From Pseudoflavitalea sp. G-6-1-2 (GTDB taxonomy: Bacteria; Bacteroidota; Bacteroidia; Chitinophagales; Chitinophagaceae), in NCBI RefSeq assembly GCF_012927185.1, contig NZ_JABBGB010000001.1:62001-126000 (forward strand): a stretch of 64,000 nt of DNA, written 5' to 3'. This document shows, one piece after another, positions 1-64,000 of this stretch (position 1 is its first letter; each line of letters begins with the position of its first letter). Made by a program: the position numbers and the translations under genes. The notes below the pieces were generated by a model, which did no database searches, was not told where the DNA came from, and saw only the letters and a program-made list of their open reading frames with translations.

Positions 1-285
1 AACAGCAGTTCGAAGAAATCTGATATGCTGCTGCCAACTTCGCCTTTGTCGGTGCTTTGCGGACATGAGCATGCAGCTGCAAGCGGCGACAGATCATTCG
101 GAGATCGCAATATGGTGTTCAACCAGGTGAAAAGAGTATCGGATGGTATCTCTGCAAAACGCGGAGCATTGAAGCGAATCATGCAGCTGCTGCAGACTGC
201 GATCCCATCAACAAAAGATCAGATGGTGAAAGATCATTACGCTGATCTGGTGATGAGGATCAAAGATGCATTGAATGAAAAATAA
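1..285 (+). CDS. C-terminal end of a protein, possibly a DUF5117-type zinc metalloprotease (partial)
   Basis: The reading frame is open from the first base and stops at 285, so only the last 94 codons or fewer are present. The final 40 residues (TAIPSTKDQMVKDHYADL and the following RIKDALNEK) match in pattern and position the tail of the complete metalloprotease at 17629-20157 (AAIPAYTDKMTKYHLQDL, then RIEKMLNPKN). That similarity is the only basis for the family call. The first 30 or so residues are less protein-like, so a frameshift or a later frame entry cannot be excluded. A strong hairpin follows 40 bases after the stop. Confidence 0.45.
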   Translation, partial: NSSSKKSDMLLPTSPLSVLCGHEHAAASGDRSFGDRNMVFNQVKRVSDGISAKRGALKRIMQLLQTAIPSTKDQMVKDHYADLVMRIKDALNEK

Positions 286-324
286 ACCAGCATTAATCGC
301 TGAGTGATCAGCGACAAAAATAAC

Positions 325-368
325 CGGGGCCTGAAAGAGCGAAAATCGTTTCGTTCTTTCAGGCCCCG
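325..368. terminator. Bidirectional intrinsic terminator
   Basis: A 20-base stem (CGGGGCCTGAAAGAGCGAAA with its near-perfect complement, one mismatch) lies between two convergent genes. It is preceded by an A-run and followed by a short T-rich stretch, so it can stop transcription from both sides. Confidence 0.85.
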
Positions 369-410
369 AACTTTTAAGCAGAGGCTGCTATTTTTTGAAC
401 ATCAAAAATC

Positions 411-926
411 TCAATCAGCCATCGACTGGATTCTTGTTATTTTGATACCATTAAAGCAGTCGTCGGCGCAACTCAGTTCCCTGTAACCACAGGTGGAGAT
501 CATGCCATTATTTTTAGCTTCAAAAGTAATTTCAGTATTGTCCCGTCGGATCAGCCAATCTTTTTGAGCCTTGTCGTATACCTCATCGAGCGTAATTGCG
601 GCAGCGCCCTTGTTCTTGTGAGAATTGATTTCATTTTCATTTTCGATCCATTCCATTTCAGAAGGTGGGATATACATGGTTGATCCTATTTGGGTTACTT
701 TGTAATGGCGTTGAATAACTTTACTATTCCTCACCCAGATAACCGTTTTACTCGCGAAGCCTGTCCAAGAACTGGTCTCAACATCATATTTGTAATGATC
801 TCCTGATGTTTTCTTGAACGATAACCAGCTCGAGTAGCTCTTCCTGAATTCAATATCGTTTTGACTTTCTTTTTTACAGGCAAAAAGTGCTACCGCCAAT
901 AGTAGCAGAAAGAAACTTTGTTTCAT
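411..926 (-). CDS. Hypothetical small lipoprotein
   Basis: A 171-residue protein beginning with a clear lipoprotein signal peptide (MKQSFFLLLLAVALFAC, lipobox Cys17), so it is probably anchored in a membrane facing the periplasm. The mature part is hydrophilic. It contains a YKYDVETSSWTGF stretch and a later GKVI-like segment that weakly recall DUF6174 lipoproteins, and a C-terminal part with three cysteines (STCGYRELSCADDC). It is a single gene, convergent with the upstream fragment. I do not recognise a function. Confidence 0.75.
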   Translation of the reverse strand: MKQSFFLLLLAVALFACKKESQNDIEFRKSYSSWLSFKKTSGDHYKYDVETSSWTGFASKTVIWVRNSKVIQRHYKVTQIGSTMYIPPSEMEWIENENEINSHKNKGAAAITLDEVYDKAQKDWLIRRDNTEITFEAKNNGMISTCGYRELSCADDCFNGIKITRIQSMAD

Positions 927-1044
927 TACAGCAATTGTTTGGAATGATATTAAAAAATGAAGGCTGGTACAGTATGACCATTAATTTTTTCACACCGTTG
1001 CACAGACGTAAAATTTCATATCTATCGATTCCGATTGCCAGAAA

Positions 1045-1083
1045 TAAGAAAAGGCAAACCCAATGGAGGCTTGCCTTTTCTTA
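1045..1083 (-). terminator. Perfect 13-bp inverted repeat, probable terminator
   Basis: TAAGAAAAGGCAA and its exact complement TTGCCTTTTCTTA are separated by 13 bases. The hairpin lies 87 bases past the stop of the NTF2-like gene at 1171-1536 and upstream of the lipoprotein gene, where an end of the minus-strand transcript is expected. Confidence 0.6.
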
Positions 1084-1170
1084 TCACAGTTAACCGATGT
1101 GAGGAATTATTTTAAGATTGGAAATCTGCAAAATCCAGCAAGGATTGTTTTTTCCGTACCTACGCGTCGA

Positions 1171-1536
1171 TCAGTGAGAAAGTTTTTTAACGGCCTGCCT
1201 GGCAATGAGTTTCCAACCGGTTTCAGCTTTGCTCCAAACGAGCAGTACGTATAGGTGGGCTTCACCTGCTTTGCCTTCGTCGTTGGTTTTTGCATCGAGT
1301 TCGTGACGAACGATCGCAAAATTACCTGTCTCTGTGATGGTTTGGGCAGTCAGCTCCATTGTAAGGAAACTGTAAGTGCCATCACTGATTTTGTCGATAA
1401 AATCGTTTTTTCCTTCTACATGCCCATCGGAATGGCCATAGCTCAATTCATCGGCTAACAACTCCCGGAGTTGCGGGGCGTCAGATTCGAGAACTGCGTT
1501 TCTAAATTGCTGTACTGTTGTGGTGATGTTTTGCAT
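1171..1536 (-). CDS. NTF2-like / DUF4440 (SnoaL-fold) protein
   Basis: About 121 residues of the cone-shaped NTF2 fold: N-terminal helix (QQFRNAVLESDAPQLRELL), a LSYGHSDGHVEGKNDFIDKI segment and a closing strand typical of the family (HLYVLLVWSKAETGWKLIAR). Such proteins are small cytoplasmic ligand-binding or isomerase-like domains, and the substrate cannot be told from sequence. The frame continues upstream to a TTG at 1575, but the ATG at 1536 (MQNITTTVQQ) is preferred because the family begins with this helix and the extra residues look non-coding. It is a single-gene unit. Confidence 0.85.
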   Translation of the reverse strand: MQNITTTVQQFRNAVLESDAPQLRELLADELSYGHSDGHVEGKNDFIDKISDGTYSFLTMELTAQTITETGNFAIVRHELDAKTNDEGKAGEAHLYVLLVWSKAETGWKLIARQAVKKLSH

Positions 1537-2261
1537 ATATGATTGTACCAGAATAATTAATGTTCCAAAGTACAAAATTTTCCCGCAACCGGTTGGCAGA
1601 AAGAAAACTTACCGGGCAATCACTGCAGAATGTCAATAAAGGTTGTTGAGTAATTTCCTGAACAAGAGTAAATAACTGATCCTTTATTTGTTATAAAAAA
1701 GAACATATAACAATTATGTATAGGTGCATTTTTTTATTTCCATTCAATGACGGGACCGTTGATTTTTTTGTTTGCAGAAACAACTATTGATTTGCTAAGA
1801 GTTACTACCTAAATTTCAGAATACGATCTGTGTATTTTTTTCCACACTTTATTTTTTCGACGAAACCCGCACCTGCATTCACTTCCACCAACTCCTAAAC
1901 AACTATGTATGATCTGTTTAGATTGAATTGTTTTTGCATTAAGGAAAGCGTTCATGTAAATATATGATGAGGTAACAGTGCAACACATGCGAATTTCATT
2001 CTACCACTGAAGCAGCTATTTCGCTCTCCCGGTTGCCTGATTATTGTTATTTATCAAACATAATGCTAACTTTAAAAAAGGCCACGAAGGAGCGTTTAGT
2101 ACAGATCAGTGCAGCCTTTCAACACCCTCTCACCCTTTCTCCGGAGCAGACCCCGACATAAGTACCCTGGTAAACAGGCTTTAGCTTTTACGACACCAAT
2201 TTGACTATACCTGAACAGGTTGGCAATCATTTCTTTATTTCTTCATTACAAAAACTAACAC
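1537..2261. other. 725-bp intergenic region upstream of susC
   Basis: No convincing gene is present on either strand. The region is AT-rich and presumably holds the divergent promoters of the NTF2-like gene and susC. The best susC promoter candidate I can find is TAACTTTA at 2067-2074 with TTG about 20 bases upstream, which would leave a leader of roughly 180 bases. This is a weak match to TTTG-N19-TAnnTTTG. No ECF sigma or anti-sigma gene is adjacent, so how the SusCD pair is controlled is not visible. Confidence 0.4.
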
Positions 2262-5200
2262 ATGAGACAATCATTGAGGGCACGTCATTGCCTGCTATTG
2301 CTACTATTGAGTCTTCTATTTTCGGGTACCATCTTCGCCCAATCCAGAAACGTTTCAGGAAAAATCAGCGACAAAAACGGAAAAGCAGTCCCCTTTGCAT
2401 CGATTCAGATCAAAGGAAAAGGAACCGGCGTATCGGCCGGAGACGATGGCAGTTTTTCCATCATGGCAGCAAAAGGCGACGTGCTGGTAGTTTCTGCCAT
2501 GGGTTTCACTACACAAGAGTTAACAGTAACAGATGCAAATGCTTATACCATCACACTTAGTTTGGGAGATGGTGCACTGAGCGAAGTGGTGGTCACCGCT
2601 CTGGGTATTTCACGCGAAAAAAAATCATTGGGTTATGCTTCTCAACAGGTAACAGGCGCCGAGCTTAACTCCCGGCCTACCAACAACTTCCTGAACAACC
2701 TCTCCGGTAAAGTAGCCGGCCTGGATATCAAAACCAATTCGAACTTTGGAGGTTCTACCAACATTATCCTTCGTGGTACAAAAAGTATTTCGTACAACAA
2801 CCAGGCGCTGATTGTTATCGATGGCGTGGCCATCAGTAACATTAACCTGAACAATAACTTAACTACCAATGGAACGGATGGTGTCGACTTCGGTAACTCT
2901 GCCGCCGATATCGATCCCAATAACATTGAATCCATCAACGTACTGAAAGGTGCTGCTGCAACAGCGCTGTATGGCAGCCAGGCATCGAATGGCGCCCTGA
3001 TCATTACCACTAAAAAAGGAAAGAGAAATCAGAAAACAAGTGTTACACTCAACTCAACAACTTCCGTTGGTGCCATCGACAAAAAAACATTCCCTACTTA
3101 CCAGAAAGAGTATGGCGGCGGTTATGGTGAACTCGGAACAGAAGATGTTGATGGAGATGGCACACCAGATCTCGTGGCGCCATTTGGTGATGATGCTTCT
3201 TACGGTACCAAATTCGATCCCAACAAACTGGTTTATCAGTGGAATGCATTTGCTCCCGGAAATCCAAACTTCGGCAAAGCAACTCCATGGGTAGGTGCAA
3301 AAAATGATCCCAGCACATTTTTCAAGAAAGCATTCAGTGCTGTGAACAGTGTAAACATCAACGGCGGTGATGATAAGAATTCTTTCAACTTCACTTACAC
3401 CAACCACTACGAAACAGGGGTATTTCCCAATTCCCGCATCACAAAGAATACATTGAACGGAAGCTTTTCCAGAAATATCAACGACGACCTGAAAGCCACT
3501 GCCTTTGCGATGTACATGAATCAGGGAACCATCGGCAGAAATACTGTTGGTTACAACAATAACATCTTAACCGGTTTCCGTCAATGGTGGGCAACAAGTG
3601 TAGACATTCAGGAGCTGAAAAGAGAATACTTCAGAAACCGTGAGAATATCACCTGGAATATGAACGATCCTATCAATGGTGATCTGTCTCCTGCATACTG
3701 GAACAATCCATACTGGTCTGTATACGAGAACTTTCCTTCAGATCAAAGAACCAGAGTGCTTACCGGAGCAAATCTCAGCTGGGATATCGCACCGGGCTTG
3801 AATCTTTTAGGACGCGTTACCGTTGATTATACCGATGCCAAATTAGAACAGAAACTGGCTAAGGGAAGTCACGCAGAATCGTTTGGTCTCGCACAATTGA
3901 ATGAAAGCTCCGGTTACTGGTTAGTTACGAATAAACTGATGCAACAAACCTACGATCTCATCGCAACTTACAGATGGAAGGTTAGTCCTGATTTCTCCGC
4001 CAACTTCCTCGCTGGTGGAACTTTCATCAAATCACAACAACAGGGTATTGAAGCATCAACAACCGGAGGCCTGCTCGAACCGAAGAAATACACACTCACC
4101 AACTCTGCAGGATATTTTCCTCCAACAACAACCGATATAGATTTTGAAAAAACCGGATTCTATGCACAGGCTGCCGGTGATTACAAAAAACTGATATTCC
4201 TCGAACTCACAGGAAGAAGAGATGAATCTTCAGCGCTTCCCAAGAACAACAGAGATTATTTCTATTACTCCATCAGTTCGAGCTTTGCATTCTCCGAGTT
4301 GCTGAAAAAAAGCACTTCATGGGACTGGCTCGACAATGCCAAATTTCGTGTGAGCTATGCTGAAGTAGGTAACGATTTGCCAGCAGGAAGATTGGGATTT
4401 CTTCAGGCCACAGGCATCATCAATGGTGTGCACATGATTGGAAATACCAATACCTATGTTGATTTCAATTCACTGAAACCCGAAAGGCAAAAAAGCTGGG
4501 AAGCAGGTCTGGAAGCCAGTTTCCTGAACCGCAGGATCACCCTGGACCTTTCCGTTTACAAAACCAATGTACAGGATCTTCTGTTCAACATTCCGCAATC
4601 ACCTGCTTCGGGATATAGCTTTGGACTGGCCAATGCAGGTGAAACAGAAAACAAAGGTATAGAAGTAGCGCTGGGAGTAACACCGGTAAGAACCAACGAC
4701 TTTGAATGGAGTGTAAACCTTAACTGGGCGAAAAACAGAAACAATGTAATAGCACTTAATGAAGGACGTGAGAACCTTCAGCTTGCCCGCTTCGGTACAG
4801 GTGTTACCCTCAATGCAACCAAAGGTCAGCCTTATGGTACCTTCAGAGGATTAGGATATGTATACAAAGACGGACAACCAGTATTGAAAGATGGAGAATA
4901 CCTCAACGAATCGGATAAAGTAATCGGAAACATTCAACCCGATTGGATCGGCGGTATCAACAACAAGCTTAGCTATAAGAACTTCTCTTTAAGTTTCCTC
5001 GTGGATATCAAACAAGGCGGAGACCTGTTCTCACTCGATCAGGCATATGGCCAGAACTCAGGTATCTACCCTATCACAGCCGGACTCAATGATTTGGGCA
5101 ACCCCAAAAGAAATCCGCTCGATCAGGGTGGTGGCATCATTCGCCCAGGTGTAACAGAAGATGGCAAACCCAACACTTTCAGAACTGATGTAAGCGAACA

Positions 5201-5498
5201 TGGAGCTACCGGTTATGAAGGTTATCCTTCTCAGGAATTCATCTATGATGCGTCGTACGTTAAGTTGAGAGAAGCAAGTGTTTCATATACCGTTCCTGAC
5301 AAATGGCTTAAAGGAGGTAAAAACATTTTGAAAGGACTCACATTAAGTGTAGTAGGGAACAACCTGTGGATCATTCATAAAAATGTTCCGTTCTCTGACC
5401 CGGAAGCTGGTTTATCATCCGGCAACGTGCAGGGATATCAAACAGGTGTAATGCCAACAGTAAGAGTATTTTCTTTCAACGCTAAATTCAACTTCTAA
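2262..5498 (+). CDS. SusC/RagA-family TonB-linked outer membrane protein
   Basis: A 1078-residue TonB-dependent transporter. Residues 1-27 form a signal peptide ending FAQ. Residues ~30-105 form the carboxypeptidase-regulatory-like domain (VSGKISDKNGKAVPFASI). The plug domain follows (EVVVTALGISREKKSLGYA and the hallmark LKGAAATALYGSQASNG, then IITTKKGK). The rest is the 22-strand barrel, ending in the aromatic-terminated FNAKFNF. It imports a substrate bound by the SusD partner that starts 11 bases downstream, so the two are one operon. The substrate is unknown: no glycoside hydrolase or peptidase is attached to the pair. No Shine-Dalgarno sequence precedes the ATG, which is normal for the phylum. 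Confidence 0.96.
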   Translation: MRQSLRARHCLLLLLLSLLFSGTIFAQSRNVSGKISDKNGKAVPFASIQIKGKGTGVSAGDDGSFSIMAAKGDVLVVSAMGFTTQELTVTDANAYTITLSLGDGALSEVVVTALGISREKKSLGYASQQVTGAELNSRPTNNFLNNLSGKVAGLDIKTNSNFGGSTNIILRGTKSISYNNQALIVIDGVAISNINLNNNLTTNGTDGVDFGNSAADIDPNNIESINVLKGAAATALYGSQASNGALIITTKKGKRNQKTSVTLNSTTSVGAIDKKTFPTYQKEYGGGYGELGTEDVDGDGTPDLVAPFGDDASYGTKFDPNKLVYQWNAFAPGNPNFGKATPWVGAKNDPSTFFKKAFSAVNSVNINGGDDKNSFNFTYTNHYETGVFPNSRITKNTLNGSFSRNINDDLKATAFAMYMNQGTIGRNTVGYNNNILTGFRQWWATSVDIQELKREYFRNRENITWNMNDPINGDLSPAYWNNPYWSVYENFPSDQRTRVLTGANLSWDIAPGLNLLGRVTVDYTDAKLEQKLAKGSHAESFGLAQLNESSGYWLVTNKLMQQTYDLIATYRWKVSPDFSANFLAGGTFIKSQQQGIEASTTGGLLEPKKYTLTNSAGYFPPTTTDIDFEKTGFYAQAAGDYKKLIFLELTGRRDESSALPKNNRDYFYYSISSSFAFSELLKKSTSWDWLDNAKFRVSYAEVGNDLPAGRLGFLQATGIINGVHMIGNTNTYVDFNSLKPERQKSWEAGLEASFLNRRITLDLSVYKTNVQDLLFNIPQSPASGYSFGLANAGETENKGIEVALGVTPVRTNDFEWSVNLNWAKNRNNVIALNEGRENLQLARFGTGVTLNATKGQPYGTFRGLGYVYKDGQPVLKDGEYLNESDKVIGNIQPDWIGGINNKLSYKNFSLSFLVDIKQGGDLFSLDQAYGQNSGIYPITAGLNDLGNPKRNPLDQGGGIIRPGVTEDGKPNTFRTDVSEHGATGYEGYPSQEFIYDASYVKLREASVSYTVPDKWLKGGKNILKGLTLSVVGNNLWIIHKNVPFSDPEAGLSSGNVQGYQTGVMPTVRVFSFNAKFNF

Positions 5499-5509
5499 AT
5501 CGAAATACT

Positions 5510-6991
5510 ATGAAATCGATTCATAATAAATATATCGCCATTGTTCTCCTGACGGTAGTGCTGGGCACTTCGTCCTGTTTAAAAGATTCCGCAGACCTGA
5601 ACGACGACAAAGGCAAAGTGTATGATGGTTCACCTGAGTTCTTCCTGAACACAGCTCAGGGCAAACTGGCAGATAAGATGTCGACCATTGAAGTGAACTT
5701 CGGTGCGTTCTTTTTTCTGCAACATTATCTGACGATGACCACCTATGCTTCGGATGCCAGATTTGATTTCAACAAAAGAGTGGTGCCAGACAATCACTGG
5801 CTTCGTCTTTACACCGAAATAATCGGGAACCTTACTTCAGGAAAAGCTGCCATATCCAAATTGCAAAAGCCTGCAAGCATCTCTCAACAGGCCTGGGATA
5901 AACAGCAAGGCAATAAGACTGCCATCCTCGATGTGCTGCAGGTATATGCGTTTCAGGTTCTCGTAGATTGCTTTGGTGATGTTCCTTATACAGATGCACT
6001 TCCAACAGTTGCGCTTCCTAAATACGACGATGATGCAGCCATATATCCAAAATTATTAGAACGAATGGATAAGAATATTGCACAGTTGGATGCTGACTAC
6101 CCTGCATTTGATGGTAATGGAGATTATATGCTGAAAAGCAATGTAGCCAAATGGAAACTGTTTGCAGCTTCCTTAAAACTGAAAATAGCCATCAACCTTG
6201 CCGATGCAAATCCTTCACTGGCCAAATCGGCAGCAGAGTCTGCTTACAACGCCGGTGTAATTACACAAAACACGCAGAATATCTCTTACAAGTACAGCAC
6301 TATTGCCCCGGCATTCAGTCCTATGTACTCAGTGATCAATACCATCGGAAGCGGACGGAGAGATTATATCGTCGAAGAAACCATTATCAACATGATGAAT
6401 GGCCTCGCAGATCCCCGTCGCGAAAAATTCTTTACTCCAATAGAAGGCGGAACCTATCGTGGTGCAGTGTTAGGTAAAGGCGGTCAGGTGTTTGCCGACT
6501 TCTCTCATGTGGCGGATGCATTGATCACTCCGGACGCGACATTCCAATATGCAACAGCAGCTGAAGTGAATTTCTATCTCGCAGAAGCAGCGGCCAGAGG
6601 ATATTCCGTAGGTAAATCAGCAGAAGAATACTACAAAGCTGCTATCACTGCATCTTTTGATCTGGCGGGAATACCAGAAAAAGCAGCTGCATATCTGGCG
6701 CAGCCTAATGTGGCTTATGCATCAGCAGCTGGTGACTGGAAACAGAAGATAGGTCGTCAGGCATATATTGCGATGTTCCAGCAGCCGTTTGAAGGATGGA
6801 ATTTTTCAAGGAGACTGGATTATCCGGTAATGCCTTCGCCATATGCGGTGGCAGCTGCGGAAGGGAAAACGCCGACAAGGTTAACGTATCCGATCAATGA
6901 GCAGACTGTGAATGGAGCGAATTGGAGAGCGGCGAGCAGTACGATTGGTGGAGATAAGCTTACGACGAGGGTTTTCTGGGATAAGCAATAA
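5510..6991 (+). CDS. SusD/RagB-family nutrient-binding outer membrane lipoprotein
   Basis: A 493-residue lipoprotein (signal MKSIHNKYIAIVLLTVVLG, lipidated Cys23) of the SusD-like_2 type. The helical TPR-like fold is suggested by FLNTAQGKLADKMS near the N-terminus, the VLVDCFGDVPYTDAL motif near residue 155, and a C-terminal EGWNFSRRLDYPVM segment where SusD proteins contact SusC. It forms the surface lid of the adjacent SusC transporter and sets substrate choice. The 11-base spacing implies co-transcription, and a hairpin follows the stop. Confidence 0.94.
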   Translation: MKSIHNKYIAIVLLTVVLGTSSCLKDSADLNDDKGKVYDGSPEFFLNTAQGKLADKMSTIEVNFGAFFFLQHYLTMTTYASDARFDFNKRVVPDNHWLRLYTEIIGNLTSGKAAISKLQKPASISQQAWDKQQGNKTAILDVLQVYAFQVLVDCFGDVPYTDALPTVALPKYDDDAAIYPKLLERMDKNIAQLDADYPAFDGNGDYMLKSNVAKWKLFAASLKLKIAINLADANPSLAKSAAESAYNAGVITQNTQNISYKYSTIAPAFSPMYSVINTIGSGRRDYIVEETIINMMNGLADPRREKFFTPIEGGTYRGAVLGKGGQVFADFSHVADALITPDATFQYATAAEVNFYLAEAAARGYSVGKSAEEYYKAAITASFDLAGIPEKAAAYLAQPNVAYASAAGDWKQKIGRQAYIAMFQQPFEGWNFSRRLDYPVMPSPYAVAAAEGKTPTRLTYPINEQTVNGANWRAASSTIGGDKLTTRVFWDKQ

Positions 6992-7014
6992 CTAAGAATA
7001 GATTGATATGATAG

Positions 7015-7046
7015 ATGGGGTATGTTTCTGAGGAGGCATGCCCCAT
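7015..7046 (+). terminator. Terminator after the susCD operon
   Basis: ATGGGGTATG and CATGCCCCAT form a 10-bp stem with one G-T type mismatch and a 12-base loop, followed by TCTTTG. It sits 24 bases after the SusD stop and before the convergent gene at 7093. Confidence 0.6.
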
Positions 7047-7092
7047 TCTTTGTCCATAAATGATTGTTTCATTAGAACACGAAAAGCAAAAC

Positions 7093-8247
7093 TCATTTTA
7101 GGCTATCAATGAAACGTGAAAAGGTGCTATCAGCAATTTCGCCAGAAAAATTAAGATTATGAACATATAAAAAATGTCTATCCAAACCAAGATGTTTATT
7201 AATTACAAATTTGGTATTCTGTATTGAAATATTCTTTTGTCCCGAAAGTGATCCACAAGATTCCATGAACAAAATTACTCCCATACAATTAGGAAATTTT
7301 TCAAGGGTATCCATAATTGCAAATATTGTTTCCTTAATATCCATCATAAAGAAATAAAGAAAAGAAACAGATAAATAAATCACTCCAGGCTGACCAACAG
7401 GCAATTGTTTAATCTTCTTTGCAATCTTATTATTATCAACCAGTCGGTAGGTATCATTAAAATTCTGGGGCAAGCCCAACATTGAGTTTATCTGAATATC
7501 TTTTGATTCACACCACATTTCCAGGTCCTCAGCTTTTGAGGGATGTGACGTAGCCATCACGATAAAATCATCCTCATAACTAATGAACTGTTCATTAACG
7601 ATTGCCGTTTCCTTTATTGCCCGAATTTGTTGTATTATTCTTTTTACACCAGATTCATCCAGGTATTGAAGTTGTTTAAATGAGCAGGGTAAACATAATC
7701 CCTCAAACATAAAGGCATTCGCTATCCTCCTGTGTTGAGATTGAATATCTGATTGTTTACTACTCATTGTCAATTGACTTACTTCAACATAAATGTAATT
7801 GCCAGTTTCTGGATCATTCAAACAAACATCCGGACTTTTCTCATTTGACAACGGTTCAAGAAATTTCACATCAAAACCTCCTCTTGAAAAAGTGCGCAAT
7901 ACATCGGTAAATGGTATACCTTCTGCCTGACATTTCAGTCGGGGCTTGATTTTCTGCAATAGAATATTGTAACTCTTTAAGTCTTTATTTTTTAGGTATT
8001 TAAGATTATTAACAAAATCAATCAAATCCTCATCGAGGTGGATATTAGTAGTCAGTTTCAAATTTATGGGATGCTCAGATCCGCAATTATTAAAGAATGA
8101 GGTTCCTAGCTCTTGCCTTAAAAATTCAATACTTGCCTCCCAATTAGCTTTTATGCTTGTATTTACATGACGGTTTCTTTTTAGAATATCGTTCCACGAA
8201 TGTGATACTACTCCTACAGGAGTGAGGTTGTAAAATAATGGATCCAT
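7093..8247 (-). CDS. Hypothetical protein with a weak PD-(D/E)XK-like motif
   Basis: A 384-residue soluble protein with no signal peptide or membrane segment that I do not recognise as a named family. One stretch, GFDVKFLEPL followed by SPDV (Asp140) and, 14 residues on, YIYVEVS (Glu155), has the strand-turn-strand layout of a PD-(D/E)XK nuclease core, but Ser157 stands where the catalytic Lys is expected. A degenerate or non-catalytic fold is therefore possible. The gene is visibly more AT-rich than its flanks and opens a three-gene minus-strand array with the PIN and HEPN-like genes, separated by 150-175 base gaps. Confidence 0.6.
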   Translation of the reverse strand: MDPLFYNLTPVGVVSHSWNDILKRNRHVNTSIKANWEASIEFLRQELGTSFFNNCGSEHPINLKLTTNIHLDEDLIDFVNNLKYLKNKDLKSYNILLQKIKPRLKCQAEGIPFTDVLRTFSRGGFDVKFLEPLSNEKSPDVCLNDPETGNYIYVEVSQLTMSSKQSDIQSQHRRIANAFMFEGLCLPCSFKQLQYLDESGVKRIIQQIRAIKETAIVNEQFISYEDDFIVMATSHPSKAEDLEMWCESKDIQINSMLGLPQNFNDTYRLVDNNKIAKKIKQLPVGQPGVIYLSVSFLYFFMMDIKETIFAIMDTLEKFPNCMGVILFMESCGSLSGQKNISIQNTKFVINKHLGLDRHFLYVHNLNFSGEIADSTFSRFIDSLK

Positions 8248-8422
8248 GATAGGTTAATTTACAAAACGCGAACTAAGTTATTTGGGCTAACGAGAAGAAG
8301 TTAAGTAGTATGAGTAAGTACAGATTTAGAGAATTACATGAGCAAACAAAGGGAAGTGCGGGCCTTGGCAGTTACGACAAGTCAGGTATTCAAAAAAAAA
8401 TATTTTTCGGATAAATGAATAT

Positions 8423-9475
8423 TTAAGCAAGCTGGTCTTTCATAATTAATCCTTGAATATCTCTTTCTAATTCGTTTTTAATCCTATACACACTCTCAAT
8501 ATCAAATTCTCCATCCAGCAGTTTTTTTGTTGTTCGCTTAACAAAAAATTCTTCTAAAACATCCTCAATAACACTAGAAGCAAGATCATTCTTATAATGC
8601 AACTTTAACTCACTGCTTACGAAAGACCTGGAAGGAGTACCAGAAAATGTAACCGCGCCTTCAAGATTACAGGATTTAAATAATGAAAAAATATTTTTAT
8701 CCTGTGTGATCAAATAGGTTTTATGATCGATATCAGGGTTGATATCTGATAAATGTAACATTCTCATGTGAAAGAAATCCCAGGCTGTACCCCAAATAGT
8801 CTGCAATACACCATTAACAGACGCTGTTTTTTTATCAAGATCAACCATTCTTCTAAATTCTGAAACACCACCAAATATCCTTGTTGCAAGTAAAATTTCT
8901 GAAGCCATTGAAGTATTAAGTTCATACTCGCACCAATGACAAAATCGTTCTAAATTCTGACGAATATTGGCTTCCCGAGGATTGTTTTCTTTACAAATAA
9001 TATAAAGTTCGAGAAGGGTTACGTAGCTAATAAGTAGTAAGGGATAGAATGCATTAAAGGATAGAATGTCCATTTGATTAACCTCCACAGTGTATGGGGG
9101 ATTCCATTCTTTTAGTTTTTCAGAGCGACTTAAGGGCTTATCGAAAACATAAGTAATTTTGTTAACAATATCCTGATACTTGTTCAGGTCAAGCGTCTTT
9201 AATTCCCTGTTTGTGCTCAATTCCATTGCTCCAAATTTTGGCACTACGCTAATTTTATAGTGTTGACAAAAGAAAATGAGGGTCTCAACATTAGTAATTT
9301 TGTCATCCATCAAACCTGCTCCATTAAAATAATTTAGGAGATCAAGACATACGTTTGCGTCTAAATACAGCATTGAATCTTTTCTTCGATTATGTGTTAT
9401 TTTTTGCTGCATTGAATCTGGCAAAACAGATTCGCCTTCAGACGTAAGGACAAAAAAAGTTGGCAGAGAAATCAT
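8423..9475 (-). CDS. PIN-domain protein, putative metal-dependent RNase
   Basis: About 350 residues. The four conserved PIN acidic positions are recognisable (numbered from a TTG three codons upstream of the chosen start): Asp42 in YLDANVCLDLL, Glu88 in GAMEL, Asp236 in AWDFFHMRM and Asp262 in LITQDKNI. The large helical insertion between the second and third is unlike short VapC toxins. PIN domains cleave single-stranded RNA in toxins and defence systems, so nuclease activity is inferred. The ATG at 9475 is chosen because a TAAATTTG -7 box ends 6 bases upstream of it and overlaps the alternative TTG at 9484. No antitoxin-like small gene adjoins it. Confidence 0.65.
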   Translation of the reverse strand: MISLPTFFVLTSEGESVLPDSMQQKITHNRRKDSMLYLDANVCLDLLNYFNGAGLMDDKITNVETLIFFCQHYKISVVPKFGAMELSTNRELKTLDLNKYQDIVNKITYVFDKPLSRSEKLKEWNPPYTVEVNQMDILSFNAFYPLLLISYVTLLELYIICKENNPREANIRQNLERFCHWCEYELNTSMASEILLATRIFGGVSEFRRMVDLDKKTASVNGVLQTIWGTAWDFFHMRMLHLSDINPDIDHKTYLITQDKNIFSLFKSCNLEGAVTFSGTPSRSFVSSELKLHYKNDLASSVIEDVLEEFFVKRTTKKLLDGEFDIESVYRIKNELERDIQGLIMKDQLA

Positions 9476-9481
9476 GGCAAT

Positions 9482-9489
9482 CAAATTTA
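9482..9489 (-). promoter_or_regulatory. -7 promoter box TAAATTTG of the PIN-domain gene
   Basis: An exact match to the Bacteroidota -7 consensus TAnnTTTG, 6 bases from the ATG at 9475. No TTTG is seen 19 bases upstream, so the call rests on the -7 box and its spacing. Confidence 0.45.
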
Positions 9490-9634
9490 GTAATTGAGGG
9501 AAAATAATGACTAGTCTCTCACTTCCCGAAACAGAAAGTTATAAGAAACGTAAGATGTGGAATTGGTAGTATTTCGTAACAGGTAAGGAACACTTATCAA
9601 ATAAAAGGTGGGAATTAAGGGCCCTTTCTACACT

Positions 9635-10882
9635 CTATACCAGCGTCACTTTAGGAAATAATAATGTATCAGGTTTAAGATTTAAGCTATCCATATAGCC
9701 TTTATATAAATTATTACCCATTGAGGTTTGTTCTGAGTTTAACCAAAATTCAAATTCCGGCTCTTGATCTACTTGAACCAAACAAAGTATATCTCCTTTT
9801 TCAAAAACAGTGCTTCGAAAATTAAGTGGCTCTTCCATTTCCAGCCTCAATCGTGTTCTCATGTGGTGCTTTTCTAAGATGAATGTCACATACGGTTGAA
9901 TTATTTTCTGATAAACTTCAGACAGATGAACCCAAGCGACAGCATGTGTGTGCAAGATCACAGTCGGCATAGTATCAAGTCCATCAATCGCAAACCGAAG
10001 CATATTTGCAATTTCAACTAAAATCTTAATTGCTTGTATCTCATCGATCTGACAATTGAATATAGGAATCGGGGAAAGGGATGTATGCTTGAATCTTATT
10101 TCTTCTCCAAAATGCCTATCGTGAAAAATTTCATTTCTGAACTGGCAAAGCTCATCAAGCTGTGGGATGATTTTGTTTTTATTAAAGTCCTTTCTATCAA
10201 TTTCCAAAAATTGAAGAAGTGAACTTAACCTGCCGGGCAAGGTTTGCCTCTTATAATGTCCAAAATCTTCATTCTTTTTTACGCAGCATAACTTAATCAA
10301 GGCATTTATATAAGATTCAAGCGTCAAAAACCAAAGGCTAATTGCAGTGTGCGATTCCACGCCTGTATGTACAGTATCTTTAGCATTTTCTAACTTAGCC
10401 AGATCGTTCATTGTATAGCGAAACGCCAGTTGCAGGTGATGCTGGTAGGGCATAAATATTTTCAGATCGGGCTTTGATGTGAATAGAAAATGGGAGCCTC
10501 CAATGTTATTGTATCGGTAATCTTCCAGATAAGGCGGGTTTTCTCTTAACTCTTCCATTCTTATCACCTCTTTCTCGCGTCTTTCCTGTTCAAGCTGCAT
10601 CAAATAGTTTATCGTTTTTCCCTGCTCCAACCAATGTAATATTTCAAGCAATTCCCGTTGTGATTTCAATCTAAGGCTAAAACCTGGAGTTAGTTTGTCA
10701 AAAACTATAGTGCGAACCTCATCTGAATCTTGCTCCAGGGAAAGAATAACATCTTTATTTTTCCATTGAGTTATAATTTGCGCACGGTTAAATTCTGATT
10801 TCTCGAAAGATTCAGGTTCAAGTTGGATAAAACCATGCACTTTTAGATGTTCATCAGATGGCATAAACACATGACTCATCAT
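9635..10882 (-). CDS. Hypothetical protein with a HEPN-like RNxxxH segment
   Basis: A 415-residue soluble protein. Residues ~178-260 look like a HEPN helical bundle: a first helix ISLWFLTLESYINALIKL with Glu189, a second segment rich in LSSLLQFLEID, then FRNEIFHDRHF carrying the R-N-x3-H signature (Arg249, Asn250, His254). In active HEPN RNases these residues form the catalytic site, but the motif also occurs in inactive members. The N-terminal 110 residues and the C-terminal 140 are unassigned. It is the first gene of the AT-rich minus-strand array, 150 bases upstream of the PIN gene, and diverges from the membrane protein at 11192. Confidence 0.6.
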   Translation of the reverse strand: MMSHVFMPSDEHLKVHGFIQLEPESFEKSEFNRAQIITQWKNKDVILSLEQDSDEVRTIVFDKLTPGFSLRLKSQRELLEILHWLEQGKTINYLMQLEQERREKEVIRMEELRENPPYLEDYRYNNIGGSHFLFTSKPDLKIFMPYQHHLQLAFRYTMNDLAKLENAKDTVHTGVESHTAISLWFLTLESYINALIKLCCVKKNEDFGHYKRQTLPGRLSSLLQFLEIDRKDFNKNKIIPQLDELCQFRNEIFHDRHFGEEIRFKHTSLSPIPIFNCQIDEIQAIKILVEIANMLRFAIDGLDTMPTVILHTHAVAWVHLSEVYQKIIQPYVTFILEKHHMRTRLRLEMEEPLNFRSTVFEKGDILCLVQVDQEPEFEFWLNSEQTSMGNNLYKGYMDSLNLKPDTLLFPKVTLV

Positions 10883-11191
10883 TTTTCAATTTTTGCTAGT
10901 AATTAGGTGAATTCTCGATTTTAGTTGAAGTGGATACGAATAATCCCCTTCAGGCTTTTGCTTTATTTGATTTCTCAGCTTATAATATCGCTTTGCGCAG
11001 GCATCAGAACAGCATTGTGTAACGCTTGTCTTAGATATGAATTCCTTTTTTGCAAGATTTTCAAACTTGTAAGAATCTCATATTACTACTCATTGTTTCG
11101 CTTATTGTGTTTGGAATTCTTAAGACAAATCACAATAGACAACTTCCTAGTTTCTGTTTTGAATAAAACGAATTCTGATATATATTTCCGA
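10883..11191. other. AT-rich divergent intergenic region
   Basis: An open frame on the plus strand begins at 10925 and joins the downstream membrane protein, but its first 89 codons do not resemble the family and are followed by a textbook promoter. I read the stretch as the non-coding spacer between two divergent genes. Nothing else is recognisable. Confidence 0.5.
11158..11188 (+). promoter_or_regulatory. Bacteroidota promoter, TTTG-N19-TATATTTC
   Basis: TTTG at 11158-11161, exactly 19 bases, then TATATTTC at 11181-11188. This fits the -33/-7 consensus of the primary sigma factor with one mismatch. The ATG at 11192 follows three bases later, giving an almost leaderless transcript. Confidence 0.7.
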
Positions 11192-11620
11192 ATGTTTAAG
11201 AACCTAGCGCCCATTTTTTACATGACTCCTTTTGGTTTTATTCTTGCGTCTTTCGTTTATTCAGGCAATGATAAGAAAGACCCAATCGCTTTATTCCACC
11301 TACGACAATCCCTTGGTATATACATCACCTGTATATTTTTCTATATTATTTTCAAACTTTTCGATTCGGATTTATTCTATGGGGAAACTTCCTCAATGAT
11401 GGTACTAATCCCGCTCCTTCTTTTATGGATTTTCGGGGTGAAAACTGCAATTGACAACAAAGAAACTCCGATACCTCTTGTTGGACGTATATATCAAAAG
11501 CTTTTTTTTCATTTCTTTGTAAGAGTATTGACAGATGAGCAAGCTAACGGTATCATTGGGTATCATACCGTATCAATTTTTCAGAGTAGTGAACATAAAC
11601 TTCCTGTAAATTCCAGGTAG
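11192..11620 (+). CDS. DUF4870-like small membrane protein
   Basis: About 142 residues with three hydrophobic segments: YMTPFGFILASFVYS, LGIYITCIFFYIIFKLF and MVLIPLLLLWIFGVKTAI. The ALFHLRQSLGIY motif between the first two and the PIPLVGRIYQKLFF ending are typical of DUF4870/Tic20-like inner-membrane proteins common in Bacteroidota. The role is unknown. The ATG at 11192 is chosen over the upstream ORF start at 10925 because family similarity begins here and a promoter sits immediately before it. Like the three genes before it, it is AT-rich. Confidence 0.7.
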   Translation: MFKNLAPIFYMTPFGFILASFVYSGNDKKDPIALFHLRQSLGIYITCIFFYIIFKLFDSDLFYGETSSMMVLIPLLLLWIFGVKTAIDNKETPIPLVGRIYQKLFFHFFVRVLTDEQANGIIGYHTVSIFQSSEHKLPVNSR

Positions 11621-11663
11621 TAACTTAACAACTACAATAAGGCTAAAAAAGGCAGAGAAGGGC

Positions 11664-11691
11664 AATGAAAGGCAAATAGAATCCTTTCATT
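11664..11691. terminator. Hairpin between convergent genes
   Basis: AATGAAAGG and CCTTTCATT form a perfect 9-bp stem with a 10-base loop between the membrane protein (stop 11620) and mnmE (stop 11736). There is no clear T-run on either side, so terminator function is uncertain. Confidence 0.4.
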
Positions 11692-11735
11692 ATCAGCGTA
11701 AATCGCTTGAAAGACGCATCACCAGTACATGCAGT

Positions 11736-13121
11736 CTACTTCCCGATACAAAACTTACTAAATATATAATCCAACCTATCCTCATTCGAGATCTCTCCCG
11801 TAATCTCACCCAGATAATGCAAACACCTTCTTATATCCAGCGCCAGCAAATCACCCGGTATCTTATCATCCAATCCCCTATGTATATCCGACAACGAAGA
11901 CGCTACCTGTTGCAGCGCATGCTGATGTCTTGCATTCGTTACCACAGTACCTTCTGTCTGCACCGATCCATGCAATACCATCTCCACTAATTTTTCTTTC
12001 AACTCATCCACATTCCACTCCGATTTTGCAGATATGAAAGTGATATGTTCAAATCCTAAAAATTTCTCTTCGAGTAAAGTCTCATCAGACTTATCTGCTT
12101 TATTTCCTGCAAGCAGGAACTGAATGCTCTGCTCCTGCATATTTGCAGCAACTTCACTCAATTCATTTACACTTGTTTCATTCGCGTCGAAGAGATAGAT
12201 CACCACATCTGCCTGCCGCATTTTTTCGAGGCTTTTTTCTACTCCGATGCTTTCTATCACATCGCTCGTATGCTGACGAATACCTGCAGTATCAACCAAC
12301 CTGAACAATATCCCATCAATGTTAAGTGTCTCTTCGATTGTATCTCTTGTAGTTCCTGCTATATCACTTACGATAGCGCGGTTCTCATTGAGGAGTGTAT
12401 TGAGAAGCGTTGATTTTCCGGCATTAGGTTTTCCGATTATGGCTACCTGTACGCCATTCTTGATCACATTACCCAACTGGAATGACTGCAACAGGTGTTG
12501 CACTGTTCTTTCTGCTTCGTTGATCAGACTGAAGAATTGACTGCGATCTGCGAATTCAACATCTTCCTGTGCGAAATCGAGTTCGAGTTCGATGAGTGCG
12601 GAGAATTGCAGCATACGGTCGCGAAGTTGCTGCAGCACGGCGGAGAATCCGCCACGGATATTATGCAATGCCGCTTTGCGGGATGCTTCTGTGTTGCTGG
12701 CGATGAGATCAGCCACCGCCTCTGCCTGAACCAGATCAAGTTTGCCATGGAGAAAGGCACGTTGAGTAAACTCTCCGGGTTTGGCCAGCCTCGCGCCGCG
12801 GCTTACGCAGGATTGAATTACCTGCTGTTGAATGTAGGGCGAACCATGGCAGGAAACCTCCACTACATCTTCACCGGTATATGAGCGGGGACCTTTGAAG
12901 AGGGCCACCACTACTTCGTCCAGCACCTGATCGCCATCTTTGAGAAATCCTACGTGCAGCGTATGGCTGGGCTGCGCCTGCAGATCTTTGGAAGGGAAGA
13001 GCTCATTCACCACTCTGAAGGCATCTGAACCGCTTAGCCTGATCACACCGATTGCCCCGATACCTGTGGGGGTAGCGAGTGCAACAATTGTATCATCCCA
13101 TCCTGACAGCTTTCCCAGCAT
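11736..13121 (-). CDS. mnmE: tRNA uridine-5-carboxymethylaminomethyl(34) synthesis GTPase MnmE
   Basis: 461 residues, the normal family length. With MnmG it modifies the wobble uridine of several tRNAs. The N-terminal formyl-THF-binding domain (ATPTGIGAIGVIRLSG), a helical domain, and the inserted G domain are all present: P-loop GKPNAGKSTLLN, switch DTAGIR, NKAD, and the helical C-terminus ending FCIGK with the catalytic Cys. It appears to be a single-gene unit. A TACTTTTG -7 box lies 17 bases before the start. Confidence 0.98.
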   Translation of the reverse strand: MLGKLSGWDDTIVALATPTGIGAIGVIRLSGSDAFRVVNELFPSKDLQAQPSHTLHVGFLKDGDQVLDEVVVALFKGPRSYTGEDVVEVSCHGSPYIQQQVIQSCVSRGARLAKPGEFTQRAFLHGKLDLVQAEAVADLIASNTEASRKAALHNIRGGFSAVLQQLRDRMLQFSALIELELDFAQEDVEFADRSQFFSLINEAERTVQHLLQSFQLGNVIKNGVQVAIIGKPNAGKSTLLNTLLNENRAIVSDIAGTTRDTIEETLNIDGILFRLVDTAGIRQHTSDVIESIGVEKSLEKMRQADVVIYLFDANETSVNELSEVAANMQEQSIQFLLAGNKADKSDETLLEEKFLGFEHITFISAKSEWNVDELKEKLVEMVLHGSVQTEGTVVTNARHQHALQQVASSLSDIHRGLDDKIPGDLLALDIRRCLHYLGEITGEISNEDRLDYIFSKFCIGK

Positions 13122-13137
13122 ACGATTTGTATTTCGG

Positions 13138-13145
13138 CAAAAGTA
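13138..13145 (-). promoter_or_regulatory. -7 promoter box TACTTTTG of mnmE
   Basis: An exact match to TAnnTTTG on the minus strand, 16 bases upstream of the mnmE ATG at 13121. No good -33 TTTG is visible at the usual spacing. Confidence 0.5.
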
Positions 13146-13157
13146 AGACGGAAGGCG

Positions 13158-13195
13158 TAAAAAAATCCTTTCTGCCTTTTACCGGCAGAAAGGAT
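13158..13195 (-). terminator. Rho-independent terminator of the distal tonB gene
   Basis: ATCCTTTCTGCC and its exact complement (12 bp) enclose a 7-base loop and run into seven T residues on the minus strand, 26 bases after the stop at 13221. It isolates the ton cluster from mnmE. Confidence 0.9.
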
Positions 13196-13220
13196 CGGAA
13201 AGGTTAGCGATTAGAATATG

Positions 13221-14045
13221 CTATTCGATGTTCAGTTTAAACCCGATCGGCTGGCGTTTGTATGATTTTACCTTGTTTTTGTTTTGAACGGCCGGAATCC
13301 ATTTACCGCTTTTTCTGATCACGCGAACAGCTTCTGCACGCAATTCTTCGGGGCCACTGATGGCTTCTACATCAGAGACATTGCCTTCTTTGTCCACGAT
13401 GAACTGAACCATTACAGTACCCTGAATTTCACTATCCTGTGCATCCTGCGGGTAGCGGATGTTTTTGTACAGGTATCGCTGCCAGGCAGCGGTTCCGCCG
13501 GGGTATTCAGACTCGATCTCTACTTTCATGAAAGGCTCGTCTGATTCTACTTTTTGGGGAGCTTCGATAATTCCTTTGCCTATTGCATCGGCCTGGGGAG
13601 GAGGTACAATATTGTCGTCTTTTACGCCATCCTGGTTGGTGTTGCCGATTTTTACGTCTTCCAGTTCAGCTACTTCGGGTGGTTTTTCATCTGGCTTCAC
13701 CTGATCGTCTGGCTTGATGATAGGGGCAACAAACTGCTTCATCTCGATCTGCTTTGGCGGCTCTGGCGGCTTGGGGGGAGGTGGGGGCGGAAGTTTTTCC
13801 GGTTCTTCAATTTTGGCGAGTTTCTGATCGTCGGGGATAACGATCATTTTTATCTGGTGTTCACCGGGTCGGTTGCCGAGCAACATCGAACCAACAAAGA
13901 GGAGAATGATGGTACCGGTGGCGGCGAGGCTAAGGAGCATGCGGCGTTTATAAGTTTTGCGTAACTCATAAGCTCCGTAAGTTTTGTTCCTGCCTTCGAA
14001 CACGATGTCCAGTACATCTGCGGTTAGAATTTTAGCAAGTTCCAT
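13221..14045 (-). CDS. Energy transducer TonB (paralogue 1)
   Basis: 274 residues. The N-terminus carries VLDIVFEGRNKTYGAYELR, a motif shared by all three TonB proteins of this window. A transmembrane helix follows at ~36-57, then a proline-rich periplasmic spacer (LPPPPPPKPPEPPKQ) and a C-terminal TonB domain from ~180 (EYPGGTAAWQRYL, VQFIVDKEGNVSDVEAI). It passes proton-motive energy from ExbB/ExbD to outer-membrane receptors. It lies downstream of the paralogue at 14185, with a terminator between them, so it probably has its own promoter in the 139-base gap or depends on read-through. Confidence 0.95.
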   Translation of the reverse strand: MELAKILTADVLDIVFEGRNKTYGAYELRKTYKRRMLLSLAATGTIILLFVGSMLLGNRPGEHQIKMIVIPDDQKLAKIEEPEKLPPPPPPKPPEPPKQIEMKQFVAPIIKPDDQVKPDEKPPEVAELEDVKIGNTNQDGVKDDNIVPPPQADAIGKGIIEAPQKVESDEPFMKVEIESEYPGGTAAWQRYLYKNIRYPQDAQDSEIQGTVMVQFIVDKEGNVSDVEAISGPEELRAEAVRVIRKSGKWIPAVQNKNKVKSYKRQPIGFKLNIE

Positions 14046-14131
14046 GGCAATATGATTTGTCTATAAGACGCACCAGTACTGCATTTCCACAGATTTTGAA
14101 TCAATTTTCGAATATACTTCGACGTAATAAA

Positions 14132-14161
14132 AAAACCCTTTCGCTTACACGAAAGGGTTTT
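14132..14161 (-). terminator. Terminator between the two tonB paralogues
   Basis: A perfect 12-bp stem (AAAACCCTTTCG and its complement, 6-base loop) followed on the minus strand by a T-rich run. It stands 23 bases after the stop of the tonB gene at 14185. Confidence 0.9.
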
Positions 14162-14184
14162 GAATATGCTTTACTTTTTCAGTC

Positions 14185-15021
14185 TTAACCTTCAGTTTCG
14201 AGACGGAAGACGATCGGTTGCTTCTTGTAGGATTTCACCTTACGACCGTTCTGTACAGCAGGTTCCCATTTACCGCTCTTCTTGATTACGCGGATGGCTT
14301 CTGCTCTCAGTTCTTCGGGGCCGCTGATGGCTTCCACTTCTGATACCATACCTTCTTTGTCTACGATGAACTGGATTACCACTGTACCCTGAACCTCGTT
14401 ATCGATAGCTTCCTGAGGATAACGGAGTGTTTTGTTCAGGTAACGTTGCCAGGCTGCAGCACCGCCGGGATATTCTGATTCGATCTCCACTTTGGTGAAG
14501 GTCTTATCCCAGTCTTCTTCAACTTTTTTGGGTGCTTCAACCACACCTTTACCGGCATCTTCTACCGGGGGTGCAACGATACCTTCATCTTTCACACCTT
14601 CCTGATTCACGGTACCGATTTTGGTTTCTTCCAGTTTTTCTACTTCTGGTGGCTTTTCATCTTCCTTTACTTCCTCATCTTTTACGATTTTGGGAGGAGT
14701 GAATTTAGCCATTTCAACCTTAGGTGGTTCTGGTGGTTTTGGGGGAGGCGGAGGTGGCGGTTCTTCCCGCTTTTCTTCCTGTTTGATCTCCTCCAACTGC
14801 ACGTCCTGCACCACCATCTCCTTAGCGTCGTCCTTCTTATTGAAGGAGTTGGCAAGGATGTAACCTGCGAACAGCAGGATACAAACCGATGCTGTACTGA
14901 TAAGCGCGATACTCAGGCGCTTATTGTACGATTTACGCAGTTGATAAGCACCATAATCCTTGTTTCGTCCGTCGAAGACGATATCAAGAATATCAGCGCT
15001 TAATATTTTATTGGTTTCCAT
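14185..15021 (-). CDS. Energy transducer TonB (paralogue 2)
   Basis: 278 residues with the same design as its neighbour: ILDIVFDGRNKDYGAYQLR at the N-terminus, a membrane helix at ~36-58, a spacer with EEPPPPPPPKPPEPPK, and a TonB C-domain (EYPGGAAAWQRYL, IQFIVDKEGMVSEVEAI). It is the last gene of the exbB-exbD-exbD-tonB run, 55 bases after the second exbD, so it is the likely main partner of that motor. The close similarity to paralogue 1 over the whole length indicates a local tandem duplication. Confidence 0.96.
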   Translation of the reverse strand: METNKILSADILDIVFDGRNKDYGAYQLRKSYNKRLSIALISTASVCILLFAGYILANSFNKKDDAKEMVVQDVQLEEIKQEEKREEPPPPPPPKPPEPPKVEMAKFTPPKIVKDEEVKEDEKPPEVEKLEETKIGTVNQEGVKDEGIVAPPVEDAGKGVVEAPKKVEEDWDKTFTKVEIESEYPGGAAAWQRYLNKTLRYPQEAIDNEVQGTVVIQFIVDKEGMVSEVEAISGPEELRAEAIRVIKKSGKWEPAVQNGRKVKSYKKQPIVFRLETEG

Positions 15022-15076
15022 ACTTGTTCTTTGTTAAAAGATGCAATGAATGTTCGATTCCATATGAAACTCACCA

Positions 15077-15613
15077 CTATTTGCCGGCATTTTCAGTTGC
15101 CTTCATCAGTTGGAGCTCCACATCAACGATATCCACCAATGCATAGCGTTTTACCTCGTTGATCGCCATCTCGTCCAGAATATCTACTGTGTTTTTGTAA
15201 GTAGATTCAGGACCTGCCTTGATCACAACAACGAAGTCTTCCGGATTGGTGCTTTTCTTCTTGGTGATGATTTCCTGGCGGATATCTTTAAAGCCGGAGC
15301 TTTTGAAGTTTGATCCGTCTGGGAGAAGTTCACCTTCGTAGTAGAACACACCATTGTCTTTTCCAAGCATGATGGTGAGTGCACCGGACGACTTAACCTT
15401 GTTCTGATCTTCAGGTTTTTCCGTGTCTTTCGGCAGGAAAAGCCTCATAGCAGTAGGTTCGCTCATGGTAGTCGTGAAAATGAAGAACGTAATCAGGAGA
15501 AAACCCAGGTCCACCATGGGAGTAAGGTCTACTCTTGTAGAGAGCTTCTTCCCTTTCTTGACGCCTGGCCCCTTCTTATGTCCCCCACCCGACGAGGTAT
15601 CCATTTCTGCCAT
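15077..15613 (-). CDS. exbD: ExbD/TolR-family biopolymer transport protein (second copy)
   Basis: 178 residues. A basic cytoplasmic N-terminus (KKGPGVKKGKKLSTR) leads into the single membrane helix VDLTPMVDLGFLLITFFIF. Asp35 in that helix is the expected proton-binding residue. The periplasmic domain is longer than in Escherichia coli ExbD (141 residues) and contains a Bacteroidota-type insert. It follows the first exbD by 29 bases. Two ExbD types in one cluster are usual for this phylum and probably form a mixed stator core. Confidence 0.95.
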   Translation of the reverse strand: MAEMDTSSGGGHKKGPGVKKGKKLSTRVDLTPMVDLGFLLITFFIFTTTMSEPTAMRLFLPKDTEKPEDQNKVKSSGALTIMLGKDNGVFYYEGELLPDGSNFKSSGFKDIRQEIITKKKSTNPEDFVVVIKAGPESTYKNTVDILDEMAINEVKRYALVDIVDVELQLMKATENAGK

Positions 15614-15642
15614 ATCGCAATATTTTTAAATTAATAATAGAT

Positions 15643-16317
15643 TTACTCAGCGTCTGTGGCCTTACCAGGATTGCGCTGGTTAGTTTTCCAGAGATCAGTT
15701 CCTTCCGGTACGCCCTGAGGGTCGGTTACCATAGAGAATTTGAAGATCTCATTCTTTTTCAACGCCGTCATAATTCCTTTGAATACAGGATATTTTGCGT
15801 CGTTGTCTCCTTTCAGCAACAGATTCATTTTCTTTCCCTGATAAGCGCTTTGCACTGCTCTAACCCACATTTCCATCTCGTTATTGGCAGTATCCGTTAC
15901 CGGAATACCTGGAGATTTAAAGTTTTTAACCTGGTCTGGGGTCAGTTGCAGGAAGGACTTCAGTTGAGAAAACGGTACACCAATGTAAGATGAAGGCGCC
16001 AGCCATGACTTCTTTTCTGCGGCAGTGAGACTCAGCCCTTTCCACTGATCGATCAGATCAATGACAGCTTCTTTCTCATCCTTGTCTTCATCCCCTAAAG
16101 AAATATAAGCCTTGCCTTCTTTATCCATGGTGATCAACACCACATTCTTGTTATCCACAACCTTGGTGGATACAGATTTAGGCGTTGTAACAGCCAGAGC
16201 ATCAGATGCTTTGAACTTAGTTGTAAGGATGAAAAACGACAGCAAAAGAAAAGCCACGTCGCACATAGCGGTCATATCTACAGAGGTGCTCTTCCGTGGG
16301 ACTTTAACTCTTGGCAT
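15643..16317 (-). CDS. exbD: ExbD/TolR-family biopolymer transport protein (first copy)
   Basis: 224 residues. The N-terminus MPRVKVPRKSTSVDMTAMCD enters the membrane helix with the conserved Asp20 (CDVAFLLLSFFILTT). The periplasmic part is about 80 residues longer than in enterobacterial ExbD, with an additional segment around residues 85-150 (WLAPSSYIGVPFSQLKSFL). It is the second gene of the ton motor operon, 137 bases after exbB. Confidence 0.94.
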   Translation of the reverse strand: MPRVKVPRKSTSVDMTAMCDVAFLLLSFFILTTKFKASDALAVTTPKSVSTKVVDNKNVVLITMDKEGKAYISLGDEDKDEKEAVIDLIDQWKGLSLTAAEKKSWLAPSSYIGVPFSQLKSFLQLTPDQVKNFKSPGIPVTDTANNEMEMWVRAVQSAYQGKKMNLLLKGDNDAKYPVFKGIMTALKKNEIFKFSMVTDPQGVPEGTDLWKTNQRNPGKATDAE

Positions 16318-16454
16318 GATGTAATAGTTTCAATTTGTTTTAAGATGCTTATTCAGCCAATTTCCATATCACCATTTCCGTAGGGTCTGATTTTTTTTAC
16401 GGTTTGAAGGCAAAAAGAGATGCAGACAGATAGAACAGGTGATGCTCGTTCTCC

Positions 16455-17315
16455 TTATTTATAGAGAGAAGCGAAGCTTTGGGTTAAAGTGAAACCAGAC
16501 TCATCGATACCGTAAGTGATTGCGTCGATTCTTGTAGTAAAGATGTTGTAGAAGATGATCGCCACAGCTGAAGTACCGATACCCAGTGCTGTGTTATACA
16601 GAGCCTCAGAGATACCGCGTGACAGTTCAGCAGCTGCTGCACCACCACCTTCAGTACCGAGGGCAGAGAATGAAGTGATCATACCAATTACAGTACCAAG
16701 CAGACCTACGAGGGTAGCTACTGATGCAATTGTAGAAAGGAACACGAGGTTCTTCTCGAGCATTGGCAGTTCCAGTGCAGTTGCTTCTTCAACTTCTTTC
16801 TGAATAGCCAGTACTTTCTGCTCAGTGTCAAGCTCAGTGTTAGACATCATTTCTTTGTACTTGCGGAGGCCGGCTTTCATTACATTACCAACACTTCCTT
16901 TTTGTTTGTCGCACTCAGAAATAGCCTGATCAACATTTTTGTTAGCCAGGTGATATTGTACTTTGCGGATGAACTCAGCAATGTTACCTGAACCGGTAGC
17001 TTTTGTGATGGTCAGCGCGCGCTCGATTACGAATGTTACTACGATGAGGAACAGGGCGATCAGGAAAGGCACGATGATACCACCTTCATACATTTTTACA
17101 ATGCCACTCTTTGGTCCTTGGTGATGAGGCCAGAATCCGCCATTAGGGTCGGGTTTAGCAAAGTTACCGTCAGCACCCAGAACAAATCTCCAGATTACAT
17201 AACCAGCGATGATACAAATCACCGGAGCCAGCCAGGAAATAGAGTTGCTTCTCTTTTTGGGTTGAACCGATGTACTACTCTTCACGGGAGTGGCAGTTGG
17301 TTTTGTCTCAGCCAT
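16455..17315 (-). CDS. exbB: MotA/TolQ/ExbB proton channel family protein
   Basis: 286 residues with membrane helices near 27-46, 79-97, 195-220 and 240-258. The family core TIASVATLVGLLGTVIGMI and the following ALGTEGGGAAAAELSRGISEAL are present. It forms the pentameric channel that uses the proton gradient to drive TonB. It is the first gene of the minus-strand cluster exbB-exbD-exbD-tonB. The extra N-terminal helix preceded by a Lys/Thr-rich tail is common in Bacteroidota versions. Confidence 0.95.
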   Translation of the reverse strand: MAETKPTATPVKSSTSVQPKKRSNSISWLAPVICIIAGYVIWRFVLGADGNFAKPDPNGGFWPHHQGPKSGIVKMYEGGIIVPFLIALFLIVVTFVIERALTITKATGSGNIAEFIRKVQYHLANKNVDQAISECDKQKGSVGNVMKAGLRKYKEMMSNTELDTEQKVLAIQKEVEEATALELPMLEKNLVFLSTIASVATLVGLLGTVIGMITSFSALGTEGGGAAAAELSRGISEALYNTALGIGTSAVAIIFYNIFTTRIDAITYGIDESGFTLTQSFASLYK

Positions 17316-17628
17316 GATTGTTTGTTTTTTTTAGTGTTTGAAAAAAATTTAAGTCTATCTGTAGTTAAAATTCGGCCCACAATTCTAACGAAATCTAATT
17401 TTTTTCCAACATTTTAATTGGAAAATATTTTCGTCAAAGGCTCACAAGATAAGGAATTTAGTGTATGAGGTGCTAAAAATAAGGCAATTGGTTGAATAAA
17501 ACCGCGTGCTTTCTGATCTTAATTTAAAAAGCATTTAACCCAACAATCTTTTTTGACCATTGGTGTAATCCATCGCGCCGTTAAGAAGCTGCTTTCATTA
17601 ACTTCAGTTCTTTAAAACTAATTCAAAC
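17316..17628. other. Divergent promoter region between exbB and the metalloprotease
   Basis: 313 AT-rich bases with no gene. It must contain promoters for both directions, but I could not find a convincing TTTG-N19-TAnnTTTG pair on either strand. No clear inverted repeats were seen. Confidence 0.4.
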
Positions 17629-20157
17629 ATGAGAAGAAACCGCTGCTTGTCCAAAGCAATGTTGCTGGTTGCTGCCGGCTGCATCGCTATTTCAGCCGCT
17701 GCACAGGACAAAAAACAGGCGCCCCCCACAGCTCCCCCTGCTGCCCCGCCTGCTCCCCAAAAACCCGGACCAAAACCTTTTAAAGAGGTGATCACCGATA
17801 AGGCCATCACCCGTAAAGGACTTTTTTCCGTTCATAAAGTGGACGATAAATGGTTCTTCGAGATGCCGGATTCCCTTATCGGAAGAGATATCCTCGTTGT
17901 AAACAGAATCTCCAAAGCGCCCATCGACACCCGCAGCGGATTCATGGGTTTTGCCGGAGACGAAATCAATGAGAACGTTATCCGCTTCGAGAAAGGCCCC
18001 AACAACAAGATCTTCCTGCGCAATATCTCCTATTCGGTGTATGCAAAGGATTCTACCAAACCCATGTACAAAACGGTTCAGATCAATAACATTCAGCCCA
18101 TCGCTGCATCCTTCGATGTGAAAGCCGTTTCAAAAGACAGCGCAGGCGCCGTTTTCGAGATCACCGACTTCATTTCCGGCGACAACGACATCTTCTTCTT
18201 CGCTCCCTATATCAAAACTGCCTTACGCCTCGGTGGCATGCAGCCCGATAAATCGTACATCGTTGATGTGAGATCTTATCCCATCAACACAGAAATCAAA
18301 ACCGTAAAAACATATTCCAAAGCTCCTCCCCCACCAATGATGCCAGGCATGCCGTCTGCAGCCAGCGGAGGCAATGCTACTTTCGAGCTGAACACCTCGC
18401 TGGTGCTGCTTCCTAAAGTGCCGATGAAACCTCGCTATTACGACGACAGAGTAGCGTATTTCACCACTGAATACACCGACTTCGACGCAGATCCGCAGGG
18501 CGTGAAAGACATCAGCCTCATCACCCGCTGGAGACTCGAACCAAAGAATGCAGAAGATGCTGAAAAACTCAAACGCGGCGAACTGGTTGAACCAGCAAAA
18601 CCCATCATCTACTACATCGATCCCAACACGCCTGCAAAATGGGTGCCTTACCTCATTCAGGGTGTGAACGACTGGCAGAAAGCTTTCGAGAAAGCAGGTT
18701 TCAAAAATGCCATCATGGCCAAAGTGGCGCCTACTCCACAGCAGGACAGCACCTGGAGCCTCGAAGACGCACGCTTCTCAGCCATCGTATACAAACCTTC
18801 TACAATCCCCAATGCGAGCGGCCCTCACGTGCATGACCCACGCAGCGGCGAGATCATCGAGTCGCATATCAACTGGTATCATAACGTAATGAACCTGCTC
18901 CGCAACTGGTACCTTGTGCAGGCATCACCCAGCGATCCCAAAGCACGCAAAGCAAACTTTGATGATGAACTGATGGGACAGCTCATCCGCTTCGTTTCTT
19001 CTCACGAGGTAGGCCATACGCTGGGACTTCCGCATAACATGGGATCTTCTGCCGCCACTCCGGTGGAGAAACTCCGCGACAAAGCCTGGGTAGAAGCAAA
19101 CGGACATACTTCGAGTATCATGGACTATGCCCGTTTCAACTACGTGGCACAGCCGGAAGATAATATCAGTCAGGTTGGACTTTTCCCACGCATCGGCGAA
19201 TACGACCTCTGGTCTATCGAATGGGGATACAAACCCGTTTTCGGTAAAACCGAAAACGAAGAAAAAGAGATCCTCAACGAATGGGTAAAAACCCGCTATG
19301 CCAATCCCAGCCTACGTTTCATCCATCAGGATGGAATCGATCCACGCGCTCAGACCGAAGTGCTTGGCGACAATAACATGAAGGCCAACGAATACGGTAT
19401 CAAGAACCTGAAATGGATCCTCCCTAAATTACAGGGATGGTTAAACGAAAAAGGCGAAGACTACACCACACTCAGTGATGTGTACAACGATCTCTTCAGC
19501 CAGTTCAGCCGTTACATGGGCCATGCCGTTACCTATATCGGAGGTGTTTACACCGATTCAAAAACCACCGATCAGCCCGGCAACGTATACACCGTAGTTC
19601 CTAAAGCATTGCAGAAAGAGGCCGTTGCATTCCTGCAGAAGCAGGTGCTCGAAACACCCACATGGCTGCTCGAAAAAACTGTGCTTGACAGAATCGCATC
19701 TCCTGCAGGTACCGACAAACTCTCTTCACTTCAGGATAACGTTCTGGGTTCCATGCTAAGTGCCGGACGTCTGCAAAGACTCATCGGCTCTGCCAACCGC
19801 GAAGCCACTGCCTACAGAGCAGACGAATATATGGATGATGTAAAAAAAGCAGTGTTCTCCGAGCTCGCTGCACGCAAGCCGGTAGACAACTATCGCCGCA
19901 ATCTGCAGAAATCTTATGTAGAAAGATTGGGAGCAATTCTCAATCCTCCTCCTGCAACGGGTCTCGTGCTGAACTTTCCCGGAATGAACACAACAGACAC
20001 TAAAAAATCTGATGTGTCCTCACTCGCAAAAGGAACCCTGCGCGCATTGAAAGCAGAGATCGCAGCAGCCATACCTGCTTACACAGATAAGATGACTAAA
20101 TATCATTTGCAGGATCTGAACGACAGAATTGAAAAGATGCTGAATCCTAAGAACTAG
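17629..20157 (+). CDS. Secreted zinc-dependent metalloprotease (DUF5117/DUF4953 type)
   Basis: 842 residues with a signal peptide (MRRNRCLSKAMLLVAAGCIAI, cleavage near residue 26) followed by a proline-rich linker. The N-terminal half is the DUF5118/DUF5117 region (DRVAYFTTEYTDFDADPQGVKD). The catalytic site is HEVGHTLGLPH: His459, Glu460, His463 and His469 give the metzincin HExxHxxGxxH pattern, and SIMDYARFNY supplies a Met-turn-like segment. It probably acts in the periplasm or outside the cell. It is a single gene, closed by a terminator, and the substrate is unknown. Its C-terminal tail resembles the fragment at the window start. Confidence 0.93.
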   Translation: MRRNRCLSKAMLLVAAGCIAISAAAQDKKQAPPTAPPAAPPAPQKPGPKPFKEVITDKAITRKGLFSVHKVDDKWFFEMPDSLIGRDILVVNRISKAPIDTRSGFMGFAGDEINENVIRFEKGPNNKIFLRNISYSVYAKDSTKPMYKTVQINNIQPIAASFDVKAVSKDSAGAVFEITDFISGDNDIFFFAPYIKTALRLGGMQPDKSYIVDVRSYPINTEIKTVKTYSKAPPPPMMPGMPSAASGGNATFELNTSLVLLPKVPMKPRYYDDRVAYFTTEYTDFDADPQGVKDISLITRWRLEPKNAEDAEKLKRGELVEPAKPIIYYIDPNTPAKWVPYLIQGVNDWQKAFEKAGFKNAIMAKVAPTPQQDSTWSLEDARFSAIVYKPSTIPNASGPHVHDPRSGEIIESHINWYHNVMNLLRNWYLVQASPSDPKARKANFDDELMGQLIRFVSSHEVGHTLGLPHNMGSSAATPVEKLRDKAWVEANGHTSSIMDYARFNYVAQPEDNISQVGLFPRIGEYDLWSIEWGYKPVFGKTENEEKEILNEWVKTRYANPSLRFIHQDGIDPRAQTEVLGDNNMKANEYGIKNLKWILPKLQGWLNEKGEDYTTLSDVYNDLFSQFSRYMGHAVTYIGGVYTDSKTTDQPGNVYTVVPKALQKEAVAFLQKQVLETPTWLLEKTVLDRIASPAGTDKLSSLQDNVLGSMLSAGRLQRLIGSANREATAYRADEYMDDVKKAVFSELAARKPVDNYRRNLQKSYVERLGAILNPPPATGLVLNFPGMNTTDTKKSDVSSLAKGTLRALKAEIAAAIPAYTDKMTKYHLQDLNDRIEKMLNPKN

Positions 20158-20183
20158 ATCTTCTGCAACATATTACTGAAAGC

Positions 20184-20213
20184 AGAGCCGCTCCCTTTGG
20201 GGCGGCTCTTTTT
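20184..20213 (+). terminator. Rho-independent terminator of the metalloprotease gene
   Basis: AGAGCCGC and GCGGCTCT form an 8-bp GC-rich stem, extended inward by T-G/C-G pairs, followed by five T residues. It starts 27 bases after the stop codon. Confidence 0.9.
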
Positions 20214-20226
20214 GTTGAAATTATTT

Positions 20227-20377
20227 GAGGCAGGCGGGTCATCCATTCATGGCGAAAAATATGCCGGCCAGAGTGGTGACTCCGATTGAGCTATAGTAGG
20301 TAGGATAGAACTGTAGTACTATTCCAAACTTCCGTGCAACATATTTTAATGCCCTGAATGGATGACCCGCCTGCCTC
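20227..20377. repeat. Repeat copy A: ~98-bp element wrapped in 23-bp inverted repeats
   Basis: A perfect 23-bp inverted repeat (20227-20249 and 20355-20377, arm beginning GAGGCAGGCGGG) flanks an inner element at about 20256-20353. The inner element itself begins AAAATATG and ends CATATTTT, a second nested inverted repeat. Its whole length matches, in reverse orientation, copy B at 20605-20703. The arrangement could fold into one long hairpin. No target-site duplication is apparent. Confidence 0.75.
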
Positions 20378-20604
20378 CGGCTCGCTGAAGGTGAAGCAAT
20401 AAAGAAACCGCCCGATTGAGCAGAAAAGCAGAAGTGAGGATACTGCATTGATAAAATCGATCAGCTCCTCTTATAGAAACTTTGAAGTAAACAATAGATC
20501 AGTGGGGTTATTATGCCGCGCGCATGCAGGAAGATGAACCGTATAAACGATGCACTCTCTCGCACATCCAGCGGACCTCATGCCGGAGGGGTATATGCGA
20601 AACC

Positions 20605-20703
20605 GGTATCAAAATATGTTGCACGAAAGATGGGAATAGTACAAAAAGCTTAATCCTCCCTGATATTAGCCCACCGGAGCCACCACTCTGGCCGGCATAT
20701 TTT
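20605..20703 (-). repeat. Repeat copy B, inverted relative to copy A
   Basis: Read on the minus strand it starts with the same 23 bases as the inner part of copy A (AAAATATGCCGGCCAGAGTGG and onward), agrees with it through TACTATTCC in the middle, and ends with the same CGTGCAACATATTTT. The lengths agree to within a base or two and the middle has diverged. The 23-bp outer arms of copy A are missing. The remaining intergenic sequence (20378-20604) holds no gene I can support. Confidence 0.7.
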
Positions 20704-20734
20704 GCACCGTGTTTTGCATAAACCACGGAGGCGT

Positions 20735-22012
20735 TTACTCGTAACGCAGCGCTTCTATCGGATTCAATCTCGAAGCTTTTCTTGCAGGATAAAGCCCTGC
20801 TACCAATCCCACAAGTGTACAAATCACAATACCAGCGATGGTCCAGCCCCATGGAATTACAAAGCCTGTATTCAGATACATGGAGAAGAGGTTTCCTACG
20901 AGCACCCCAAGTATGATTCCGATGATCGCACCGAATATACTGATGATGGTAGACTCGAAGAGAAACTGCCAGCGTACATTCGCAGCCTTGCCTCCAATCG
21001 CTTTCACCAACCCAATCTCTTTGGTTCGTTCAGTTACAGCTACCAGCATGATGTTGGTGAGACCAATCGCTGCACCCAGCAACGTAATAAATCCGATCAC
21101 CAATGCAGATATGGTAAGACTGCTCAGCAGTCCCAGCAGCATCGATGCAAAGCTGTCGCTTTTGTCTATCGCGAAATTATCGTCTTCTGTTGTGGTGAGT
21201 TTGCGGATGGGTCTGAAAGTAGAGATGGCTTCGCCCGTTGCCGCATCCATCAGCTGAATATTGGGCACTTTCACCTGTATGCTGAAACTCGCATTGGGAT
21301 TGGAGTTGAAGAACCTGCGCACGTTGTTGTAAGAAGTGATCACCACATTATCGAGACTCATGCCGAGCGTAGATCCTTTTGCATTCAGGGTTCCCACCAC
21401 ACGGAATGGAATATTGTTGATCTTGATAGTTTTGTCTACCGCACGTTCCAGATCATCTCCGAAAAATTTCTTTACTATATCTGCTCCTATCAGGCAAACG
21501 TTGCGGCCGGTTGAAAGATCGAGCTGATTGAGATTGCGGCCATAAGCCACTTTGAATCCGTTCTGATCGAGGTAGTTTTCATCTCCGCCGTATACACGTG
21601 TGTTGGGGTTCGACTTCTTGCCTCCGGAAGAAACAACGGCATCCTGCGCGCCGAACAAATTGAGACTTATCTGTGCGGGAAACTTGAAATTCTCTTTGAA
21701 GAGTTCGGCCTGTATCTTGGTGATAGGCTTGCCGATATTCGATTTCTTTTCCTTCTTCTCTCCTTTCTTTTCTTTCTTCAGTTCGTCGCCGCCTCCGAAA
21801 CGGAAACGAGGCTCACGGTAACGCACTGTAAAGCCCGTAGCGCCCATCGCGGAGAAGCTTTCCACGAACTTCTGTTCCATGGCAGTAATGGCTGTTCTGA
21901 TGCCCACAAGGGCCATGATGCCGAAGGCAATAATAGCCACGGTGAGTCCTGTACGCAGTTTATTGCCTCTAACGGTTCGGAAGGCCAGTGCAAAAGTGTC
22001 CCGGAGTTTCAT
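20735..22012 (-). CDS. ABC transporter permease, MacB/FtsX family
   Basis: 425 residues with the MacB layout: one N-terminal membrane helix (TGLTVAIIAFGIMALVGIRT), a large periplasmic domain (~50-290) with an unusual KKEKKGEKKEKK stretch near residues 78-90, then three C-terminal helices and the family ending ARKASRLNPIEALRYE. Such permeases act with a separate LolD-type ATPase in lipoprotein handling, efflux or mechanotransmission. No ATPase gene is in the neighbourhood, so the partner must be encoded elsewhere. It follows nuoN by 96 bases on the same strand and may be transcribed by read-through. Confidence 0.93.
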   Translation of the reverse strand: MKLRDTFALAFRTVRGNKLRTGLTVAIIAFGIMALVGIRTAITAMEQKFVESFSAMGATGFTVRYREPRFRFGGGDELKKEKKGEKKEKKSNIGKPITKIQAELFKENFKFPAQISLNLFGAQDAVVSSGGKKSNPNTRVYGGDENYLDQNGFKVAYGRNLNQLDLSTGRNVCLIGADIVKKFFGDDLERAVDKTIKINNIPFRVVGTLNAKGSTLGMSLDNVVITSYNNVRRFFNSNPNASFSIQVKVPNIQLMDAATGEAISTFRPIRKLTTTEDDNFAIDKSDSFASMLLGLLSSLTISALVIGFITLLGAAIGLTNIMLVAVTERTKEIGLVKAIGGKAANVRWQFLFESTIISIFGAIIGIILGVLVGNLFSMYLNTGFVIPWGWTIAGIVICTLVGLVAGLYPARKASRLNPIEALRYE

Positions 22013-22108
22013 ATATCTATATGTCTTACTAATGTAAGAAATATTACGGGATCAGCTTAGAAACTGCGCCGGAATGGTACCAGCGGTCGGAATGCTACAG
22101 CAAATGAA

Positions 22109-23491
22109 TTAGGAAAAGAAAGTATATAACTGGTTCAGCAGCCATTGCGGCTGGATACCGATGAAGATCACAAATGCAGCCATCAGTACCAGCAATCCCT
22201 TATGGAAGCTGCTTGTTTCCAGTTCCTGTGCGTCTCCTTCTTTGAAGTACATCGCCTGGATAACACGGAAATAATAGTATACGCTGATAGCGGCGCAGAT
22301 GATGCCGATGATCACCAGCCACATTACATGACCATTTTGAATGGCTGCAGACAGCATATAGAATTTACCCATGAAACCCGCAGTGGCAGGGATACCAGCC
22401 AAAGACAGCAGGAAGATGGAAGTAACGGCGGCCAGCACCGGCTGGTGTTTGGCGAGTCCGTTGAAGCCTTCGAATGTATAATCTTTCATACGCACCAGAA
22501 TGGCGAAGATGCCGATCGTTGGGATGCTGTATGCGAGTGTGTAATAAAGAAGACCTTCTCTTCCCATTCCGTTCAATGCAACCAGTGAGAAGAGCATAAA
22601 GCCCGCCTGCGCGATACTGGAGTAAGCCAGCATACGCTTCACGCTCTGCTGAAACACCGCAGTGAGGTTTCCGATGATGAGGGTAGCCGCTGTGATAATA
22701 GCAATCAGTGTCTGCCATTGTCCGTGCAGCTCTCCGAAGGCATCACCAAACAGTTTGATGAAGGCGATGAAGAGACCGGCTTTCACAATGGTAGCCATGA
22801 AAGAGGTGAATACGGTGGGAGCACCATCGTATACATCGGGCGTCCAGAAATGGAAAGGTGCAGCAGATACTTTGAAAGCGAGGGAGAACATCAGCAGCAG
22901 CAAACCTGCGCCCACCATTGGTGTGAGGGTGCCGTCGCCCAATGCAATCTGTTCGATGCTGAAAGATCCTTTTGCACCGAAGATGAGGCAGATACCCATC
23001 AGCATGATGCCGGTGGAGAATGCACCCATCAGAAAATATTTCAAGCTGGCCTCGTTGCTTTTGAGATTGCGTTTATCCGCGCCAGTGAGAATGTACAGCG
23101 GAATGGAAATGATCTCGATAGCGAGGAAGAGCATCAGCAGTGAACTGAAACTCGATGCAATGCTGATACCGCAAAGCACAAAGAAAATGAGTGCATAATA
23201 CTCGGCTACATGCAGCCCTACTTTTTCCATATCGCGGCCATTCAGCAGAAAGTACACCGCGGTAGATCCGATGGCGATGGCGTTAAAGAGCAATCCGAAA
23301 CTATCGAATTGCAGCATGCCTTTGGTATCTACAGTGAACAGATGGGTTCCATACAGTTCCAGCAGGTTCACCACAAACAGCAGTGCTATTCCAACAATGG
23401 ATAATGCACGCACCGTTTTGAGGTTCTTGCTGAACGCTCCGCTAAACATCATTATCACTCCCCAGATAGCCGATATTACTATTGCATTCAT
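22109..23491 (-). CDS. nuoN: NADH-quinone oxidoreductase subunit N
   Basis: 460 residues, an antiporter-like proton-pumping subunit in the membrane arm of complex I. About 14 hydrophobic segments are visible. The TM-helix motif FKVSAAPFHFWTPDVYDGAP carries the conserved Lys, and the VKRMLAYSSIAQAGF motif is also typical. It is the last gene of the 14-subunit operon, 21 bases after nuoM. Confidence 0.97.
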   Translation of the reverse strand: MNAIVISAIWGVIMMFSGAFSKNLKTVRALSIVGIALLFVVNLLELYGTHLFTVDTKGMLQFDSFGLLFNAIAIGSTAVYFLLNGRDMEKVGLHVAEYYALIFFVLCGISIASSFSSLLMLFLAIEIISIPLYILTGADKRNLKSNEASLKYFLMGAFSTGIMLMGICLIFGAKGSFSIEQIALGDGTLTPMVGAGLLLLMFSLAFKVSAAPFHFWTPDVYDGAPTVFTSFMATIVKAGLFIAFIKLFGDAFGELHGQWQTLIAIITAATLIIGNLTAVFQQSVKRMLAYSSIAQAGFMLFSLVALNGMGREGLLYYTLAYSIPTIGIFAILVRMKDYTFEGFNGLAKHQPVLAAVTSIFLLSLAGIPATAGFMGKFYMLSAAIQNGHVMWLVIIGIICAAISVYYYFRVIQAMYFKEGDAQELETSSFHKGLLVLMAAFVIFIGIQPQWLLNQLYTFFS

Positions 23492-23512
23492 AACTTAAAT
23501 CTATGCTTTCGC

Positions 23513-24979
23513 TTAAATTGGATGTTTCGTGATCATTTTACTCATGATGGCTTCCACAGTGCCCTGTGTCAGTTCCAGGAAAGGTTTGGGATATACTCCC
23601 ACAACCAGAATGGCTACTACCAGAATGCCCAGCACAATCTTTTCGTTTGAACGGATATCATGTGCAGATGCTGTAAGCTGGTTGGTGTTGCCAAAAAACA
23701 CCCTTTGTATCATATTCAGTGTATACACGGCAGACAGGATGATGCTCAAACCCGCTACTGCAGTGAATACTGGACCCATTTTAGAAACTGTAGAAGTGAA
23801 TACGCCTGTAAACAACAGGAACTCTCCGATAAAGGCATTGGTAAGCGGCAATGCTACGTTGGCCAGTGACACCACTACCAGCAGTATAGCCAGTGCAGGT
23901 GCTTTCTGCGCGAGACCTCCCAGTTCTGAGATCTTTCTTGTTCCGAACTGACGTTCGATCAGTTCTACCACAATCCACAATCCAATTACGTTGATGCCGT
24001 GATTGAACATCTGGATCATCACACCCTGCATGCCTTTTTCAGATGTTACGAATATTGCGAGACACATCAGTCCTACGTGCGCGATGGAAGAGTAAGCGAT
24101 CAGTCGTTTCAGATCATCCTGCTGAATGGCAAGGATCGAAGCGTAGATCATTCCAATCACACAGAGCAGACCTACTGTATCACCGTTCTGCCATGTAGCC
24201 ATGGGAAGAACAGGGGCCAGCCAGCGGATCACACCCAGCAATCCCATCTTCACCATCACACCACTCAGTACCATGGTTACAGCGGTGGGCGATTGTTCGT
24301 ATGTATCGGGCTGCCATGTGTGCAGCGGGAATATCGGCATCTTGATGGCAAAGGCTACAAAGAACAACCAGAACAACCAGTTCTGTTCTTTGGGGCTCAG
24401 TGCTGCGCTATAGAAACTTTCGATGGAGAAATTCTGTCCGGCATGGAAGTACACATAGATAATTCCGATGAGCATGAACAGTGATCCCACAAAGGTGTAG
24501 ATGAAGAACTTCATGGTAACGGCGATCCTTCTTTCTCCACCCCACTGAGAGCAGAGGAAGTATGCAGGGATCAGCGCCAGTTCCCAGAAGAAGTAGAACA
24601 GCAATGCATCGTGTGCGAGAAATGCGCCCATCAGGCCGGCCTGACCAAGCAGCATCAGTGCGTAGAAGCTTTTTGCATTCTTATATGATGCGTTCCAGGT
24701 TGCGAGGAAGATCATGGGGAAAGCCACTGCTGTAAGAAGGCAGAGGATCTGTCCCATTCCGTCGAGTGTTACTGAAAAGCTGCTGCCGAGCATGGGTAAC
24801 CATTCGAGATTGGCAGACAGGGCGGCTTTATCTTTCACCATGGTTATGCCGATAACGGAAACAACCAGTGTGATCAGTGAAGCCAGCAAAGACCATGTCT
24901 TCGCTCCCTTTTCCTGTTTGATGAGAAAAGTAGCCAATCCACTCAGCAACGGAATTACAATCAGTAAAACAGGTATCAT
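23513..24979 (-). CDS. nuoM: NADH-quinone oxidoreductase subunit M
   Basis: 488 residues, an antiporter-like membrane subunit. Conserved stretches include FFWELALIPAYFL (with the helix-5 Glu), AIKMPIFPLHTWQPDTYEQS and DDLKRLIAYSSIAHVGLM. The pumping channel residues are therefore intact. It lies between nuoL (11 bases upstream) and nuoN. Confidence 0.98.
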   Translation of the reverse strand: MIPVLLIVIPLLSGLATFLIKQEKGAKTWSLLASLITLVVSVIGITMVKDKAALSANLEWLPMLGSSFSVTLDGMGQILCLLTAVAFPMIFLATWNASYKNAKSFYALMLLGQAGLMGAFLAHDALLFYFFWELALIPAYFLCSQWGGERRIAVTMKFFIYTFVGSLFMLIGIIYVYFHAGQNFSIESFYSAALSPKEQNWLFWLFFVAFAIKMPIFPLHTWQPDTYEQSPTAVTMVLSGVMVKMGLLGVIRWLAPVLPMATWQNGDTVGLLCVIGMIYASILAIQQDDLKRLIAYSSIAHVGLMCLAIFVTSEKGMQGVMIQMFNHGINVIGLWIVVELIERQFGTRKISELGGLAQKAPALAILLVVVSLANVALPLTNAFIGEFLLFTGVFTSTVSKMGPVFTAVAGLSIILSAVYTLNMIQRVFFGNTNQLTASAHDIRSNEKIVLGILVVAILVVGVYPKPFLELTQGTVEAIMSKMITKHPI

Positions 24980-24990
24980 TTAAATTATAA

Positions 24991-26907
24991 TTATTTCTTC
25001 AGGAAAAACTGGATCACAAAGAATACCAGTATGCTTAATACCATCAATAATACATAGCTGCCCACCTGTCCGCTTTGTACCAGACGAACCTGACGGCTCA
25101 GGTAGTTCACGGAACGGCCTACTCCATTCACTACCCAGTCGATCAATCCTTTCTCGATGTAGGTGTTCAGGAATTTGCCCAACCAGTTGAGCGGGCGAAC
25201 GATGATTCCGTTATAGAATTCATCTACATACCATTTATCAGCGAGCACTTTGCCGAAGCCGGTGGCTTCCTGCAGATCGGGCTTTCTGGTGAAACGGAAA
25301 ATCGCATATATGATGGCGATAGCTGCACCAATAACTGAAACAGCCATCAGCACATACTCTGTGCTATGATCGAGGTGATGCGCATGTGCATGTTTAGCAC
25401 TGTCAGCAAAGATCGGTGCGAGGAATTCGCCCAATGCATGTGAGTTTGGCATCAGCACTTCCGGCACTCCTACAAAACCTGCAAGCGCAGCGAGGATAGC
25501 CAGCACAATCAGCGGGAAGGTCATAGAGAGCGGGCTCTCATGCAGGTGATGTTTCTGCTCTTCCGTTCCGCGGAATTGTCCGAGGAAGGTAGTAGCATAG
25601 AGACGGAACATATAGAAAGCCGTCATCAATGCACCTGCAACACCCAGGTACCAGTAAATCGGATTGTTGGCATAGGCAGCCGCCAGAATTTCATCTTTGG
25701 AGAAGAAACCTGAGAACGGAGGAATACCTGCAATGGCGATACATCCGATGAGGAAGGTGAGATGCGTGATAGGCAGTTTCTTTTTCAGTCCACCCATGTT
25801 GCGGATATCCTGCTCATGATGCATAGCGTGGATCACAGAACCGGCACCAAGGAACAACAGGGCTTTGAAGAAAGCGTGCGTCATTACGTGGAATACCGCT
25901 CCGGTGTAAGCGCCTACACCTAAGCCGAGGAACATATATCCGAGCTGGCTCACAGTTGAATAAGCCAGTACTTTTTTGATGTCGTTTTGTTTCAGTGCGA
26001 TGGTTGCTGCGAGCAATGCTGTAGCGAGACCGATCACTGCTACCACTGTTTGTGTAACGGGAGCGAGTGTGTACAAGATATTGCTTCTTGCGATCATGTA
26101 GATACCTGCTGTTACCATCGTTGCGGCGTGGATCAGTGCTGATACCGGAGTAGGACCAGCCATCGCATCGGGCAACCAGGTGTAAAGAGGAATCTGAGCA
26201 CTCTTACCGGTAGCGCCTACGAAGAGCAGGAGCGTAATGCCGGTAATATCAAAAGTTGACAATTTTGAAACCAAATCGAACACACCGGTGTTATCTCCTG
26301 TGTGATAAGTAACGGTTCCGAGTTTCAGGACCATCCAGAAAATGGCGAGCAGAAAACCGAGGTCACCGATACGGTTCATGATAAAAGCTTTCTTGGCAGC
26401 GTTTCCGTACTCGTTGTTCTTGAACCAGAATCCGATGAGGAGGTAAGAACAGAGACCCACGCCTTCCCAACCGATGAACATGATAACGAAGTTGGCGCCA
26501 AGGATCAGCAACAGCATGGAGAACACAAAGAGGTTCAGATAAGCGAAGTAGCGCGCATAATGCTGCGGCTCTTCATCTTTCATGTATGCTGTAGAATATA
26601 AATGGATGAGAAAACCAACACCGGTTACCACCAGCAGCCAGAGCGCAGACAACTGATCGGCCTGAAAGGCAAATGGAATATGGAGTTTACCCACACTAAT
26701 AAAATCGAAATAGTTCACTACGCCCGTATGACCATTCTTTACATCCAGGAAGATGAGGACGCTGATCACAAAGGAGCTCAGTACAGACAAGCAGCCAACG
26801 AGGCTGACCAATGGTTTGGAAAGCTGTTTGCGGAACAGTCCGTTGATCAGAAAACCGATCAGCGGAAGTACAGGCACCATCCAGACTAATTGCAAAATGT
26901 TCTTCAT
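24991..26907 (-). CDS. nuoL: NADH-quinone oxidoreductase subunit L
   Basis: 638 residues, the distal antiporter-like subunit with the long lateral helix. Features are FIGWEGVGLCSYLLIGFW, TGKSAQIPLYTWLPDAMAGP and PVSALIHAATMVTAGIYMI, and a C-terminal extension with an amphipathic helix and a last membrane segment (YVLLMVLSILVFFVIQFF). A His-rich stretch (HAHAHHLDHS) sits in a loop near residue 510. It is 10 bases after nuoK. Confidence 0.98.
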   Translation of the reverse strand: MKNILQLVWMVPVLPLIGFLINGLFRKQLSKPLVSLVGCLSVLSSFVISVLIFLDVKNGHTGVVNYFDFISVGKLHIPFAFQADQLSALWLLVVTGVGFLIHLYSTAYMKDEEPQHYARYFAYLNLFVFSMLLLILGANFVIMFIGWEGVGLCSYLLIGFWFKNNEYGNAAKKAFIMNRIGDLGFLLAIFWMVLKLGTVTYHTGDNTGVFDLVSKLSTFDITGITLLLFVGATGKSAQIPLYTWLPDAMAGPTPVSALIHAATMVTAGIYMIARSNILYTLAPVTQTVVAVIGLATALLAATIALKQNDIKKVLAYSTVSQLGYMFLGLGVGAYTGAVFHVMTHAFFKALLFLGAGSVIHAMHHEQDIRNMGGLKKKLPITHLTFLIGCIAIAGIPPFSGFFSKDEILAAAYANNPIYWYLGVAGALMTAFYMFRLYATTFLGQFRGTEEQKHHLHESPLSMTFPLIVLAILAALAGFVGVPEVLMPNSHALGEFLAPIFADSAKHAHAHHLDHSTEYVLMAVSVIGAAIAIIYAIFRFTRKPDLQEATGFGKVLADKWYVDEFYNGIIVRPLNWLGKFLNTYIEKGLIDWVVNGVGRSVNYLSRQVRLVQSGQVGSYVLLMVLSILVFFVIQFFLKK

Positions 26908-26917
26908 AAATCGGGCA

Positions 26918-27250
26918 TCAATGTTTCAACCTGTTCAAAAAATTAACATCAACTGAATGCGTATTCCGGTACATCATCACAATGATGGCAAGTCCCACAC
27001 TCACTTCAGCAGCTGCAACCACCATGATGAAGAATACAAAGAGCTGACCGTCGATGCCGGCCATTGCTACATTCTTTGCACCTTCAGCAACATGGTGCAT
27101 CTTGGAGAATGCAACCAGCAATAAATTCACTGCGTTCAGCATCAGCTCAATGCACATAAAGATGATGATGGCATTGCGGCGTGTGAGTACACCGGCAATT
27201 CCGATGCAGAACAACGCGAGTGACAATACGATGTAATATTCGATCTTCAT
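26918..27250 (-). CDS. nuoK: NADH-quinone oxidoreductase subunit K
   Basis: 110 residues with three membrane helices. The conserved glutamates of the proton path are in [17 protein letters not shown] and [15 protein letters not shown]. It is placed, as usual, between nuoJ and nuoL with short spacers. Confidence 0.97.
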
Positions 27251-27269
27251 ACAACTGTTTGAAATGGGA

Positions 27270-27773
27270 TTAGTCGCCTTTCTTTCCTATCACTACGGTA
27301 CCTACCATGGCGCTGAGGAACAGCACACTGGCTATTTCAAAAGGAACTACAAAATCTGTGAACAATGCTTTACCGAGATTGGCGATGAGACCGATATCTC
27401 CGTCTTTCATCTGAACCAGCTGGCCTTTCACTTCGGCTGATTTGAGGGCAGCTACCATTACCAGCAGCAGACATCCTCCGGAAACCACACCGGCCAGTTT
27501 GAGCCATTTGTTCTTCTTCGGTTCAGAATCTGCATTCATGTTCATCAACATGATCACGAAGAGGAAGAGTACCATGATGGCTCCTGCATACACGATCAGG
27601 TTTACGATACCGATGAACTGTGCGTTCATCAGAATATAGTGACCGGAGATGGCAAAGAATGTTGCGATCAGCCACAATACACTGTGAACCGGGTTACGGC
27701 TGACAACCACCATAATTGCACTACCGAGTGCCAGCACACTGAGAAAATAAAATAAAAAAACTGTTGCGCTCAT
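27270..27773 (-). CDS. nuoJ: NADH-quinone oxidoreductase subunit J
   Basis: 167 residues with five hydrophobic helices. The characteristic [20 protein letters not shown] segment (the pi-bulge helix region) is present. It ends with the helix [14 protein letters not shown]. It starts 11 bases after nuoI. Confidence 0.97.
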
Positions 27774-27784
27774 TAGTGTATGGT

Positions 27785-28342
27785 TTAGTTCGCCTTTTCT
27801 TGTTGTTTTTTCCTGATGCCTACGGCTTTCTTGTATTCCTCTGGTTCTGTAACAGGATTGGGGATGAGCAGATCTTCTTTCGGATAGATCAGTCCTTTAC
27901 GCTGATAATTGCTCGGCGCAAATGTTTCACTGAGATAGATGGCATCTTTGGGGCATGCTTCTTCGCAGAGTCCGCAGAAGATGCAACGCAGCATATTGAT
28001 CTCATATTTGGCTGCATATTTTTCTTCGCGATAGAGATTTTCTTCTCCGGGCAGGCGCTCGGCAGCTTCCATGGTGATGGCTTCTGCAGGGCAGGCTACG
28101 GCACAGAGTCCGCATGCAGTGCAGCGTTCGCGGCCTTCTTCATCACGGTTCAGTACATGCAGTCCGCGGAATACCGGGCTGAACTCACGTTTCTGATCGG
28201 GGTACTGAATAGTTGCTTTCCTTTTGAAGAAGTGCTTCAGCGTGATCATCATGCCCTTGAAGATCTCCCATACGTAGATCCTCTCCAGAAAGGTCATGGG
28301 CTTTCTGTCCACCTGTTTCGCTCTGCTCGTTAATGATTGCAT
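27785..28342 (-). CDS. nuoI: NADH-quinone oxidoreductase subunit I
   Basis: 185 residues. Two [4Fe-4S] ferredoxin motifs, CTACGLCAVACPAEA and CIFCGLCEEACPKDA, bind clusters N6a and N6b that carry electrons towards NuoB. The N-terminal amphipathic helices link it to the membrane arm, and the C-terminus is long and basic. It is 24 bases after nuoH. Confidence 0.98.
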   Translation of the reverse strand: MQSLTSRAKQVDRKPMTFLERIYVWEIFKGMMITLKHFFKRKATIQYPDQKREFSPVFRGLHVLNRDEEGRERCTACGLCAVACPAEAITMEAAERLPGEENLYREEKYAAKYEINMLRCIFCGLCEEACPKDAIYLSETFAPSNYQRKGLIYPKEDLLIPNPVTEPEEYKKAVGIRKKQQEKAN

Positions 28343-28366
28343 ATAACTACTATTACTTGTGTTCTG

Positions 28367-29428
28367 TTATTTTTTTAACCATAATACCACGGCGGCTGTG
28401 ATCAGCATGTTAGCAAGCGCCAAAGGTATCATTCTTTTCCAGCAGAGGTTCATCAGCTGGTCGTAGCGGAAACGCGGGATGGTCCAGCGAACCCACATGA
28501 AGAGGAAGATAAAGCCTGCGGTTTTCGCAAACAATGTCAGCCCCTGCAACAATGCAGTCCAGTTTTGTCCGATGCTCTCTACCAGATTATGATCACTTAC
28601 AAACGGAATGTCGTATCCTCCGAAGAAGAGCGTCGACATAAGCACGCTGCTGATGAACATATTGATGTATTCTGCAAAAAGATAGAAACCGAGTTTCATG
28701 GAAGAGTACTCCTGGTGGTACCCGAAGTTCAGTTCGTTCTCTGCTTCAGGAAGGTCGAATGGAGTACGGTTACATTCTGCGAAAGCACAAACGAGGAAAA
28801 GGAAAAAGCCGAGCGGCTGATACACCACGTTGTAAATGCTGTCGAGCTGTCCGCCTACGATGGTGCTCATTTTGAGCGAACCTGTTACCATCAGCAATGC
28901 GATCAGTGCGAGGCCCATGGGCAGTTCGTAGCTGATCACCTGCGATGCGCCGCGCAGTGCGGCGAGCAGAGAGAATTTATTGTTGGATGCCCATCCACCG
29001 ATCATGATGCCATATACGCCCATGCTCACTACACCGAAGATGTAGAGGATGCCGATATTGATATCTGTGATCTGCAGCGGCACTTGTCTGCCGAAGAAAT
29101 CGATGGTTCCGCCCCATGGAATTACTGCGGATGTCATCATTGCTGTGAGCATCGCGAGGCAGGGACCGAGAATGAAGAGCATTCTGTTCGATGTGTTGGG
29201 AATGATCTCTTCTTTCATGAACAGCTTCATACCATCCGCCAGTGGCTGGAGAATACCGAATGGGCCAGCTCTGTTAGGACCGATACGATCCTGAATGAAG
29301 GCTGCCACTTTACGTTCGGCATAAGTCTCATACATCGCAATAACGAGAGATACCGATACAATGCCGATGATCAACACCAACTTTTCAATGAGAAAAAACC
29401 AATCAAATGCTAACAAAGAATACTGCAT
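28367..29428 (-). CDS. nuoH: NADH-quinone oxidoreductase subunit H
   Basis: 353 residues with eight membrane helices. It forms the quinone-access channel. Family signatures are AAFIQDRIGPNRAGPFG, LADGMKLFMKEE and AECNRTPFDLPEAENEL, the last carrying the acidic loop near the quinone site. It is 9 bases after the nuoG-type gene. Confidence 0.98.
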   Translation of the reverse strand: MQYSLLAFDWFFLIEKLVLIIGIVSVSLVIAMYETYAERKVAAFIQDRIGPNRAGPFGILQPLADGMKLFMKEEIIPNTSNRMLFILGPCLAMLTAMMTSAVIPWGGTIDFFGRQVPLQITDINIGILYIFGVVSMGVYGIMIGGWASNNKFSLLAALRGASQVISYELPMGLALIALLMVTGSLKMSTIVGGQLDSIYNVVYQPLGFFLFLVCAFAECNRTPFDLPEAENELNFGYHQEYSSMKLGFYLFAEYINMFISSVLMSTLFFGGYDIPFVSDHNLVESIGQNWTALLQGLTLFAKTAGFIFLFMWVRWTIPRFRYDQLMNLCWKRMIPLALANMLITAAVVLWLKK

Positions 29429-29437
29429 CGTGCGTTA

Positions 29438-30526
29438 TTATGATTGCTTGGGAAAATCTGTGCTATGTGCAGGCCCCGGCAGTTGGCTGAGGTCTACATC
29501 TGGTCTGTTCACTCCACTTACATCGTGGATATCCATCAGCAGTCTTGGCTGACGGCCACCCATCACTTCGGGCATGGTTTCTTTGGGCATTACCAGTTTC
29601 TCGTAATGGCCTTGTGAGATCACAGACTGACGGCTGATATGTGCAGGTCCTTCGATGATCCAGTCGGAAGTTTTCTTCTTCTCGAAACGGCATTCGTTAC
29701 AGATCCAGTCTTCCACTTCACCCCACTGATCTTTGCGTGCAGTAACACGGAACACTTCTTCACCGCGGTACCAGAGGGTTACATTTCCTTTACACTTTGT
29801 ACACTCGCAATGAGCGTTCACCGGTTTCAGGAACCATACGCGGTTCTTGAATCGAAATGTTTTATCGGTAAGGGCTCCAACAGGACAAACATCGATTACG
29901 TTTCCGATGAAATCGTTGTCGAGCGATTTTTCGATATAGGTAGCGATCTCTGCGTGGTCGCCTCTGTCGAGAACGCCATGCACGCGCTTGTTGGTGAGCT
30001 GATCTGCAGTGAACACGCAGCGGTAGCAGAGAATGCAACGCGTCATGTGCAGCTGGATGTATGGTCCCAGATCGTGCTTCTTGAAAGTACGGCGCTGGAA
30101 TTCGTAGCGGGTACCCTCTTTACCGTGATCGTAGCTGAGATCCTGCAAGTGACATTCGCCGGCCTGATCGCACACAGGGCAATCGAGCGGGTGATTGATC
30201 AGCAGAAACTCTACCACACCATTGCGTGCATCCACCACACGTTCGCTGGTGATATTCTTCACCACCATTCCGTCCATTACATTGGTACGGCAGCTGGCTA
30301 CCAGCTTAGGCATGGGACGCGGATCTGCTGTAGAGCCTGCGGCTACTTCAACCAGACAGGTACGGCATTTACCTCCGCTGCCTTTCAGTTTGCTGTAGTA
30401 GCACATGGCTGGTGGAGCAACATCACCTCCAATCATACGGGCAGCAGTGAGAATGCTTGTTCCCGGCTCAACATCAATGGTGATATTGTCTATCGTAACC
30501 TTAAATAATTTCTTTTCCTCGGCCAT
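29438..30526 (-). CDS. nuoG: NADH-quinone oxidoreductase subunit G, short form
   Basis: 362 residues, far shorter than the ~900 of Escherichia coli NuoG. Present are the [2Fe-2S] ferredoxin domain (CYYSKLKGSGGKCRTCLVEV), the His/Cys-ligated N5 site (HPLDCPVCDQAGECHLQ), the ferredoxin-like pair (CILCYRC and later CPVGAL) and one more four-Cys region (CECTKCKG then WICNEC). The protein stops soon after, so the large molybdopterin-oxidoreductase-like domain is absent. This is not an obvious truncation: the stop is followed 9 bases later by nuoH and the same short form occurs in other Bacteroidota. Confidence 0.95.
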   Translation of the reverse strand: MAEEKKLFKVTIDNITIDVEPGTSILTAARMIGGDVAPPAMCYYSKLKGSGGKCRTCLVEVAAGSTADPRPMPKLVASCRTNVMDGMVVKNITSERVVDARNGVVEFLLINHPLDCPVCDQAGECHLQDLSYDHGKEGTRYEFQRRTFKKHDLGPYIQLHMTRCILCYRCVFTADQLTNKRVHGVLDRGDHAEIATYIEKSLDNDFIGNVIDVCPVGALTDKTFRFKNRVWFLKPVNAHCECTKCKGNVTLWYRGEEVFRVTARKDQWGEVEDWICNECRFEKKKTSDWIIEGPAHISRQSVISQGHYEKLVMPKETMPEVMGGRQPRLLMDIHDVSGVNRPDVDLSQLPGPAHSTDFPKQS

Positions 30527-30545
30527 ATAATTCGGTTCGATGTGA

Positions 30546-31904
30546 TTACGCTGTTACTGGTACAGGAAGCGGGTCTGCATAATGAGCAAGACCAAAATTC
30601 CTGTGCTGGCTTTCAACGGGGTTATTAACGTGCCATTCAAATTCGTCGCGGAAGTGGCGGATGGCTGCGGCAACAGGCCATGCAGCGGCATCACCGAGCG
30701 GGCAGATGGTATTGCCTTCGATCTTGCGCTGGATATCCCAGAGCAGATCGATGTCGCTCATCTTTCCTTTTCCGGTTTCGATGTTCTTCAGGATCTTCTC
30801 CATCCATCCTGTTCCTTCGCGGCATGGGCTGCATTGTCCGCAGCTTTCGTGACGGTAGAAACGGGCGAGCGTGAGTGTGTTGCGAACCACGCACTGGTCT
30901 TCGTCCAGTACAATAAATCCGCCTGATCCCATCATTGAACCGGTTGCAAACCCGCCATCAGACAGGCTTTCGTAGTTCATCATGCGTTGCTCACCCTTTG
31001 CTGTTTTCAGCAGCAGGTTGGCAGGAAGGATGGGAACGGAAGAACCTCCGGGGATACAGGCTTTGAGCCTTTTTCCGTTGGCGATGCCTCCGCAGTATTC
31101 GTCGCTGTAAATGAATTCTTCTACTGAGATGGTCATGTCGATCTCGTATACGCCGGGCTTGTTGATATTGCCACAGGCAGAGATCAGTTTGGTTCCGGTA
31201 GATTTGCCTACGCCGATCTTCGCATACTCTTCGCCACCCATATCGATAATGGGCACTACTGCTGCGAGCGTTTCAACGTTGTTCACCACTGTAGGGCAAT
31301 CCCAGAGACCTTTCACCGCGGGGAACGGTGGTTTGATGCGGGGGTTACCGCGCTTTCCTTCGAGTGATTCGATGAGCGCCGTTTCTTCTCCGCAGATATA
31401 AGCGCCGGCTCCGCGCTGCACATAGATCTGGCAGTTGAAGCCCGTGCCTAAAATGTTCTTTCCGAGGAAGCCATTGGCATTTGCTTCTGCAATGGCATGC
31501 TCCAGAATGTCTACGATCCAGGCATATTCGCCACGGATATAGATGTATGTTCTTTCTGAACCGAGGGCGTAAGAAGCTACAATGAGGCCTTCGATGAGCA
31601 GGTGCGGAAGAAACTCCATCAGGTAGCGGTCTTTGAAAGTACCGGGCTCCGATTCGTCGGCATTGCACACAAGATAACGGGGTACTCCTTCGGGTTTAGC
31701 GAGAAAGCTCCATTTCATCCCGGCAGGGAAACCTGCGCCGCCACGGCCACGCAGTCCGCTCTTCTTCACTTCTTCGGTCACCTGATCGGGGCTCATGGTT
31801 TTCAGTGCTTTTTCAACACTGCGGTAGCCACCTTCTCTGCGGTACACCTCGTAGGTACGAATGCCTTCTACGTGCGCTTTTTCTAATAATAACTTGCGTC
31901 CCAT
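30546..31904 (-). CDS. nuoF: NADH-quinone oxidoreductase subunit F
   Basis: 452 residues, the NADH-oxidising flavoprotein. The NADH/FMN site is seen in GLRGRGGAGFPAGMKWSF and GAGAYICGEETALIESLEGK. The N3 [4Fe-4S] cluster is held by SCGQCSPCREGTGW and the later CPLGDAA. With NuoE and NuoG it forms the electron-input module. It is separated from nuoE by the NlpE-like gene, an uncommon arrangement. Confidence 0.98.
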   Translation of the reverse strand: MGRKLLLEKAHVEGIRTYEVYRREGGYRSVEKALKTMSPDQVTEEVKKSGLRGRGGAGFPAGMKWSFLAKPEGVPRYLVCNADESEPGTFKDRYLMEFLPHLLIEGLIVASYALGSERTYIYIRGEYAWIVDILEHAIAEANANGFLGKNILGTGFNCQIYVQRGAGAYICGEETALIESLEGKRGNPRIKPPFPAVKGLWDCPTVVNNVETLAAVVPIIDMGGEEYAKIGVGKSTGTKLISACGNINKPGVYEIDMTISVEEFIYSDEYCGGIANGKRLKACIPGGSSVPILPANLLLKTAKGEQRMMNYESLSDGGFATGSMMGSGGFIVLDEDQCVVRNTLTLARFYRHESCGQCSPCREGTGWMEKILKNIETGKGKMSDIDLLWDIQRKIEGNTICPLGDAAAWPVAAAIRHFRDEFEWHVNNPVESQHRNFGLAHYADPLPVPVTA

Positions 31905-31965
31905 TGATTCAGTTAAGATGTTAGAAGAATGAGGGAGGTGGAAACTCCCCCACTTTTCCGTTTTA

Positions 31966-32436
31966 CTATTTTTTTGTCAGCATGTACTTGTCGGCCAGTG
32001 CACCTGTGATCTCCTTCCCTTCCTGGTCGAGCAACCAGATGCGTCCTTCGCCGGCTTTGTACTGCACCCTGCGGTCTTGCAATTCTTTGTCGAACTGCAG
32101 GGTGATGGTATTCTGATTAACAACCCATTTTCCTTTCGAATCGAATTTCATCGGATCTTTTTTACCGAGGTACTCTTCGCTGAGAGTAAACTGATTGTCT
32201 TTGTTCAGTGTCAGTGTTGTTTTAATTCCTTCACAATCGGCGCAGGGTAATGTTCCTTCATACTTTCCATCGAGGTCGAGAGCGTTCTCTGCATTGTGCA
32301 TATCAACTTCTTTCTTCGCTGCGCTGGTGTCTGTTGTTGCGCCGTCTGTGGTGGTTGGCTCTTTTTTTCCGGCATCATTGCAGGCAACAAATGCTACGGA
32401 GGTTATCAGGGCCAGCAAAACAAGCGTTCTTTTCAT
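31966..32436 (-). CDS. NlpE-like (copper resistance family) lipoprotein inside the nuo operon
   Basis: 156 residues from the ATG at 32436 (MKRTLVLLALITSVAFVAC, lipidated Cys19); the longer upstream frame overlaps nuoE and has no family likeness. After a Thr-rich linker comes the NlpE N-domain: YEGTLPCADCEGIKTTLTL with the CxxC pair, then an 8-stranded lipocalin-like pattern (TLNKDNQFTLSEEYLGK, GKWVVNQNTITLQF). In enterobacteria NlpE reports envelope and redox stress through the Cpx system; here the role is unknown. It lies 23 bases after nuoE and 61 before nuoF, so it should be co-transcribed. Confidence 0.88.
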   Translation of the reverse strand: MKRTLVLLALITSVAFVACNDAGKKEPTTTDGATTDTSAAKKEVDMHNAENALDLDGKYEGTLPCADCEGIKTTLTLNKDNQFTLSEEYLGKKDPMKFDSKGKWVVNQNTITLQFDKELQDRRVQYKAGEGRIWLLDQEGKEITGALADKYMLTKK

Positions 32437-32459
32437 ATACCTGGTTTTGGTGAACGTGG

Positions 32460-32954
32460 TTAGTTGCCTGCCTTTGCTCTCAACTCTGCCACGATGCCAT
32501 CTACCTTTTCTTTGGTGAGATGTTCGCGGAAGTGTTTTCCTAATTGCATCATGGGCGCGTATCCACATGCACCAAGACATTCAACGGTCTTGAGTGTAAA
32601 GAGACCATCGGCAGTGGTTTCATTAACACCAATACCGAGTGTTGTTTTGATATGATCGACAATATCGTCACTTCCCTTTACCATGCACGGCCCTGTCTGG
32701 CAGACTTCAAAAACATAACGTCCTACGGGTTTCAGGTTGTACATGGAGTAGAAAGTAGCTACTTCGTATACTTCGATGGGTTCGATTTTCAGGAGGGAGG
32801 CCACATAGTCCAGTGATTCTGCACTGAGCCATCCTCCAAAAGTTTCCTGCGCGAGGTGCAATACGGGGATGAGCGCGCTCTTCTGTTTTCCATCAGGATA
32901 GCGCTCTACTATTTCCTGCACCTTCTTTAACTGTTCGTCTGAAAACTGTACCAT
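32460..32954 (-). CDS. nuoE: NADH-quinone oxidoreductase subunit E
   Basis: 164 residues, a thioredoxin-fold [2Fe-2S] protein (cluster N1a). The four ligands are in CQTGPC and the later CLGACGYAP. The N-terminal helical part LPVLHLAQETFGG-like segment (IPVLHLAQETFGGWLS) is typical. It is 15 bases after nuoD. Confidence 0.97.
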   Translation of the reverse strand: MVQFSDEQLKKVQEIVERYPDGKQKSALIPVLHLAQETFGGWLSAESLDYVASLLKIEPIEVYEVATFYSMYNLKPVGRYVFEVCQTGPCMVKGSDDIVDHIKTTLGIGVNETTADGLFTLKTVECLGACGYAPMMQLGKHFREHLTKEKVDGIVAELRAKAGN

Positions 32955-32969
32955 AAAAAAATTCTGAAT

Positions 32970-34205
32970 TTATGCGTCCATCTCTCCTGCGATCAGGTTG
33001 AGTGAACTCAATACAATGACAGCATCGCTGAGCATAGCTCCTTTAGTGATCTCTTCGAATGCCTGATAATAGATAAAGCAGGGTCTGCGGAAATGCAGTC
33101 TGTACGGTGTGCGGCCGCCATCGCTGATGAGGTAGTATCCCAACTCACCATTGGCGCCTTCCACAGGGAAGTACAGTTCTCCTTTCGGAATATCTATTTC
33201 ACCCATCACGATCTTAAAGTGCCAGATCAGGGCTTCCATCTTCGTATATACATCGCCTTTAGAAGGCAGATAATATTCGGGAACATCTGCGTGATAGATC
33301 TCGGCTTCTGCACCTTTGAACGCTTTTACTTTTTCGTAAGCCTGTTCGATGATGCTGAGAGACTGCCACATTTCCTGATTGCGAACGAGGAAACGATCGT
33401 AACAGTCGCCGGTTGTACCAACGGGAATATCAAATTGAAAATCTTCGTAGCTGCTGTATGGGGTATGTACACGTACATCGTAGTCTACACCTGCTGCGCG
33501 GAGGTTAGGTCCGGTGAAGCCGTAGTTCAGCGCTCTTTCGGCACTGATGGGACCTGCACCGATGAGGCGCTCCATGAAGATGCGGTTGCGTGTGAAGAGG
33601 TTTTCAAACTCTTTCAGCACTTTCGGATACTCGGCCATGAATTTCTCCAGCAGCTGGAATGCTTTTGGAGTGAAGTTTCTTTCGAATCCGCCAACACGAC
33701 CGATATTGGTAGTGAGACGGCTTCCGCATACTTCTTCATAGATCTCATAGATGAGCTCTCGGTATTGCATCACGTAGAGGAACCCGGTAAATGCGCCGGT
33801 ATCCACGCCTACGATGGAGTTGCAGATGAGGTGGTCTGAGATACGCGCCAGCTCCATGATGATCACGCGGAGATAGTCTACACGCTTGGGAGTTTGCACG
33901 CCCAGTAGTTTCTCGCAGGTGAGGTGCCATCCCATGTTGTTGATGGGGGCGGAGCAATAATTGAGGCGGTCTGTAAGTGGAGTGATCTGGTAGAGCGGTC
34001 TTCTTTCGGCCAGCTTTTCAAAAGCGCGGTGGATATAGCCTACAGTAGATTCTGAAGAGAGGATGCGCTCTCCGTCCAGTTCCAGGATATTTTGGAATAC
34101 ACCGTGCGTGGCGGGGTGTGTGGGACCAAGGTTCAGCGTAGTAGTTGTCTTCTCGATGGACCCTTCCGGCAGCCGGATATTCTTATGATGTATTACGTCA
34201 GACAT
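32970..34205 (-). CDS. nuoD: NADH-quinone oxidoreductase subunit D
   Basis: 411 residues, the 49-kDa homologue that builds the quinone-binding pocket with NuoB. Recognised by LGPTHPATHGVFQ with the conserved His pair, GYIHRAFEKLAERRP, a VGVDTGAFTGFLYVMQYRE segment and the C-terminal INLAGEMD-type end (LNLIAGEMDA). It is separate from nuoC here, unlike in enterobacteria. The 70-base gap to nuoC contains two palindromes. Confidence 0.98.
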   Translation of the reverse strand: MSDVIHHKNIRLPEGSIEKTTTTLNLGPTHPATHGVFQNILELDGERILSSESTVGYIHRAFEKLAERRPLYQITPLTDRLNYCSAPINNMGWHLTCEKLLGVQTPKRVDYLRVIIMELARISDHLICNSIVGVDTGAFTGFLYVMQYRELIYEIYEEVCGSRLTTNIGRVGGFERNFTPKAFQLLEKFMAEYPKVLKEFENLFTRNRIFMERLIGAGPISAERALNYGFTGPNLRAAGVDYDVRVHTPYSSYEDFQFDIPVGTTGDCYDRFLVRNQEMWQSLSIIEQAYEKVKAFKGAEAEIYHADVPEYYLPSKGDVYTKMEALIWHFKIVMGEIDIPKGELYFPVEGANGELGYYLISDGGRTPYRLHFRRPCFIYYQAFEEITKGAMLSDAVIVLSSLNLIAGEMDA

Positions 34206-34275
34206 ATATTAATGTCAGCCCAATGGGCCAGTTTATTTCTAAGTTTCGAATTGAACGCAGTGTGATCACACCGGC

Positions 34276-34788
34276 TTAGTAGCTTTTGCCACGGCCGAAC
34301 ATATCATCGTCTTTATCGGTTCTGGTCTGATCTTCCAATGGGAATTCTTTCCTCATCGGGAAGTAGTCCATTTCATCCACGTTCAGAATGCGTTTCAGGT
34401 TGGGGTGGCCTACGAAGTTCACACCAAAGAAGTCGTAGGTTTCTCTTTCCATCCAGTTGGCAGACATAAACAGGGCGGTAGCGCTGAATACATCAGGTTT
34501 GGAAATATCGGTGTACACTTTAAAACGGATGCGTACATTGGCCTGGAGGTTATGGAGGTGGTAAACCACTGCCAGTTCCCTTCCTGTATTATCGGGGTAG
34601 TGAACAGCCTGCAGATCGGTGAGAAAGCGGAACTGCAAAGTTTCGTCGTCGAAGAGAAACTGCAGCACTTTCAGGTTGATCTCTTTTGGAGCTTCGAAAG
34701 TGAGCATGTTAAAAGGCTCTTCGAAGTTGGTAACCTGTTCGCCGAATTTTTCTGCCAGCCGCTGTTTGATATAGTCGTTGTTCAACAT
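34276..34788 (-). CDS. nuoC: NADH-quinone oxidoreductase subunit C
   Basis: 170 residues, the 30-kDa subunit of the peripheral arm. The family signature ANWMERETYDFFGVNFVGHP is followed by RRIL-type RILNVDEMDYFPMRKEFPL. It starts only 2 bases after the nuoB stop, indicating translational coupling. Confidence 0.97.
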   Translation of the reverse strand: MLNNDYIKQRLAEKFGEQVTNFEEPFNMLTFEAPKEINLKVLQFLFDDETLQFRFLTDLQAVHYPDNTGRELAVVYHLHNLQANVRIRFKVYTDISKPDVFSATALFMSANWMERETYDFFGVNFVGHPNLKRILNVDEMDYFPMRKEFPLEDQTRTDKDDDMFGRGKSY

Positions 34789-34790
34789 GC

Positions 34791-35366
34791 TTATTGGATT
34801 CCGTAGCTTTCCATTAATTCTTTGTAACGCTCGCCATTTCTTCTTCTGAGGCTTTCTTTACCTACCAGATCCTGAATGCGCATAAATCCGTCGATCACTG
34901 CTTCGGGGCGTGGAGGGCAACCGGGGATGTACACATCCACGGGAATGATCTGATCGATACCCTGCAAAACGCTGTAAGTATCGAAAATACCACCTGAAGA
35001 AGCGCAGGCTCCCATGGCAATTACCCAGCGTGGCTCAGCCATCTGCAGGTAAACCTGTTTTACAACAGGGGCCATTTTTTTGGCGATGGTACCCATCACC
35101 ATCATCAGGTCGCACTGGCGGGGAGAGAATCCAACACGTTCCGCACCGAAACGGGCGAAATCGTAGTGAGATCCCATGGTTGCCATGAACTCGATGCCGC
35201 AGCAAGAAGTTGCAAATGGCATTGGCCAGAGTGAATTCTTACGGCCCAGACCTACCACTTTATCGAGTGTGGTAGTGAAGAAACCTTCTCCCTGGTAACC
35301 TTCGGGGGCGTCAACCAGCTTGATGTCTGTTTGGCCACCAATATTATATTGAACGGGACGTGCCAT
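34791..35366 (-). CDS. nuoB: NADH-quinone oxidoreductase subunit B
   Basis: 191 residues, carrier of the terminal cluster N2. The ligands are the tandem cysteines in [11 protein letters not shown], the Cys in MGACASSGG and the Cys in [10 protein letters not shown]. It follows nuoA by 47 bases. Confidence 0.98.
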
Positions 35367-35413
35367 AATCTGAGTTTTTTACTTTTTTACTGCATTACTT
35401 CATTCACAAGCGA

Positions 35414-35821
35414 TCAATCTTCCCATTTGAGGGCTCCCTTTTTGAGGATGTAGGTAAATCCGCAGAGGAAGAAGCCAACAAACATCAGTACAGCAAAGAA
35501 GCCATTCCAGCCCAGCTCTCTGAAATTAACGGCGTAGGGGTAGAAAAAGATCACTTCGACATCGAATAATACAAACAGGATGGCTACAAGGAAGTACTTG
35601 ATGGCCATCGGGTGCCGGGCATCTCCATGACTTTTGATACCACTGGCAAAGTTCTCTAATTTGTCGGATGTTTTGCGTTTAGGGCCTAACAGATGCGATG
35701 CCCCCATCATAACTACAATAATTGCGATTGCAATGAGTAGTTGAACACCTACGGGAAAAAACCAGAAGGCACTATCAGGATTTTGGGCAACGGTGGAGGC
35801 TTGCAACAGGTACATGTTCAT
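35414..35821 (-). CDS. nuoA: NADH-quinone oxidoreductase subunit A
   Basis: 135 residues with three membrane helices. The conserved loop (ENFASGIKSHGDARHPM in place of the usual Cys-containing loop) and the FLVAILFVLFDVEVIFFYPYA helix with its acidic residues identify the subunit. It is the first gene of the operon, and a TATTTTTG box lies 20 bases upstream of the start at 35821. Confidence 0.97.
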   Translation of the reverse strand: MNMYLLQASTVAQNPDSAFWFFPVGVQLLIAIAIIVVMMGASHLLGPKRKTSDKLENFASGIKSHGDARHPMAIKYFLVAILFVLFDVEVIFFYPYAVNFRELGWNGFFAVLMFVGFFLCGFTYILKKGALKWED

Positions 35822-35840
35822 AACCCGTTAAGTTTATCGG

Positions 35841-35848
35841 CAAAAATA
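35841..35848 (-). promoter_or_regulatory. -7 promoter box TATTTTTG of the nuo operon
   Basis: On the minus strand TATTTTTG matches TAnnTTTG exactly. An ATTGG stretch 19-20 bases upstream is a partial -33 element. It is the only good promoter candidate ahead of the 14-gene operon. Confidence 0.6.
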
Positions 35849-35898
35849 AGGTAGCATCTAACAAATTCCAATTTCAAGTTAAAAATCAGCAAAATAAA

Positions 35899-35925
35899 AA
35901 TCCCTGCAAGAGACCTGCAGGGATT
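35899..35925 (-). terminator. Rho-independent terminator of the TPR gene
   Basis: AATCCCTGCA and its exact complement form a 10-bp stem with a 7-base loop. On the minus strand it runs into a T-rich tract. It lies 29 bases after the stop at 35954 and separates this transcript from nuo. Confidence 0.9.
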
Positions 35926-35953
35926 GATATTTAAACTTTATGTTAAGCTATGG

Positions 35954-37651
35954 TTATGAACCACTGCTGGCTTTTGCTCCTGTTCCACCGGCGGCACTGC
36001 CGTTTCCGGTTTTAGGCTTGGGCTGCGAACCTCCCGGTTTCAGCTGCTTTTCAAAGATTCCTTTGAATTTGAGCGCAGTTTCATTGGTAGGATCGATTTC
36101 CAACACTTTGTTCAGATACAGCAGGGCTGTTTCCTTGTCTTTTTTAACGTCATTATAATACTGAATGAGGTACCAGTATGATGTCAACGCCTGTCCTTTG
36201 AATTTGGCAGAGTCGATCTGCAGTGATTTTTCGGCCAGCAGCTTGTACGCATCTACTGCCAGTCCTTTCGGTGCGGTAGAATCATCCAAAGCTACTTTTG
36301 AACGGGCACACCAGAGGTAACCATAGATCTGATCAGGATATTTAGACTGATACACTCCGCAGAAGATACTGTCTGATGTCTGATAGTTTCCTGCAGAATA
36401 CTCCGCATATCCCCAGTTGTACAGATCCGTCTGTGATGGATTGGGATCTACTTTGTAAGCGATGCCAGACCATTTGGCTACTGCTGCTTTGTTGCCGAGT
36501 TTCTTGGCAAGTGCAGTAGCTTTATTGATATAGTCAACTTTGTTCTTTGCTAATGTATCGAGTGCAACTGCTTTTTCTAAATTGGCGAATGCATTGCTTT
36601 CAGCACCGGGTGTTTTTGAATCGATGGTAGCCAGCAGCACGTAATCCTGAGGTACCACATCTTCTGCATCCACTTTGCTGAAATAAGTGTCCATTGCTTT
36701 TTTTGCACCGGCTACATTACCCAATGTGTCTTCGGCATAGGCCACCATTTTATACATACGTGGTTTCACTTTATCTCCATACTGCTGAATCAGCTGTTCA
36801 GCTTTTGCTTTTGCTCCGGCAGGATCACCTTTAGACCAGATCATATCTGTTTTGAGATACTCTACTTCCGGACCAGCATCTGTATTGGCTGCATATTTTT
36901 CCAGATTGGCAGCAGCAGTGTTTACGTTTCTGTTGTACCAGTAAATAAAGAGTTCATTATAGGTAGGTGCATAAGCAGGATCCGCTGCGATAGCTTCTTC
37001 GAAAGCAGGTAGGAAGAAGTCGGGGTTGTTCTGCGTCATGTACACTTTGGCAATCTTGTGTTTTGCAGAAGCCAGTTTGTTGTCGAGCTGGAAAGCCTTG
37101 TTATAGGCCTGAACCGCTTCGCCACCCTGGATCAGCTTTCTGTGTGCATCACCCATCAGGATATAGGTTTCAGGATCTTTGAACCCTTTCACCTGAGTAG
37201 CCAGATTGAGTTTTTCGAGTGCATAGTTGGCATCCCCTTTTTTAGCATTGATATTGGCCCTTCCGATTGCATTGAGCACATCGATATCTTTGCCTTTGGT
37301 TGTAGTTACTGCCATTTCGAAACGCTGACGGGCATCATTTACTTTGCCTTCCATCAGTTCGAGCTGACCCATACCTACCAGCACCAAAGGTGCATTACCA
37401 TTCTGCTCCAATAATTTTTTGTAGAGATTTTTGGCTCCCACAGAATCTTTCTGTGCAAGCAATGTTTGCCCCAACCAATAAACAGCATCAATGTTATTGG
37501 GATTGGCGGACAGCACACTTTCCAGCGCTTCTTTAGCACTTTTGTACCGCTCATAGTAAAAGAACTTTTTGCCTTGCTCTACGCTCTGGGCAAAAAGCAG
37601 AGTGCTTCCCATGACAAACGCTACTAATAGAAAAAGGGATCGTTTCATCAT
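35954..37651 (-). CDS. Secreted tetratricopeptide-repeat protein
   Basis: About 565 residues with a signal peptide (MMKRSLFLLVAFVMGSTLLFAQ). The rest is a chain of TPR units, for example YKSAKEALESVLSANPNNIDAVYWLG near the N-terminus, DVLNAIGRANINAKKGDANYALEKL and TALLYLNKVLEIDPTNETALKFKG near the C-terminus (quoted in parts; each repeat is ~34 residues). A Gly/Lys/Ser-rich tail follows. The ATG at 37651 is preferred to the upstream GTG at 37657. It is the last gene of the tonB-PstS-TPR run; TPR proteins in this position are common in Bacteroidota and presumably act as periplasmic scaffolds. Confidence 0.88.
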   Translation of the reverse strand: MMKRSLFLLVAFVMGSTLLFAQSVEQGKKFFYYERYKSAKEALESVLSANPNNIDAVYWLGQTLLAQKDSVGAKNLYKKLLEQNGNAPLVLVGMGQLELMEGKVNDARQRFEMAVTTTKGKDIDVLNAIGRANINAKKGDANYALEKLNLATQVKGFKDPETYILMGDAHRKLIQGGEAVQAYNKAFQLDNKLASAKHKIAKVYMTQNNPDFFLPAFEEAIAADPAYAPTYNELFIYWYNRNVNTAAANLEKYAANTDAGPEVEYLKTDMIWSKGDPAGAKAKAEQLIQQYGDKVKPRMYKMVAYAEDTLGNVAGAKKAMDTYFSKVDAEDVVPQDYVLLATIDSKTPGAESNAFANLEKAVALDTLAKNKVDYINKATALAKKLGNKAAVAKWSGIAYKVDPNPSQTDLYNWGYAEYSAGNYQTSDSIFCGVYQSKYPDQIYGYLWCARSKVALDDSTAPKGLAVDAYKLLAEKSLQIDSAKFKGQALTSYWYLIQYYNDVKKDKETALLYLNKVLEIDPTNETALKFKGIFEKQLKPGGSQPKPKTGNGSAAGGTGAKASSGS

Positions 37652-37707
37652 TGTCACTTGCTGTTTTGAATGAATGTTTGTGTGTTATGATCTGAAAAGA
37701 ATTTCTG

Positions 37708-38646
37708 CTACTCCAGTTTGGTTGTTCTTACGTCGAACCTCATCCTTGCCGGCAATAAATAAGCCCTGCTGAATATCCTTTGTCCTTTATCTGGATTGAT
37801 GAGAAAATTGGTAAAACCGTTCCCCAATCCGTCATAATTTTCTTTTAAAATATACCATATCGGCCTGTACATCGGGTACCTCGCCGTAGCGATATTGTAT
37901 TGTACAGGTGCAACATACGTGCCATTACAACCTGTGCACTCAATATCGGCAATTTTTACCTTTTTGAGAAAGCTCAGTTGTGTGGTATCTTCCCTGTTTC
38001 CCACCCAGCTCACTCCTACCAGTCCGATAGCATCGTTGTTCTTTGCTACATAATCGATTACGCCTTCGCTGCTGTTAGCTGCCACCACGTTTTTGCTCAT
38101 AGGCTGGCCGGCAAGCAGAGAGTCGGTTACATATCGTACGGTGCTGGTGCTGGTGGTTCCATCGAGCAGCACTTTGTATTTGTATCCGCTGTTTCCTTTT
38201 ACCATGCCACGGATGTCCTGCATGGTGAAAGTGGTATCCTTGCTTTTGGAATTCACTAAAACAGCAATGGCATCATAGGCTAGCAGTCCCCATCCGGGCT
38301 TGAACGATAATTTTTCAGTCAGCGTTTTGGATTCGTTTTCAGTTAGCCCGCGGGTTACAATTACCATTCTGATACTGTCTACATTCAAATCGCGCAGACA
38401 TTCTGCTTCGGGTTTGTAATGCACAATGATCTTCGCATCTGGCCTTTGTGATTCAAAAACCTGTATCTGAGAGTCTATCACAGGTTTGAATGATTCATCT
38501 ACACTTATATGGATAGTGCCTGACGTAGTGGTATCTGTTGGGCCGTTCGGATTTTTGTTACTGCTGCAACTGCTGAAGAGCAGCAGGGCAGGACTAAGAA
38601 CAACCAACCACTTCCTGTTCAGGTATCGGAAAAATCTGCTTTTCAT
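37708..38646 (-). CDS. PstS-like substrate-binding lipoprotein
   Basis: 312 residues from the ATG at 38646 (MKSRFFRYLNRKWLVVLSPA, lipobox LLFSSC). The frame extends upstream to 38721 but overlaps the preceding gene. The body is a periplasmic binding protein of the phosphate-binding (PBP-like) type: GTIHISVDESFKPVIDSQI, then WGLLAYDAIAVLVN and GVIDYVAKNNDAIGLVGVSW. No pstC, pstA or pstB is near. In Bacteroidota this protein commonly accompanies TonB/ExbD genes, so it may supply a TonB-linked process instead of a classical ABC importer. It starts 14 bases after the small membrane protein. Confidence 0.88.
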   Translation of the reverse strand: MKSRFFRYLNRKWLVVLSPALLLFSSCSSNKNPNGPTDTTTSGTIHISVDESFKPVIDSQIQVFESQRPDAKIIVHYKPEAECLRDLNVDSIRMVIVTRGLTENESKTLTEKLSFKPGWGLLAYDAIAVLVNSKSKDTTFTMQDIRGMVKGNSGYKYKVLLDGTTSTSTVRYVTDSLLAGQPMSKNVVAANSSEGVIDYVAKNNDAIGLVGVSWVGNREDTTQLSFLKKVKIADIECTGCNGTYVAPVQYNIATARYPMYRPIWYILKENYDGLGNGFTNFLINPDKGQRIFSRAYLLPARMRFDVRTTKLE

Positions 38647-38660
38647 TTGTTTTTCTAAGG

Positions 38661-38897
38661 CTAGTGATAATAATTTTTTCGGATGCCTCTGTATATTCTG
38701 AACCCTCCATACAGCAAGCACAATCCACCAAATATGTAGGAAAAAGGCGGAGCCGGGAACTCAAGGTTATATCCCAGTTGCTGACTGAATCCCAAAATGC
38801 ATCCGATCGCAGCATAAATTAACCCCATTCCAATATCCATTATGGATCTCCGGGTGATATATGCTTTCATTTTTTTATCGTCAAAATCTTGTGCCAT
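38661..38897 (-). CDS. Small two-helix membrane protein
   Basis: 78 residues: a charged N-terminus (MAQDFDDKKMKAYITRR), a first membrane helix (IMDIGMGLIYAAIGCILGF), a short loop and a second helix (FSYIFGGLCLLYGGFRIYRG) with a basic end. It is unlabelled in any family I know, but its position, between tonB and the PstS-like gene with 14-base spacing to the latter, argues that it is real and co-transcribed. Confidence 0.75.
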   Translation of the reverse strand: MAQDFDDKKMKAYITRRSIMDIGMGLIYAAIGCILGFSQQLGYNLEFPAPPFSYIFGGLCLLYGGFRIYRGIRKNYYH

Positions 38898-39014
38898 CCT
38901 TAGTTAAGTGGGTTCGGGCAAGATAAGAAATAGTCAGCAAAACAAGACCGCCTAAGTTAATTTACTCAAAATTTAATGGATTGCGCCTGCCTTGATTTTC
39001 AATCAGCTGATACA

Positions 39015-39854
39015 TTACATATCAGTTACTTCGAATACTACCGGTATGCTGAAATACACCGGAACAGGTTTTCCATGCTGCGATCCGGGTATCCAGTCGG
39101 GCATCTTTTTCAATACCCTCCGGATCTCCGATTTATATTCCTCATCTGCATTTTCTGTGAACTGAATATCTATGAGTTTTCCTTCTTTGCTTACAATGAA
39201 TTTAACGGGAACGCGCATCCTCTCCCCTGATTCGAGTTTTCCTTCGGGCACTCTGAGATGTTTGCCGAGAAATCTGATCAGTGCAGGAGTACCTCCGGGA
39301 AACTGAGGCATCACTTCTGCCAGCTCCAGTACTGCCGGCTCTTTCACAGGTTCCGGAATGGGTTGCGTGGGTGCATTGCCGGTGCCACCGGTAACACCTT
39401 CGCCGGTTCCGTTTACAGTACCGGAGCGGTCTCCGTCTGTTGTTTTATTTCCGATCTGCACATCATCGATAATTGCATCCGGCATGGGAATGATATCTTC
39501 TTTGGGAGGATCCTTTACAATAACCGGGGCTGTGAATTTTATAGTAGCAGGCTGAACGCGTGGAGCTTTCGGCGCAGCAGCCGGCGGCGGCTGAGGCGGC
39601 TCAATGGGAATCGTGCAAATGATAACATCTACGCTATCCTTGCCAGACAGAAAGATACTATTTGAGTTCGGCTTGTTTCTGTTATTATAAAAGTTCCATG
39701 AAGCGAAGAGAACTACCAACGAAATCATGCCTGTGAGCGACAAAACCATTCTTCTGTCGTAGCCTCTGCGCAAGGCATAGGCACCATACTGCTTGTTTCT
39801 GTTCTCGAATAATATGTCGAGCATGTCGCTTTGTAAAACTATGTCCGGTTTCAT
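39015..39854 (-). CDS. Energy transducer TonB (paralogue 3)
   Basis: 279 residues. It starts like the other two (MLDILFENRNKQYGAYALR), with a membrane helix at ~37-55, a shorter proline-rich spacer (EPPQPPPAAAPKAPRVQP), a Gly/Thr-rich linker and a TonB C-domain (MPQFPGGTPALIRFL, VKFIVSKEGKLIDIQF). It is more diverged from paralogues 1 and 2 than they are from each other. It heads a minus-strand run with the small membrane protein, PstS-like and TPR genes; no exbB or exbD is adjacent, so it must use the motor at 15-17 kb or another one. Confidence 0.94.
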   Translation of the reverse strand: MKPDIVLQSDMLDILFENRNKQYGAYALRRGYDRRMVLSLTGMISLVVLFASWNFYNNRNKPNSNSIFLSGKDSVDVIICTIPIEPPQPPPAAAPKAPRVQPATIKFTAPVIVKDPPKEDIIPMPDAIIDDVQIGNKTTDGDRSGTVNGTGEGVTGGTGNAPTQPIPEPVKEPAVLELAEVMPQFPGGTPALIRFLGKHLRVPEGKLESGERMRVPVKFIVSKEGKLIDIQFTENADEEYKSEIRRVLKKMPDWIPGSQHGKPVPVYFSIPVVFEVTDM

Positions 39855-39960
39855 CGTGCATCATTTTAGGGGTGATGGGAATTTTGTTTGCACGCGCGTG
39901 CCTCTATGATGCACACACTCAGCTTTTTCCATATCACATCCATAAGTGCCCACCGCACAG

Positions 39961-39968
39961 TATCTTTG
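39961..39968 (+). promoter_or_regulatory. -7 promoter box TATCTTTG of the phosphatase-hisS operon
   Basis: An exact TAnnTTTG match ending 5 bases before the ATG at 39974. It supports that start over the upstream in-frame ATG at 39872 and implies a leaderless mRNA. No -33 TTTG is seen. Confidence 0.6.
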
Positions 39969-39973
39969 CACTC

Positions 39974-40462
39974 ATGAAAATCCTGATGGTTTGTCTGGGA
40001 AATATCTGCCGAAGCCCGCTGGCCGAAGGCATTCTGCAACATAAAGTGCAGGAGGCAGGTCTTAACTGGACCGTAGACAGCGCCGGCACCAACGGCTATC
40101 ACGTTGGCGAAACTCCGCACCGGCTCTCGCAGAAAGTGGCGTTACATAATGGTATCGATATCAGTCAGCAGCGCGCCAGACGGTTCACCGCAGCCGACTT
40201 TCAGCAGTTCGATCATATCTATGCCATGGCCGAAGATGTGATCGACGACATGAAACGCATCGCAGGAAAACAGTACAATCCCGCCAAAGTACAATTGCTG
40301 ATGGACGTACTGCATCCCGGAAAACAAATGGATGTGCCCGATCCCTGGTACGGACCAGAACCCGGCTATCATGAAGTATTCGCAATGATAGACGAAGCAT
40401 GTGACGAGATCATTCAGCAATTTGCACCCGTTCAAAGCAATCAGAAACAACAGCAACAATGA
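39974..40462 (+). CDS. Low-molecular-weight protein tyrosine phosphatase
   Basis: 162 residues. The active-site P-loop is at the N-terminus, VCLGNICRSP, giving Cys7-x5-Arg13 with Ser14, and the general acid Asp is in VPDPWYG. It removes phosphate from tyrosine residues, or possibly from arginine in some members. A glutamine-rich tail (SNQKQQQQ) closes the protein. The stop overlaps the hisS start by 4 bases, so the two are translationally coupled. The start is set by the promoter and by the family N-terminus. Confidence 0.95.
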   Translation: MKILMVCLGNICRSPLAEGILQHKVQEAGLNWTVDSAGTNGYHVGETPHRLSQKVALHNGIDISQQRARRFTAADFQQFDHIYAMAEDVIDDMKRIAGKQYNPAKVQLLMDVLHPGKQMDVPDPWYGPEPGYHEVFAMIDEACDEIIQQFAPVQSNQKQQQQ

Positions 40463-41823
40463 CAAAAGCATCCATCCCGCAGGGAACAAGAGATTTTACA
40501 CCGGAAGTAGTTCGCAAAAGACAATTCATCTTCAATACCATCCGTAACGTTTTTGAGCTCTATGGCTTCCAGCCACTGGAAACACCCGCCATGGAGAATA
40601 TCGATACCCTCATGGGAAAATATGGAGAAGAAGGTGACAAACTCATCTTCAAGATCCTCAACAACGGACTCGACAATAAAGAAAAGGAAGAGAAATCACG
40701 CGCCGCGTTTGAAAAGGTTTTGCAAGGCAAGAATACTGCTGATCTCACCGAACGCGCACTCAAATACGACCTCACCATTCCTTTCGCAAGGTTTGTGGCC
40801 ATGAACCATAACAAACTCACTTTCCCTTTCAAGCGCTATCAGATTCAACCGGTATGGAGAGCTGATAAACCACAACGTGGCCGTTACCGCGAGTTCACGC
40901 AGTGTGATGCAGATGTGGTAGGAAGCAGATCATTGCTCAATGAAGTGGAACTGGTAAATATCTATCACACTGTTTTCACCAATCTCGGACTGACAGCATA
41001 CGAACTCCGAATCAACAGCCGCAAGATTCTCACTGCACTGGCTGAACGCTGTGGCGGCGCCGATCAGATGATGAACATCACCATCGCTATCGATAAGCTC
41101 GATAAGATCGGAATTGAAAAAGTAAATGCAGAACTGCAGCAACGCGGACTGAATGATGCACAGATCAGCATCATCGGACAATACCTCAATATCGGCGGAA
41201 GCAACGAAGAGAAGCTCAGCGCCATCGAAACTTTGCTCGGAGAAATCAGCACCGGAAAAGAGGGGATCGAAGAACTTCGTCTCGTAACCGAAGCGGCAGC
41301 CAACTCTAATCTCATTGTCGACTTCACGCTCGCACGCGGATTGAATTACTACACCGGCATCATCTTCGAAGCCAAAGCTCCGGCAACCGTGAAGATGGGA
41401 AGCATCGGCGGTGGCGGTCGTTACGACGATCTCACCGGATTATTCGGTGTACCGAATATTCCCGGCGTAGGCATCAGCTTTGGAGTGGACAGAATCTTCG
41501 ACGTACTCGAAGAGCTGCAACTCTTCCCCGATGCTGTACAAACCGGCACACAGGTACTTTTCTTCAACCTCGGAGATGCAGAAAGCAAAGCGGCTTACAA
41601 AGTAATGCAGCAGCTTCGCGCGGCAGGTGTACGCAGCGAGATCTTCCATGAGAATACCAAATTCGACAAGCAATTCAAATATGCCGAGAACAAGAATATC
41701 CCGTATGTGGTGATCATCGGCAGTCAGGAACTGGCAGACGGCAATTGTGTGGTGAAAGACCTTCGTGCCAGAAAGCAGGATACTGTAAAGATGACCGACA
41801 TCACTGGTTACACATTCGCATAA
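40459..41823 (+). CDS. hisS: Histidine--tRNA ligase
   Basis: 454 residues, class II synthetase. Motif 1 region (IPQGTRDFTPE), motif 2 (YQIQPVWRADKPQRGRYREF), the His-specific loops (RGLNYYTGIIFE) and motif 3 (GIGGGRYDDL-like GSIGGGGRYDDLTGLFG, then GVGISFGVDRI) are in order, with an anticodon-binding domain at the C-terminus (TQVLFFNLGD onward). It is the second gene of a two-gene operon and is closed by a very strong hairpin. Confidence 0.98.
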   Translation: MTKASIPQGTRDFTPEVVRKRQFIFNTIRNVFELYGFQPLETPAMENIDTLMGKYGEEGDKLIFKILNNGLDNKEKEEKSRAAFEKVLQGKNTADLTERALKYDLTIPFARFVAMNHNKLTFPFKRYQIQPVWRADKPQRGRYREFTQCDADVVGSRSLLNEVELVNIYHTVFTNLGLTAYELRINSRKILTALAERCGGADQMMNITIAIDKLDKIGIEKVNAELQQRGLNDAQISIIGQYLNIGGSNEEKLSAIETLLGEISTGKEGIEELRLVTEAAANSNLIVDFTLARGLNYYTGIIFEAKAPATVKMGSIGGGGRYDDLTGLFGVPNIPGVGISFGVDRIFDVLEELQLFPDAVQTGTQVLFFNLGDAESKAAYKVMQQLRAAGVRSEIFHENTKFDKQFKYAENKNIPYVVIIGSQELADGNCVVKDLRARKQDTVKMTDITGYTFA

Positions 41824-41834
41824 CCGATAAGCAA

Positions 41835-41881
41835 CATAAAGGAGAAGGGCTGATCATTGTGATCAGCCCTTCTCCTTTATG
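41835..41881. terminator. Very long perfect hairpin between convergent genes
   Basis: 22-bp perfect arms (41835-41856 and 41860-41881, arm starting CATAAAGGAGAAGGG) with a 3-base loop lie between hisS and the convergent lipoprotein gene. The arms end in A/T-rich sequence, which serves both directions. Confidence 0.9.
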
Positions 41882-41903
41882 CGTTGTACAAATCTGCAGA
41901 CAC

Positions 41904-43007
41904 TTATCCAACCAGTTTCTCCAATTCAGGATAAACCGTATAGAGTCCATCCATCTGATCTTTCCCTACATTTCCGAGTTCCTTGTATTTTTTTGTAAGC
42001 TCTGCTGCTTTTGATTTTTCATTATTGTCCATGTAGAAGAAGATGAGCTCAAGCACACCTGCAGCGAACTCAGGTTTGCCGGCAACGAGTCGTTCAAAAT
42101 ATAAACGCTGACCTTCAACATCCTCATCCATCTTGCAAACGAGTCCACGGTAATAATCGAGGAAGGCATCTTTATTGATCAGCGAATCGAGCTGATTGAT
42201 CGACTTCAATGCGCCTTTGTAATCTTTTTTGAGAATGTATGCATCGATCTTCATCAGAAACATATTCGGTGCATTTGGATATGCCTTCTCCAGTTCTTCC
42301 ATGGCAATTGCATACGATTCGTTACTTAATCCGGAAGCAATTTCTACACGGATAACTCTGAACATTTTTTGCGATTTCAACACCTCAGGGAGTTTCTCAT
42401 ACAGATCGTCGGCAGCTTCGTATTTGCCTGCATTCAGTAATTTTCTGATGCTTTTGATATTGCCGATCTGTTCTTTTTCTTCTTTGCTCATGCCATCGTA
42501 ATGATCGCCCATCAGCGCAAGAGCTTGTGCCAATGTGGTGCTGAGGTTTTCTCCGGAGAGATACACAAACATATCGGCGATCTTTATCTGGTCTTTCTTT
42601 TTTACCAGTTCGAGATCGTGGTAATTCACCTTTCCATCTTCACCGAAGAGGCGGAAAATGAGGTGTTGTTTATTATCTTTCTCGTATTGCTTTACCAGTT
42701 CGTAGGAACCGCCTTTGCCCATGGAGTTGATCAGTTCGGTGCCCATTTGACCTTTTTTCACACCTTCGGCCACGCCTCTGGCGAGTACTATTTTGACCTT
42801 GCCTGCTTTGGAAACGCGATCTGCGAGCGCATCTGCATCAAAAGCTTCATTGAATTTAGCAGCGCTTCTTCTTTTGAGGCTGCCTTCCAGGCTGCGTGCC
42901 ATTTGAAGGGCTTCGTCTTTGGTAACCGATTTTTCCTGTTCTCCACAGGCGGCGAGGGCCAGCACAAACAGGAAGCAAATGAATTTTCTCAGGGATAATA
43001 ATTGCAT
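41904..43007 (-). CDS. Lipoprotein with helical/TPR-like C-terminal part
   Basis: 367 residues from the ATG at 43007 (MQLLSLRKFICFLFVLALAAC, lipidated Cys21). Residues ~35-160 are mixed (VSKAGKVKIVLARGVAEGV, YHDLELVKKKDQIKIADMFVYLSG) like a small periplasmic domain. Residues ~190-360 are helical repeats resembling TPR units (LEKAYPNAPNMFLMKIDAYI, YKGALKSINQLDSL). I recognise no specific family. It is a single gene, and the cause of its signal-peptide start choice is the lipobox. Confidence 0.75.
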   Translation of the reverse strand: MQLLSLRKFICFLFVLALAACGEQEKSVTKDEALQMARSLEGSLKRRSAAKFNEAFDADALADRVSKAGKVKIVLARGVAEGVKKGQMGTELINSMGKGGSYELVKQYEKDNKQHLIFRLFGEDGKVNYHDLELVKKKDQIKIADMFVYLSGENLSTTLAQALALMGDHYDGMSKEEKEQIGNIKSIRKLLNAGKYEAADDLYEKLPEVLKSQKMFRVIRVEIASGLSNESYAIAMEELEKAYPNAPNMFLMKIDAYILKKDYKGALKSINQLDSLINKDAFLDYYRGLVCKMDEDVEGQRLYFERLVAGKPEFAAGVLELIFFYMDNNEKSKAAELTKKYKELGNVGKDQMDGLYTVYPELEKLVG

Positions 43008-43414
43008 AGGGGTATTGATTTGAAAAATAAAAGTACAATAATTGTTATGAACGTTCAATCAGGTTATTACGTATGCATATTGGACATTTACGTTCCTGCT
43101 CATTGTTCTTTCCGGCAGTATGCGTATTTTTTTCAATTGAATACTTTTTGCGATCAAACGCATTAAAGTTGGTTCCATCAAAATTATGTCAATGATTTTT
43201 CAAGTGTAATGCAATTATATACAACTCTAAAATACAATCTGAAAATTATTGCGGTTACTACTAGCAATTGTTCCATTTAATTTCAGCAAATTGTACACTA
43301 AGAAAGTAGAGTATCTAACCTCACAAGCCAATTAAAGCGCGCTCTTCAACCACTTTTAGCGGGACAGCCCAAATATCCCATGGCTAATGGTTTGTACCAA
43401 TTGGAGTATGTGAG
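43008..43414. other. 407-bp AT-rich intergenic region
   Basis: No gene, RNA or clear inverted repeat was found. It separates two divergently transcribed genes and must hold the promoter of the oxidative-folding locus, but I could not fix a TTTG-N19-TAnnTTTG pair. Confidence 0.4.
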
Positions 43415-44068
43415 ATGCTTTTCCTGAACTCCCAAATTACAACACTTATGCTGTCTCACACCGAGCCTACAGTAAGGGCTGTTATTGCTTTTCTGAAACT
43501 ACAGAATGTAAAGGTCAACAAACAAACGGTGAATGATACATTGATGGAACATCCGGATTGGCCGGGCCTTCTATCGATCAGCGATTCACTTCAAAAATGG
43601 AAAGTGCCCAATGCAGCTGGAAAAACAACACCTGACCGGCTGGATGACCTGCCTGTTCCGTTTATCATTTACAGCAGAAATTACGATCATCCGGTTGAAA
43701 TTGTTACTGCAGTAAAACCAGACAGTGTAGAAGTGCTTGCCGAGCCATATAGCAAAATAACAGTAAAGACCAGAGACAGTTTTCTGCAGCAATGGGATGG
43801 CGTATATCTCATATCGGAATCCAATGAGTTTTCAGGTGAGCCGGATTATACTGCCAGAAAAAATAAGTATCGCATTCAGCAACTGGTACCGATCATTACG
43901 CTGACTTTGATACTGGCCCTTTCATTTATAACATTTCTTCAGCATCTGCAGGTAACAATTCCATCAGCTGTATACTTTTTGTATATCCAGTTTGCATTAC
44001 TGGTTGCAGGTGTAAGCATCACCTCTTTATTGCTCTGGTATGAGATCGACAAGAACAATCCGTTTTAA
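43415..44068 (+). CDS. C39-like + VKOR fusion, N-terminal part (frameshifted)
   Basis: 217 codons before a stop caused by a frame change. Residues ~12-145 form a peptidase-C39-like domain without its catalytic Cys: HPDWPGLLSISDSLQKWKV, the DHPVEIV strand where C39 has its His, and a QWDGVYLI ending. Two membrane helices follow (VPIITLTLILALSFITFL and IQFALLVAGVSITSLLLWY), the start of a vitamin K epoxide reductase (VKOR) domain. The frame ends at YEIDKNNPF, but the expected continuation LKKVCTGISKGNC lies in the next frame. Adding one T to the TTTT at 44063-44066 restores it. An ATG at 43448 is an alternative start. Confidence 0.75.
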   Translation: MLFLNSQITTLMLSHTEPTVRAVIAFLKLQNVKVNKQTVNDTLMEHPDWPGLLSISDSLQKWKVPNAAGKTTPDRLDDLPVPFIIYSRNYDHPVEIVTAVKPDSVEVLAEPYSKITVKTRDSFLQQWDGVYLISESNEFSGEPDYTARKNKYRIQQLVPIITLTLILALSFITFLQHLQVTIPSAVYFLYIQFALLVAGVSITSLLLWYEIDKNNPF

Positions 44069-45060
44069 AAAAGGTCTGTACAGGCATTTCAAAGGGCAAC
44101 TGCAATGCAATACTTACCAGCAAAGCTGCAAAAGTATTCAGCTGGCTGAGCTGGAGTGAAACAGGATTCTTCTATTTTGCCGGTAGTCTGCTGGTATTGT
44201 GCATTCCATCTACTAGCGGACACCACACAGTGCAATTATTAGGCTGGCTCAATCTGCTGGTACTTCCTTATACAATTTACTCGGTGTACTATCAATGGCG
44301 GATTGCCAGACAATGGTGTATTCTTTGTCTCGGAGTACAGGCAGTAATTGTTTCTGCAGCCATCAACAGTTTCTTTAACTTTCCCCCTTTTGCCCTGCTG
44401 CAGACCTCTACACAATTTCTGCTTATCTCGATACTTCTTTTTATGGTACCTGCTGCTGTATGGTTCAGCATAAAACCTGTAATCAAAAAGCTGCAGGAGC
44501 ATGTAACTACCAAACGGGATTATCTCCGTATCAAATTCAACAATCAGGTATTCTACAATCTCCTGCGGAAAGAAAAGCAGATTATTGAAGAGCCTGAAGG
44601 TTTGGGTATCGACATCGGAAACCCGGATGCAAAATTTACGCTGATCAAAATCTGCAACCCTTATTGTGGTCCCTGTGCCGAAGCACACCCCAGGCTGGAA
44701 AAAGTATTGGAAGAAGTGCCGCAACTAAAACTGAAGATCATTTTTGTGGCTCCCAATAATCCGCGGAATCTGGCCTTTCAGGTAGTACGCCATTTCATGG
44801 CTATTGCGAATGAATACACACCTGAGCAAACAAAACTGGCATTGCGAAGCTGGTATACAGATGATAAAAAAGAATATGAAAAGTTTGCAGCAACCTGGCC
44901 TGTACGTGAAGACCTGAATAAACCCAGCACCTCCATCGAAGCCATGTACAGCTGGTGCAGAAAAAACAACACCAATTATACTCCATCGTATTATCTGAAC
45001 GGGCATCAGTTGCCCGCTGCATACAGCATTGCAGACCTGCAATACTTCCTTTCAGAATAG
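44065..45060 (+). CDS. VKOR + thioredoxin fusion, C-terminal part (frameshifted)
   Basis: About 331 codons in the shifted frame, continuing the VKOR domain of the preceding entry. The loop cysteine pair VCTGISKGNC (C-x7-C) and the active-site CxxC in RQWCILCLG are both present, with four helices in total across the join. After a linker comes a thioredoxin-like domain with CGPC (NPYCGPCAEAHPRLE). This gives a complete electron path for forming disulfide bonds in the periplasm. On its own the only start in this frame is a TTG at 44197, after the C-x7-C pair, so a stand-alone product would be inactive. Confidence 0.75.
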   Translation, partial: LKKVCTGISKGNCNAILTSKAAKVFSWLSWSETGFFYFAGSLLVLCIPSTSGHHTVQLLGWLNLLVLPYTIYSVYYQWRIARQWCILCLGVQAVIVSAAINSFFNFPPFALLQTSTQFLLISILLFMVPAAVWFSIKPVIKKLQEHVTTKRDYLRIKFNNQVFYNLLRKEKQIIEEPEGLGIDIGNPDAKFTLIKICNPYCGPCAEAHPRLEKVLEEVPQLKLKIIFVAPNNPRNLAFQVVRHFMAIANEYTPEQTKLALRSWYTDDKKEYEKFAATWPVREDLNKPSTSIEAMYSWCRKNNTNYTPSYYLNGHQLPAAYSIADLQYFLSE

Positions 45061-45175
45061 TTCCCTGAAAGGAAAGCCTGCGGAACTATACTGTATCCGG
45101 ATGCAGTAGCAGGCAGCCGACGCCTTTGATGCTAAAAGCCAGGGCAATCATTTTTCACTTTTAAAGTACTAACTG

Positions 45176-45397
45176 ATGAATGCAAAAACAATCAACCTTG
45201 CGAATGTTCAGGGCCGTATGTCAAGAAATGAAATGAAAGCCATTATGGCCGGCGATGGACAGGATCCTATCGATGCTCCTTGTTACGCCTGGCCCTGTGG
45301 CGGAGGCGGCTCCGGTACATGCAAAACTGTTCTTAATCCGGATAAAGGCGGATTAGGCTGTAAATGTTCTGTAGATACCGGCGGCAGTTGTGAATAA
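45176..45397 (+). CDS. Leader-bearing six-cysteine peptide 1
   Basis: 73 residues. The leader MNAKTINLANVQGRMSRNE continues MKAIMAG and resembles the double-glycine leaders of Bacteroidota natural-product precursors (LSxxEMxxIxGG, here ending AG). The core has six cysteines in the pattern C-x4-C-x7-C-x12-C-x-C-x7-C and a final Glu, with Gly- and Pro-rich loops. Export by a C39-type ABC transporter and disulfide formation are inferred. It sits 115 bases after the VKOR-thioredoxin gene and 34 bases before peptide 2. Confidence 0.8.
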   Translation: MNAKTINLANVQGRMSRNEMKAIMAGDGQDPIDAPCYAWPCGGGGSGTCKTVLNPDKGGLGCKCSVDTGGSCE

Positions 45398-45431
45398 TTA
45401 ACAACAATTACAAATCATTAAACCTTTTATC

Positions 45432-45653
45432 ATGAATGCTAAGAGAATAAGCCTTGATAACATTCAGGGGCGTATGTCCAGAAATGAAATGAAAGCCATC
45501 ATCGCCGGAAACGGCCAGCAGAACGCACAATTCGGCTGCTACCCCTGGGCATGTGGTCCTCAACGCGAAGGCACCTGCCGGAATGTTTATGATCCCGAGC
45601 AGGGAGGTTTTGGATGCAGATGCTCCGTAGATCCTGGTACGGCATGTGAATAA
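45432..45653 (+). CDS. Leader-bearing six-cysteine peptide 2
   Basis: 73 residues, paralogue of the preceding peptide. The leader (MNAKRISLDNIQGRMSRNE then MKAIIAG) is nearly identical, whereas the core differs except for the six Cys, a CYxWxC start, GTC, GGxGCxCSVDxG and the terminal CE. Conservation of cysteine spacing with variable loops points to a disulfide-stabilised secreted peptide under selection on surface residues. The function (bacteriocin, signal or toxin) cannot be told. Confidence 0.8.
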   Translation: MNAKRISLDNIQGRMSRNEMKAIIAGNGQQNAQFGCYPWACGPQREGTCRNVYDPEQGGFGCRCSVDPGTACE

Positions 45654-45667
45654 GATTCCCAAAACAG

Positions 45668-45715
45668 TGATGCGATCGCGACATGCCATAAATATGGTAA
45701 TTTCAGATCGCATCA
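45668..45715 (+). terminator. Hairpin between peptide 2 and the thioredoxin gene
   Basis: TGATGCGATC and GATCGCATCA (perfect 10-bp stem) enclose a smaller inner hairpin (CCATAAATATGG). It begins 15 bases after the peptide-2 stop and ends 20 bases before the next start. There is only a weak T-rich tail, so it may act as a partial terminator or an RNA-stabilising element. Confidence 0.5.
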
Positions 45716-45735
45716 CATTTCTAAATAACTCTCAG

Positions 45736-47604
45736 ATGAAAACGTTTTTCCTGTGCCTTATCCTTGCTGTTATAAGTGTACAAGCCTTCACGCAACAGTC
45801 GGGCATTGTTGCACAGTCCGGCACCATCGGATACGAGTATACTCCTCCACCAAGATTGGCGTTACCCACAAATATTTTTGCATCATTGGTTTATAAGGTG
45901 GGAGAAGAACATTATTTCGTCAGGAAGCCTTTGCTCAGGAAAAAAGAGAAATATGTGTTCGACTTTTCTCCTCCCGATTCCGTCCGCGCATTTGTATTAA
46001 GCATCACTGATAGCAAACATCAGAACATCGACAATAATCTTGATTCGGGGTATACCGTATTGCGTAAACAATATCTAAATGATAAAGCCGCTGCCAACGA
46101 AGAAGCAGCCTGGTTGCTCAGCTACTTCGCTCCTGCAACACTTGACCTAAACCGCCGGATATTGCCTGCAAAAATGGTAGCGCTGTATGATGAAGCATTT
46201 CAATTATCTCCCGCCATCAAAGAAGACTATAAGACCTACCGCTATTATTTATTTCTGTTGAACCAGCTTAAAGGGGACAGTATACAAGCTCAACTGCTTG
46301 AGTATGCTGCTAAAATGGAAGCCGGCAATGATGAAATATCGTTGGGAACAGCCTTGTACATTCAAAGATTTCTCCGGCAGGATTCCGGTGTCAGCAGAAT
46401 TGAAAATAAAAGTATTGCCCTTTTCCCTTCGGGGGAAGTAGCCCGCGAAAAATACATCAACGCTTTTTATGAGAAGAGAGAACAAACAGCCACTGCCATT
46501 CTGCAGGACGCAAATGAATACGTCCGTTTGTTTGGCGATACATCTTCCCGGATGAAGTATACTTTTTATTCTACCCTTATTGAGTTGTTGCTGATCAAAA
46601 ACCAATTTGATCAGATTGACAAATACGAACCTTACTTAAAAAACAGCATAAACCTCTCCACTCTGTATCATGGGAAGGCCAGACAACTCATCAAAGGAAA
46701 AACACCCACGGACAGCGCACTGATTACCGCGAGGTGGCTTATCCAAAAAACACTCACCATACTCGACTCAAAGAAATCTCTTCTCCATTCTGCACCGGAT
46801 GACCTCACTTTTGTGAAAAGCTGGAACAGAGCAGCAGAAACATATGCCAGAATATTCTTTCTTCAAAACCAATACGATTCTGCTTTTAAATATCAGTCTT
46901 TAGTAGTTAGTCAACCCATCGACCCTGCAACTGCTGATGCATCTGTACAGACTTTGATAACCTATGCATCGAAAGCTAAAGGTGATCAATATGCGAGAAA
47001 ACTGGCAATTGAATTATTGAAATCTGCCAATGCATCCTCTGGCATCCGGGAGGAGCTGAAAATATTAAACACAAAACTTGGCTACGCCGAGACTGCTGAG
47101 TTGGAAGCTTCCGGCAAAAGTTCCGATCTTTCAGAGAGCAAGATGGCACATGCCATCAGGAAACGATTCGGGTCATCCGGTTTCAGAAACTTTTCACTCA
47201 CTGATCTTTCCGGTAAAACCATTTCGCTTTCCTCTTTTTCAAACAAAGTAGTGGTGCTCGATTTCTGGGCTACCTGGTGCGGGCCCTGCCTTGCATCATT
47301 TCCACGTATGCAGGAGGTTATCGGGAAATACAAACAGGATAGCTCCGTAGTATTTCTTTTCATCGACACATGGGAAGACAAATCATTGGAGAAGATGAAA
47401 ATCGATGCAGCAAAGCTGATGAAGGAACGCAAATACGATTTTCAGATATTGCTCGACGATAAGAATGCAGCCAATAACGCCTACAAAGTAGATGTTATTC
47501 CCGAAACCTTTATCATTAACAAAGCGGGTAAGATAGTTTACATGGGCATCGACAATGAAAACATCATCGCTGAAATTGAAAACGCCAAACTGCTGGCCCA
47601 TTAA
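45736..47604 (+). CDS. Secreted TlpA-like thioredoxin-family protein
   Basis: 622 residues from the ATG at 45736 (signal MKTFFLCLILAVISVQAFTQ); the frame extends upstream to 45646, inside the hairpin and peptide-2 stop. Residues ~25-480 are an unassigned region, beta-rich first (YEYTPPPRLALPTNIFASL) and helical later. Residues ~485-622 are a TlpA/AhpC-type thioredoxin domain: FSLTDLSGKTISLSSF, active site WATWCGPC (Cys515 and Cys518), cis-Pro region VDVIPETFIINK. It is a periplasmic thiol-disulfide oxidoreductase, probably linked to the six-cysteine peptides just upstream. Confidence 0.85.
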   Translation: MKTFFLCLILAVISVQAFTQQSGIVAQSGTIGYEYTPPPRLALPTNIFASLVYKVGEEHYFVRKPLLRKKEKYVFDFSPPDSVRAFVLSITDSKHQNIDNNLDSGYTVLRKQYLNDKAAANEEAAWLLSYFAPATLDLNRRILPAKMVALYDEAFQLSPAIKEDYKTYRYYLFLLNQLKGDSIQAQLLEYAAKMEAGNDEISLGTALYIQRFLRQDSGVSRIENKSIALFPSGEVAREKYINAFYEKREQTATAILQDANEYVRLFGDTSSRMKYTFYSTLIELLLIKNQFDQIDKYEPYLKNSINLSTLYHGKARQLIKGKTPTDSALITARWLIQKTLTILDSKKSLLHSAPDDLTFVKSWNRAAETYARIFFLQNQYDSAFKYQSLVVSQPIDPATADASVQTLITYASKAKGDQYARKLAIELLKSANASSGIREELKILNTKLGYAETAELEASGKSSDLSESKMAHAIRKRFGSSGFRNFSLTDLSGKTISLSSFSNKVVVLDFWATWCGPCLASFPRMQEVIGKYKQDSSVVFLFIDTWEDKSLEKMKIDAAKLMKERKYDFQILLDDKNAANNAYKVDVIPETFIINKAGKIVYMGIDNENIIAEIENAKLLAH

Positions 47605-47646
47605 AGAAAGTTCATTGAACGGAGGTAATCGACAGAGATAGAATTT

Positions 47647-48120
47647 CTACTCTCCGAATATCTGCCGCATATGATGATCCATATGATCTGCATAATCATC
47701 GATCCAGAATCCCAGAGTTTTCGTTTCTCCGCTCGGAATGATCACTTCCCAGCTCAATTTTTCTGAAGGTATGTTCGCAATCACATACAGAATCTGCTGA
47801 TTCAATGATACCCACAACTGCAGAATATGATCGAATGGCAACTGCTGATATTGGTTCAGCTTCACCAGATGATCCTGCTGATAGGGCATTATCATATATG
47901 GTTGCGGAAGATATTGTGCATCGGTAAAGCGCTTGAGGTTGTTGATGGCAGAATCCACCAGGTGGCCCAGTATCTCAATCTTCGACCATTTTGCGGGATT
48001 AGGTTTATCCAGCCACTCATCGATCGACAAATCACGCGCACGCAATGGCATATCCAGCACATGACTGGTTAACCGCGTAACGGTGGTAGCAACAGCGGGA
48101 GTTAATAGTCCTTCCTGCAT
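47647..48120 (-). CDS. DinB-family (DfsB-like) putative metal-dependent hydrolase
   Basis: 157 residues. The four-helix DinB fold with its usual metal site is suggested by ILGHLVDSA (His53) and the C-terminal DHMDHHMRQIF (His146, His149 or His150). An NPAKWSKIEILGHL turn before the first His is typical of Bacteroidota members. These proteins bind a divalent metal and some act as thiol-dependent transferases; the substrate here is unknown. It is a single gene, convergent with the thioredoxin-family gene. Confidence 0.9.
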   Translation of the reverse strand: MQEGLLTPAVATTVTRLTSHVLDMPLRARDLSIDEWLDKPNPAKWSKIEILGHLVDSAINNLKRFTDAQYLPQPYMIMPYQQDHLVKLNQYQQLPFDHILQLWVSLNQQILYVIANIPSEKLSWEVIIPSGETKTLGFWIDDYADHMDHHMRQIFGE

Positions 48121-48212
48121 AACAACAAAATTTATTGGACGTACAAGTTACTGAATATTTATGGTAAGGTAAGCAAGGATCTTGCCAATACATGCTTGCT
48201 GAACACCCTCCT

Positions 48213-49373
48213 TTATTGCAGTTTCAGCACCACAGTTCCGTGTCTGGGAATGATGAAGTTTCTGCTGCTGCCTAATTCGCCCAGATCTTTGTGCAACCAG
48301 AGATCGCGCAGTTTACCTTTTTTAGGAAGCCCCAATTTCTCCGCCTGCAGCACAAATGGTTTTGCAGACTCTCCCCGGTTCATGATTGCGATAGCTTTGC
48401 TTTTTCCATCCACTCCCAATGGTTTTACCCATACTTCAATATTGCCTTGCTTCAGTACGCGTTGGGCCTGAACAAAACCAGCATCCTGATTCAATGCTAT
48501 GATTTCTTTATTGGTGAGTATGCCGATGGTTTGTTGGGTCATGGTATGCAGGTCGTTTCCGGCGAGCAATGGAGAATTCAGCATGCACCACATGGAGAAA
48601 TGGGTTTTGTCCTCTTCGTAAGTCATGCCACGGCCTACCTGCAGCATGTCCATATCGTTGTAGTGGCCGGCCGAAGCGTATTTATGCAGATCAACATTGA
48701 GATCGATAATGCTGAGGATCGATTTGAATGTGGCATCTATATCGGCTGACATCCGCCATGAATCTGCTTTTTTGATCACCCACTCTCCGGGGAACTGCCA
48801 GCGGCAGACATTGATCACATTGTTGCTGTCGATGGCCTTTACTGCGTTGATGATCTTTGTATATTCGGTTTCTTCATCGAGTTTCAGTTTTTCTCCGCCA
48901 CACCAGTCCACTTTCAGAAAATCGTATCCCCATTCTTTGAAGAAAAGATTGCAGTCCGCTTCGATATGGCCATATAATCCCACACCTACTCCCAATGGAT
49001 CATTGTCCCAAACATGCGCGCAGGTATTGCTTCCTGCATCTGTGTAAATGCCGGCTTTCAATCCTTTGCTGTGAATGTAATCGGCAATTGCCTTCATGCC
49101 CGAAGGGAATTTTGCAGGATCAGGGATGAGCTTTCCCGAACTGTCTCGCCCCCCGAAGTATCCATCATCGATATTGATGAACCTGTACCCTGCGTCGTAC
49201 ATGCCGGATGAAATGAGTGCATCGGCCTGTTGTTTGATCAGTTTCTCGTCGATCCTTACCCGAAAATGATTCCAGCTGCTCCATCCCATGATGGGTGGCT
49301 TTGCGTTTTGAGAAAATGCAACAGATGTAACCAGCAATAACGATAAAAATAATTTCAGGGGCTTGCAATTCAT
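48213..49373 (-). CDS. Glycoside hydrolase family 27 protein (alpha-galactosidase type)
   Basis: 386 residues with a signal peptide (MNCKPLKLFLSLLLVTSVAFSQ). The GH27 barrel starts PPIMGWSSWNHF, continues with NIDDGYF, and carries the catalytic nucleophile Asp156 in FLKVDWCGG and the acid/base Asp211 in SWRMSADID. A short C-terminal beta domain follows. The family removes terminal alpha-galactose, alpha-N-acetylgalactosamine or beta-L-arabinopyranose from glycans, and the exact specificity is not visible. It is a single gene, not linked to the SusCD pair 41 kb away. Confidence 0.94.
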   Translation of the reverse strand: MNCKPLKLFLSLLLVTSVAFSQNAKPPIMGWSSWNHFRVRIDEKLIKQQADALISSGMYDAGYRFINIDDGYFGGRDSSGKLIPDPAKFPSGMKAIADYIHSKGLKAGIYTDAGSNTCAHVWDNDPLGVGVGLYGHIEADCNLFFKEWGYDFLKVDWCGGEKLKLDEETEYTKIINAVKAIDSNNVINVCRWQFPGEWVIKKADSWRMSADIDATFKSILSIIDLNVDLHKYASAGHYNDMDMLQVGRGMTYEEDKTHFSMWCMLNSPLLAGNDLHTMTQQTIGILTNKEIIALNQDAGFVQAQRVLKQGNIEVWVKPLGVDGKSKAIAIMNRGESAKPFVLQAEKLGLPKKGKLRDLWLHKDLGELGSSRNFIIPRHGTVVLKLQ

Positions 49374-49478
49374 AAGGAAGCTCAGTTTGTTTTTTTCTGC
49401 GCTAAAACTATTCTAATAAAAGTTCAAAACCGCAATCAATCGTTTGTGCAATTTTTGAAGATCAACTGCACATGGAAA

Positions 49479-49498
49479 TGGCTGCCCGAAAGCAGCCA
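49479..49498 (-). terminator. Possible terminator of the thiolase gene
   Basis: TGGCTGC and GCAGCCA form a perfect 7-bp stem with a 6-base loop, 69 bases beyond the thiolase stop. The sequence after it on the minus strand is only weakly T-rich. Confidence 0.4.
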
Positions 49499-49566
49499 CT
49501 CCAACTTATTTAACTATCGGTAACCGAACCGGCATCTGTTGCCGCGACACGGTTTTATTTCTTCTC

Positions 49567-50763
49567 TTACATTTTCTCATACACAATCGCAGCGCCCTGC
49601 CCTACTCCTACGCACATGGTAGCGAGGCCATAGCGCATATCTCTCCGTTGCATTTCGTGCACCAGTGTAGTGGTGATGCGCACTCCGCTGCATCCCAAAG
49701 GATGTCCGATTGCAATGGCTCCGCCATTCACATTGATCTTGCTTTGATCGAGACCAAGCTCCTGAATGCAGGCGAGCGCCTGCGATGCAAATGCCTCATT
49801 CAGTTCAATGAGATCGAGATCTTTGGCAGTAATGCCTGCACGTTGCAATGCTTTCTGTGTTGCCGGAACCGGACCAATGCCCATCACTGCCGGATCTACA
49901 CCAGCCACGCCCATCGACACCACACGCGCCATTGGAGTGAGATTGTATTTCTTCAGCGCTTCTTCACTCGCCAGCAGCACAGCAGCCGCACCGTCGTTGA
50001 TGCCGGATGAATTACCCGCTGTAACCGTACCATCTTTTGCAAATGCAGGTCTCAGCGTTTTCAGTTTATCGAGTGTTGATTTGCGCGGATGTTCATCCTG
50101 CTCGAAATAGATCTTTTCATTTTTGCCTCCTAGGATCTCTACGCCTGCAATCTCCTTGCTCCAGATACCACGTTCGAGGGCAGCGAAATATTTATCCTGA
50201 CTGGCGAGAGCGAACTCATCCTGCGCCTCTCTGCCGATCTTCCAGCGATTGGCTACATTCTCTGCCGTTTCGCCCATGGAGTATGGATAGTGCATTTCTG
50301 CGAGTTTCTTATTGGTGAACCTCCATCCGATGGTAGTATCCACCATCTCAGGGGTACGGTTCCAGGCGCCGGATGATTTAGCCATCACAAACGGAGCGCG
50401 CGTCATGCTTTCAACACCGCCTGCCAGATAGAGTTCTCCTTCTCCGCACATGATGGCGCGGGAAGCGTCCATGATAGCCTGCAATCCGGATGCACAAAGG
50501 CGGTTCACGGTATTGCCTGCAACAGAAACAGGAAGTCCGGCCAGCAATGCAGCCATACGCGCCACATCGCGGTTATCTTCTCCGGCCTGATTGGCATCAC
50601 CTGCAATCACATCTTCAATGGCATTCACATCTACGGAACCATTGCGCTGGATAAGAGATCTGAGCACATGCGCCAGTAGGTCGTCGGGTCTGATGCTGCT
50701 GAGCGCTCCACCATATTTTCCGATGGGAGTTCTCACAGCATCAACGATATATACTTTCTTCAT
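49567..50763 (-). CDS. Thiolase family protein (acetyl-CoA acyltransferase, possibly 3-oxoadipyl-CoA thiolase)
   Basis: 398 residues, the normal thiolase length. The acyl-accepting Cys90 lies in VNRLCASGLQAI, the His in NGGAIAIGHPLGCSG and the second Cys in TMCVGVGQG. The GDANQAGEDNRDVARMA stretch is reminiscent of PcaF/PaaJ, but no aromatic-degradation genes are near, so fatty-acid beta-oxidation or ketone metabolism is equally likely. It is a single gene, divergent from rlmN. Confidence 0.94.
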   Translation of the reverse strand: MKKVYIVDAVRTPIGKYGGALSSIRPDDLLAHVLRSLIQRNGSVDVNAIEDVIAGDANQAGEDNRDVARMAALLAGLPVSVAGNTVNRLCASGLQAIMDASRAIMCGEGELYLAGGVESMTRAPFVMAKSSGAWNRTPEMVDTTIGWRFTNKKLAEMHYPYSMGETAENVANRWKIGREAQDEFALASQDKYFAALERGIWSKEIAGVEILGGKNEKIYFEQDEHPRKSTLDKLKTLRPAFAKDGTVTAGNSSGINDGAAAVLLASEEALKKYNLTPMARVVSMGVAGVDPAVMGIGPVPATQKALQRAGITAKDLDLIELNEAFASQALACIQELGLDQSKINVNGGAIAIGHPLGCSGVRITTTLVHEMQRRDMRYGLATMCVGVGQGAAIVYEKM

Positions 50764-50839
50764 ATAGCTGATTAAGGGAGCAAATATAGCAGATTGCCCC
50801 CTTTCGGAGATAGCTACAACCCATTACCATAATTCATGC

Positions 50840-50847
50840 TATCTTTG
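50840..50847 (+). promoter_or_regulatory. -7 promoter box TATCTTTG of rlmN
   Basis: An exact TAnnTTTG match ending 4 bases before the rlmN ATG, which predicts a leaderless transcript. The same octamer precedes the phosphatase-hisS operon. Confidence 0.6.
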
Positions 50848-50851
50848 CAGG

Positions 50852-51910
50852 ATGGCAAACACAGGGAAGAAGAACATAAGGCATTTGAGCCTGAGTGAGT
50901 TAGAGCAGTATTTTGAAGAGCTCGGTGAAAAAAAGTTCCGCACTAAACAAGTGTACGAATGGCTTTGGCAGAAACATGCCCATAGCTTTGATGCCATGAC
51001 CAACCTGAGCAAGGAGCTCAGGGCCAAGCTCGAAGAAAACTTCACGCTCCCTGCCCTCACAGTCGGCGCCACTCAGTATTCCGCTGACGGCACCGTGAAA
51101 TCCAGGTTCAAAACCGTGGAAGGCCATGCCGTAGAAGGTGTGCTGATCCCTACCGATGATCGCAAAACAGCCTGTGTAAGCTCTCAGATCGGATGTTCAC
51201 TCAGCTGCAAATTCTGCGCTACCGGTTACATCGAACGCAAGCGCAATCTCAACTTCGACGAGATCTACGACGAAGTGGTACTCATCAACCAGCAATCGGA
51301 ACGCGTTTACAACAAGAAGCTCACCAATATCGTATTCATGGGCATGGGCGAGCCCCTGCTCAATTACAAGAATGTGCTGAAGGCCATCGAAAAGATCACT
51401 TCGCCCGAAGGGCTGGGCATGAGTCCACGCCGTATCACCGTGTCAACTGCCGGTGTTGCCAAGATGATCCATCAGCTCGGAGACGATCAGGTTCGTTTCA
51501 AACTGGCACTGTCGCTTCACGCTGCCAACGATGCCAAAAGAAATGAGATCATGCCCATCAACGAGACCAACAATCTCAAGGCACTGATCGATGCCATGAA
51601 TCATTTCTACAAACAAACCGGCAACGAAATCACATTCGAATACATCCTCTTCAAAGATTTCAATGATTCTCTGAAAGACGCAGATGAACTGATCAGGATC
51701 TACCGGCAGGTTCCGGCCGATCTGGTGAACATCATTGAATACAACCCCATCGATATGGCCACCTTCCGCAAACCAGATGAGAAGGTAACGGAAGCCTTTA
51801 TGCAGTATCTCGAAAAGAACCGCGTAAATGCAAGGCTCCGCCGCAGCCGTGGAAAAGACATCGACGCAGCATGCGGACAGCTGGCCAACAAAGAGGCGCA
51901 GGTAGATTAA
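50852..51910 (+). CDS. rlmN: 23S rRNA (adenine(2503)-C(2))-methyltransferase RlmN
   Basis: 352 residues, a radical SAM enzyme that methylates A2503 of 23S rRNA and A37 of some tRNAs. The cluster motif is GCSLSCKFCATG (Cys115, Cys119, Cys122). The methyl-carrying Cys341 lies in DIDAACGQLA. The N-terminal RNA-binding part (FRTKQVYEWLWQKHAHSF) and the GMGEPLLNYKNV segment are family hallmarks. A short 55-base gap leads to the pseudouridine synthase, so the three RNA-modification genes may share a transcript. Confidence 0.98.
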   Translation: MANTGKKNIRHLSLSELEQYFEELGEKKFRTKQVYEWLWQKHAHSFDAMTNLSKELRAKLEENFTLPALTVGATQYSADGTVKSRFKTVEGHAVEGVLIPTDDRKTACVSSQIGCSLSCKFCATGYIERKRNLNFDEIYDEVVLINQQSERVYNKKLTNIVFMGMGEPLLNYKNVLKAIEKITSPEGLGMSPRRITVSTAGVAKMIHQLGDDQVRFKLALSLHAANDAKRNEIMPINETNNLKALIDAMNHFYKQTGNEITFEYILFKDFNDSLKDADELIRIYRQVPADLVNIIEYNPIDMATFRKPDEKVTEAFMQYLEKNRVNARLRRSRGKDIDAACGQLANKEAQVD

Positions 51911-51965
51911 GACTGCTCAATATATTTTTTACTAATTACTGTTGAAAAACAGCAATGCATCATTT

Positions 51966-53468
51966 ATGAAAAAACAATCACAAGGCTTCGGCAAATTCAT
52001 TCAATCCGAAGTAAAAGGATCGAAACTCAAAGAACAGATCCGTCAGGAAAAGAAAGCGCAGCGTAAAGAAACGCAGGCTTATTTTGCGCAGAAGAAAGAA
52101 GAAGCGCGCGCAGCCAGAACGGCCGGTGCACCTGAACCAGGTAAACCTAAACCTGCCAGCAACCAGAAATGGGGCAACAGAGGAAATGAAAGCGCCGTAA
52201 AACGTAAATCAGCCAACACATCGGAAGATGGTAACGAACGCGGCAAACGCCCATCCAAAGGCGCGGCACGCGGAGGCTTCAAAAAACCCAAGGGCCTCGG
52301 TCCACGTGCATTCAAGAAAGCAGGCGGATACAAAGGACTCGAAAAGAAAGCACGCGAAAAAGAGCAGCTCAACAAAACCGAAAAAGGTTTTGCGAAGAAT
52401 GAAGGCAATAACGAAGCAGGACATCCCGAACATACTTCCCGATTCAAGAATTCAAGATTCAGCAATACAGACCGTAAACCTGCCTTCAAAAAATCCGAAG
52501 GCGGTTCATTCAATAAATCAGACAGCAAACCTGCTTTCAAAAAGAGCAGCGACGCAGGTGCAAACAAAGCAGCTAAACCAGCAGCTAAATCCTTTGCAGG
52601 CCGCATCATGGGCGCCGGTCCCCAGGAGCCCACTCATAAGAAATCTGTTTCCAAACCAATTCAGAAAAAAGGCGAAGAGAAAGAGGTGGCTGAAAAACCT
52701 GCCATCGTGAACACCGGCGATATGCCGCTGAACAAATTCATTGCACACGCAGGTATCTGCTCGCGCAGAGATGCAGCCAATGTAGTGAAATCCGGAAAAG
52801 TAGTGGTGAACGGAACAGTGATCACCGAACCCGGACACAAAGTATCCGGCAAAGACGAGATCAAGGTAAATGGCAAGAAGATCGCCGTAAGAAGAAATCT
52901 CGTGTACATCCTTCTCAATAAACCCAAGGATTACATCACTACCACCGAAGATCCGCAGGGAAGAAAAACCGTGCTCGACATCATCCGCAACGCCACCACC
53001 GAAAGAGTGTATCCCATCGGAAGACTCGACCGCAATACTACCGGCGTTCTACTCCTCACCAACGACGGAGAGCTGGCTCAGAAACTTTCTCACCCCAGCT
53101 ATGAGGTGAAGAAGATCTATGAAGTAACACTCGATAAACCACTCGTGAAAAAAGACTTCGACGCTGTAATGGCTGGTCTCAATCTCGAAGATGGCTTTGT
53201 TCAACCCGACGCACTCGCTTACGCAGATTCAAAAGATAAAAGCATTGTAGGTATCGAGATCCACAGCGGACGCAACCGTATTGTTCGCCGCATTTTCGAA
53301 CACCTTGGCTACGACGTTCGCAACCTCGATCGCGTGATGTATGCCAACCTCACCAAAAAGAATGTGGACCGCGGCAAATGGAGACTGCTCTCAGAAAAAG
53401 AAGTACGCCTCCTGAAATTCCTCAATGCTAGTTACACCAACAAAAACAAACCTGCGAAACGTGGCTAA
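51966..53468 (+). CDS. RsuA/RluB-type rRNA pseudouridine synthase with a long basic N-terminus
   Basis: 500 residues from the ATG at 51966; a TTG 24 bases upstream is less likely. The first ~245 residues are low-complexity and rich in Lys, Arg, Gly, Ala and Ser with repeats such as KPAFKKS. An S4 RNA-binding domain follows (NKFIAHAGICSRRDAANVV, ~250-310), then the catalytic domain with Asp355 in GRLDRNTTGVLLLTNDGEL. It isomerises uridine in 23S or 16S rRNA. The stop overlaps the next gene's start. Confidence 0.95.
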   Translation: MKKQSQGFGKFIQSEVKGSKLKEQIRQEKKAQRKETQAYFAQKKEEARAARTAGAPEPGKPKPASNQKWGNRGNESAVKRKSANTSEDGNERGKRPSKGAARGGFKKPKGLGPRAFKKAGGYKGLEKKAREKEQLNKTEKGFAKNEGNNEAGHPEHTSRFKNSRFSNTDRKPAFKKSEGGSFNKSDSKPAFKKSSDAGANKAAKPAAKSFAGRIMGAGPQEPTHKKSVSKPIQKKGEEKEVAEKPAIVNTGDMPLNKFIAHAGICSRRDAANVVKSGKVVVNGTVITEPGHKVSGKDEIKVNGKKIAVRRNLVYILLNKPKDYITTTEDPQGRKTVLDIIRNATTERVYPIGRLDRNTTGVLLLTNDGELAQKLSHPSYEVKKIYEVTLDKPLVKKDFDAVMAGLNLEDGFVQPDALAYADSKDKSIVGIEIHSGRNRIVRRIFEHLGYDVRNLDRVMYANLTKKNVDRGKWRLLSEKEVRLLKFLNASYTNKNKPAKRG

Positions 53469-54183
53469 GATCTCTCTGGACATCATCGAAGAAAACGATC
53501 ATTTTGTCGCCGTCAACAAACCCGCCGGAATGCTCAGCATCCCCGACCGGGAAGGAAAGGATGTATCGCTCAAAACCATACTCCGCGAGAAATACGGAAA
53601 CATCTTTGTTGTGCATCGCCTCGACCGCGATACCAGCGGCGTTATCATTTTCGCCAAAGACGAAGAAACGCACCAGTTTCTCTCCATTGCCTTTGAAGAC
53701 AGAACTGTAGAGAAATTCTATCAGGGCATCGTTACCGGAACACTTCCTGCGGCAAAAGGCACCATCGATCAGCCGATCGCTGAGAACACCACCAAACGCG
53801 GAGAAATGCTCATCCACAAAAGAGGAAAGCAATCCGTTACCGATTATGAAGTAGAAGAAACCTTCGGTAAATTCTCATTGGTAAAATATCAGATCCATAC
53901 TGGGCGTACGCACCAGATTCGTGTACACATGCAGTTTCTGGGCAATCCGCTCGCCTGCGATCCTATCTATGGAGATGGCAAACCTGTATTGATCTCCAGC
54001 CTCAAAAAAGATTACAAGCTGAGTAAGAATGAGCTGGATGAAAGACCGATCCTGAGCAGGGTTGCATTGCATGCTGCCGAGCTTCGGTTCACTTCTCCCA
54101 ATGGAACAAAATATGTACTCAATGCGGAGATGCCCAAAGATATGCGGGCGTTGTTGCAGCAGTTGAGAAAGAATAAGAAGTAA
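53461..54183 (+). CDS. RluA-family pseudouridine synthase
   Basis: 240 residues from the GTG at 53461, which overlaps the upstream stop by 8 bases; an ATG at 53425 would add 12 residues. No S4 domain is present: the catalytic domain begins almost at once (DHFVAVNKPAGMLSIPDREG), with Asp55 in HRLDRDTSGVIIFAKD and the closing motif QIHTGRTHQIRVHM. It probably modifies rRNA or tRNA. The overlap with the RsuA-type gene implies translational coupling of two different pseudouridine synthases. Confidence 0.93.
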   Translation: MAKISLDIIEENDHFVAVNKPAGMLSIPDREGKDVSLKTILREKYGNIFVVHRLDRDTSGVIIFAKDEETHQFLSIAFEDRTVEKFYQGIVTGTLPAAKGTIDQPIAENTTKRGEMLIHKRGKQSVTDYEVEETFGKFSLVKYQIHTGRTHQIRVHMQFLGNPLACDPIYGDGKPVLISSLKKDYKLSKNELDERPILSRVALHAAELRFTSPNGTKYVLNAEMPKDMRALLQQLRKNKK

Positions 54184-54184
54184 T

Positions 54185-54215
54185 AAAAAAGCTCTGAGTG
54201 ATCAGAGCTTTTTTT
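54185..54215. terminator. Bidirectional rho-independent terminator
   Basis: GCTCTGA and TCAGAGC (7-bp stem, 4-base loop) are flanked by six A and seven T residues. It stands between the pseudouridine synthase and the convergent amidohydrolase gene. Confidence 0.93.
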
Positions 54216-54233
54216 ATGCATATCAATTTCAAA

Positions 54234-55517
54234 TCATTTCTCTGCCTTCTTGTACACCACGCCATCCTTCATCACAAAGCTTACTTTGCCCATCACTTTC
54301 GGGTCTTTTTCGGGATCTCCATCCACAGCAATGATATCAGCCAGCTTTCCTTTCTCGATGCTTCCCAACTGATCGTACACACCAATCAACTCAGCTGCAC
54401 TCACTGTTGCGGACTGAATAGCTTTCAGCATCGGCATACCCGCCTCATTCATGTACACGAACTCCATGTAATTCTTTCCGTGTGCGTACACTCCTGCATC
54501 TGTTCCGAATGCGATCTTCACTCCTTCTTTGTATGCTTTGGCAAATGTGCCCTGAATTTTCGGTCCGATAGCCAGCGCCTTCGGCGTTACCAGATCAGGA
54601 TAGTATCCAGGCTTCTTTGCAGAATCAGCTACTGATTTTCCGGCAATGATAGTTGGTACAAACCAGGTGCCGTGTTGTTTCATCAGACTGATCACTTCAT
54701 CATCCATATAGGTTCCATGTTCGATGCTGTTTACACCCGCGCGCACTGCGCGTTTCATGGCTTCTGCTCCATGACAGTGTGCAGCTACCCTGAATCCGTA
54801 GTCTTTAGCTGTTTCAACGATGGCGGTGATCTCCGCTTCTGTGAACTGAGGATTCTCGCCGCTCTTGGCCACACTGAGTACGCCTCCTGATGCTGTTATC
54901 TTTATGAGATCAGAACCTTCTTTGTATCGCTGACGAACTGCCTGGCGGCATTCATCGGGGCCGTTGGCCACACCTGCTGCCGGACCGGGATCGCCCATCA
55001 GATCGCGGCGGTAACCGTTCGTTGGGTCTGCATGCCCACCAGTAGTGGCGATAGATTTACCTGCAGTGAAAACCCGTGGACCTACAATTATTTTTTTGTT
55101 GATCGCATTGCGCAATGCAATGTTCACACCACTTCCGCCGAGATCGCGCACACTGGTGAAACCCGCCATCAGTGTACGATTGGAGAATACTACTGATTGA
55201 TACGCATAATCAGCAGGGTTCATGGTAAACGCTTCGAGGTAACGGTTGGGATTGGTTTCGCTTTCCATATGCACGTGACAATCGATCAGTCCGGGCATTA
55301 CTGTAGTTTGTTTCAGATCGATTACTTTGTCTGTGTCGACAGCCTTGATATAACCCTTTTGTATATCCGAAATCTTATTTCCTTCAATGATGATGCTTTG
55401 TTCGGTGAGTACCGAACCATTCACCACATCGATCAGTTTTCCGCAATGCAATATGGTGCGCTGTGCAGCAACCATCACGGGTAGCGATACGAGTAACAGG
55501 GCGATTAGCTTTCTCAT
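54234..55517 (-). CDS. Secreted amidohydrolase (imidazolonepropionase/prolidase-like)
   Basis: 427 residues with a signal peptide (MRKLIALLLVSLPVMVAAQ). Metal ligands of the amidohydrolase barrel are His81 and His83 in GLIDCHVHME, Lys206 in DLIKITASGG, His247 or His249 in AAHCHGAEAM, His267 in IEHGTY and Asp340 in FGTDAGVYAHG. The pattern matches periplasmic Xaa-Pro dipeptidase-type or carboxypeptidase-type members. The substrate is unknown. It is a single gene, and the peroxiredoxin terminator lies just upstream. Confidence 0.93.
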   Translation of the reverse strand: MRKLIALLLVSLPVMVAAQRTILHCGKLIDVVNGSVLTEQSIIIEGNKISDIQKGYIKAVDTDKVIDLKQTTVMPGLIDCHVHMESETNPNRYLEAFTMNPADYAYQSVVFSNRTLMAGFTSVRDLGGSGVNIALRNAINKKIIVGPRVFTAGKSIATTGGHADPTNGYRRDLMGDPGPAAGVANGPDECRQAVRQRYKEGSDLIKITASGGVLSVAKSGENPQFTEAEITAIVETAKDYGFRVAAHCHGAEAMKRAVRAGVNSIEHGTYMDDEVISLMKQHGTWFVPTIIAGKSVADSAKKPGYYPDLVTPKALAIGPKIQGTFAKAYKEGVKIAFGTDAGVYAHGKNYMEFVYMNEAGMPMLKAIQSATVSAAELIGVYDQLGSIEKGKLADIIAVDGDPEKDPKVMGKVSFVMKDGVVYKKAEK

Positions 55518-55585
55518 GTAACAGTAGTTTTGGTTCTTTAAGATACTACTTGCCCTTTAGATCTGCCAGCCATCCACATAAAAAA

Positions 55586-55607
55586 TCCCCTGCCTTTCAG
55601 CAGGGGA
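55586..55607 (-). terminator. Rho-independent terminator of the peroxiredoxin gene
   Basis: TCCCCTGC and GCAGGGGA form a perfect 8-bp stem with a 6-base loop followed by five T residues on the minus strand, 56 bases after the stop at 55663. Confidence 0.9.
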
Positions 55608-55662
55608 CAACTAAATATTAAACAGAATAAGAATGTCTTATTGTTGTTACAGGAAATACACC

Positions 55663-56298
55663 TTAGAGATTAGGCTGTGGTGTGAAACGCAGGTAAGGCT
55701 TCACAACATCCACTCCCTTAGGGAATTTCTTGATAGCATCTTCTGTAGAAACTGCCGGTACCACAATTACATTCTCGCCATGTTTCCAGTCGGCTGGAGT
55801 GGCTACACTGTAGTTTGCAGTCAGTTGCAGTGAATCAACCACGCGGAGTACTTCGTAGAAGTTTCTTCCGGTAGATGCAGGATAGGTGATCATCAGTTTC
55901 ACTTTCTTATCCGGACCGATCACAAACAATGAACGCACAGTGAAAGTCTCTGACGCATTTGGGTGGATCATGTCGTACAAACCAGCCACCTGACGATCTT
56001 CATCTGCAATGATCGGGAAACCTACATTACAACCCTGTGTTTCGTTGATATCGTTGATCCAGCCATTGTGGTGCTCCAGAGAGTCTACACTAACAGCCAG
56101 TACTTTTACATTGCGCTTAGCAAACTCATCCTGCAGCAAAGCAGTCTTACCCAGCTCAGTGGTACACACGGGTGTGTAGTCAGCAGGGTGAGAAAAGAGA
56201 ATACCCCAGCCATTGCCAAGGAACTCATAGAAATCGATCTCTCCGGCTGTAGTCTTCGCGCGGAAATTTGGAGCTATGTCTCCTAATCTTAAACTCAT
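55663..56298 (-). CDS. 1-Cys peroxiredoxin (Prx6 type)
   Basis: 211 residues. The peroxidatic Cys45 is in HPADYTPVCTTELG, with the typical Thr/Arg partners, and the C-terminal Prx6-type extension (WKHGENVIVVPAVSTEDAIKK) is complete. No resolving Cys is at the usual position; the other Cys is in ETQGCNVGF. It reduces peroxides using small thiols or thioredoxin as the reductant. It is a single gene with its own terminator. Confidence 0.96.
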   Translation of the reverse strand: MSLRLGDIAPNFRAKTTAGEIDFYEFLGNGWGILFSHPADYTPVCTTELGKTALLQDEFAKRNVKVLAVSVDSLEHHNGWINDINETQGCNVGFPIIADEDRQVAGLYDMIHPNASETFTVRSLFVIGPDKKVKLMITYPASTGRNFYEVLRVVDSLQLTANYSVATPADWKHGENVIVVPAVSTEDAIKKFPKGVDVVKPYLRFTPQPNL

Positions 56299-56413
56299 AA
56301 TTCAAAACATTTAAAGTTATTAAAATGTGTTTGCAGCAGGATTACGAAGATACTGATATCCTACTAAACAGATGGACTAATTTGTTAATTTTGATCTTTC
56401 TCGTGTAACTGCT

Positions 56414-57613
56414 TTATTCAGAGCGCCCGGGGAGGTGCGGATCGGGGCGTTGGGGCTTGCTGCCATTGGTACCGGCCGCTTTGGAGATGGCATTCTTGCC
56501 AAAACGATTTTTCACATCGTCGATAGCCCGGTAAAGCTCGGTTTTTCTCTCCACATTGCTGAAAAGATTGGTCTGGATAGCGTCTCCTGTGAGCTCGCTG
56601 AGGCGAACGCCCAACAGACGCACGGGCGTGCCCTTTCTCCAGAGTTTGTGGAAGAGATCTTTGGCCTGCGGAATCAGCTCATCGTCGTAAAAACTGTAAT
56701 CGATGCTGGTCTGACGGCTGGTGGTCTCGAAGTCGGGGTAACGGATCTTTACTGCAATGCATCCCGCCATCTTGTTATCCTGCCGAAGCTCATGCGCTAC
56801 ACGCTCCGTCATATGTACCAGCTCATTCAGCAGCCGTTCCGGATCGGAGATATTTTCCTCGAAGGTATTTTCAGTGGAGACAGATTTGGCTTCGTGATAG
56901 GGCGTTACTTCCCGCGTGTGGATTCCCTGACTTTTGTGCCAGAGATCGGAGCCGTACTTGCCCAGCTTTCTTTCCAGCAACTCGATACTTGTTTCACTGA
57001 GTTGTTTGATGGTGGTGATGCCCATGGCCTGCAAGGTTTGCCAGGTCTGGTTTCCAACTCCATGGATCTTGTTCACCGTCATGGGTGCGAGAAAATCTTT
57101 CTCTCTTCCGAAGGGGATGAAGAGATACCCGTTCGGCTTGGCCGCATCTGTAGCAATTTTGGCGATCATTTTGTTGGATGCCAGTCCGAATGAAATGGGC
57201 AGTCCGGTTTTATCGATGATCTCCTGCCGCAGGTCGATGGTCCACTGATAGGGTTGGAAGTATTTGTCCATGCCCGTCAAATCGAGATAGAACTCATCGA
57301 TGCTGGCCTTCTCGAAGAGCGGCGCACGCTCCGCAATTATGCTGGTGACTATGCGGGAATATTTGCTGTACTCACCACGATGCCCTTTCACCACAGTCGC
57401 ATGCGGACAAAGCCGCATGGCCTGCTTCATAGGCATGGCCGAATGGATGCCGAACTTCCTCGCCTCATAGGAGCAGGCAGCCACCACTCCCCGCTCTCGT
57501 CCGCCCACCAGAATGGGTTTTCCTTTGAGCGAAGGATCGAGCAGGCATTCCACGGAAACGAAGAATGCATCCAGATCGAAGTGCGCTATGATCCTTTGGT
57601 GAGTGTTAGCCAT
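56414..57613 (-). CDS. dinB: DNA polymerase IV (Y-family)
   Basis: 399 residues, a translesion polymerase. The catalytic acids are Asp13 in AHFDLDAFFVSVE and Asp106-Glu107 in KASIDEFYLDLTG. The little-finger domain follows (RLLGVRLSEL). The C-terminus is basic, but no clear beta-clamp motif (QLxLF type) is seen; VQTNLF-like IQTNLFSNVE near residue 365 is a candidate. It is divergent from the Crp-type regulator, sharing a short promoter region. Confidence 0.97.
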   Translation of the reverse strand: MANTHQRIIAHFDLDAFFVSVECLLDPSLKGKPILVGGRERGVVAACSYEARKFGIHSAMPMKQAMRLCPHATVVKGHRGEYSKYSRIVTSIIAERAPLFEKASIDEFYLDLTGMDKYFQPYQWTIDLRQEIIDKTGLPISFGLASNKMIAKIATDAAKPNGYLFIPFGREKDFLAPMTVNKIHGVGNQTWQTLQAMGITTIKQLSETSIELLERKLGKYGSDLWHKSQGIHTREVTPYHEAKSVSTENTFEENISDPERLLNELVHMTERVAHELRQDNKMAGCIAVKIRYPDFETTSRQTSIDYSFYDDELIPQAKDLFHKLWRKGTPVRLLGVRLSELTGDAIQTNLFSNVERKTELYRAIDDVKNRFGKNAISKAAGTNGSKPQRPDPHLPGRSE

Positions 57614-57645
57614 TTCAAATGCAAGTTACGCAATAGTGAAATGTT

Positions 57646-57653
57646 TATTTTTG
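57646..57653 (+). promoter_or_regulatory. -7 promoter box TATTTTTG of the Crp-type regulator
   Basis: An exact TAnnTTTG match. It lies inside the longer frame starting at 57603 and so argues that translation begins downstream, probably at the TTG at 57660. Confidence 0.5.
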
Positions 57654-57659
57654 TTGAAA

Positions 57660-58247
57660 TTGGAAAACAGCACCGACATACTCAAACGGTTCGTATTTGC
57701 CCTGCAACCCCTGCCAGATGCAGTCTGGATGGACTTTTCGCAGATCTGGCAAAACGTGGAATACCGCCGGAAGACCGTTCTCACCGTAGCGGGCGAAACG
57801 GAACGATACCTCTATTTTGTTCTCGAAGGGGTACAGCGCGCTTTCCATGTAGACGACAACCATCCGGACGCTACCGTTATCTTCACCTATCCTCATTCAT
57901 TTTCAGGAGTGGCAGATTCTTTTCTAACGCAGATGCCCAGTCGATTTTTCTTTGAAACGCTTACCTCAAGCAAACTGCTTCGCACCACACATCAGCAGGT
58001 GAATCAGTTGTGCCACAAACATCCCGAACTGCTGCAATGGATGATGAAGGCCACCGCTTTCGTAATGGCCGGCCTGCTCGAAAGGCAGGTAGAGCTGCTC
58101 AAATACAGCGCAGAAGAGAAGTTCAGGATATTGCTGAAACGCAGCCCGCACGTATTGCAGATGATCCCGCACAAATACCTCGCTTCTTACCTCGGCATCG
58201 ATGCCAGCACATTCAGCAAACTTTTAAGCAGCGTGAGAATAGATTAA
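57660..58247 (+). CDS. Crp/Fnr-family transcriptional regulator
   Basis: About 195 residues. The N-terminal cyclic-nucleotide-binding-like barrel is seen in RKTVLTVAGETERYLYFVLEG and VIFTYPHSFSGVADSFL, a dimer helix in ELLQWMMKATAFVMAGLLERQ, and a short C-terminal winged helix in MIPHKYLASYLGIDASTFSKLL. It resembles the small Bacteroidota Crp-like regulators that control a single adjacent gene. The start is uncertain: the frame runs back to 57603, inside dinB, but the promoter at 57646 favours 57660. Its likely target is the DinB-like gene 82 bases downstream. Confidence 0.88.
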   Translation: MENSTDILKRFVFALQPLPDAVWMDFSQIWQNVEYRRKTVLTVAGETERYLYFVLEGVQRAFHVDDNHPDATVIFTYPHSFSGVADSFLTQMPSRFFFETLTSSKLLRTTHQQVNQLCHKHPELLQWMMKATAFVMAGLLERQVELLKYSAEEKFRILLKRSPHVLQMIPHKYLASYLGIDASTFSKLLSSVRID

Positions 58248-58260
58248 TGGCAGTTCGGCC

Positions 58261-58286
58261 AAAATCTTGGTAAAATCCAAGATTTT
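58261..58286 (+). terminator. Hairpin after the Crp-type regulator gene
   Basis: AAAATCTTGG and CCAAGATTTT (perfect 10-bp stem, 6-base loop) start 13 bases after the stop and end in TTTT. It probably terminates the regulator transcript, although a regulator operator cannot be ruled out. Confidence 0.6.
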
Positions 58287-58302
58287 ACTCCTCCACCCCG
58301 GT

Positions 58303-58310
58303 TAGCTTTG
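58303..58310 (+). promoter_or_regulatory. -7 promoter box TAGCTTTG of the DinB-like gene
   Basis: An exact TAnnTTTG match, 19 bases before the ATG at 58330 and after the preceding terminator-like hairpin, giving the gene its own promoter. Confidence 0.55.
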
Positions 58311-58329
58311 CATTCAAATAGTACCTCTG

Positions 58330-58908
58330 ATGAAAAAGTTCAACTCCAACGCACTGCTCGACCAGCTCGAAAACGATACCCGGCAGATCATTCTGGCCCT
58401 GCACCAAATAAAACAGCAGGACCCTGAGATCCTGCTGACAAATCCGGAATCCGGCAAATGGAGCATAGTTGAAGTAATTGAACACCTTAACATCTACGGC
58501 AGGTACTATCTCCCAAGGATCAGACGAATTACCCAAAACGCTTCATCAAAAGCGGAGGAGACATTCTCTGCCGGATGGCTGGGCAACTATTTCACCAACT
58601 CCATGTTACCGGATAAGAACGGAATGATCAAAAACAAAATGAGTTCGCCTAAAATGAGCAGGCCTCCTGCTGGTCTCGACAGCCATACCGTTATCAACGA
58701 ATTTCTGCAACAGGAAGAAGAACTGCTCGATCTGCTGCAAATGGCCCGGAAGGTTTCGCTCAATAAAATCCGGGTTCCCATTTCAATCTCACCTATCATC
58801 AAACTCAAGCTGGGGGATATTTTCCGCTTCAACATTGCACACCACCAACGCCACTTTGTTCAGATCCAAAACACATTGGCTGCAGTGAAGAAGTTAAAAG
58901 CTGCATAA
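58330..58908 (+). CDS. DinB-superfamily (DinB_2) protein
   Basis: 192 residues, a four-helix metal-binding protein. The first metal His is in WSIVEVIEHLNIYG (His52), and the C-terminal cluster is in FRFNIAHHQRHFVQIQ. The SGKWSIVEVIEHL turn matches the SxxEhlxHl motif of the family. It may be a thiol-transfer or detoxification enzyme. It lies directly after a Crp-type regulator, with its own -7 box, a combination often seen for stress-induced DinB_2 proteins. Confidence 0.9.
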   Translation: MKKFNSNALLDQLENDTRQIILALHQIKQQDPEILLTNPESGKWSIVEVIEHLNIYGRYYLPRIRRITQNASSKAEETFSAGWLGNYFTNSMLPDKNGMIKNKMSSPKMSRPPAGLDSHTVINEFLQQEEELLDLLQMARKVSLNKIRVPISISPIIKLKLGDIFRFNIAHHQRHFVQIQNTLAAVKKLKAA

Positions 58909-58911
58909 CAC

Positions 58912-61044
58912 TTATTCCCCCATTCTTCTCGATTCTGTTTCCACACCGTTTCTGCGGTTGGTATTCACTTTCACGTTATTGTTGCCGAACTTCCAGGTGA
59001 AGCTGAGTCGTACAAAACGGCTCTCTTCTTTGGTGCGGCTGTAAGAGTCGATACCCGATCCGTTCACATTATATCTCGAAACATAAGAGTTCAGGATATC
59101 CGCTACATAGAACGATACAGATCCTCTGTTGTCGAAAACAGATTTGCTCACACCTCCACTCATTGAGAAAACTGATCTCACCCTGATTACCCCTATGCGC
59201 ATCGGGCTGCTGAATGATCCGGAGAGCTCTGCTTTGAAACCTTTGGGCAGCAATATGGTGTGCTGGCTGGTAGCCATAGCTGTAAGCATACCCTGATTCT
59301 GTGCTTTATCGGGCGTGTGCTGCTTTGCATAAAAACCGTTAACGGTATTGGTCATATTCCATTTGTTGCGGAGTATCGATGCAGTATGCATGATGGTTAA
59401 GCTAACGAGGTCGCCGGTGCCGAGGTTCTCGGAGCTGTTGATCACAGATCCGGGGATCTTTCCTTCTTTGAATGTTGAGCCAAGAATATCGTTGTAATGA
59501 ATGTATCCAGCTGAAGTGATCAGTTTATTGCGGAAGCTGTGCGTGATCTCGAAGCTATTGGAAGTGCTGGGTCTGATATCGGGATTGCCCTGATAGTAAG
59601 AATACTGGCTGCGGAACACGATGAACGGATTCACTACATCGAACTTGAAACGTGTGATGCTTCTGCGATAGTTGAAGCTGAAAGTATTTTTATCATTGGC
59701 AGTATAGTCGATATTCAGAGATGGAAAGAGGTTGAAATAATTACGTTCGTTTTTCATATTCCAGGTTACGAGATTTCCTTTGGTGCGTGTCTCTTCTGCC
59801 CGCAAGCCCGTTTGCACACTGAATTTCCCGATCTCTTTGTTTGCGCTCACGTAAGCTGCGTAGATGTTTTCGTGGTAGATGAAATGATTGGTGCGGTCGA
59901 AATCTGTCTGCCAGCCACTTTTGGAAGACGTCTCCCAGAGTACATCGTTGTCGGTGCGGGTGAGAGTGGCTTTCAGTCCGGCTTCATACGATGCGAATTT
60001 GGTTTTGTGCGTAAAGTCGAGAGATACGGATTGAATCTGATTGTTGGCCGGAGAATTATCGCGCAGCACATATGGTGCGTGAGATTCGCTGCCTGCTGCA
60101 TCGTAATATCGGGTTACAAAATCATCCTTCCATTTCTTATTATACTGCATATGATCGGCGTTCATTGTGAGAGTGGTTCCCTTGCTGTTCAGCAACCATT
60201 TGTAATACAGGTTTACGGATGGTGTGCTCACGCGTGAACGGTCTTTTCTTTCGGTGGTGGAGCTGGTGTCTGCGAGCAGGCTTCTTCCGAATGATCCTCC
60301 GTCTACAGTGTTGATACCGCCTTTCGCCATCAGTCCGATCGTGTGGCGTGGATTGATATTCCACTCTATTCCTCCTTTGAAGAATTGGTTAACGCGTTCA
60401 CTCAGGCGATCGGTGTTTTCGAGCAGTTGCCCCTTTCCCATCTCGCGTTCAAATGACGACTCCGTATAGGTTTTGAGGAATCTGTAGTCATAACTTCCGT
60501 AGGCATTGAGATGGTTATTGCGATAGTTCAGCGATGCGCCGCCATTGTACATGCCGTAGCGGCCTGCAGAAGTTCCGGCAGTAAGGGTTCCGTTGGTTCC
60601 CAGTTTTTTACTTTTGGTGGTAATGATGTTCACCACTGCACCGCCCTGCGCATCGTATTTCGCAGATGGATTGGAGATCAGTTCCACCGTAGCCACTGTA
60701 TTGGCAGGCATGGAAGAGAGCAGGTTGAAGAGATCATCGCCGCTCAGATTGGTGGGGCGGCCATCGAGCAGTACAATCACATTTTTGCCGCGGAACTGCA
60801 GTTTGTTGTTCTGGTCGGAGATGCCGGGACCTCTTTTGATGATTTCCCAGGCGGTACCGCCGGCCGCCGCCGGGCTTGAAGCTACATCAAGCACCAGGGT
60901 TCCGTTTTTCATGGTTACGAAATTCTTTGCAGCGGTAACGGTGACTGCTGCGAGGTCTTTATCTTTCTTAATGGTAGTGTCTGTTTGTGCGGTCAGGGAC
61001 TGGGTGGCAATCATCAATGCGAGGCCGATAGTAAGAGATTTCAT
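58912..61044 (-). CDS. TonB-dependent receptor, outer-membrane beta-barrel family
   Basis: 710 residues from the ATG at 61044 (signal MKSLTIGLALMIATQSLTAQ). No carboxypeptidase-like front domain is present, unlike in SusC proteins. The plug is recognised by LAAVTVTAAKNFVTMKNGTL, RGPGISDQNNKLQFRGKNV and NPSAKYDAQGGAVVNIITTK, and the barrel ends with FVRLSFTWKFG. It is of the OMP_b-brl_3 type typical of Bacteroidota and resembles siderophore or metal-ion receptors only distantly. It is divergent from a LytS-type sensor kinase that may control it. Confidence 0.94.
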   Translation of the reverse strand: MKSLTIGLALMIATQSLTAQTDTTIKKDKDLAAVTVTAAKNFVTMKNGTLVLDVASSPAAAGGTAWEIIKRGPGISDQNNKLQFRGKNVIVLLDGRPTNLSGDDLFNLLSSMPANTVATVELISNPSAKYDAQGGAVVNIITTKSKKLGTNGTLTAGTSAGRYGMYNGGASLNYRNNHLNAYGSYDYRFLKTYTESSFEREMGKGQLLENTDRLSERVNQFFKGGIEWNINPRHTIGLMAKGGINTVDGGSFGRSLLADTSSTTERKDRSRVSTPSVNLYYKWLLNSKGTTLTMNADHMQYNKKWKDDFVTRYYDAAGSESHAPYVLRDNSPANNQIQSVSLDFTHKTKFASYEAGLKATLTRTDNDVLWETSSKSGWQTDFDRTNHFIYHENIYAAYVSANKEIGKFSVQTGLRAEETRTKGNLVTWNMKNERNYFNLFPSLNIDYTANDKNTFSFNYRRSITRFKFDVVNPFIVFRSQYSYYQGNPDIRPSTSNSFEITHSFRNKLITSAGYIHYNDILGSTFKEGKIPGSVINSSENLGTGDLVSLTIMHTASILRNKWNMTNTVNGFYAKQHTPDKAQNQGMLTAMATSQHTILLPKGFKAELSGSFSSPMRIGVIRVRSVFSMSGGVSKSVFDNRGSVSFYVADILNSYVSRYNVNGSGIDSYSRTKEESRFVRLSFTWKFGNNNVKVNTNRRNGVETESRRMGE

Positions 61045-61238
61045 GTGAGTTTTATTTTGTTTGTTGATCATGACACAAACCTACAGCGGCCGTCCAGTGC
61101 GGAAAAGCGGGCTTCGTCAACAGAAGTGGTTCGTTCTGCGAAATAAAGCTTGCTTAATTTTGTCGAGGGAATATCGCATCTTGTCGAACCGGCATCGATC
61201 AAACGCCTTTAAATTGTAGTCTTGTGAAGAATAATCAA

Positions 61239-62396
61239 ATGGCAGACATGAAATCAATTACACCAACATCCCGCTACGGAAGAGTGCCGCTCGTGTTTGA
61301 GCTGGTGGTATGGCTGGTTTATGTATGCCTGTACAAATACTCTTACTTCCTGAGTTCGGGCGATCTGCCCAATCCGAATTTCGATAACTTCCCATGGCCA
61401 CAGCTGATCATATACTCTGTTGCCATGACGGTGTACACCATTCCTTTTTACAGGATCATTGCACCTAAACTGTTGCTGGCAAGAAAATTCTGGTTGCTTT
61501 TCTTCGTCACCATTCTGTATTTCGGCATTGTGCTCAAACTGCACAACTGGGTAGTTACCTGGCTGTTTCAGCAGCTCTATCCATCCGGAACATTGCACGA
61601 ATTCTTTGTAAGCCAGCATGCAGAAGCAGCCATGAGAATGAAACTGTTGTTCGGATGGTCGCCCAATCTCTTCTTAACAGACCTGCTGGCATTTTTGTCT
61701 GTAGGATTCATGCGATATGCATTCGAGAATGAGCGGAAGAAATTCATGCTGGAGAAAGACAATCTGGTGCTGCAACTGGAATCGCTGAAAGCCCAGCTGC
61801 ATCCGCATTTTCTCTTCAATACACTGAACAGCATTTATGCCATGAGCCTTACGGGGCATAAAGAAACATCGGGTTACATACTTCGGCTGAGCGATATGAT
61901 GCGATACATTCTCTACGATTGTCAGCAGCATTATGTGCCGCTGGAAAAAGACCTGAGCTTTATTCAGAATTATATCGCGATGGAGCAGGCAAGGTATCCC
62001 GAAGCGGATATTCAGTTTACCATAAAAGGCGGGAATGAAGTATTGCAGATAGTGCCGCTGCTGTTCATTCAGTTTATCGAGAACAGCTTCAAACATGGCG
62101 CACATCGGGTGAACGACAAGGGGTACATCCATGGATCGCTCGAAGTGAGCAATGGCAGGGTACATTTCAATCTGGCCAATGATCTGCCGGAAGCGGGTGG
62201 GTTCAGCATGTTCAAACACAATGCAGCAGCGCAGCAAACAGCTGTAAACAATGGCACCGTTTACGGAGGCATCGGTATCAAAAATGTAGAGAAACGATTG
62301 GAGATGTTCTATCCCGGCAGGCATAAGCTGAACATCAAAAAAGATGAACATCGTTACGAGGTGACCATCGATATCATCATCAATGGTCCATACTAA
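61239..62396 (+). CDS. LytS/YehU-type sensor histidine kinase
   Basis: About 385 residues from the ATG at 61239; a TAGTCTTG box at 61217-61224 overlaps the longer GTG start at 61224, which makes the later start likelier. Four membrane helices occupy the first ~150 residues (ELVVWLVYVCLYKYSYFL and others). A coiled-coil leads to the kinase signature LHPHFLFNTLNSIY (His188/His190), and the ATPase domain includes FIENSFKHG and GIGIKNVEKRLEMFYPG. It phosphorylates the LytTR regulator encoded 55 bases downstream. Confidence 0.95.
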   Translation: MADMKSITPTSRYGRVPLVFELVVWLVYVCLYKYSYFLSSGDLPNPNFDNFPWPQLIIYSVAMTVYTIPFYRIIAPKLLLARKFWLLFFVTILYFGIVLKLHNWVVTWLFQQLYPSGTLHEFFVSQHAEAAMRMKLLFGWSPNLFLTDLLAFLSVGFMRYAFENERKKFMLEKDNLVLQLESLKAQLHPHFLFNTLNSIYAMSLTGHKETSGYILRLSDMMRYILYDCQQHYVPLEKDLSFIQNYIAMEQARYPEADIQFTIKGGNEVLQIVPLLFIQFIENSFKHGAHRVNDKGYIHGSLEVSNGRVHFNLANDLPEAGGFSMFKHNAAAQQTAVNNGTVYGGIGIKNVEKRLEMFYPGRHKLNIKKDEHRYEVTIDIIINGPY

Positions 62397-62451
62397 CAGA
62401 GTTATTCAATGATAACAGATACTAACGTTTAAGCATAACTGACAAACGCAC

Positions 62452-63156
62452 ATGATCAAATGTCTTATTTGCGATGATGAGCTGATGGCACACCAGGTAC
62501 TGGAAGCCTACATTCTGCAAACACCCGGACTCACCCTCGTGGGCAAATGCCGCAATGCGCTGGAAGCCTTTGCCAAACTGGAACAGCAGCCCATCGACCT
62601 TATCTTTCTCGATATCGAAATGCCGCTGGTGAATGGCATCAGCTTTCTGAAAACACTGATCAACCCACCCAAGGTTATCTTCACAACGGCCTACTCCAAT
62701 TACGCGCTGGAGAGTTACGAACTGAATGCAGTGGATTATCTGCTGAAGCCATTCTCACCGGAAAGGTTTGCGAAAGCCATCGATAAAGTGAAACTGGCTA
62801 TCGGCAATCAATCGCAGCCCGAAGCGGAGAAACCTGCTGAAGAAACGGCCCTTGTGATCAAAGAGAAAGAAGGGTTCATTCGTGTATCGCACGACAACAT
62901 CCTTTATATCGAAGCATCGAAAGATTATATGCGCGTAGTTACTCCGGGTAAAGTGCATCTGGTGCATATCACCATGAAAAAACTCGAAGAATCGTTGCCT
63001 GCCACACAGTTTGTGCGCACGCATAAATCTTTCATGGTTTCGCTGCGCGCAATACGCATGGTGCGTTCTGCGGAGCTGGTGCTTACCAGTGGAACCGTTA
63101 TCCCTGTAAGCGTTAATTACAAAGATCAGGTGAATGAGAAGTTCAAAGGGAATTGA
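62452..63156 (+). CDS. LytTR-family response regulator
   Basis: 234 residues. The receiver domain has CDDE near residue 7, the phosphorylated Asp54 in FLDIEMP, Thr in FTTAYS and Lys in LLKPFSP. The LytTR DNA-binding domain follows from ~135 (IRVSHDNILYIEASKDYMRV, FVRTHKSFMVSL). It pairs with the kinase just upstream. The stop codon TGA abuts the convergent rimM stop (TCA), with no spacer. Confidence 0.96.
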   Translation: MIKCLICDDELMAHQVLEAYILQTPGLTLVGKCRNALEAFAKLEQQPIDLIFLDIEMPLVNGISFLKTLINPPKVIFTTAYSNYALESYELNAVDYLLKPFSPERFAKAIDKVKLAIGNQSQPEAEKPAEETALVIKEKEGFIRVSHDNILYIEASKDYMRVVTPGKVHLVHITMKKLEESLPATQFVRTHKSFMVSLRAIRMVRSAELVLTSGTVIPVSVNYKDQVNEKFKGN

Positions 63157-63672
63157 TCATCTGAATACATCGAGCAGGCCATCGGGCAGCACCACATGCA
63201 CCTGCTTCAGTTTCTTGTCTACTTTCAGCAGAGTTTCCGGATGCATGGGAATGAGCGCTTCATTGCCATCGAGATCGATGCGGGCCAGCACCTGATGCGG
63301 CTGTTCGATCACTTCGAGAATTTCGCCGATATCGGTTCCGTTATCGATGATATGAAAACCGAGTAAAGAAATGGGGGCAGTTTTATTGGTGAACTGCTGT
63401 ACCGTGGCTTCGGGCAACCAGATCTGTTTCTGAATAAAATTGCGGGCTTCTTCTTTGGTATTGATGCCTTCGATTTTGATGAAGAGCTCCGTCTCGTTTT
63501 TGATGCGTGTTTCTTCTACAAAGTATGGAAGCAGTTCGTCGCGTTTCACTTCGATAAAAATAGTGGTAACGCCCTTGAGGGCTGTTTTCTGGCCGAGGTG
63601 ATGCACCAGCACCAGCTCACCTTTCACACCGAAGGTGGCTGCTAATTTTCCGATACTTTGATAATTGGTCAT
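63157..63672 (-). CDS. rimM: Ribosome maturation factor RimM
   Basis: 171 residues from the ATG at 63672 (MTNYQSIGKLAATFGVKGE); a start at 63708 would add 12 unrelated residues and lies too close to the upstream terminator. The N-terminal RimM barrel (VKGELVLVHHLGQKTALKG) and the C-terminal PRC-barrel-like domain (GTDIGEILEVIEQPHQVLA, DLDGNEALIPMHPETL) are both present. It binds S19 and helps 30S assembly. A TAACTTGC box lies upstream. It follows rpsP, its usual partner. Confidence 0.95.
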   Translation of the reverse strand: MTNYQSIGKLAATFGVKGELVLVHHLGQKTALKGVTTIFIEVKRDELLPYFVEETRIKNETELFIKIEGINTKEEARNFIQKQIWLPEATVQQFTNKTAPISLLGFHIIDNGTDIGEILEVIEQPHQVLARIDLDGNEALIPMHPETLLKVDKKLKQVHVVLPDGLLDVFR

Positions 63673-63709
63673 AGTGTATGCCCGCAAGTTAGTAAATGAA
63701 TGGAACAAA

Positions 63710-63738
63710 AAATCCCGATGAAAGATTCACCGGGATTT
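63710..63738 (-). terminator. Terminator between rpsP and rimM
   Basis: AAATCCCG and CGGGATTT form an 8-bp stem with a 13-base loop, leading into a T-run on the minus strand, 25 bases after the rpsP stop. Confidence 0.7.
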
Positions 63739-63762
63739 AATAGGTTGATTCCATGCGCTAAA

Positions 63763-64000
63763 TTAACCTTCGCTCTTACGTGGTCCGGCAGGTGCCATTG
63801 GACGACGGGGACGACGGTCTCTGGCACTGGCTTCTACGCGCTTTTTCAGTTGCGCTTCGTGCTCAGTGTGCCATTTCTGGAATTTCTCCATAGCAGCAGC
63901 CTCATCGAAAAGACCGAGCTTAACGCCACGCAGAAGGTGTTTCAGGTAAAGCACTCCTTTGAAAGACAGGATACGACGAACAGTATCTGTAGGCTGAGCA
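63763..64000 (-). CDS. rpsP: 30S ribosomal protein S16, C-terminal part (partial)
   Basis: The minus-strand frame is open to the window edge, giving the last ~78 codons. [20 protein letters not shown] is the S16 core, followed by a Bacteroidota-type extended tail that is strongly basic ([20 protein letters not shown]). The start lies beyond the window. The gene runs into rimM after a terminator. Confidence 0.95.

What the first reader, a model, noticed from the sequence alone, without database searches (positions are those of the whole stretch)
45176..45653. Tandem leader peptides with an invariant six-cysteine core
Seen directly: two 73-residue ORFs share an almost identical 26-residue leader ending in an AG site. 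Their cores share only the Cys pattern C-x4-C-x7-C-x12-C-x-C-x7-C plus a few Gly, Pro and aromatic positions. Conserved scaffold with variable loops is the mark of a secreted disulfide-rich peptide family. The leader resembles GG-type natural-product precursors of Bacteroidota. I do not know this cysteine pattern as a described peptide class.
Basis: partly seen in the sequence, partly recalled or inferred. Interest (0 to 1): 0.85.

Follow-up and report, generated by a model that had tools for sequence, protein, structure and literature searches.

The report
Disulfide-rich peptide precursors beside VKOR
Two neighbouring small genes appear to encode secreted peptides held together by three disulfide bonds; they belong to a large, little-described family of Bacteroidota peptides that share a leader and a dedicated disulfide-forming enzyme but carry very different, sometimes venom-peptide-like, cores.

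Summary
Two intact 73-codon ORFs share a 26-residue leader ending AG (21 of 26 identical) and the same six-Cys spacing. That spacing is invariant only between these two: none of 64 six-Cys cores of related loci repeats it, though 16 share the order C..C..C..CxC..C.

The ORFs belong to a Bacteroidota cassette: a C39-like/VKOR/thioredoxin fusion gene, then GG/AG-leader peptides, often a TlpA-type thioredoxin and a C39-ABC exporter. In 67 of 78 named loci a leader ORF starts within 600 bp downstream of the VKOR part; 102 of 110 distinct cores have an even Cys number. Cores vary widely. One knottin-order relative is modelled like spider and anemone cystine knots. An EGF-like fold for the window pair is only suggested.

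Most likely: precursors of exported disulfide-bonded peptides, probably antagonistic, working like bacteroidetocins. Here the VKOR gene is frame-split and no exporter is adjacent, so the locus may be decaying. The fusion gene is not found in five congeners; three of them lack the whole segment. The paper searches made listed no description of the cassette.

The parts
45176..45397 (+). precursor peptide 1: leader 45176-45253 (ends AG), core 45254-45394 with six Cys
45432..45653 (+). precursor peptide 2: leader 45432-45509 (ends AG), core 45510-45650 with six Cys
43415..44068 (+). C39-like domain (catalytic Cys and His not conserved) plus two hydrophobic segments; first part of the frame-split C39-like/VKOR/thioredoxin gene
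   Evidence: Pfam PF03412 25.1 bits, cut-off 22; alignment with two true C39 exporters; single-frame proteins of 510-582 aa in 21 of the 23 rows listed
44065..45060 (+). VKOR plus DsbA-like thioredoxin part, in another frame than the previous ORF; loop Cys pair, CxxC and CGPC present
   Evidence: PF07884 41.4 bits, PF13462 35.9 bits, invariant Cys columns of 22 sequences
45736..47604 (+). protein with C-terminal TlpA/ResA-like thioredoxin domain
   Evidence: PF00578 71.1 bits; a similar thioredoxin domain lies same-strand within 3.5 kb downstream in 39 of 78 related loci
41904..43007 (-). protein with weak TPR similarity (below cut-off), within the segment missing from congeners; role unknown
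   Evidence: no match in the five congener stretches fetched
41824..47646 (.). segment between hisS (ends 41823) and a DinB-family gene (47647-48120), probably an acquired island
   Evidence: hisS is directly followed by the DinB gene in 3 of 5 congeners; none of the 5 stretches holds the segment's genes

Best explanation
The two ORFs are precursors of small exported peptides stabilised by three disulfides. The conserved leader is a sorting tag. The neighbouring membrane protein carries a non-proteolytic C39-like domain (inferred to bind the leader or the exporter complex), a VKOR core and a DsbA-like thioredoxin that make the disulfides with quinone as acceptor; a TlpA-like protein may isomerise wrong pairings; a C39-peptidase ABC exporter cuts after AG/GG and exports the core. 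The core is a fast-changing module, most likely antagonistic (bacteriocin-like). Shown: gene order, leader conservation, mostly even Cys numbers, conserved catalytic Cys of the VKOR family, constraint on the two ORFs. Inferred: processing, export, disulfides, activity. In this genome the pathway may be impaired, because the VKOR gene is frame-split and the only two C39 exporters found lie elsewhere.
For: Leader ORF within 600 bp downstream, same strand, in 67 of 78 named VKOR loci: 33 of 39 used for the leader model, 34 of 39 held out; 75 ORFs in 46.8 kb against 0 on the other strand there, 24 and 8 further downstream, and 15 plus 5 in the upstream bins of 350 kb per strand. Even Cys in 102 of 110 distinct cores; for 4-12 Cys, 102:7 against 296:152 in other small ORFs, Fisher p 5.7e-10, rows related. 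C39-ABC exporter similarity in 53 of 78 loci, nearly full-length in 37. In 50 within-locus pairs the leader median identity is 0.75 and the core 0.29. The C39-like domain lacks the catalytic Cys in 9 of 9 that cover it and the His in 10 of 10. Emticicia plasmid: VKOR, two small ORFs, TlpA, peptidase-ABC, HlyD in a row. Bacteroidetocins use GG leader, thiol oxidoreductase and peptidase-ABC, and change migration on reduction (PMC6671954, passages).
Against: VKOR gene split in the window. No adjacent exporter; whole-genome search finds two other C39 proteins, one in a lanthipeptide (LanB/LanC) cluster and one orphan beside an HlyD-like gene. No peptide, disulfide or activity was measured. Eight of 110 cores have odd Cys counts; 16 further leader-positive ORFs without a clear cut site were left out of that count, and of these 6 have odd and 10 even whole-ORF Cys numbers. 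Small ORFs without the leader and with 4-12 Cys are also more often even than odd. 11 of 78 loci lack a leader ORF within 600 bp. TlpA-like downstream in only 39 of 78 and HlyD in 8 of 78, flank-limited. Two hydrophobic segments precede the VKOR loop Cys in the family, which leaves the membrane side of the C39-like domain unclear.
Confidence: 0.7

Rival explanations
1. A decaying remnant: the peptides were functional in the donor, but in this genome the VKOR gene is broken and no cognate exporter is adjacent, so no mature disulfide peptide is made.
For: Frame split at 44065-44068; 21 of 23 rows have one frame of 510-582 aa. Among exporters, the clade of 37 linked ones (median 55% mutual identity) is represented here only by the LanB/LanC-cluster exporter at 53% median; the orphan is at 30% (three further ABC ORFs without the Cys motif were dropped).
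Against: Both precursors are intact and look constrained. The split lies in a T/A homopolymer run and may be an assembly error; the ORF map shows no other obvious split, but the other genes were not compared with homologues. An exporter of the cognate clade exists elsewhere in the genome.
Confidence: 0.3
2. Radical-SAM or lanthionine-modified RiPP precursors rather than simple disulfide peptides.
For: TIGR04149 (rSAM RiPP) is the only NCBIfam match, 10.6 bits for ORF 1. A LanB/LanC cluster with a same-clade exporter lies 1.8 Mb away. A Parabacteroides plasmid locus pairs VKOR with a LanC-like gene.
Against: Cut-off is 25 bits, and ORF 2 has no match. No modifying enzyme was recognised among the segment's genes that were scanned. 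Even Cys numbers and VKOR pairing fit disulfides.
Confidence: 0.08
3. The peptides act as signals or adhesion-like EGF-type modules on other cells rather than as antibacterial peptides.
For: Cys order C..C..C..CxC..C is that of EGF-like domains (recalled). The only PDB match of each core is the same chain, Micronemal protein 6 (E 7.8 and 1.3; its EGF nature is recalled), and of the 16-row profile a part of P-selectin (E 7.3; that this is its EGF domain is recalled). A predicted hairpin at 22-28/33-38 brackets C3 and C4xC5.
Against: None of these E-values is significant. Foldseek finds no EGF match and the model has pLDDT 66. No Pfam match of any kind for the window cores at E up to 10, with filters that drop most matches above 0.1. 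A relative's core of the same order has a small toxin as its only hit (E 0.42), and an Emticicia ORF of the same order has none.
Confidence: 0.12

Closest known systems
Bacteroidetocins (Bacteroidetes class IIa-like peptide toxins; PMC6671954, passages read)
   Same: GG-type leader, Cys-bearing core, thiol oxidoreductase and peptidase-domain ABC transporter at the locus, Bacteroidota
   Different: 15-residue leader and four Cys there against 26 and six here; one related peptide family there against widely different cores here; here the oxidoreductase is a C39-like/VKOR/thioredoxin fusion (the domain make-up of theirs was not checked); exporter not adjacent in the window
NCBIfam NF047798 leader_Chryseo, 'bacteriocin-like protein'
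   Same: short leader motif; 8 of 8 relatives scanned match it weakly (14.5-18.7 bits)
   Different: cut-off 23.5 reached by none of the 8; the two window ORFs do not match at E up to 1
Inhibitor cystine knot peptides of spiders and anemones
   Same: the same cassette elsewhere carries C-C-CC-C-C cores (12 of 64 six-Cys cores); one modelled core resembles them
   Different: window pair lacks the CC; bacterial leader and presumed export; homology not shown, may be convergence
EGF-like domains
   Same: Cys order (recalled) and predicted hairpin
   Different: no significant sequence or fold match

Membership tests
Bacteroidetocins | GG leader of about 15 residues | tested here: not met
   26-residue leader ending AG
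Bacteroidetocins | four Cys in a 42-residue mature peptide | tested here: not met
   six Cys in 47 residues
Bacteroidetocins | thiol oxidoreductase gene adjacent | tested here: inconclusive
   VKOR-thioredoxin gene adjacent but frame-split
Bacteroidetocins | peptidase-ABC exporter adjacent | tested here: not met
   other C39 genes of the genome lie 1.6 and 1.8 Mb away on the contig; near in many relatives
Bacteroidetocins | five-TM protein gene at the locus | not tested
   no homology search was made for it
Bacteroidetocins | kills Bacteroidales | not testable with these tools
   needs a bioassay
TIGR04149 rSAM-modified RiPP | score over 25 bits | tested here: not met
   10.6 bits for ORF 1, none for ORF 2
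NF047798 leader_Chryseo | score over 23.5 bits | tested here: not met
   no match of window ORFs at E up to 1
EGF-like domain | match to a Pfam EGF model | tested here: not met
   no Pfam match listed at E up to 10
EGF-like domain | disulfides 1-3, 2-4, 5-6 | not testable with these tools
   no coordinates or experiment
Inhibitor cystine knot | C-C-CC-C-C order | tested here: not met
   window order is C-C-C-CxC-C; met by 12 of 64 six-Cys cores of related loci
C39L-VKOR-Trx-linked leader peptides (the family described here) | leader match and position downstream of the fusion gene | tested here: met
   leader model E 4.3e-15 and 1.4e-14; the other two matches in the genome are at E 0.69 and 0.79; the model includes both window leaders, so the score is partly by construction; 119 and 375 bp after the fusion gene

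The most novel reading that the evidence does not exclude
Bacteroidota run a venom-like peptide system: one conserved leader, one dedicated oxidative-folding membrane enzyme that docks the leader through a dead C39 domain, and one exporter serve interchangeable cores of unrelated disulfide folds (knottin, EGF-like and others), swapped by recombination behind the leader and spread on islands and plasmids.
Probability: 0.35. Interest if true: 0.85.

Novelty: new variant of a known kind. Interest (0 to 1): 0.62.

Why it matters
If right, bacteria hold a large set of natural disulfide-rich miniproteins, including knottin-like ones, with their own folding enzyme and exporter. That makes two questions testable: whether a membrane VKOR fusion can fold very different six- and eight-Cys cores because it binds the leader rather than the core, and whether animal and bacterial knottins converged. 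It would also give a production pathway for stable peptides and a new group of candidate bacterial competition factors.

Tried and rejected
Rejected: rSAM RiPP membership (below cut-off); phage or defence origin (PHROGs best 15.4 bits for ORF 1, none for ORF 2; PADLOC none at E up to 0.1); viral spread (no relative confirmed in viral contigs); a near-identical DNA relative on plasmids (none). A Bacteroidota-type promoter pattern (recalled) gave 0 matches in the window, 2.3 expected by chance, and the sigma-70/terminator scan was at chance level, so no transcript ends are claimed. Direct repeats at the ends of the segment: none of 8 bases or more in the two stretches compared. EGF fold for the window core: not supported by Foldseek. 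Positive selection on the core: not supported. Several of the 39 of 394 genome matches look like chance (for example those in frames of about 380-400 aa).

Translational frameshifting to join the C39-like and VKOR frames was considered and set aside by inspection only; it was not computed.

Limits of the counts: the cut-site pattern used to define cores was written after seeing the loci, so only the leader model was held out. The 78 loci are the best 80 of 296 relatives and not independent: for example L116 and L131 overlap on one contig, and L111/L114 and L124/L150 come from one genome each. Alignment A4 used 14 of the 16 C-C-C-CxC-C cores plus the two window cores, leaving out L115 and L121; A6 used 11 of the 12 C-C-CC-C-C cores, leaving out L092.

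Full report
What is there. Two + strand ORFs of 73 codons lie at 45176-45397 and 45432-45653. They align without gaps, 44 of 73 identical; both carry C-x4-C-x7-C-x12-C-x-C-x7-C and a 26-residue leader ending AG. Leader identity is 0.81, core identity 0.49. Between the copies the leader has dN 0.09 and dS 1.01; the core has pN 0.35 and pS 0.82. Both halves look constrained, the core less so; nothing points to positive selection. A leader model of 14 sequences, the two window leaders among them, finds these two copies and otherwise only E 0.69 and 0.79 in the 6.1 Mb genome.

Family. The searched family contains a genome whose contig has the same length as one of 'Chitinophagaceae bacterium PMP191F', and likewise Puia dinghuensis and Niastella vici, so it is taken to be Chitinophagaceae. 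A search with ORF 1 gave matches in 39 of 394 family genomes at E up to 0.1; some are chance, but many are small ORFs with a leader roughly of the form M-x4-[MIL]-[SN]-L-x-[ND]-[IVL]-x-G-[KR]-[LM]-[ST]-R-x-E-M-K-x-[IV]-[MIL]-A-G followed mostly by six or eight Cys. A VKOR-part match at E up to 1e-8 is in 62 of 394.

Neighbours. Upstream is a gene that in relatives mostly encodes one protein of 510-582 residues (21 of 23 rows): C39-like domain, two hydrophobic segments, VKOR, DsbA-like thioredoxin. The VKOR loop Cys pair, CxxC and CxPC are invariant in the 22 aligned sequences. Against two true C39 exporters of this genome, the catalytic Cys position holds no Cys in 9 of 9 C39-like domains that cover it (the tenth was cut short), and the His position no His in 10 of 10, although the window has a His one column earlier. 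The domain is therefore probably non-proteolytic. By recall, the C39-like domain of HlyB is also non-proteolytic and binds substrate.

Test of the association. A scan of named genomes with the VKOR alignment confirmed 296 relatives; 78 loci were kept. A leader model trained on the 39 odd-numbered loci found a leader ORF within 600 bp downstream on the same strand in 33 of 39 training and 34 of 39 held-out loci. There were 75 such ORFs in 46.8 kb, 0 on the opposite strand there, 24 and 8 further downstream, and 15 plus 5 (same and opposite strand) in 350 kb upstream. In all, 127 ORFs passed; 111 had a recognisable cut site. Of their 110 distinct cores, 102 have an even Cys number and 8 an odd one; the 16 left out split 10 even, 6 odd by whole ORF. 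For cores with 4-12 Cys the ratio is 102:7 against 296:152 in other small ORFs of the same loci, Fisher p 5.7e-10; the rows are related, so p is indicative only. Similarity to a C39-ABC exporter occurs in 53 of 78 loci, in one nearly full-length piece in 37; a TlpA-type thioredoxin downstream on the same strand within 3.5 kb in 39 of 78, against 8 upstream; HlyD in 8 of 78. Locus ends limit these counts.

Core diversity. In 50 pairs of precursors from 32 loci the leader median identity is 0.75, the core 0.29, and the leader is the more alike in 47. Six-Cys cores (64) fall into several orders: C-C-C-CxC-C in 16 (the window's order), C-C-CC-C-C in 12, no close pair in 17, others in the remaining 19. 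None has the window's exact spacing. One Ferruginibacter core (L127) has gaps 4, 12, 7, 1, 7 against 4, 7, 12, 1, 7 in the window.

Folds. AlphaFold2 of the window core (16-row alignment A4) gave pLDDT 66 with one hairpin bracketing C3 and C4xC5; Foldseek found nothing meaningful. Sequence searches of the PDB gave a single hit each for ORF 1, ORF 2 and the A4 profile: Micronemal protein 6 twice and P-selectin (E 7.8, 1.3, 7.3), none significant; that the matched parts are EGF domains is recalled. Two further searches with relatives of the same order gave a small toxin (E 0.42) and nothing. EGF-likeness is a lead only. In contrast, a C-C-CC-C-C core from an Arachidicoccus metagenome-assembled genome (L111) gave pLDDT 77, and its ten best Foldseek matches are toxins or an antimicrobial peptide that I know as knottins (class recalled), the first five at probability 0.89-1.00 (best TM 0.61/0.70, E 0.065; no match reaches E 0.001). 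It matches Pfam Toxin_7 at 22.0 bits against a cut-off of 27.

State of the locus here. The C39-like and VKOR parts are in different frames in the window (one ends at 44068, the other is open from 44065). Two-piece matches, broken elsewhere, are seen in a few relatives (G255, G359, G107). The genome has two other C39 proteins: an orphan exporter with an HlyD-like gene beside it (named by inspection, no family scan of that gene) and the exporter of a LanB/LanC cluster. The latter is 53% identical at the median to 37 VKOR-linked exporters, the orphan 30%. So export in trans is possible, but the pathway may be broken. The VKOR part has no match in the five congeners sampled. Between hisS and a DinB-family gene 3 of 5 have nothing, one has other DNA, and in one the DinB gene was not found in the stretch fetched; none of the five stretches has the segment's genes. 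The segment has 42.8% GC against 45.7% for the window. A gain in this lineage is the simplest reading; loss in the others is not excluded. On plasmids 8 records hold a relative of the fusion; the conjugative one carries VKOR, two small ORFs, TlpA, peptidase-ABC and HlyD in order, and both small ORFs have the window's Cys order.

Prior work. Eight searches of the paper library for VKOR, C39, leader, knottin, disulfide, bacteriocin and Chitinophaga terms listed no title or abstract start that describes this cassette. The lists were capped (for example 15 of 76, 20 of 202, 15 of 488, 10 of 14,265 papers), and the library lacks most subscription journals. Closest is the bacteroidetocin paper (passages read). 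A Bacteroidales RiPP survey (PMC10352776) does not mention VKOR, vitamin K or thioredoxin in its main text (term search). At the Emticicia plasmid locus the genes are annotated 'vitamin K epoxide reductase family protein' and 'hypothetical protein'.

Conclusion. The finding is real and is the visible tip of a large, core-diverse, leader-defined peptide family with its own disulfide enzyme. It works, by inference, like bacteroidetocins; it is not a member of that family by the features tested.

Noticed in passing
window 44044-44110: The C39-like/VKOR/thioredoxin gene is split between two frames at a T/A run; most relatives are in one frame. Real break or assembly error cannot be told apart here.
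   Followed up: partly
window 41824-47646: The segment between hisS and a DinB-family gene is missing from the five congener stretches examined; in three the two genes are directly adjacent.
   Followed up: yes
L166 6546-13093 (own genome, about 1.95 Mb): Class I lanthipeptide cluster (LanB, LanC) whose C39 exporter is of the same clade as the VKOR-linked exporters.
   Followed up: partly
L111, L136, L066, L072 (related loci): VKOR-linked leader peptides with knottin Cys order; three tandem knottin-order precursors in L136.
   Followed up: partly
L178 (Parabacteroides distasonis plasmid NZ_OY725766.1): VKOR fusion with a small Cys-rich ORF, LanC-like protein, two glycosyltransferase-like genes and a peptidase-ABC exporter: a possible hybrid pathway.
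   Followed up: no
C39-like/VKOR family, alignment A2: Two hydrophobic segments precede the VKOR loop Cys in the family, which leaves it unclear on which side of the membrane the C39-like domain lies.
   Followed up: no
L140: A record titled Phycisphaerales MAG holds the VKOR fusion with a C39 exporter match 319 bp downstream and no leader ORF within 600 bp; horizontal transfer or binning error.
   Followed up: no
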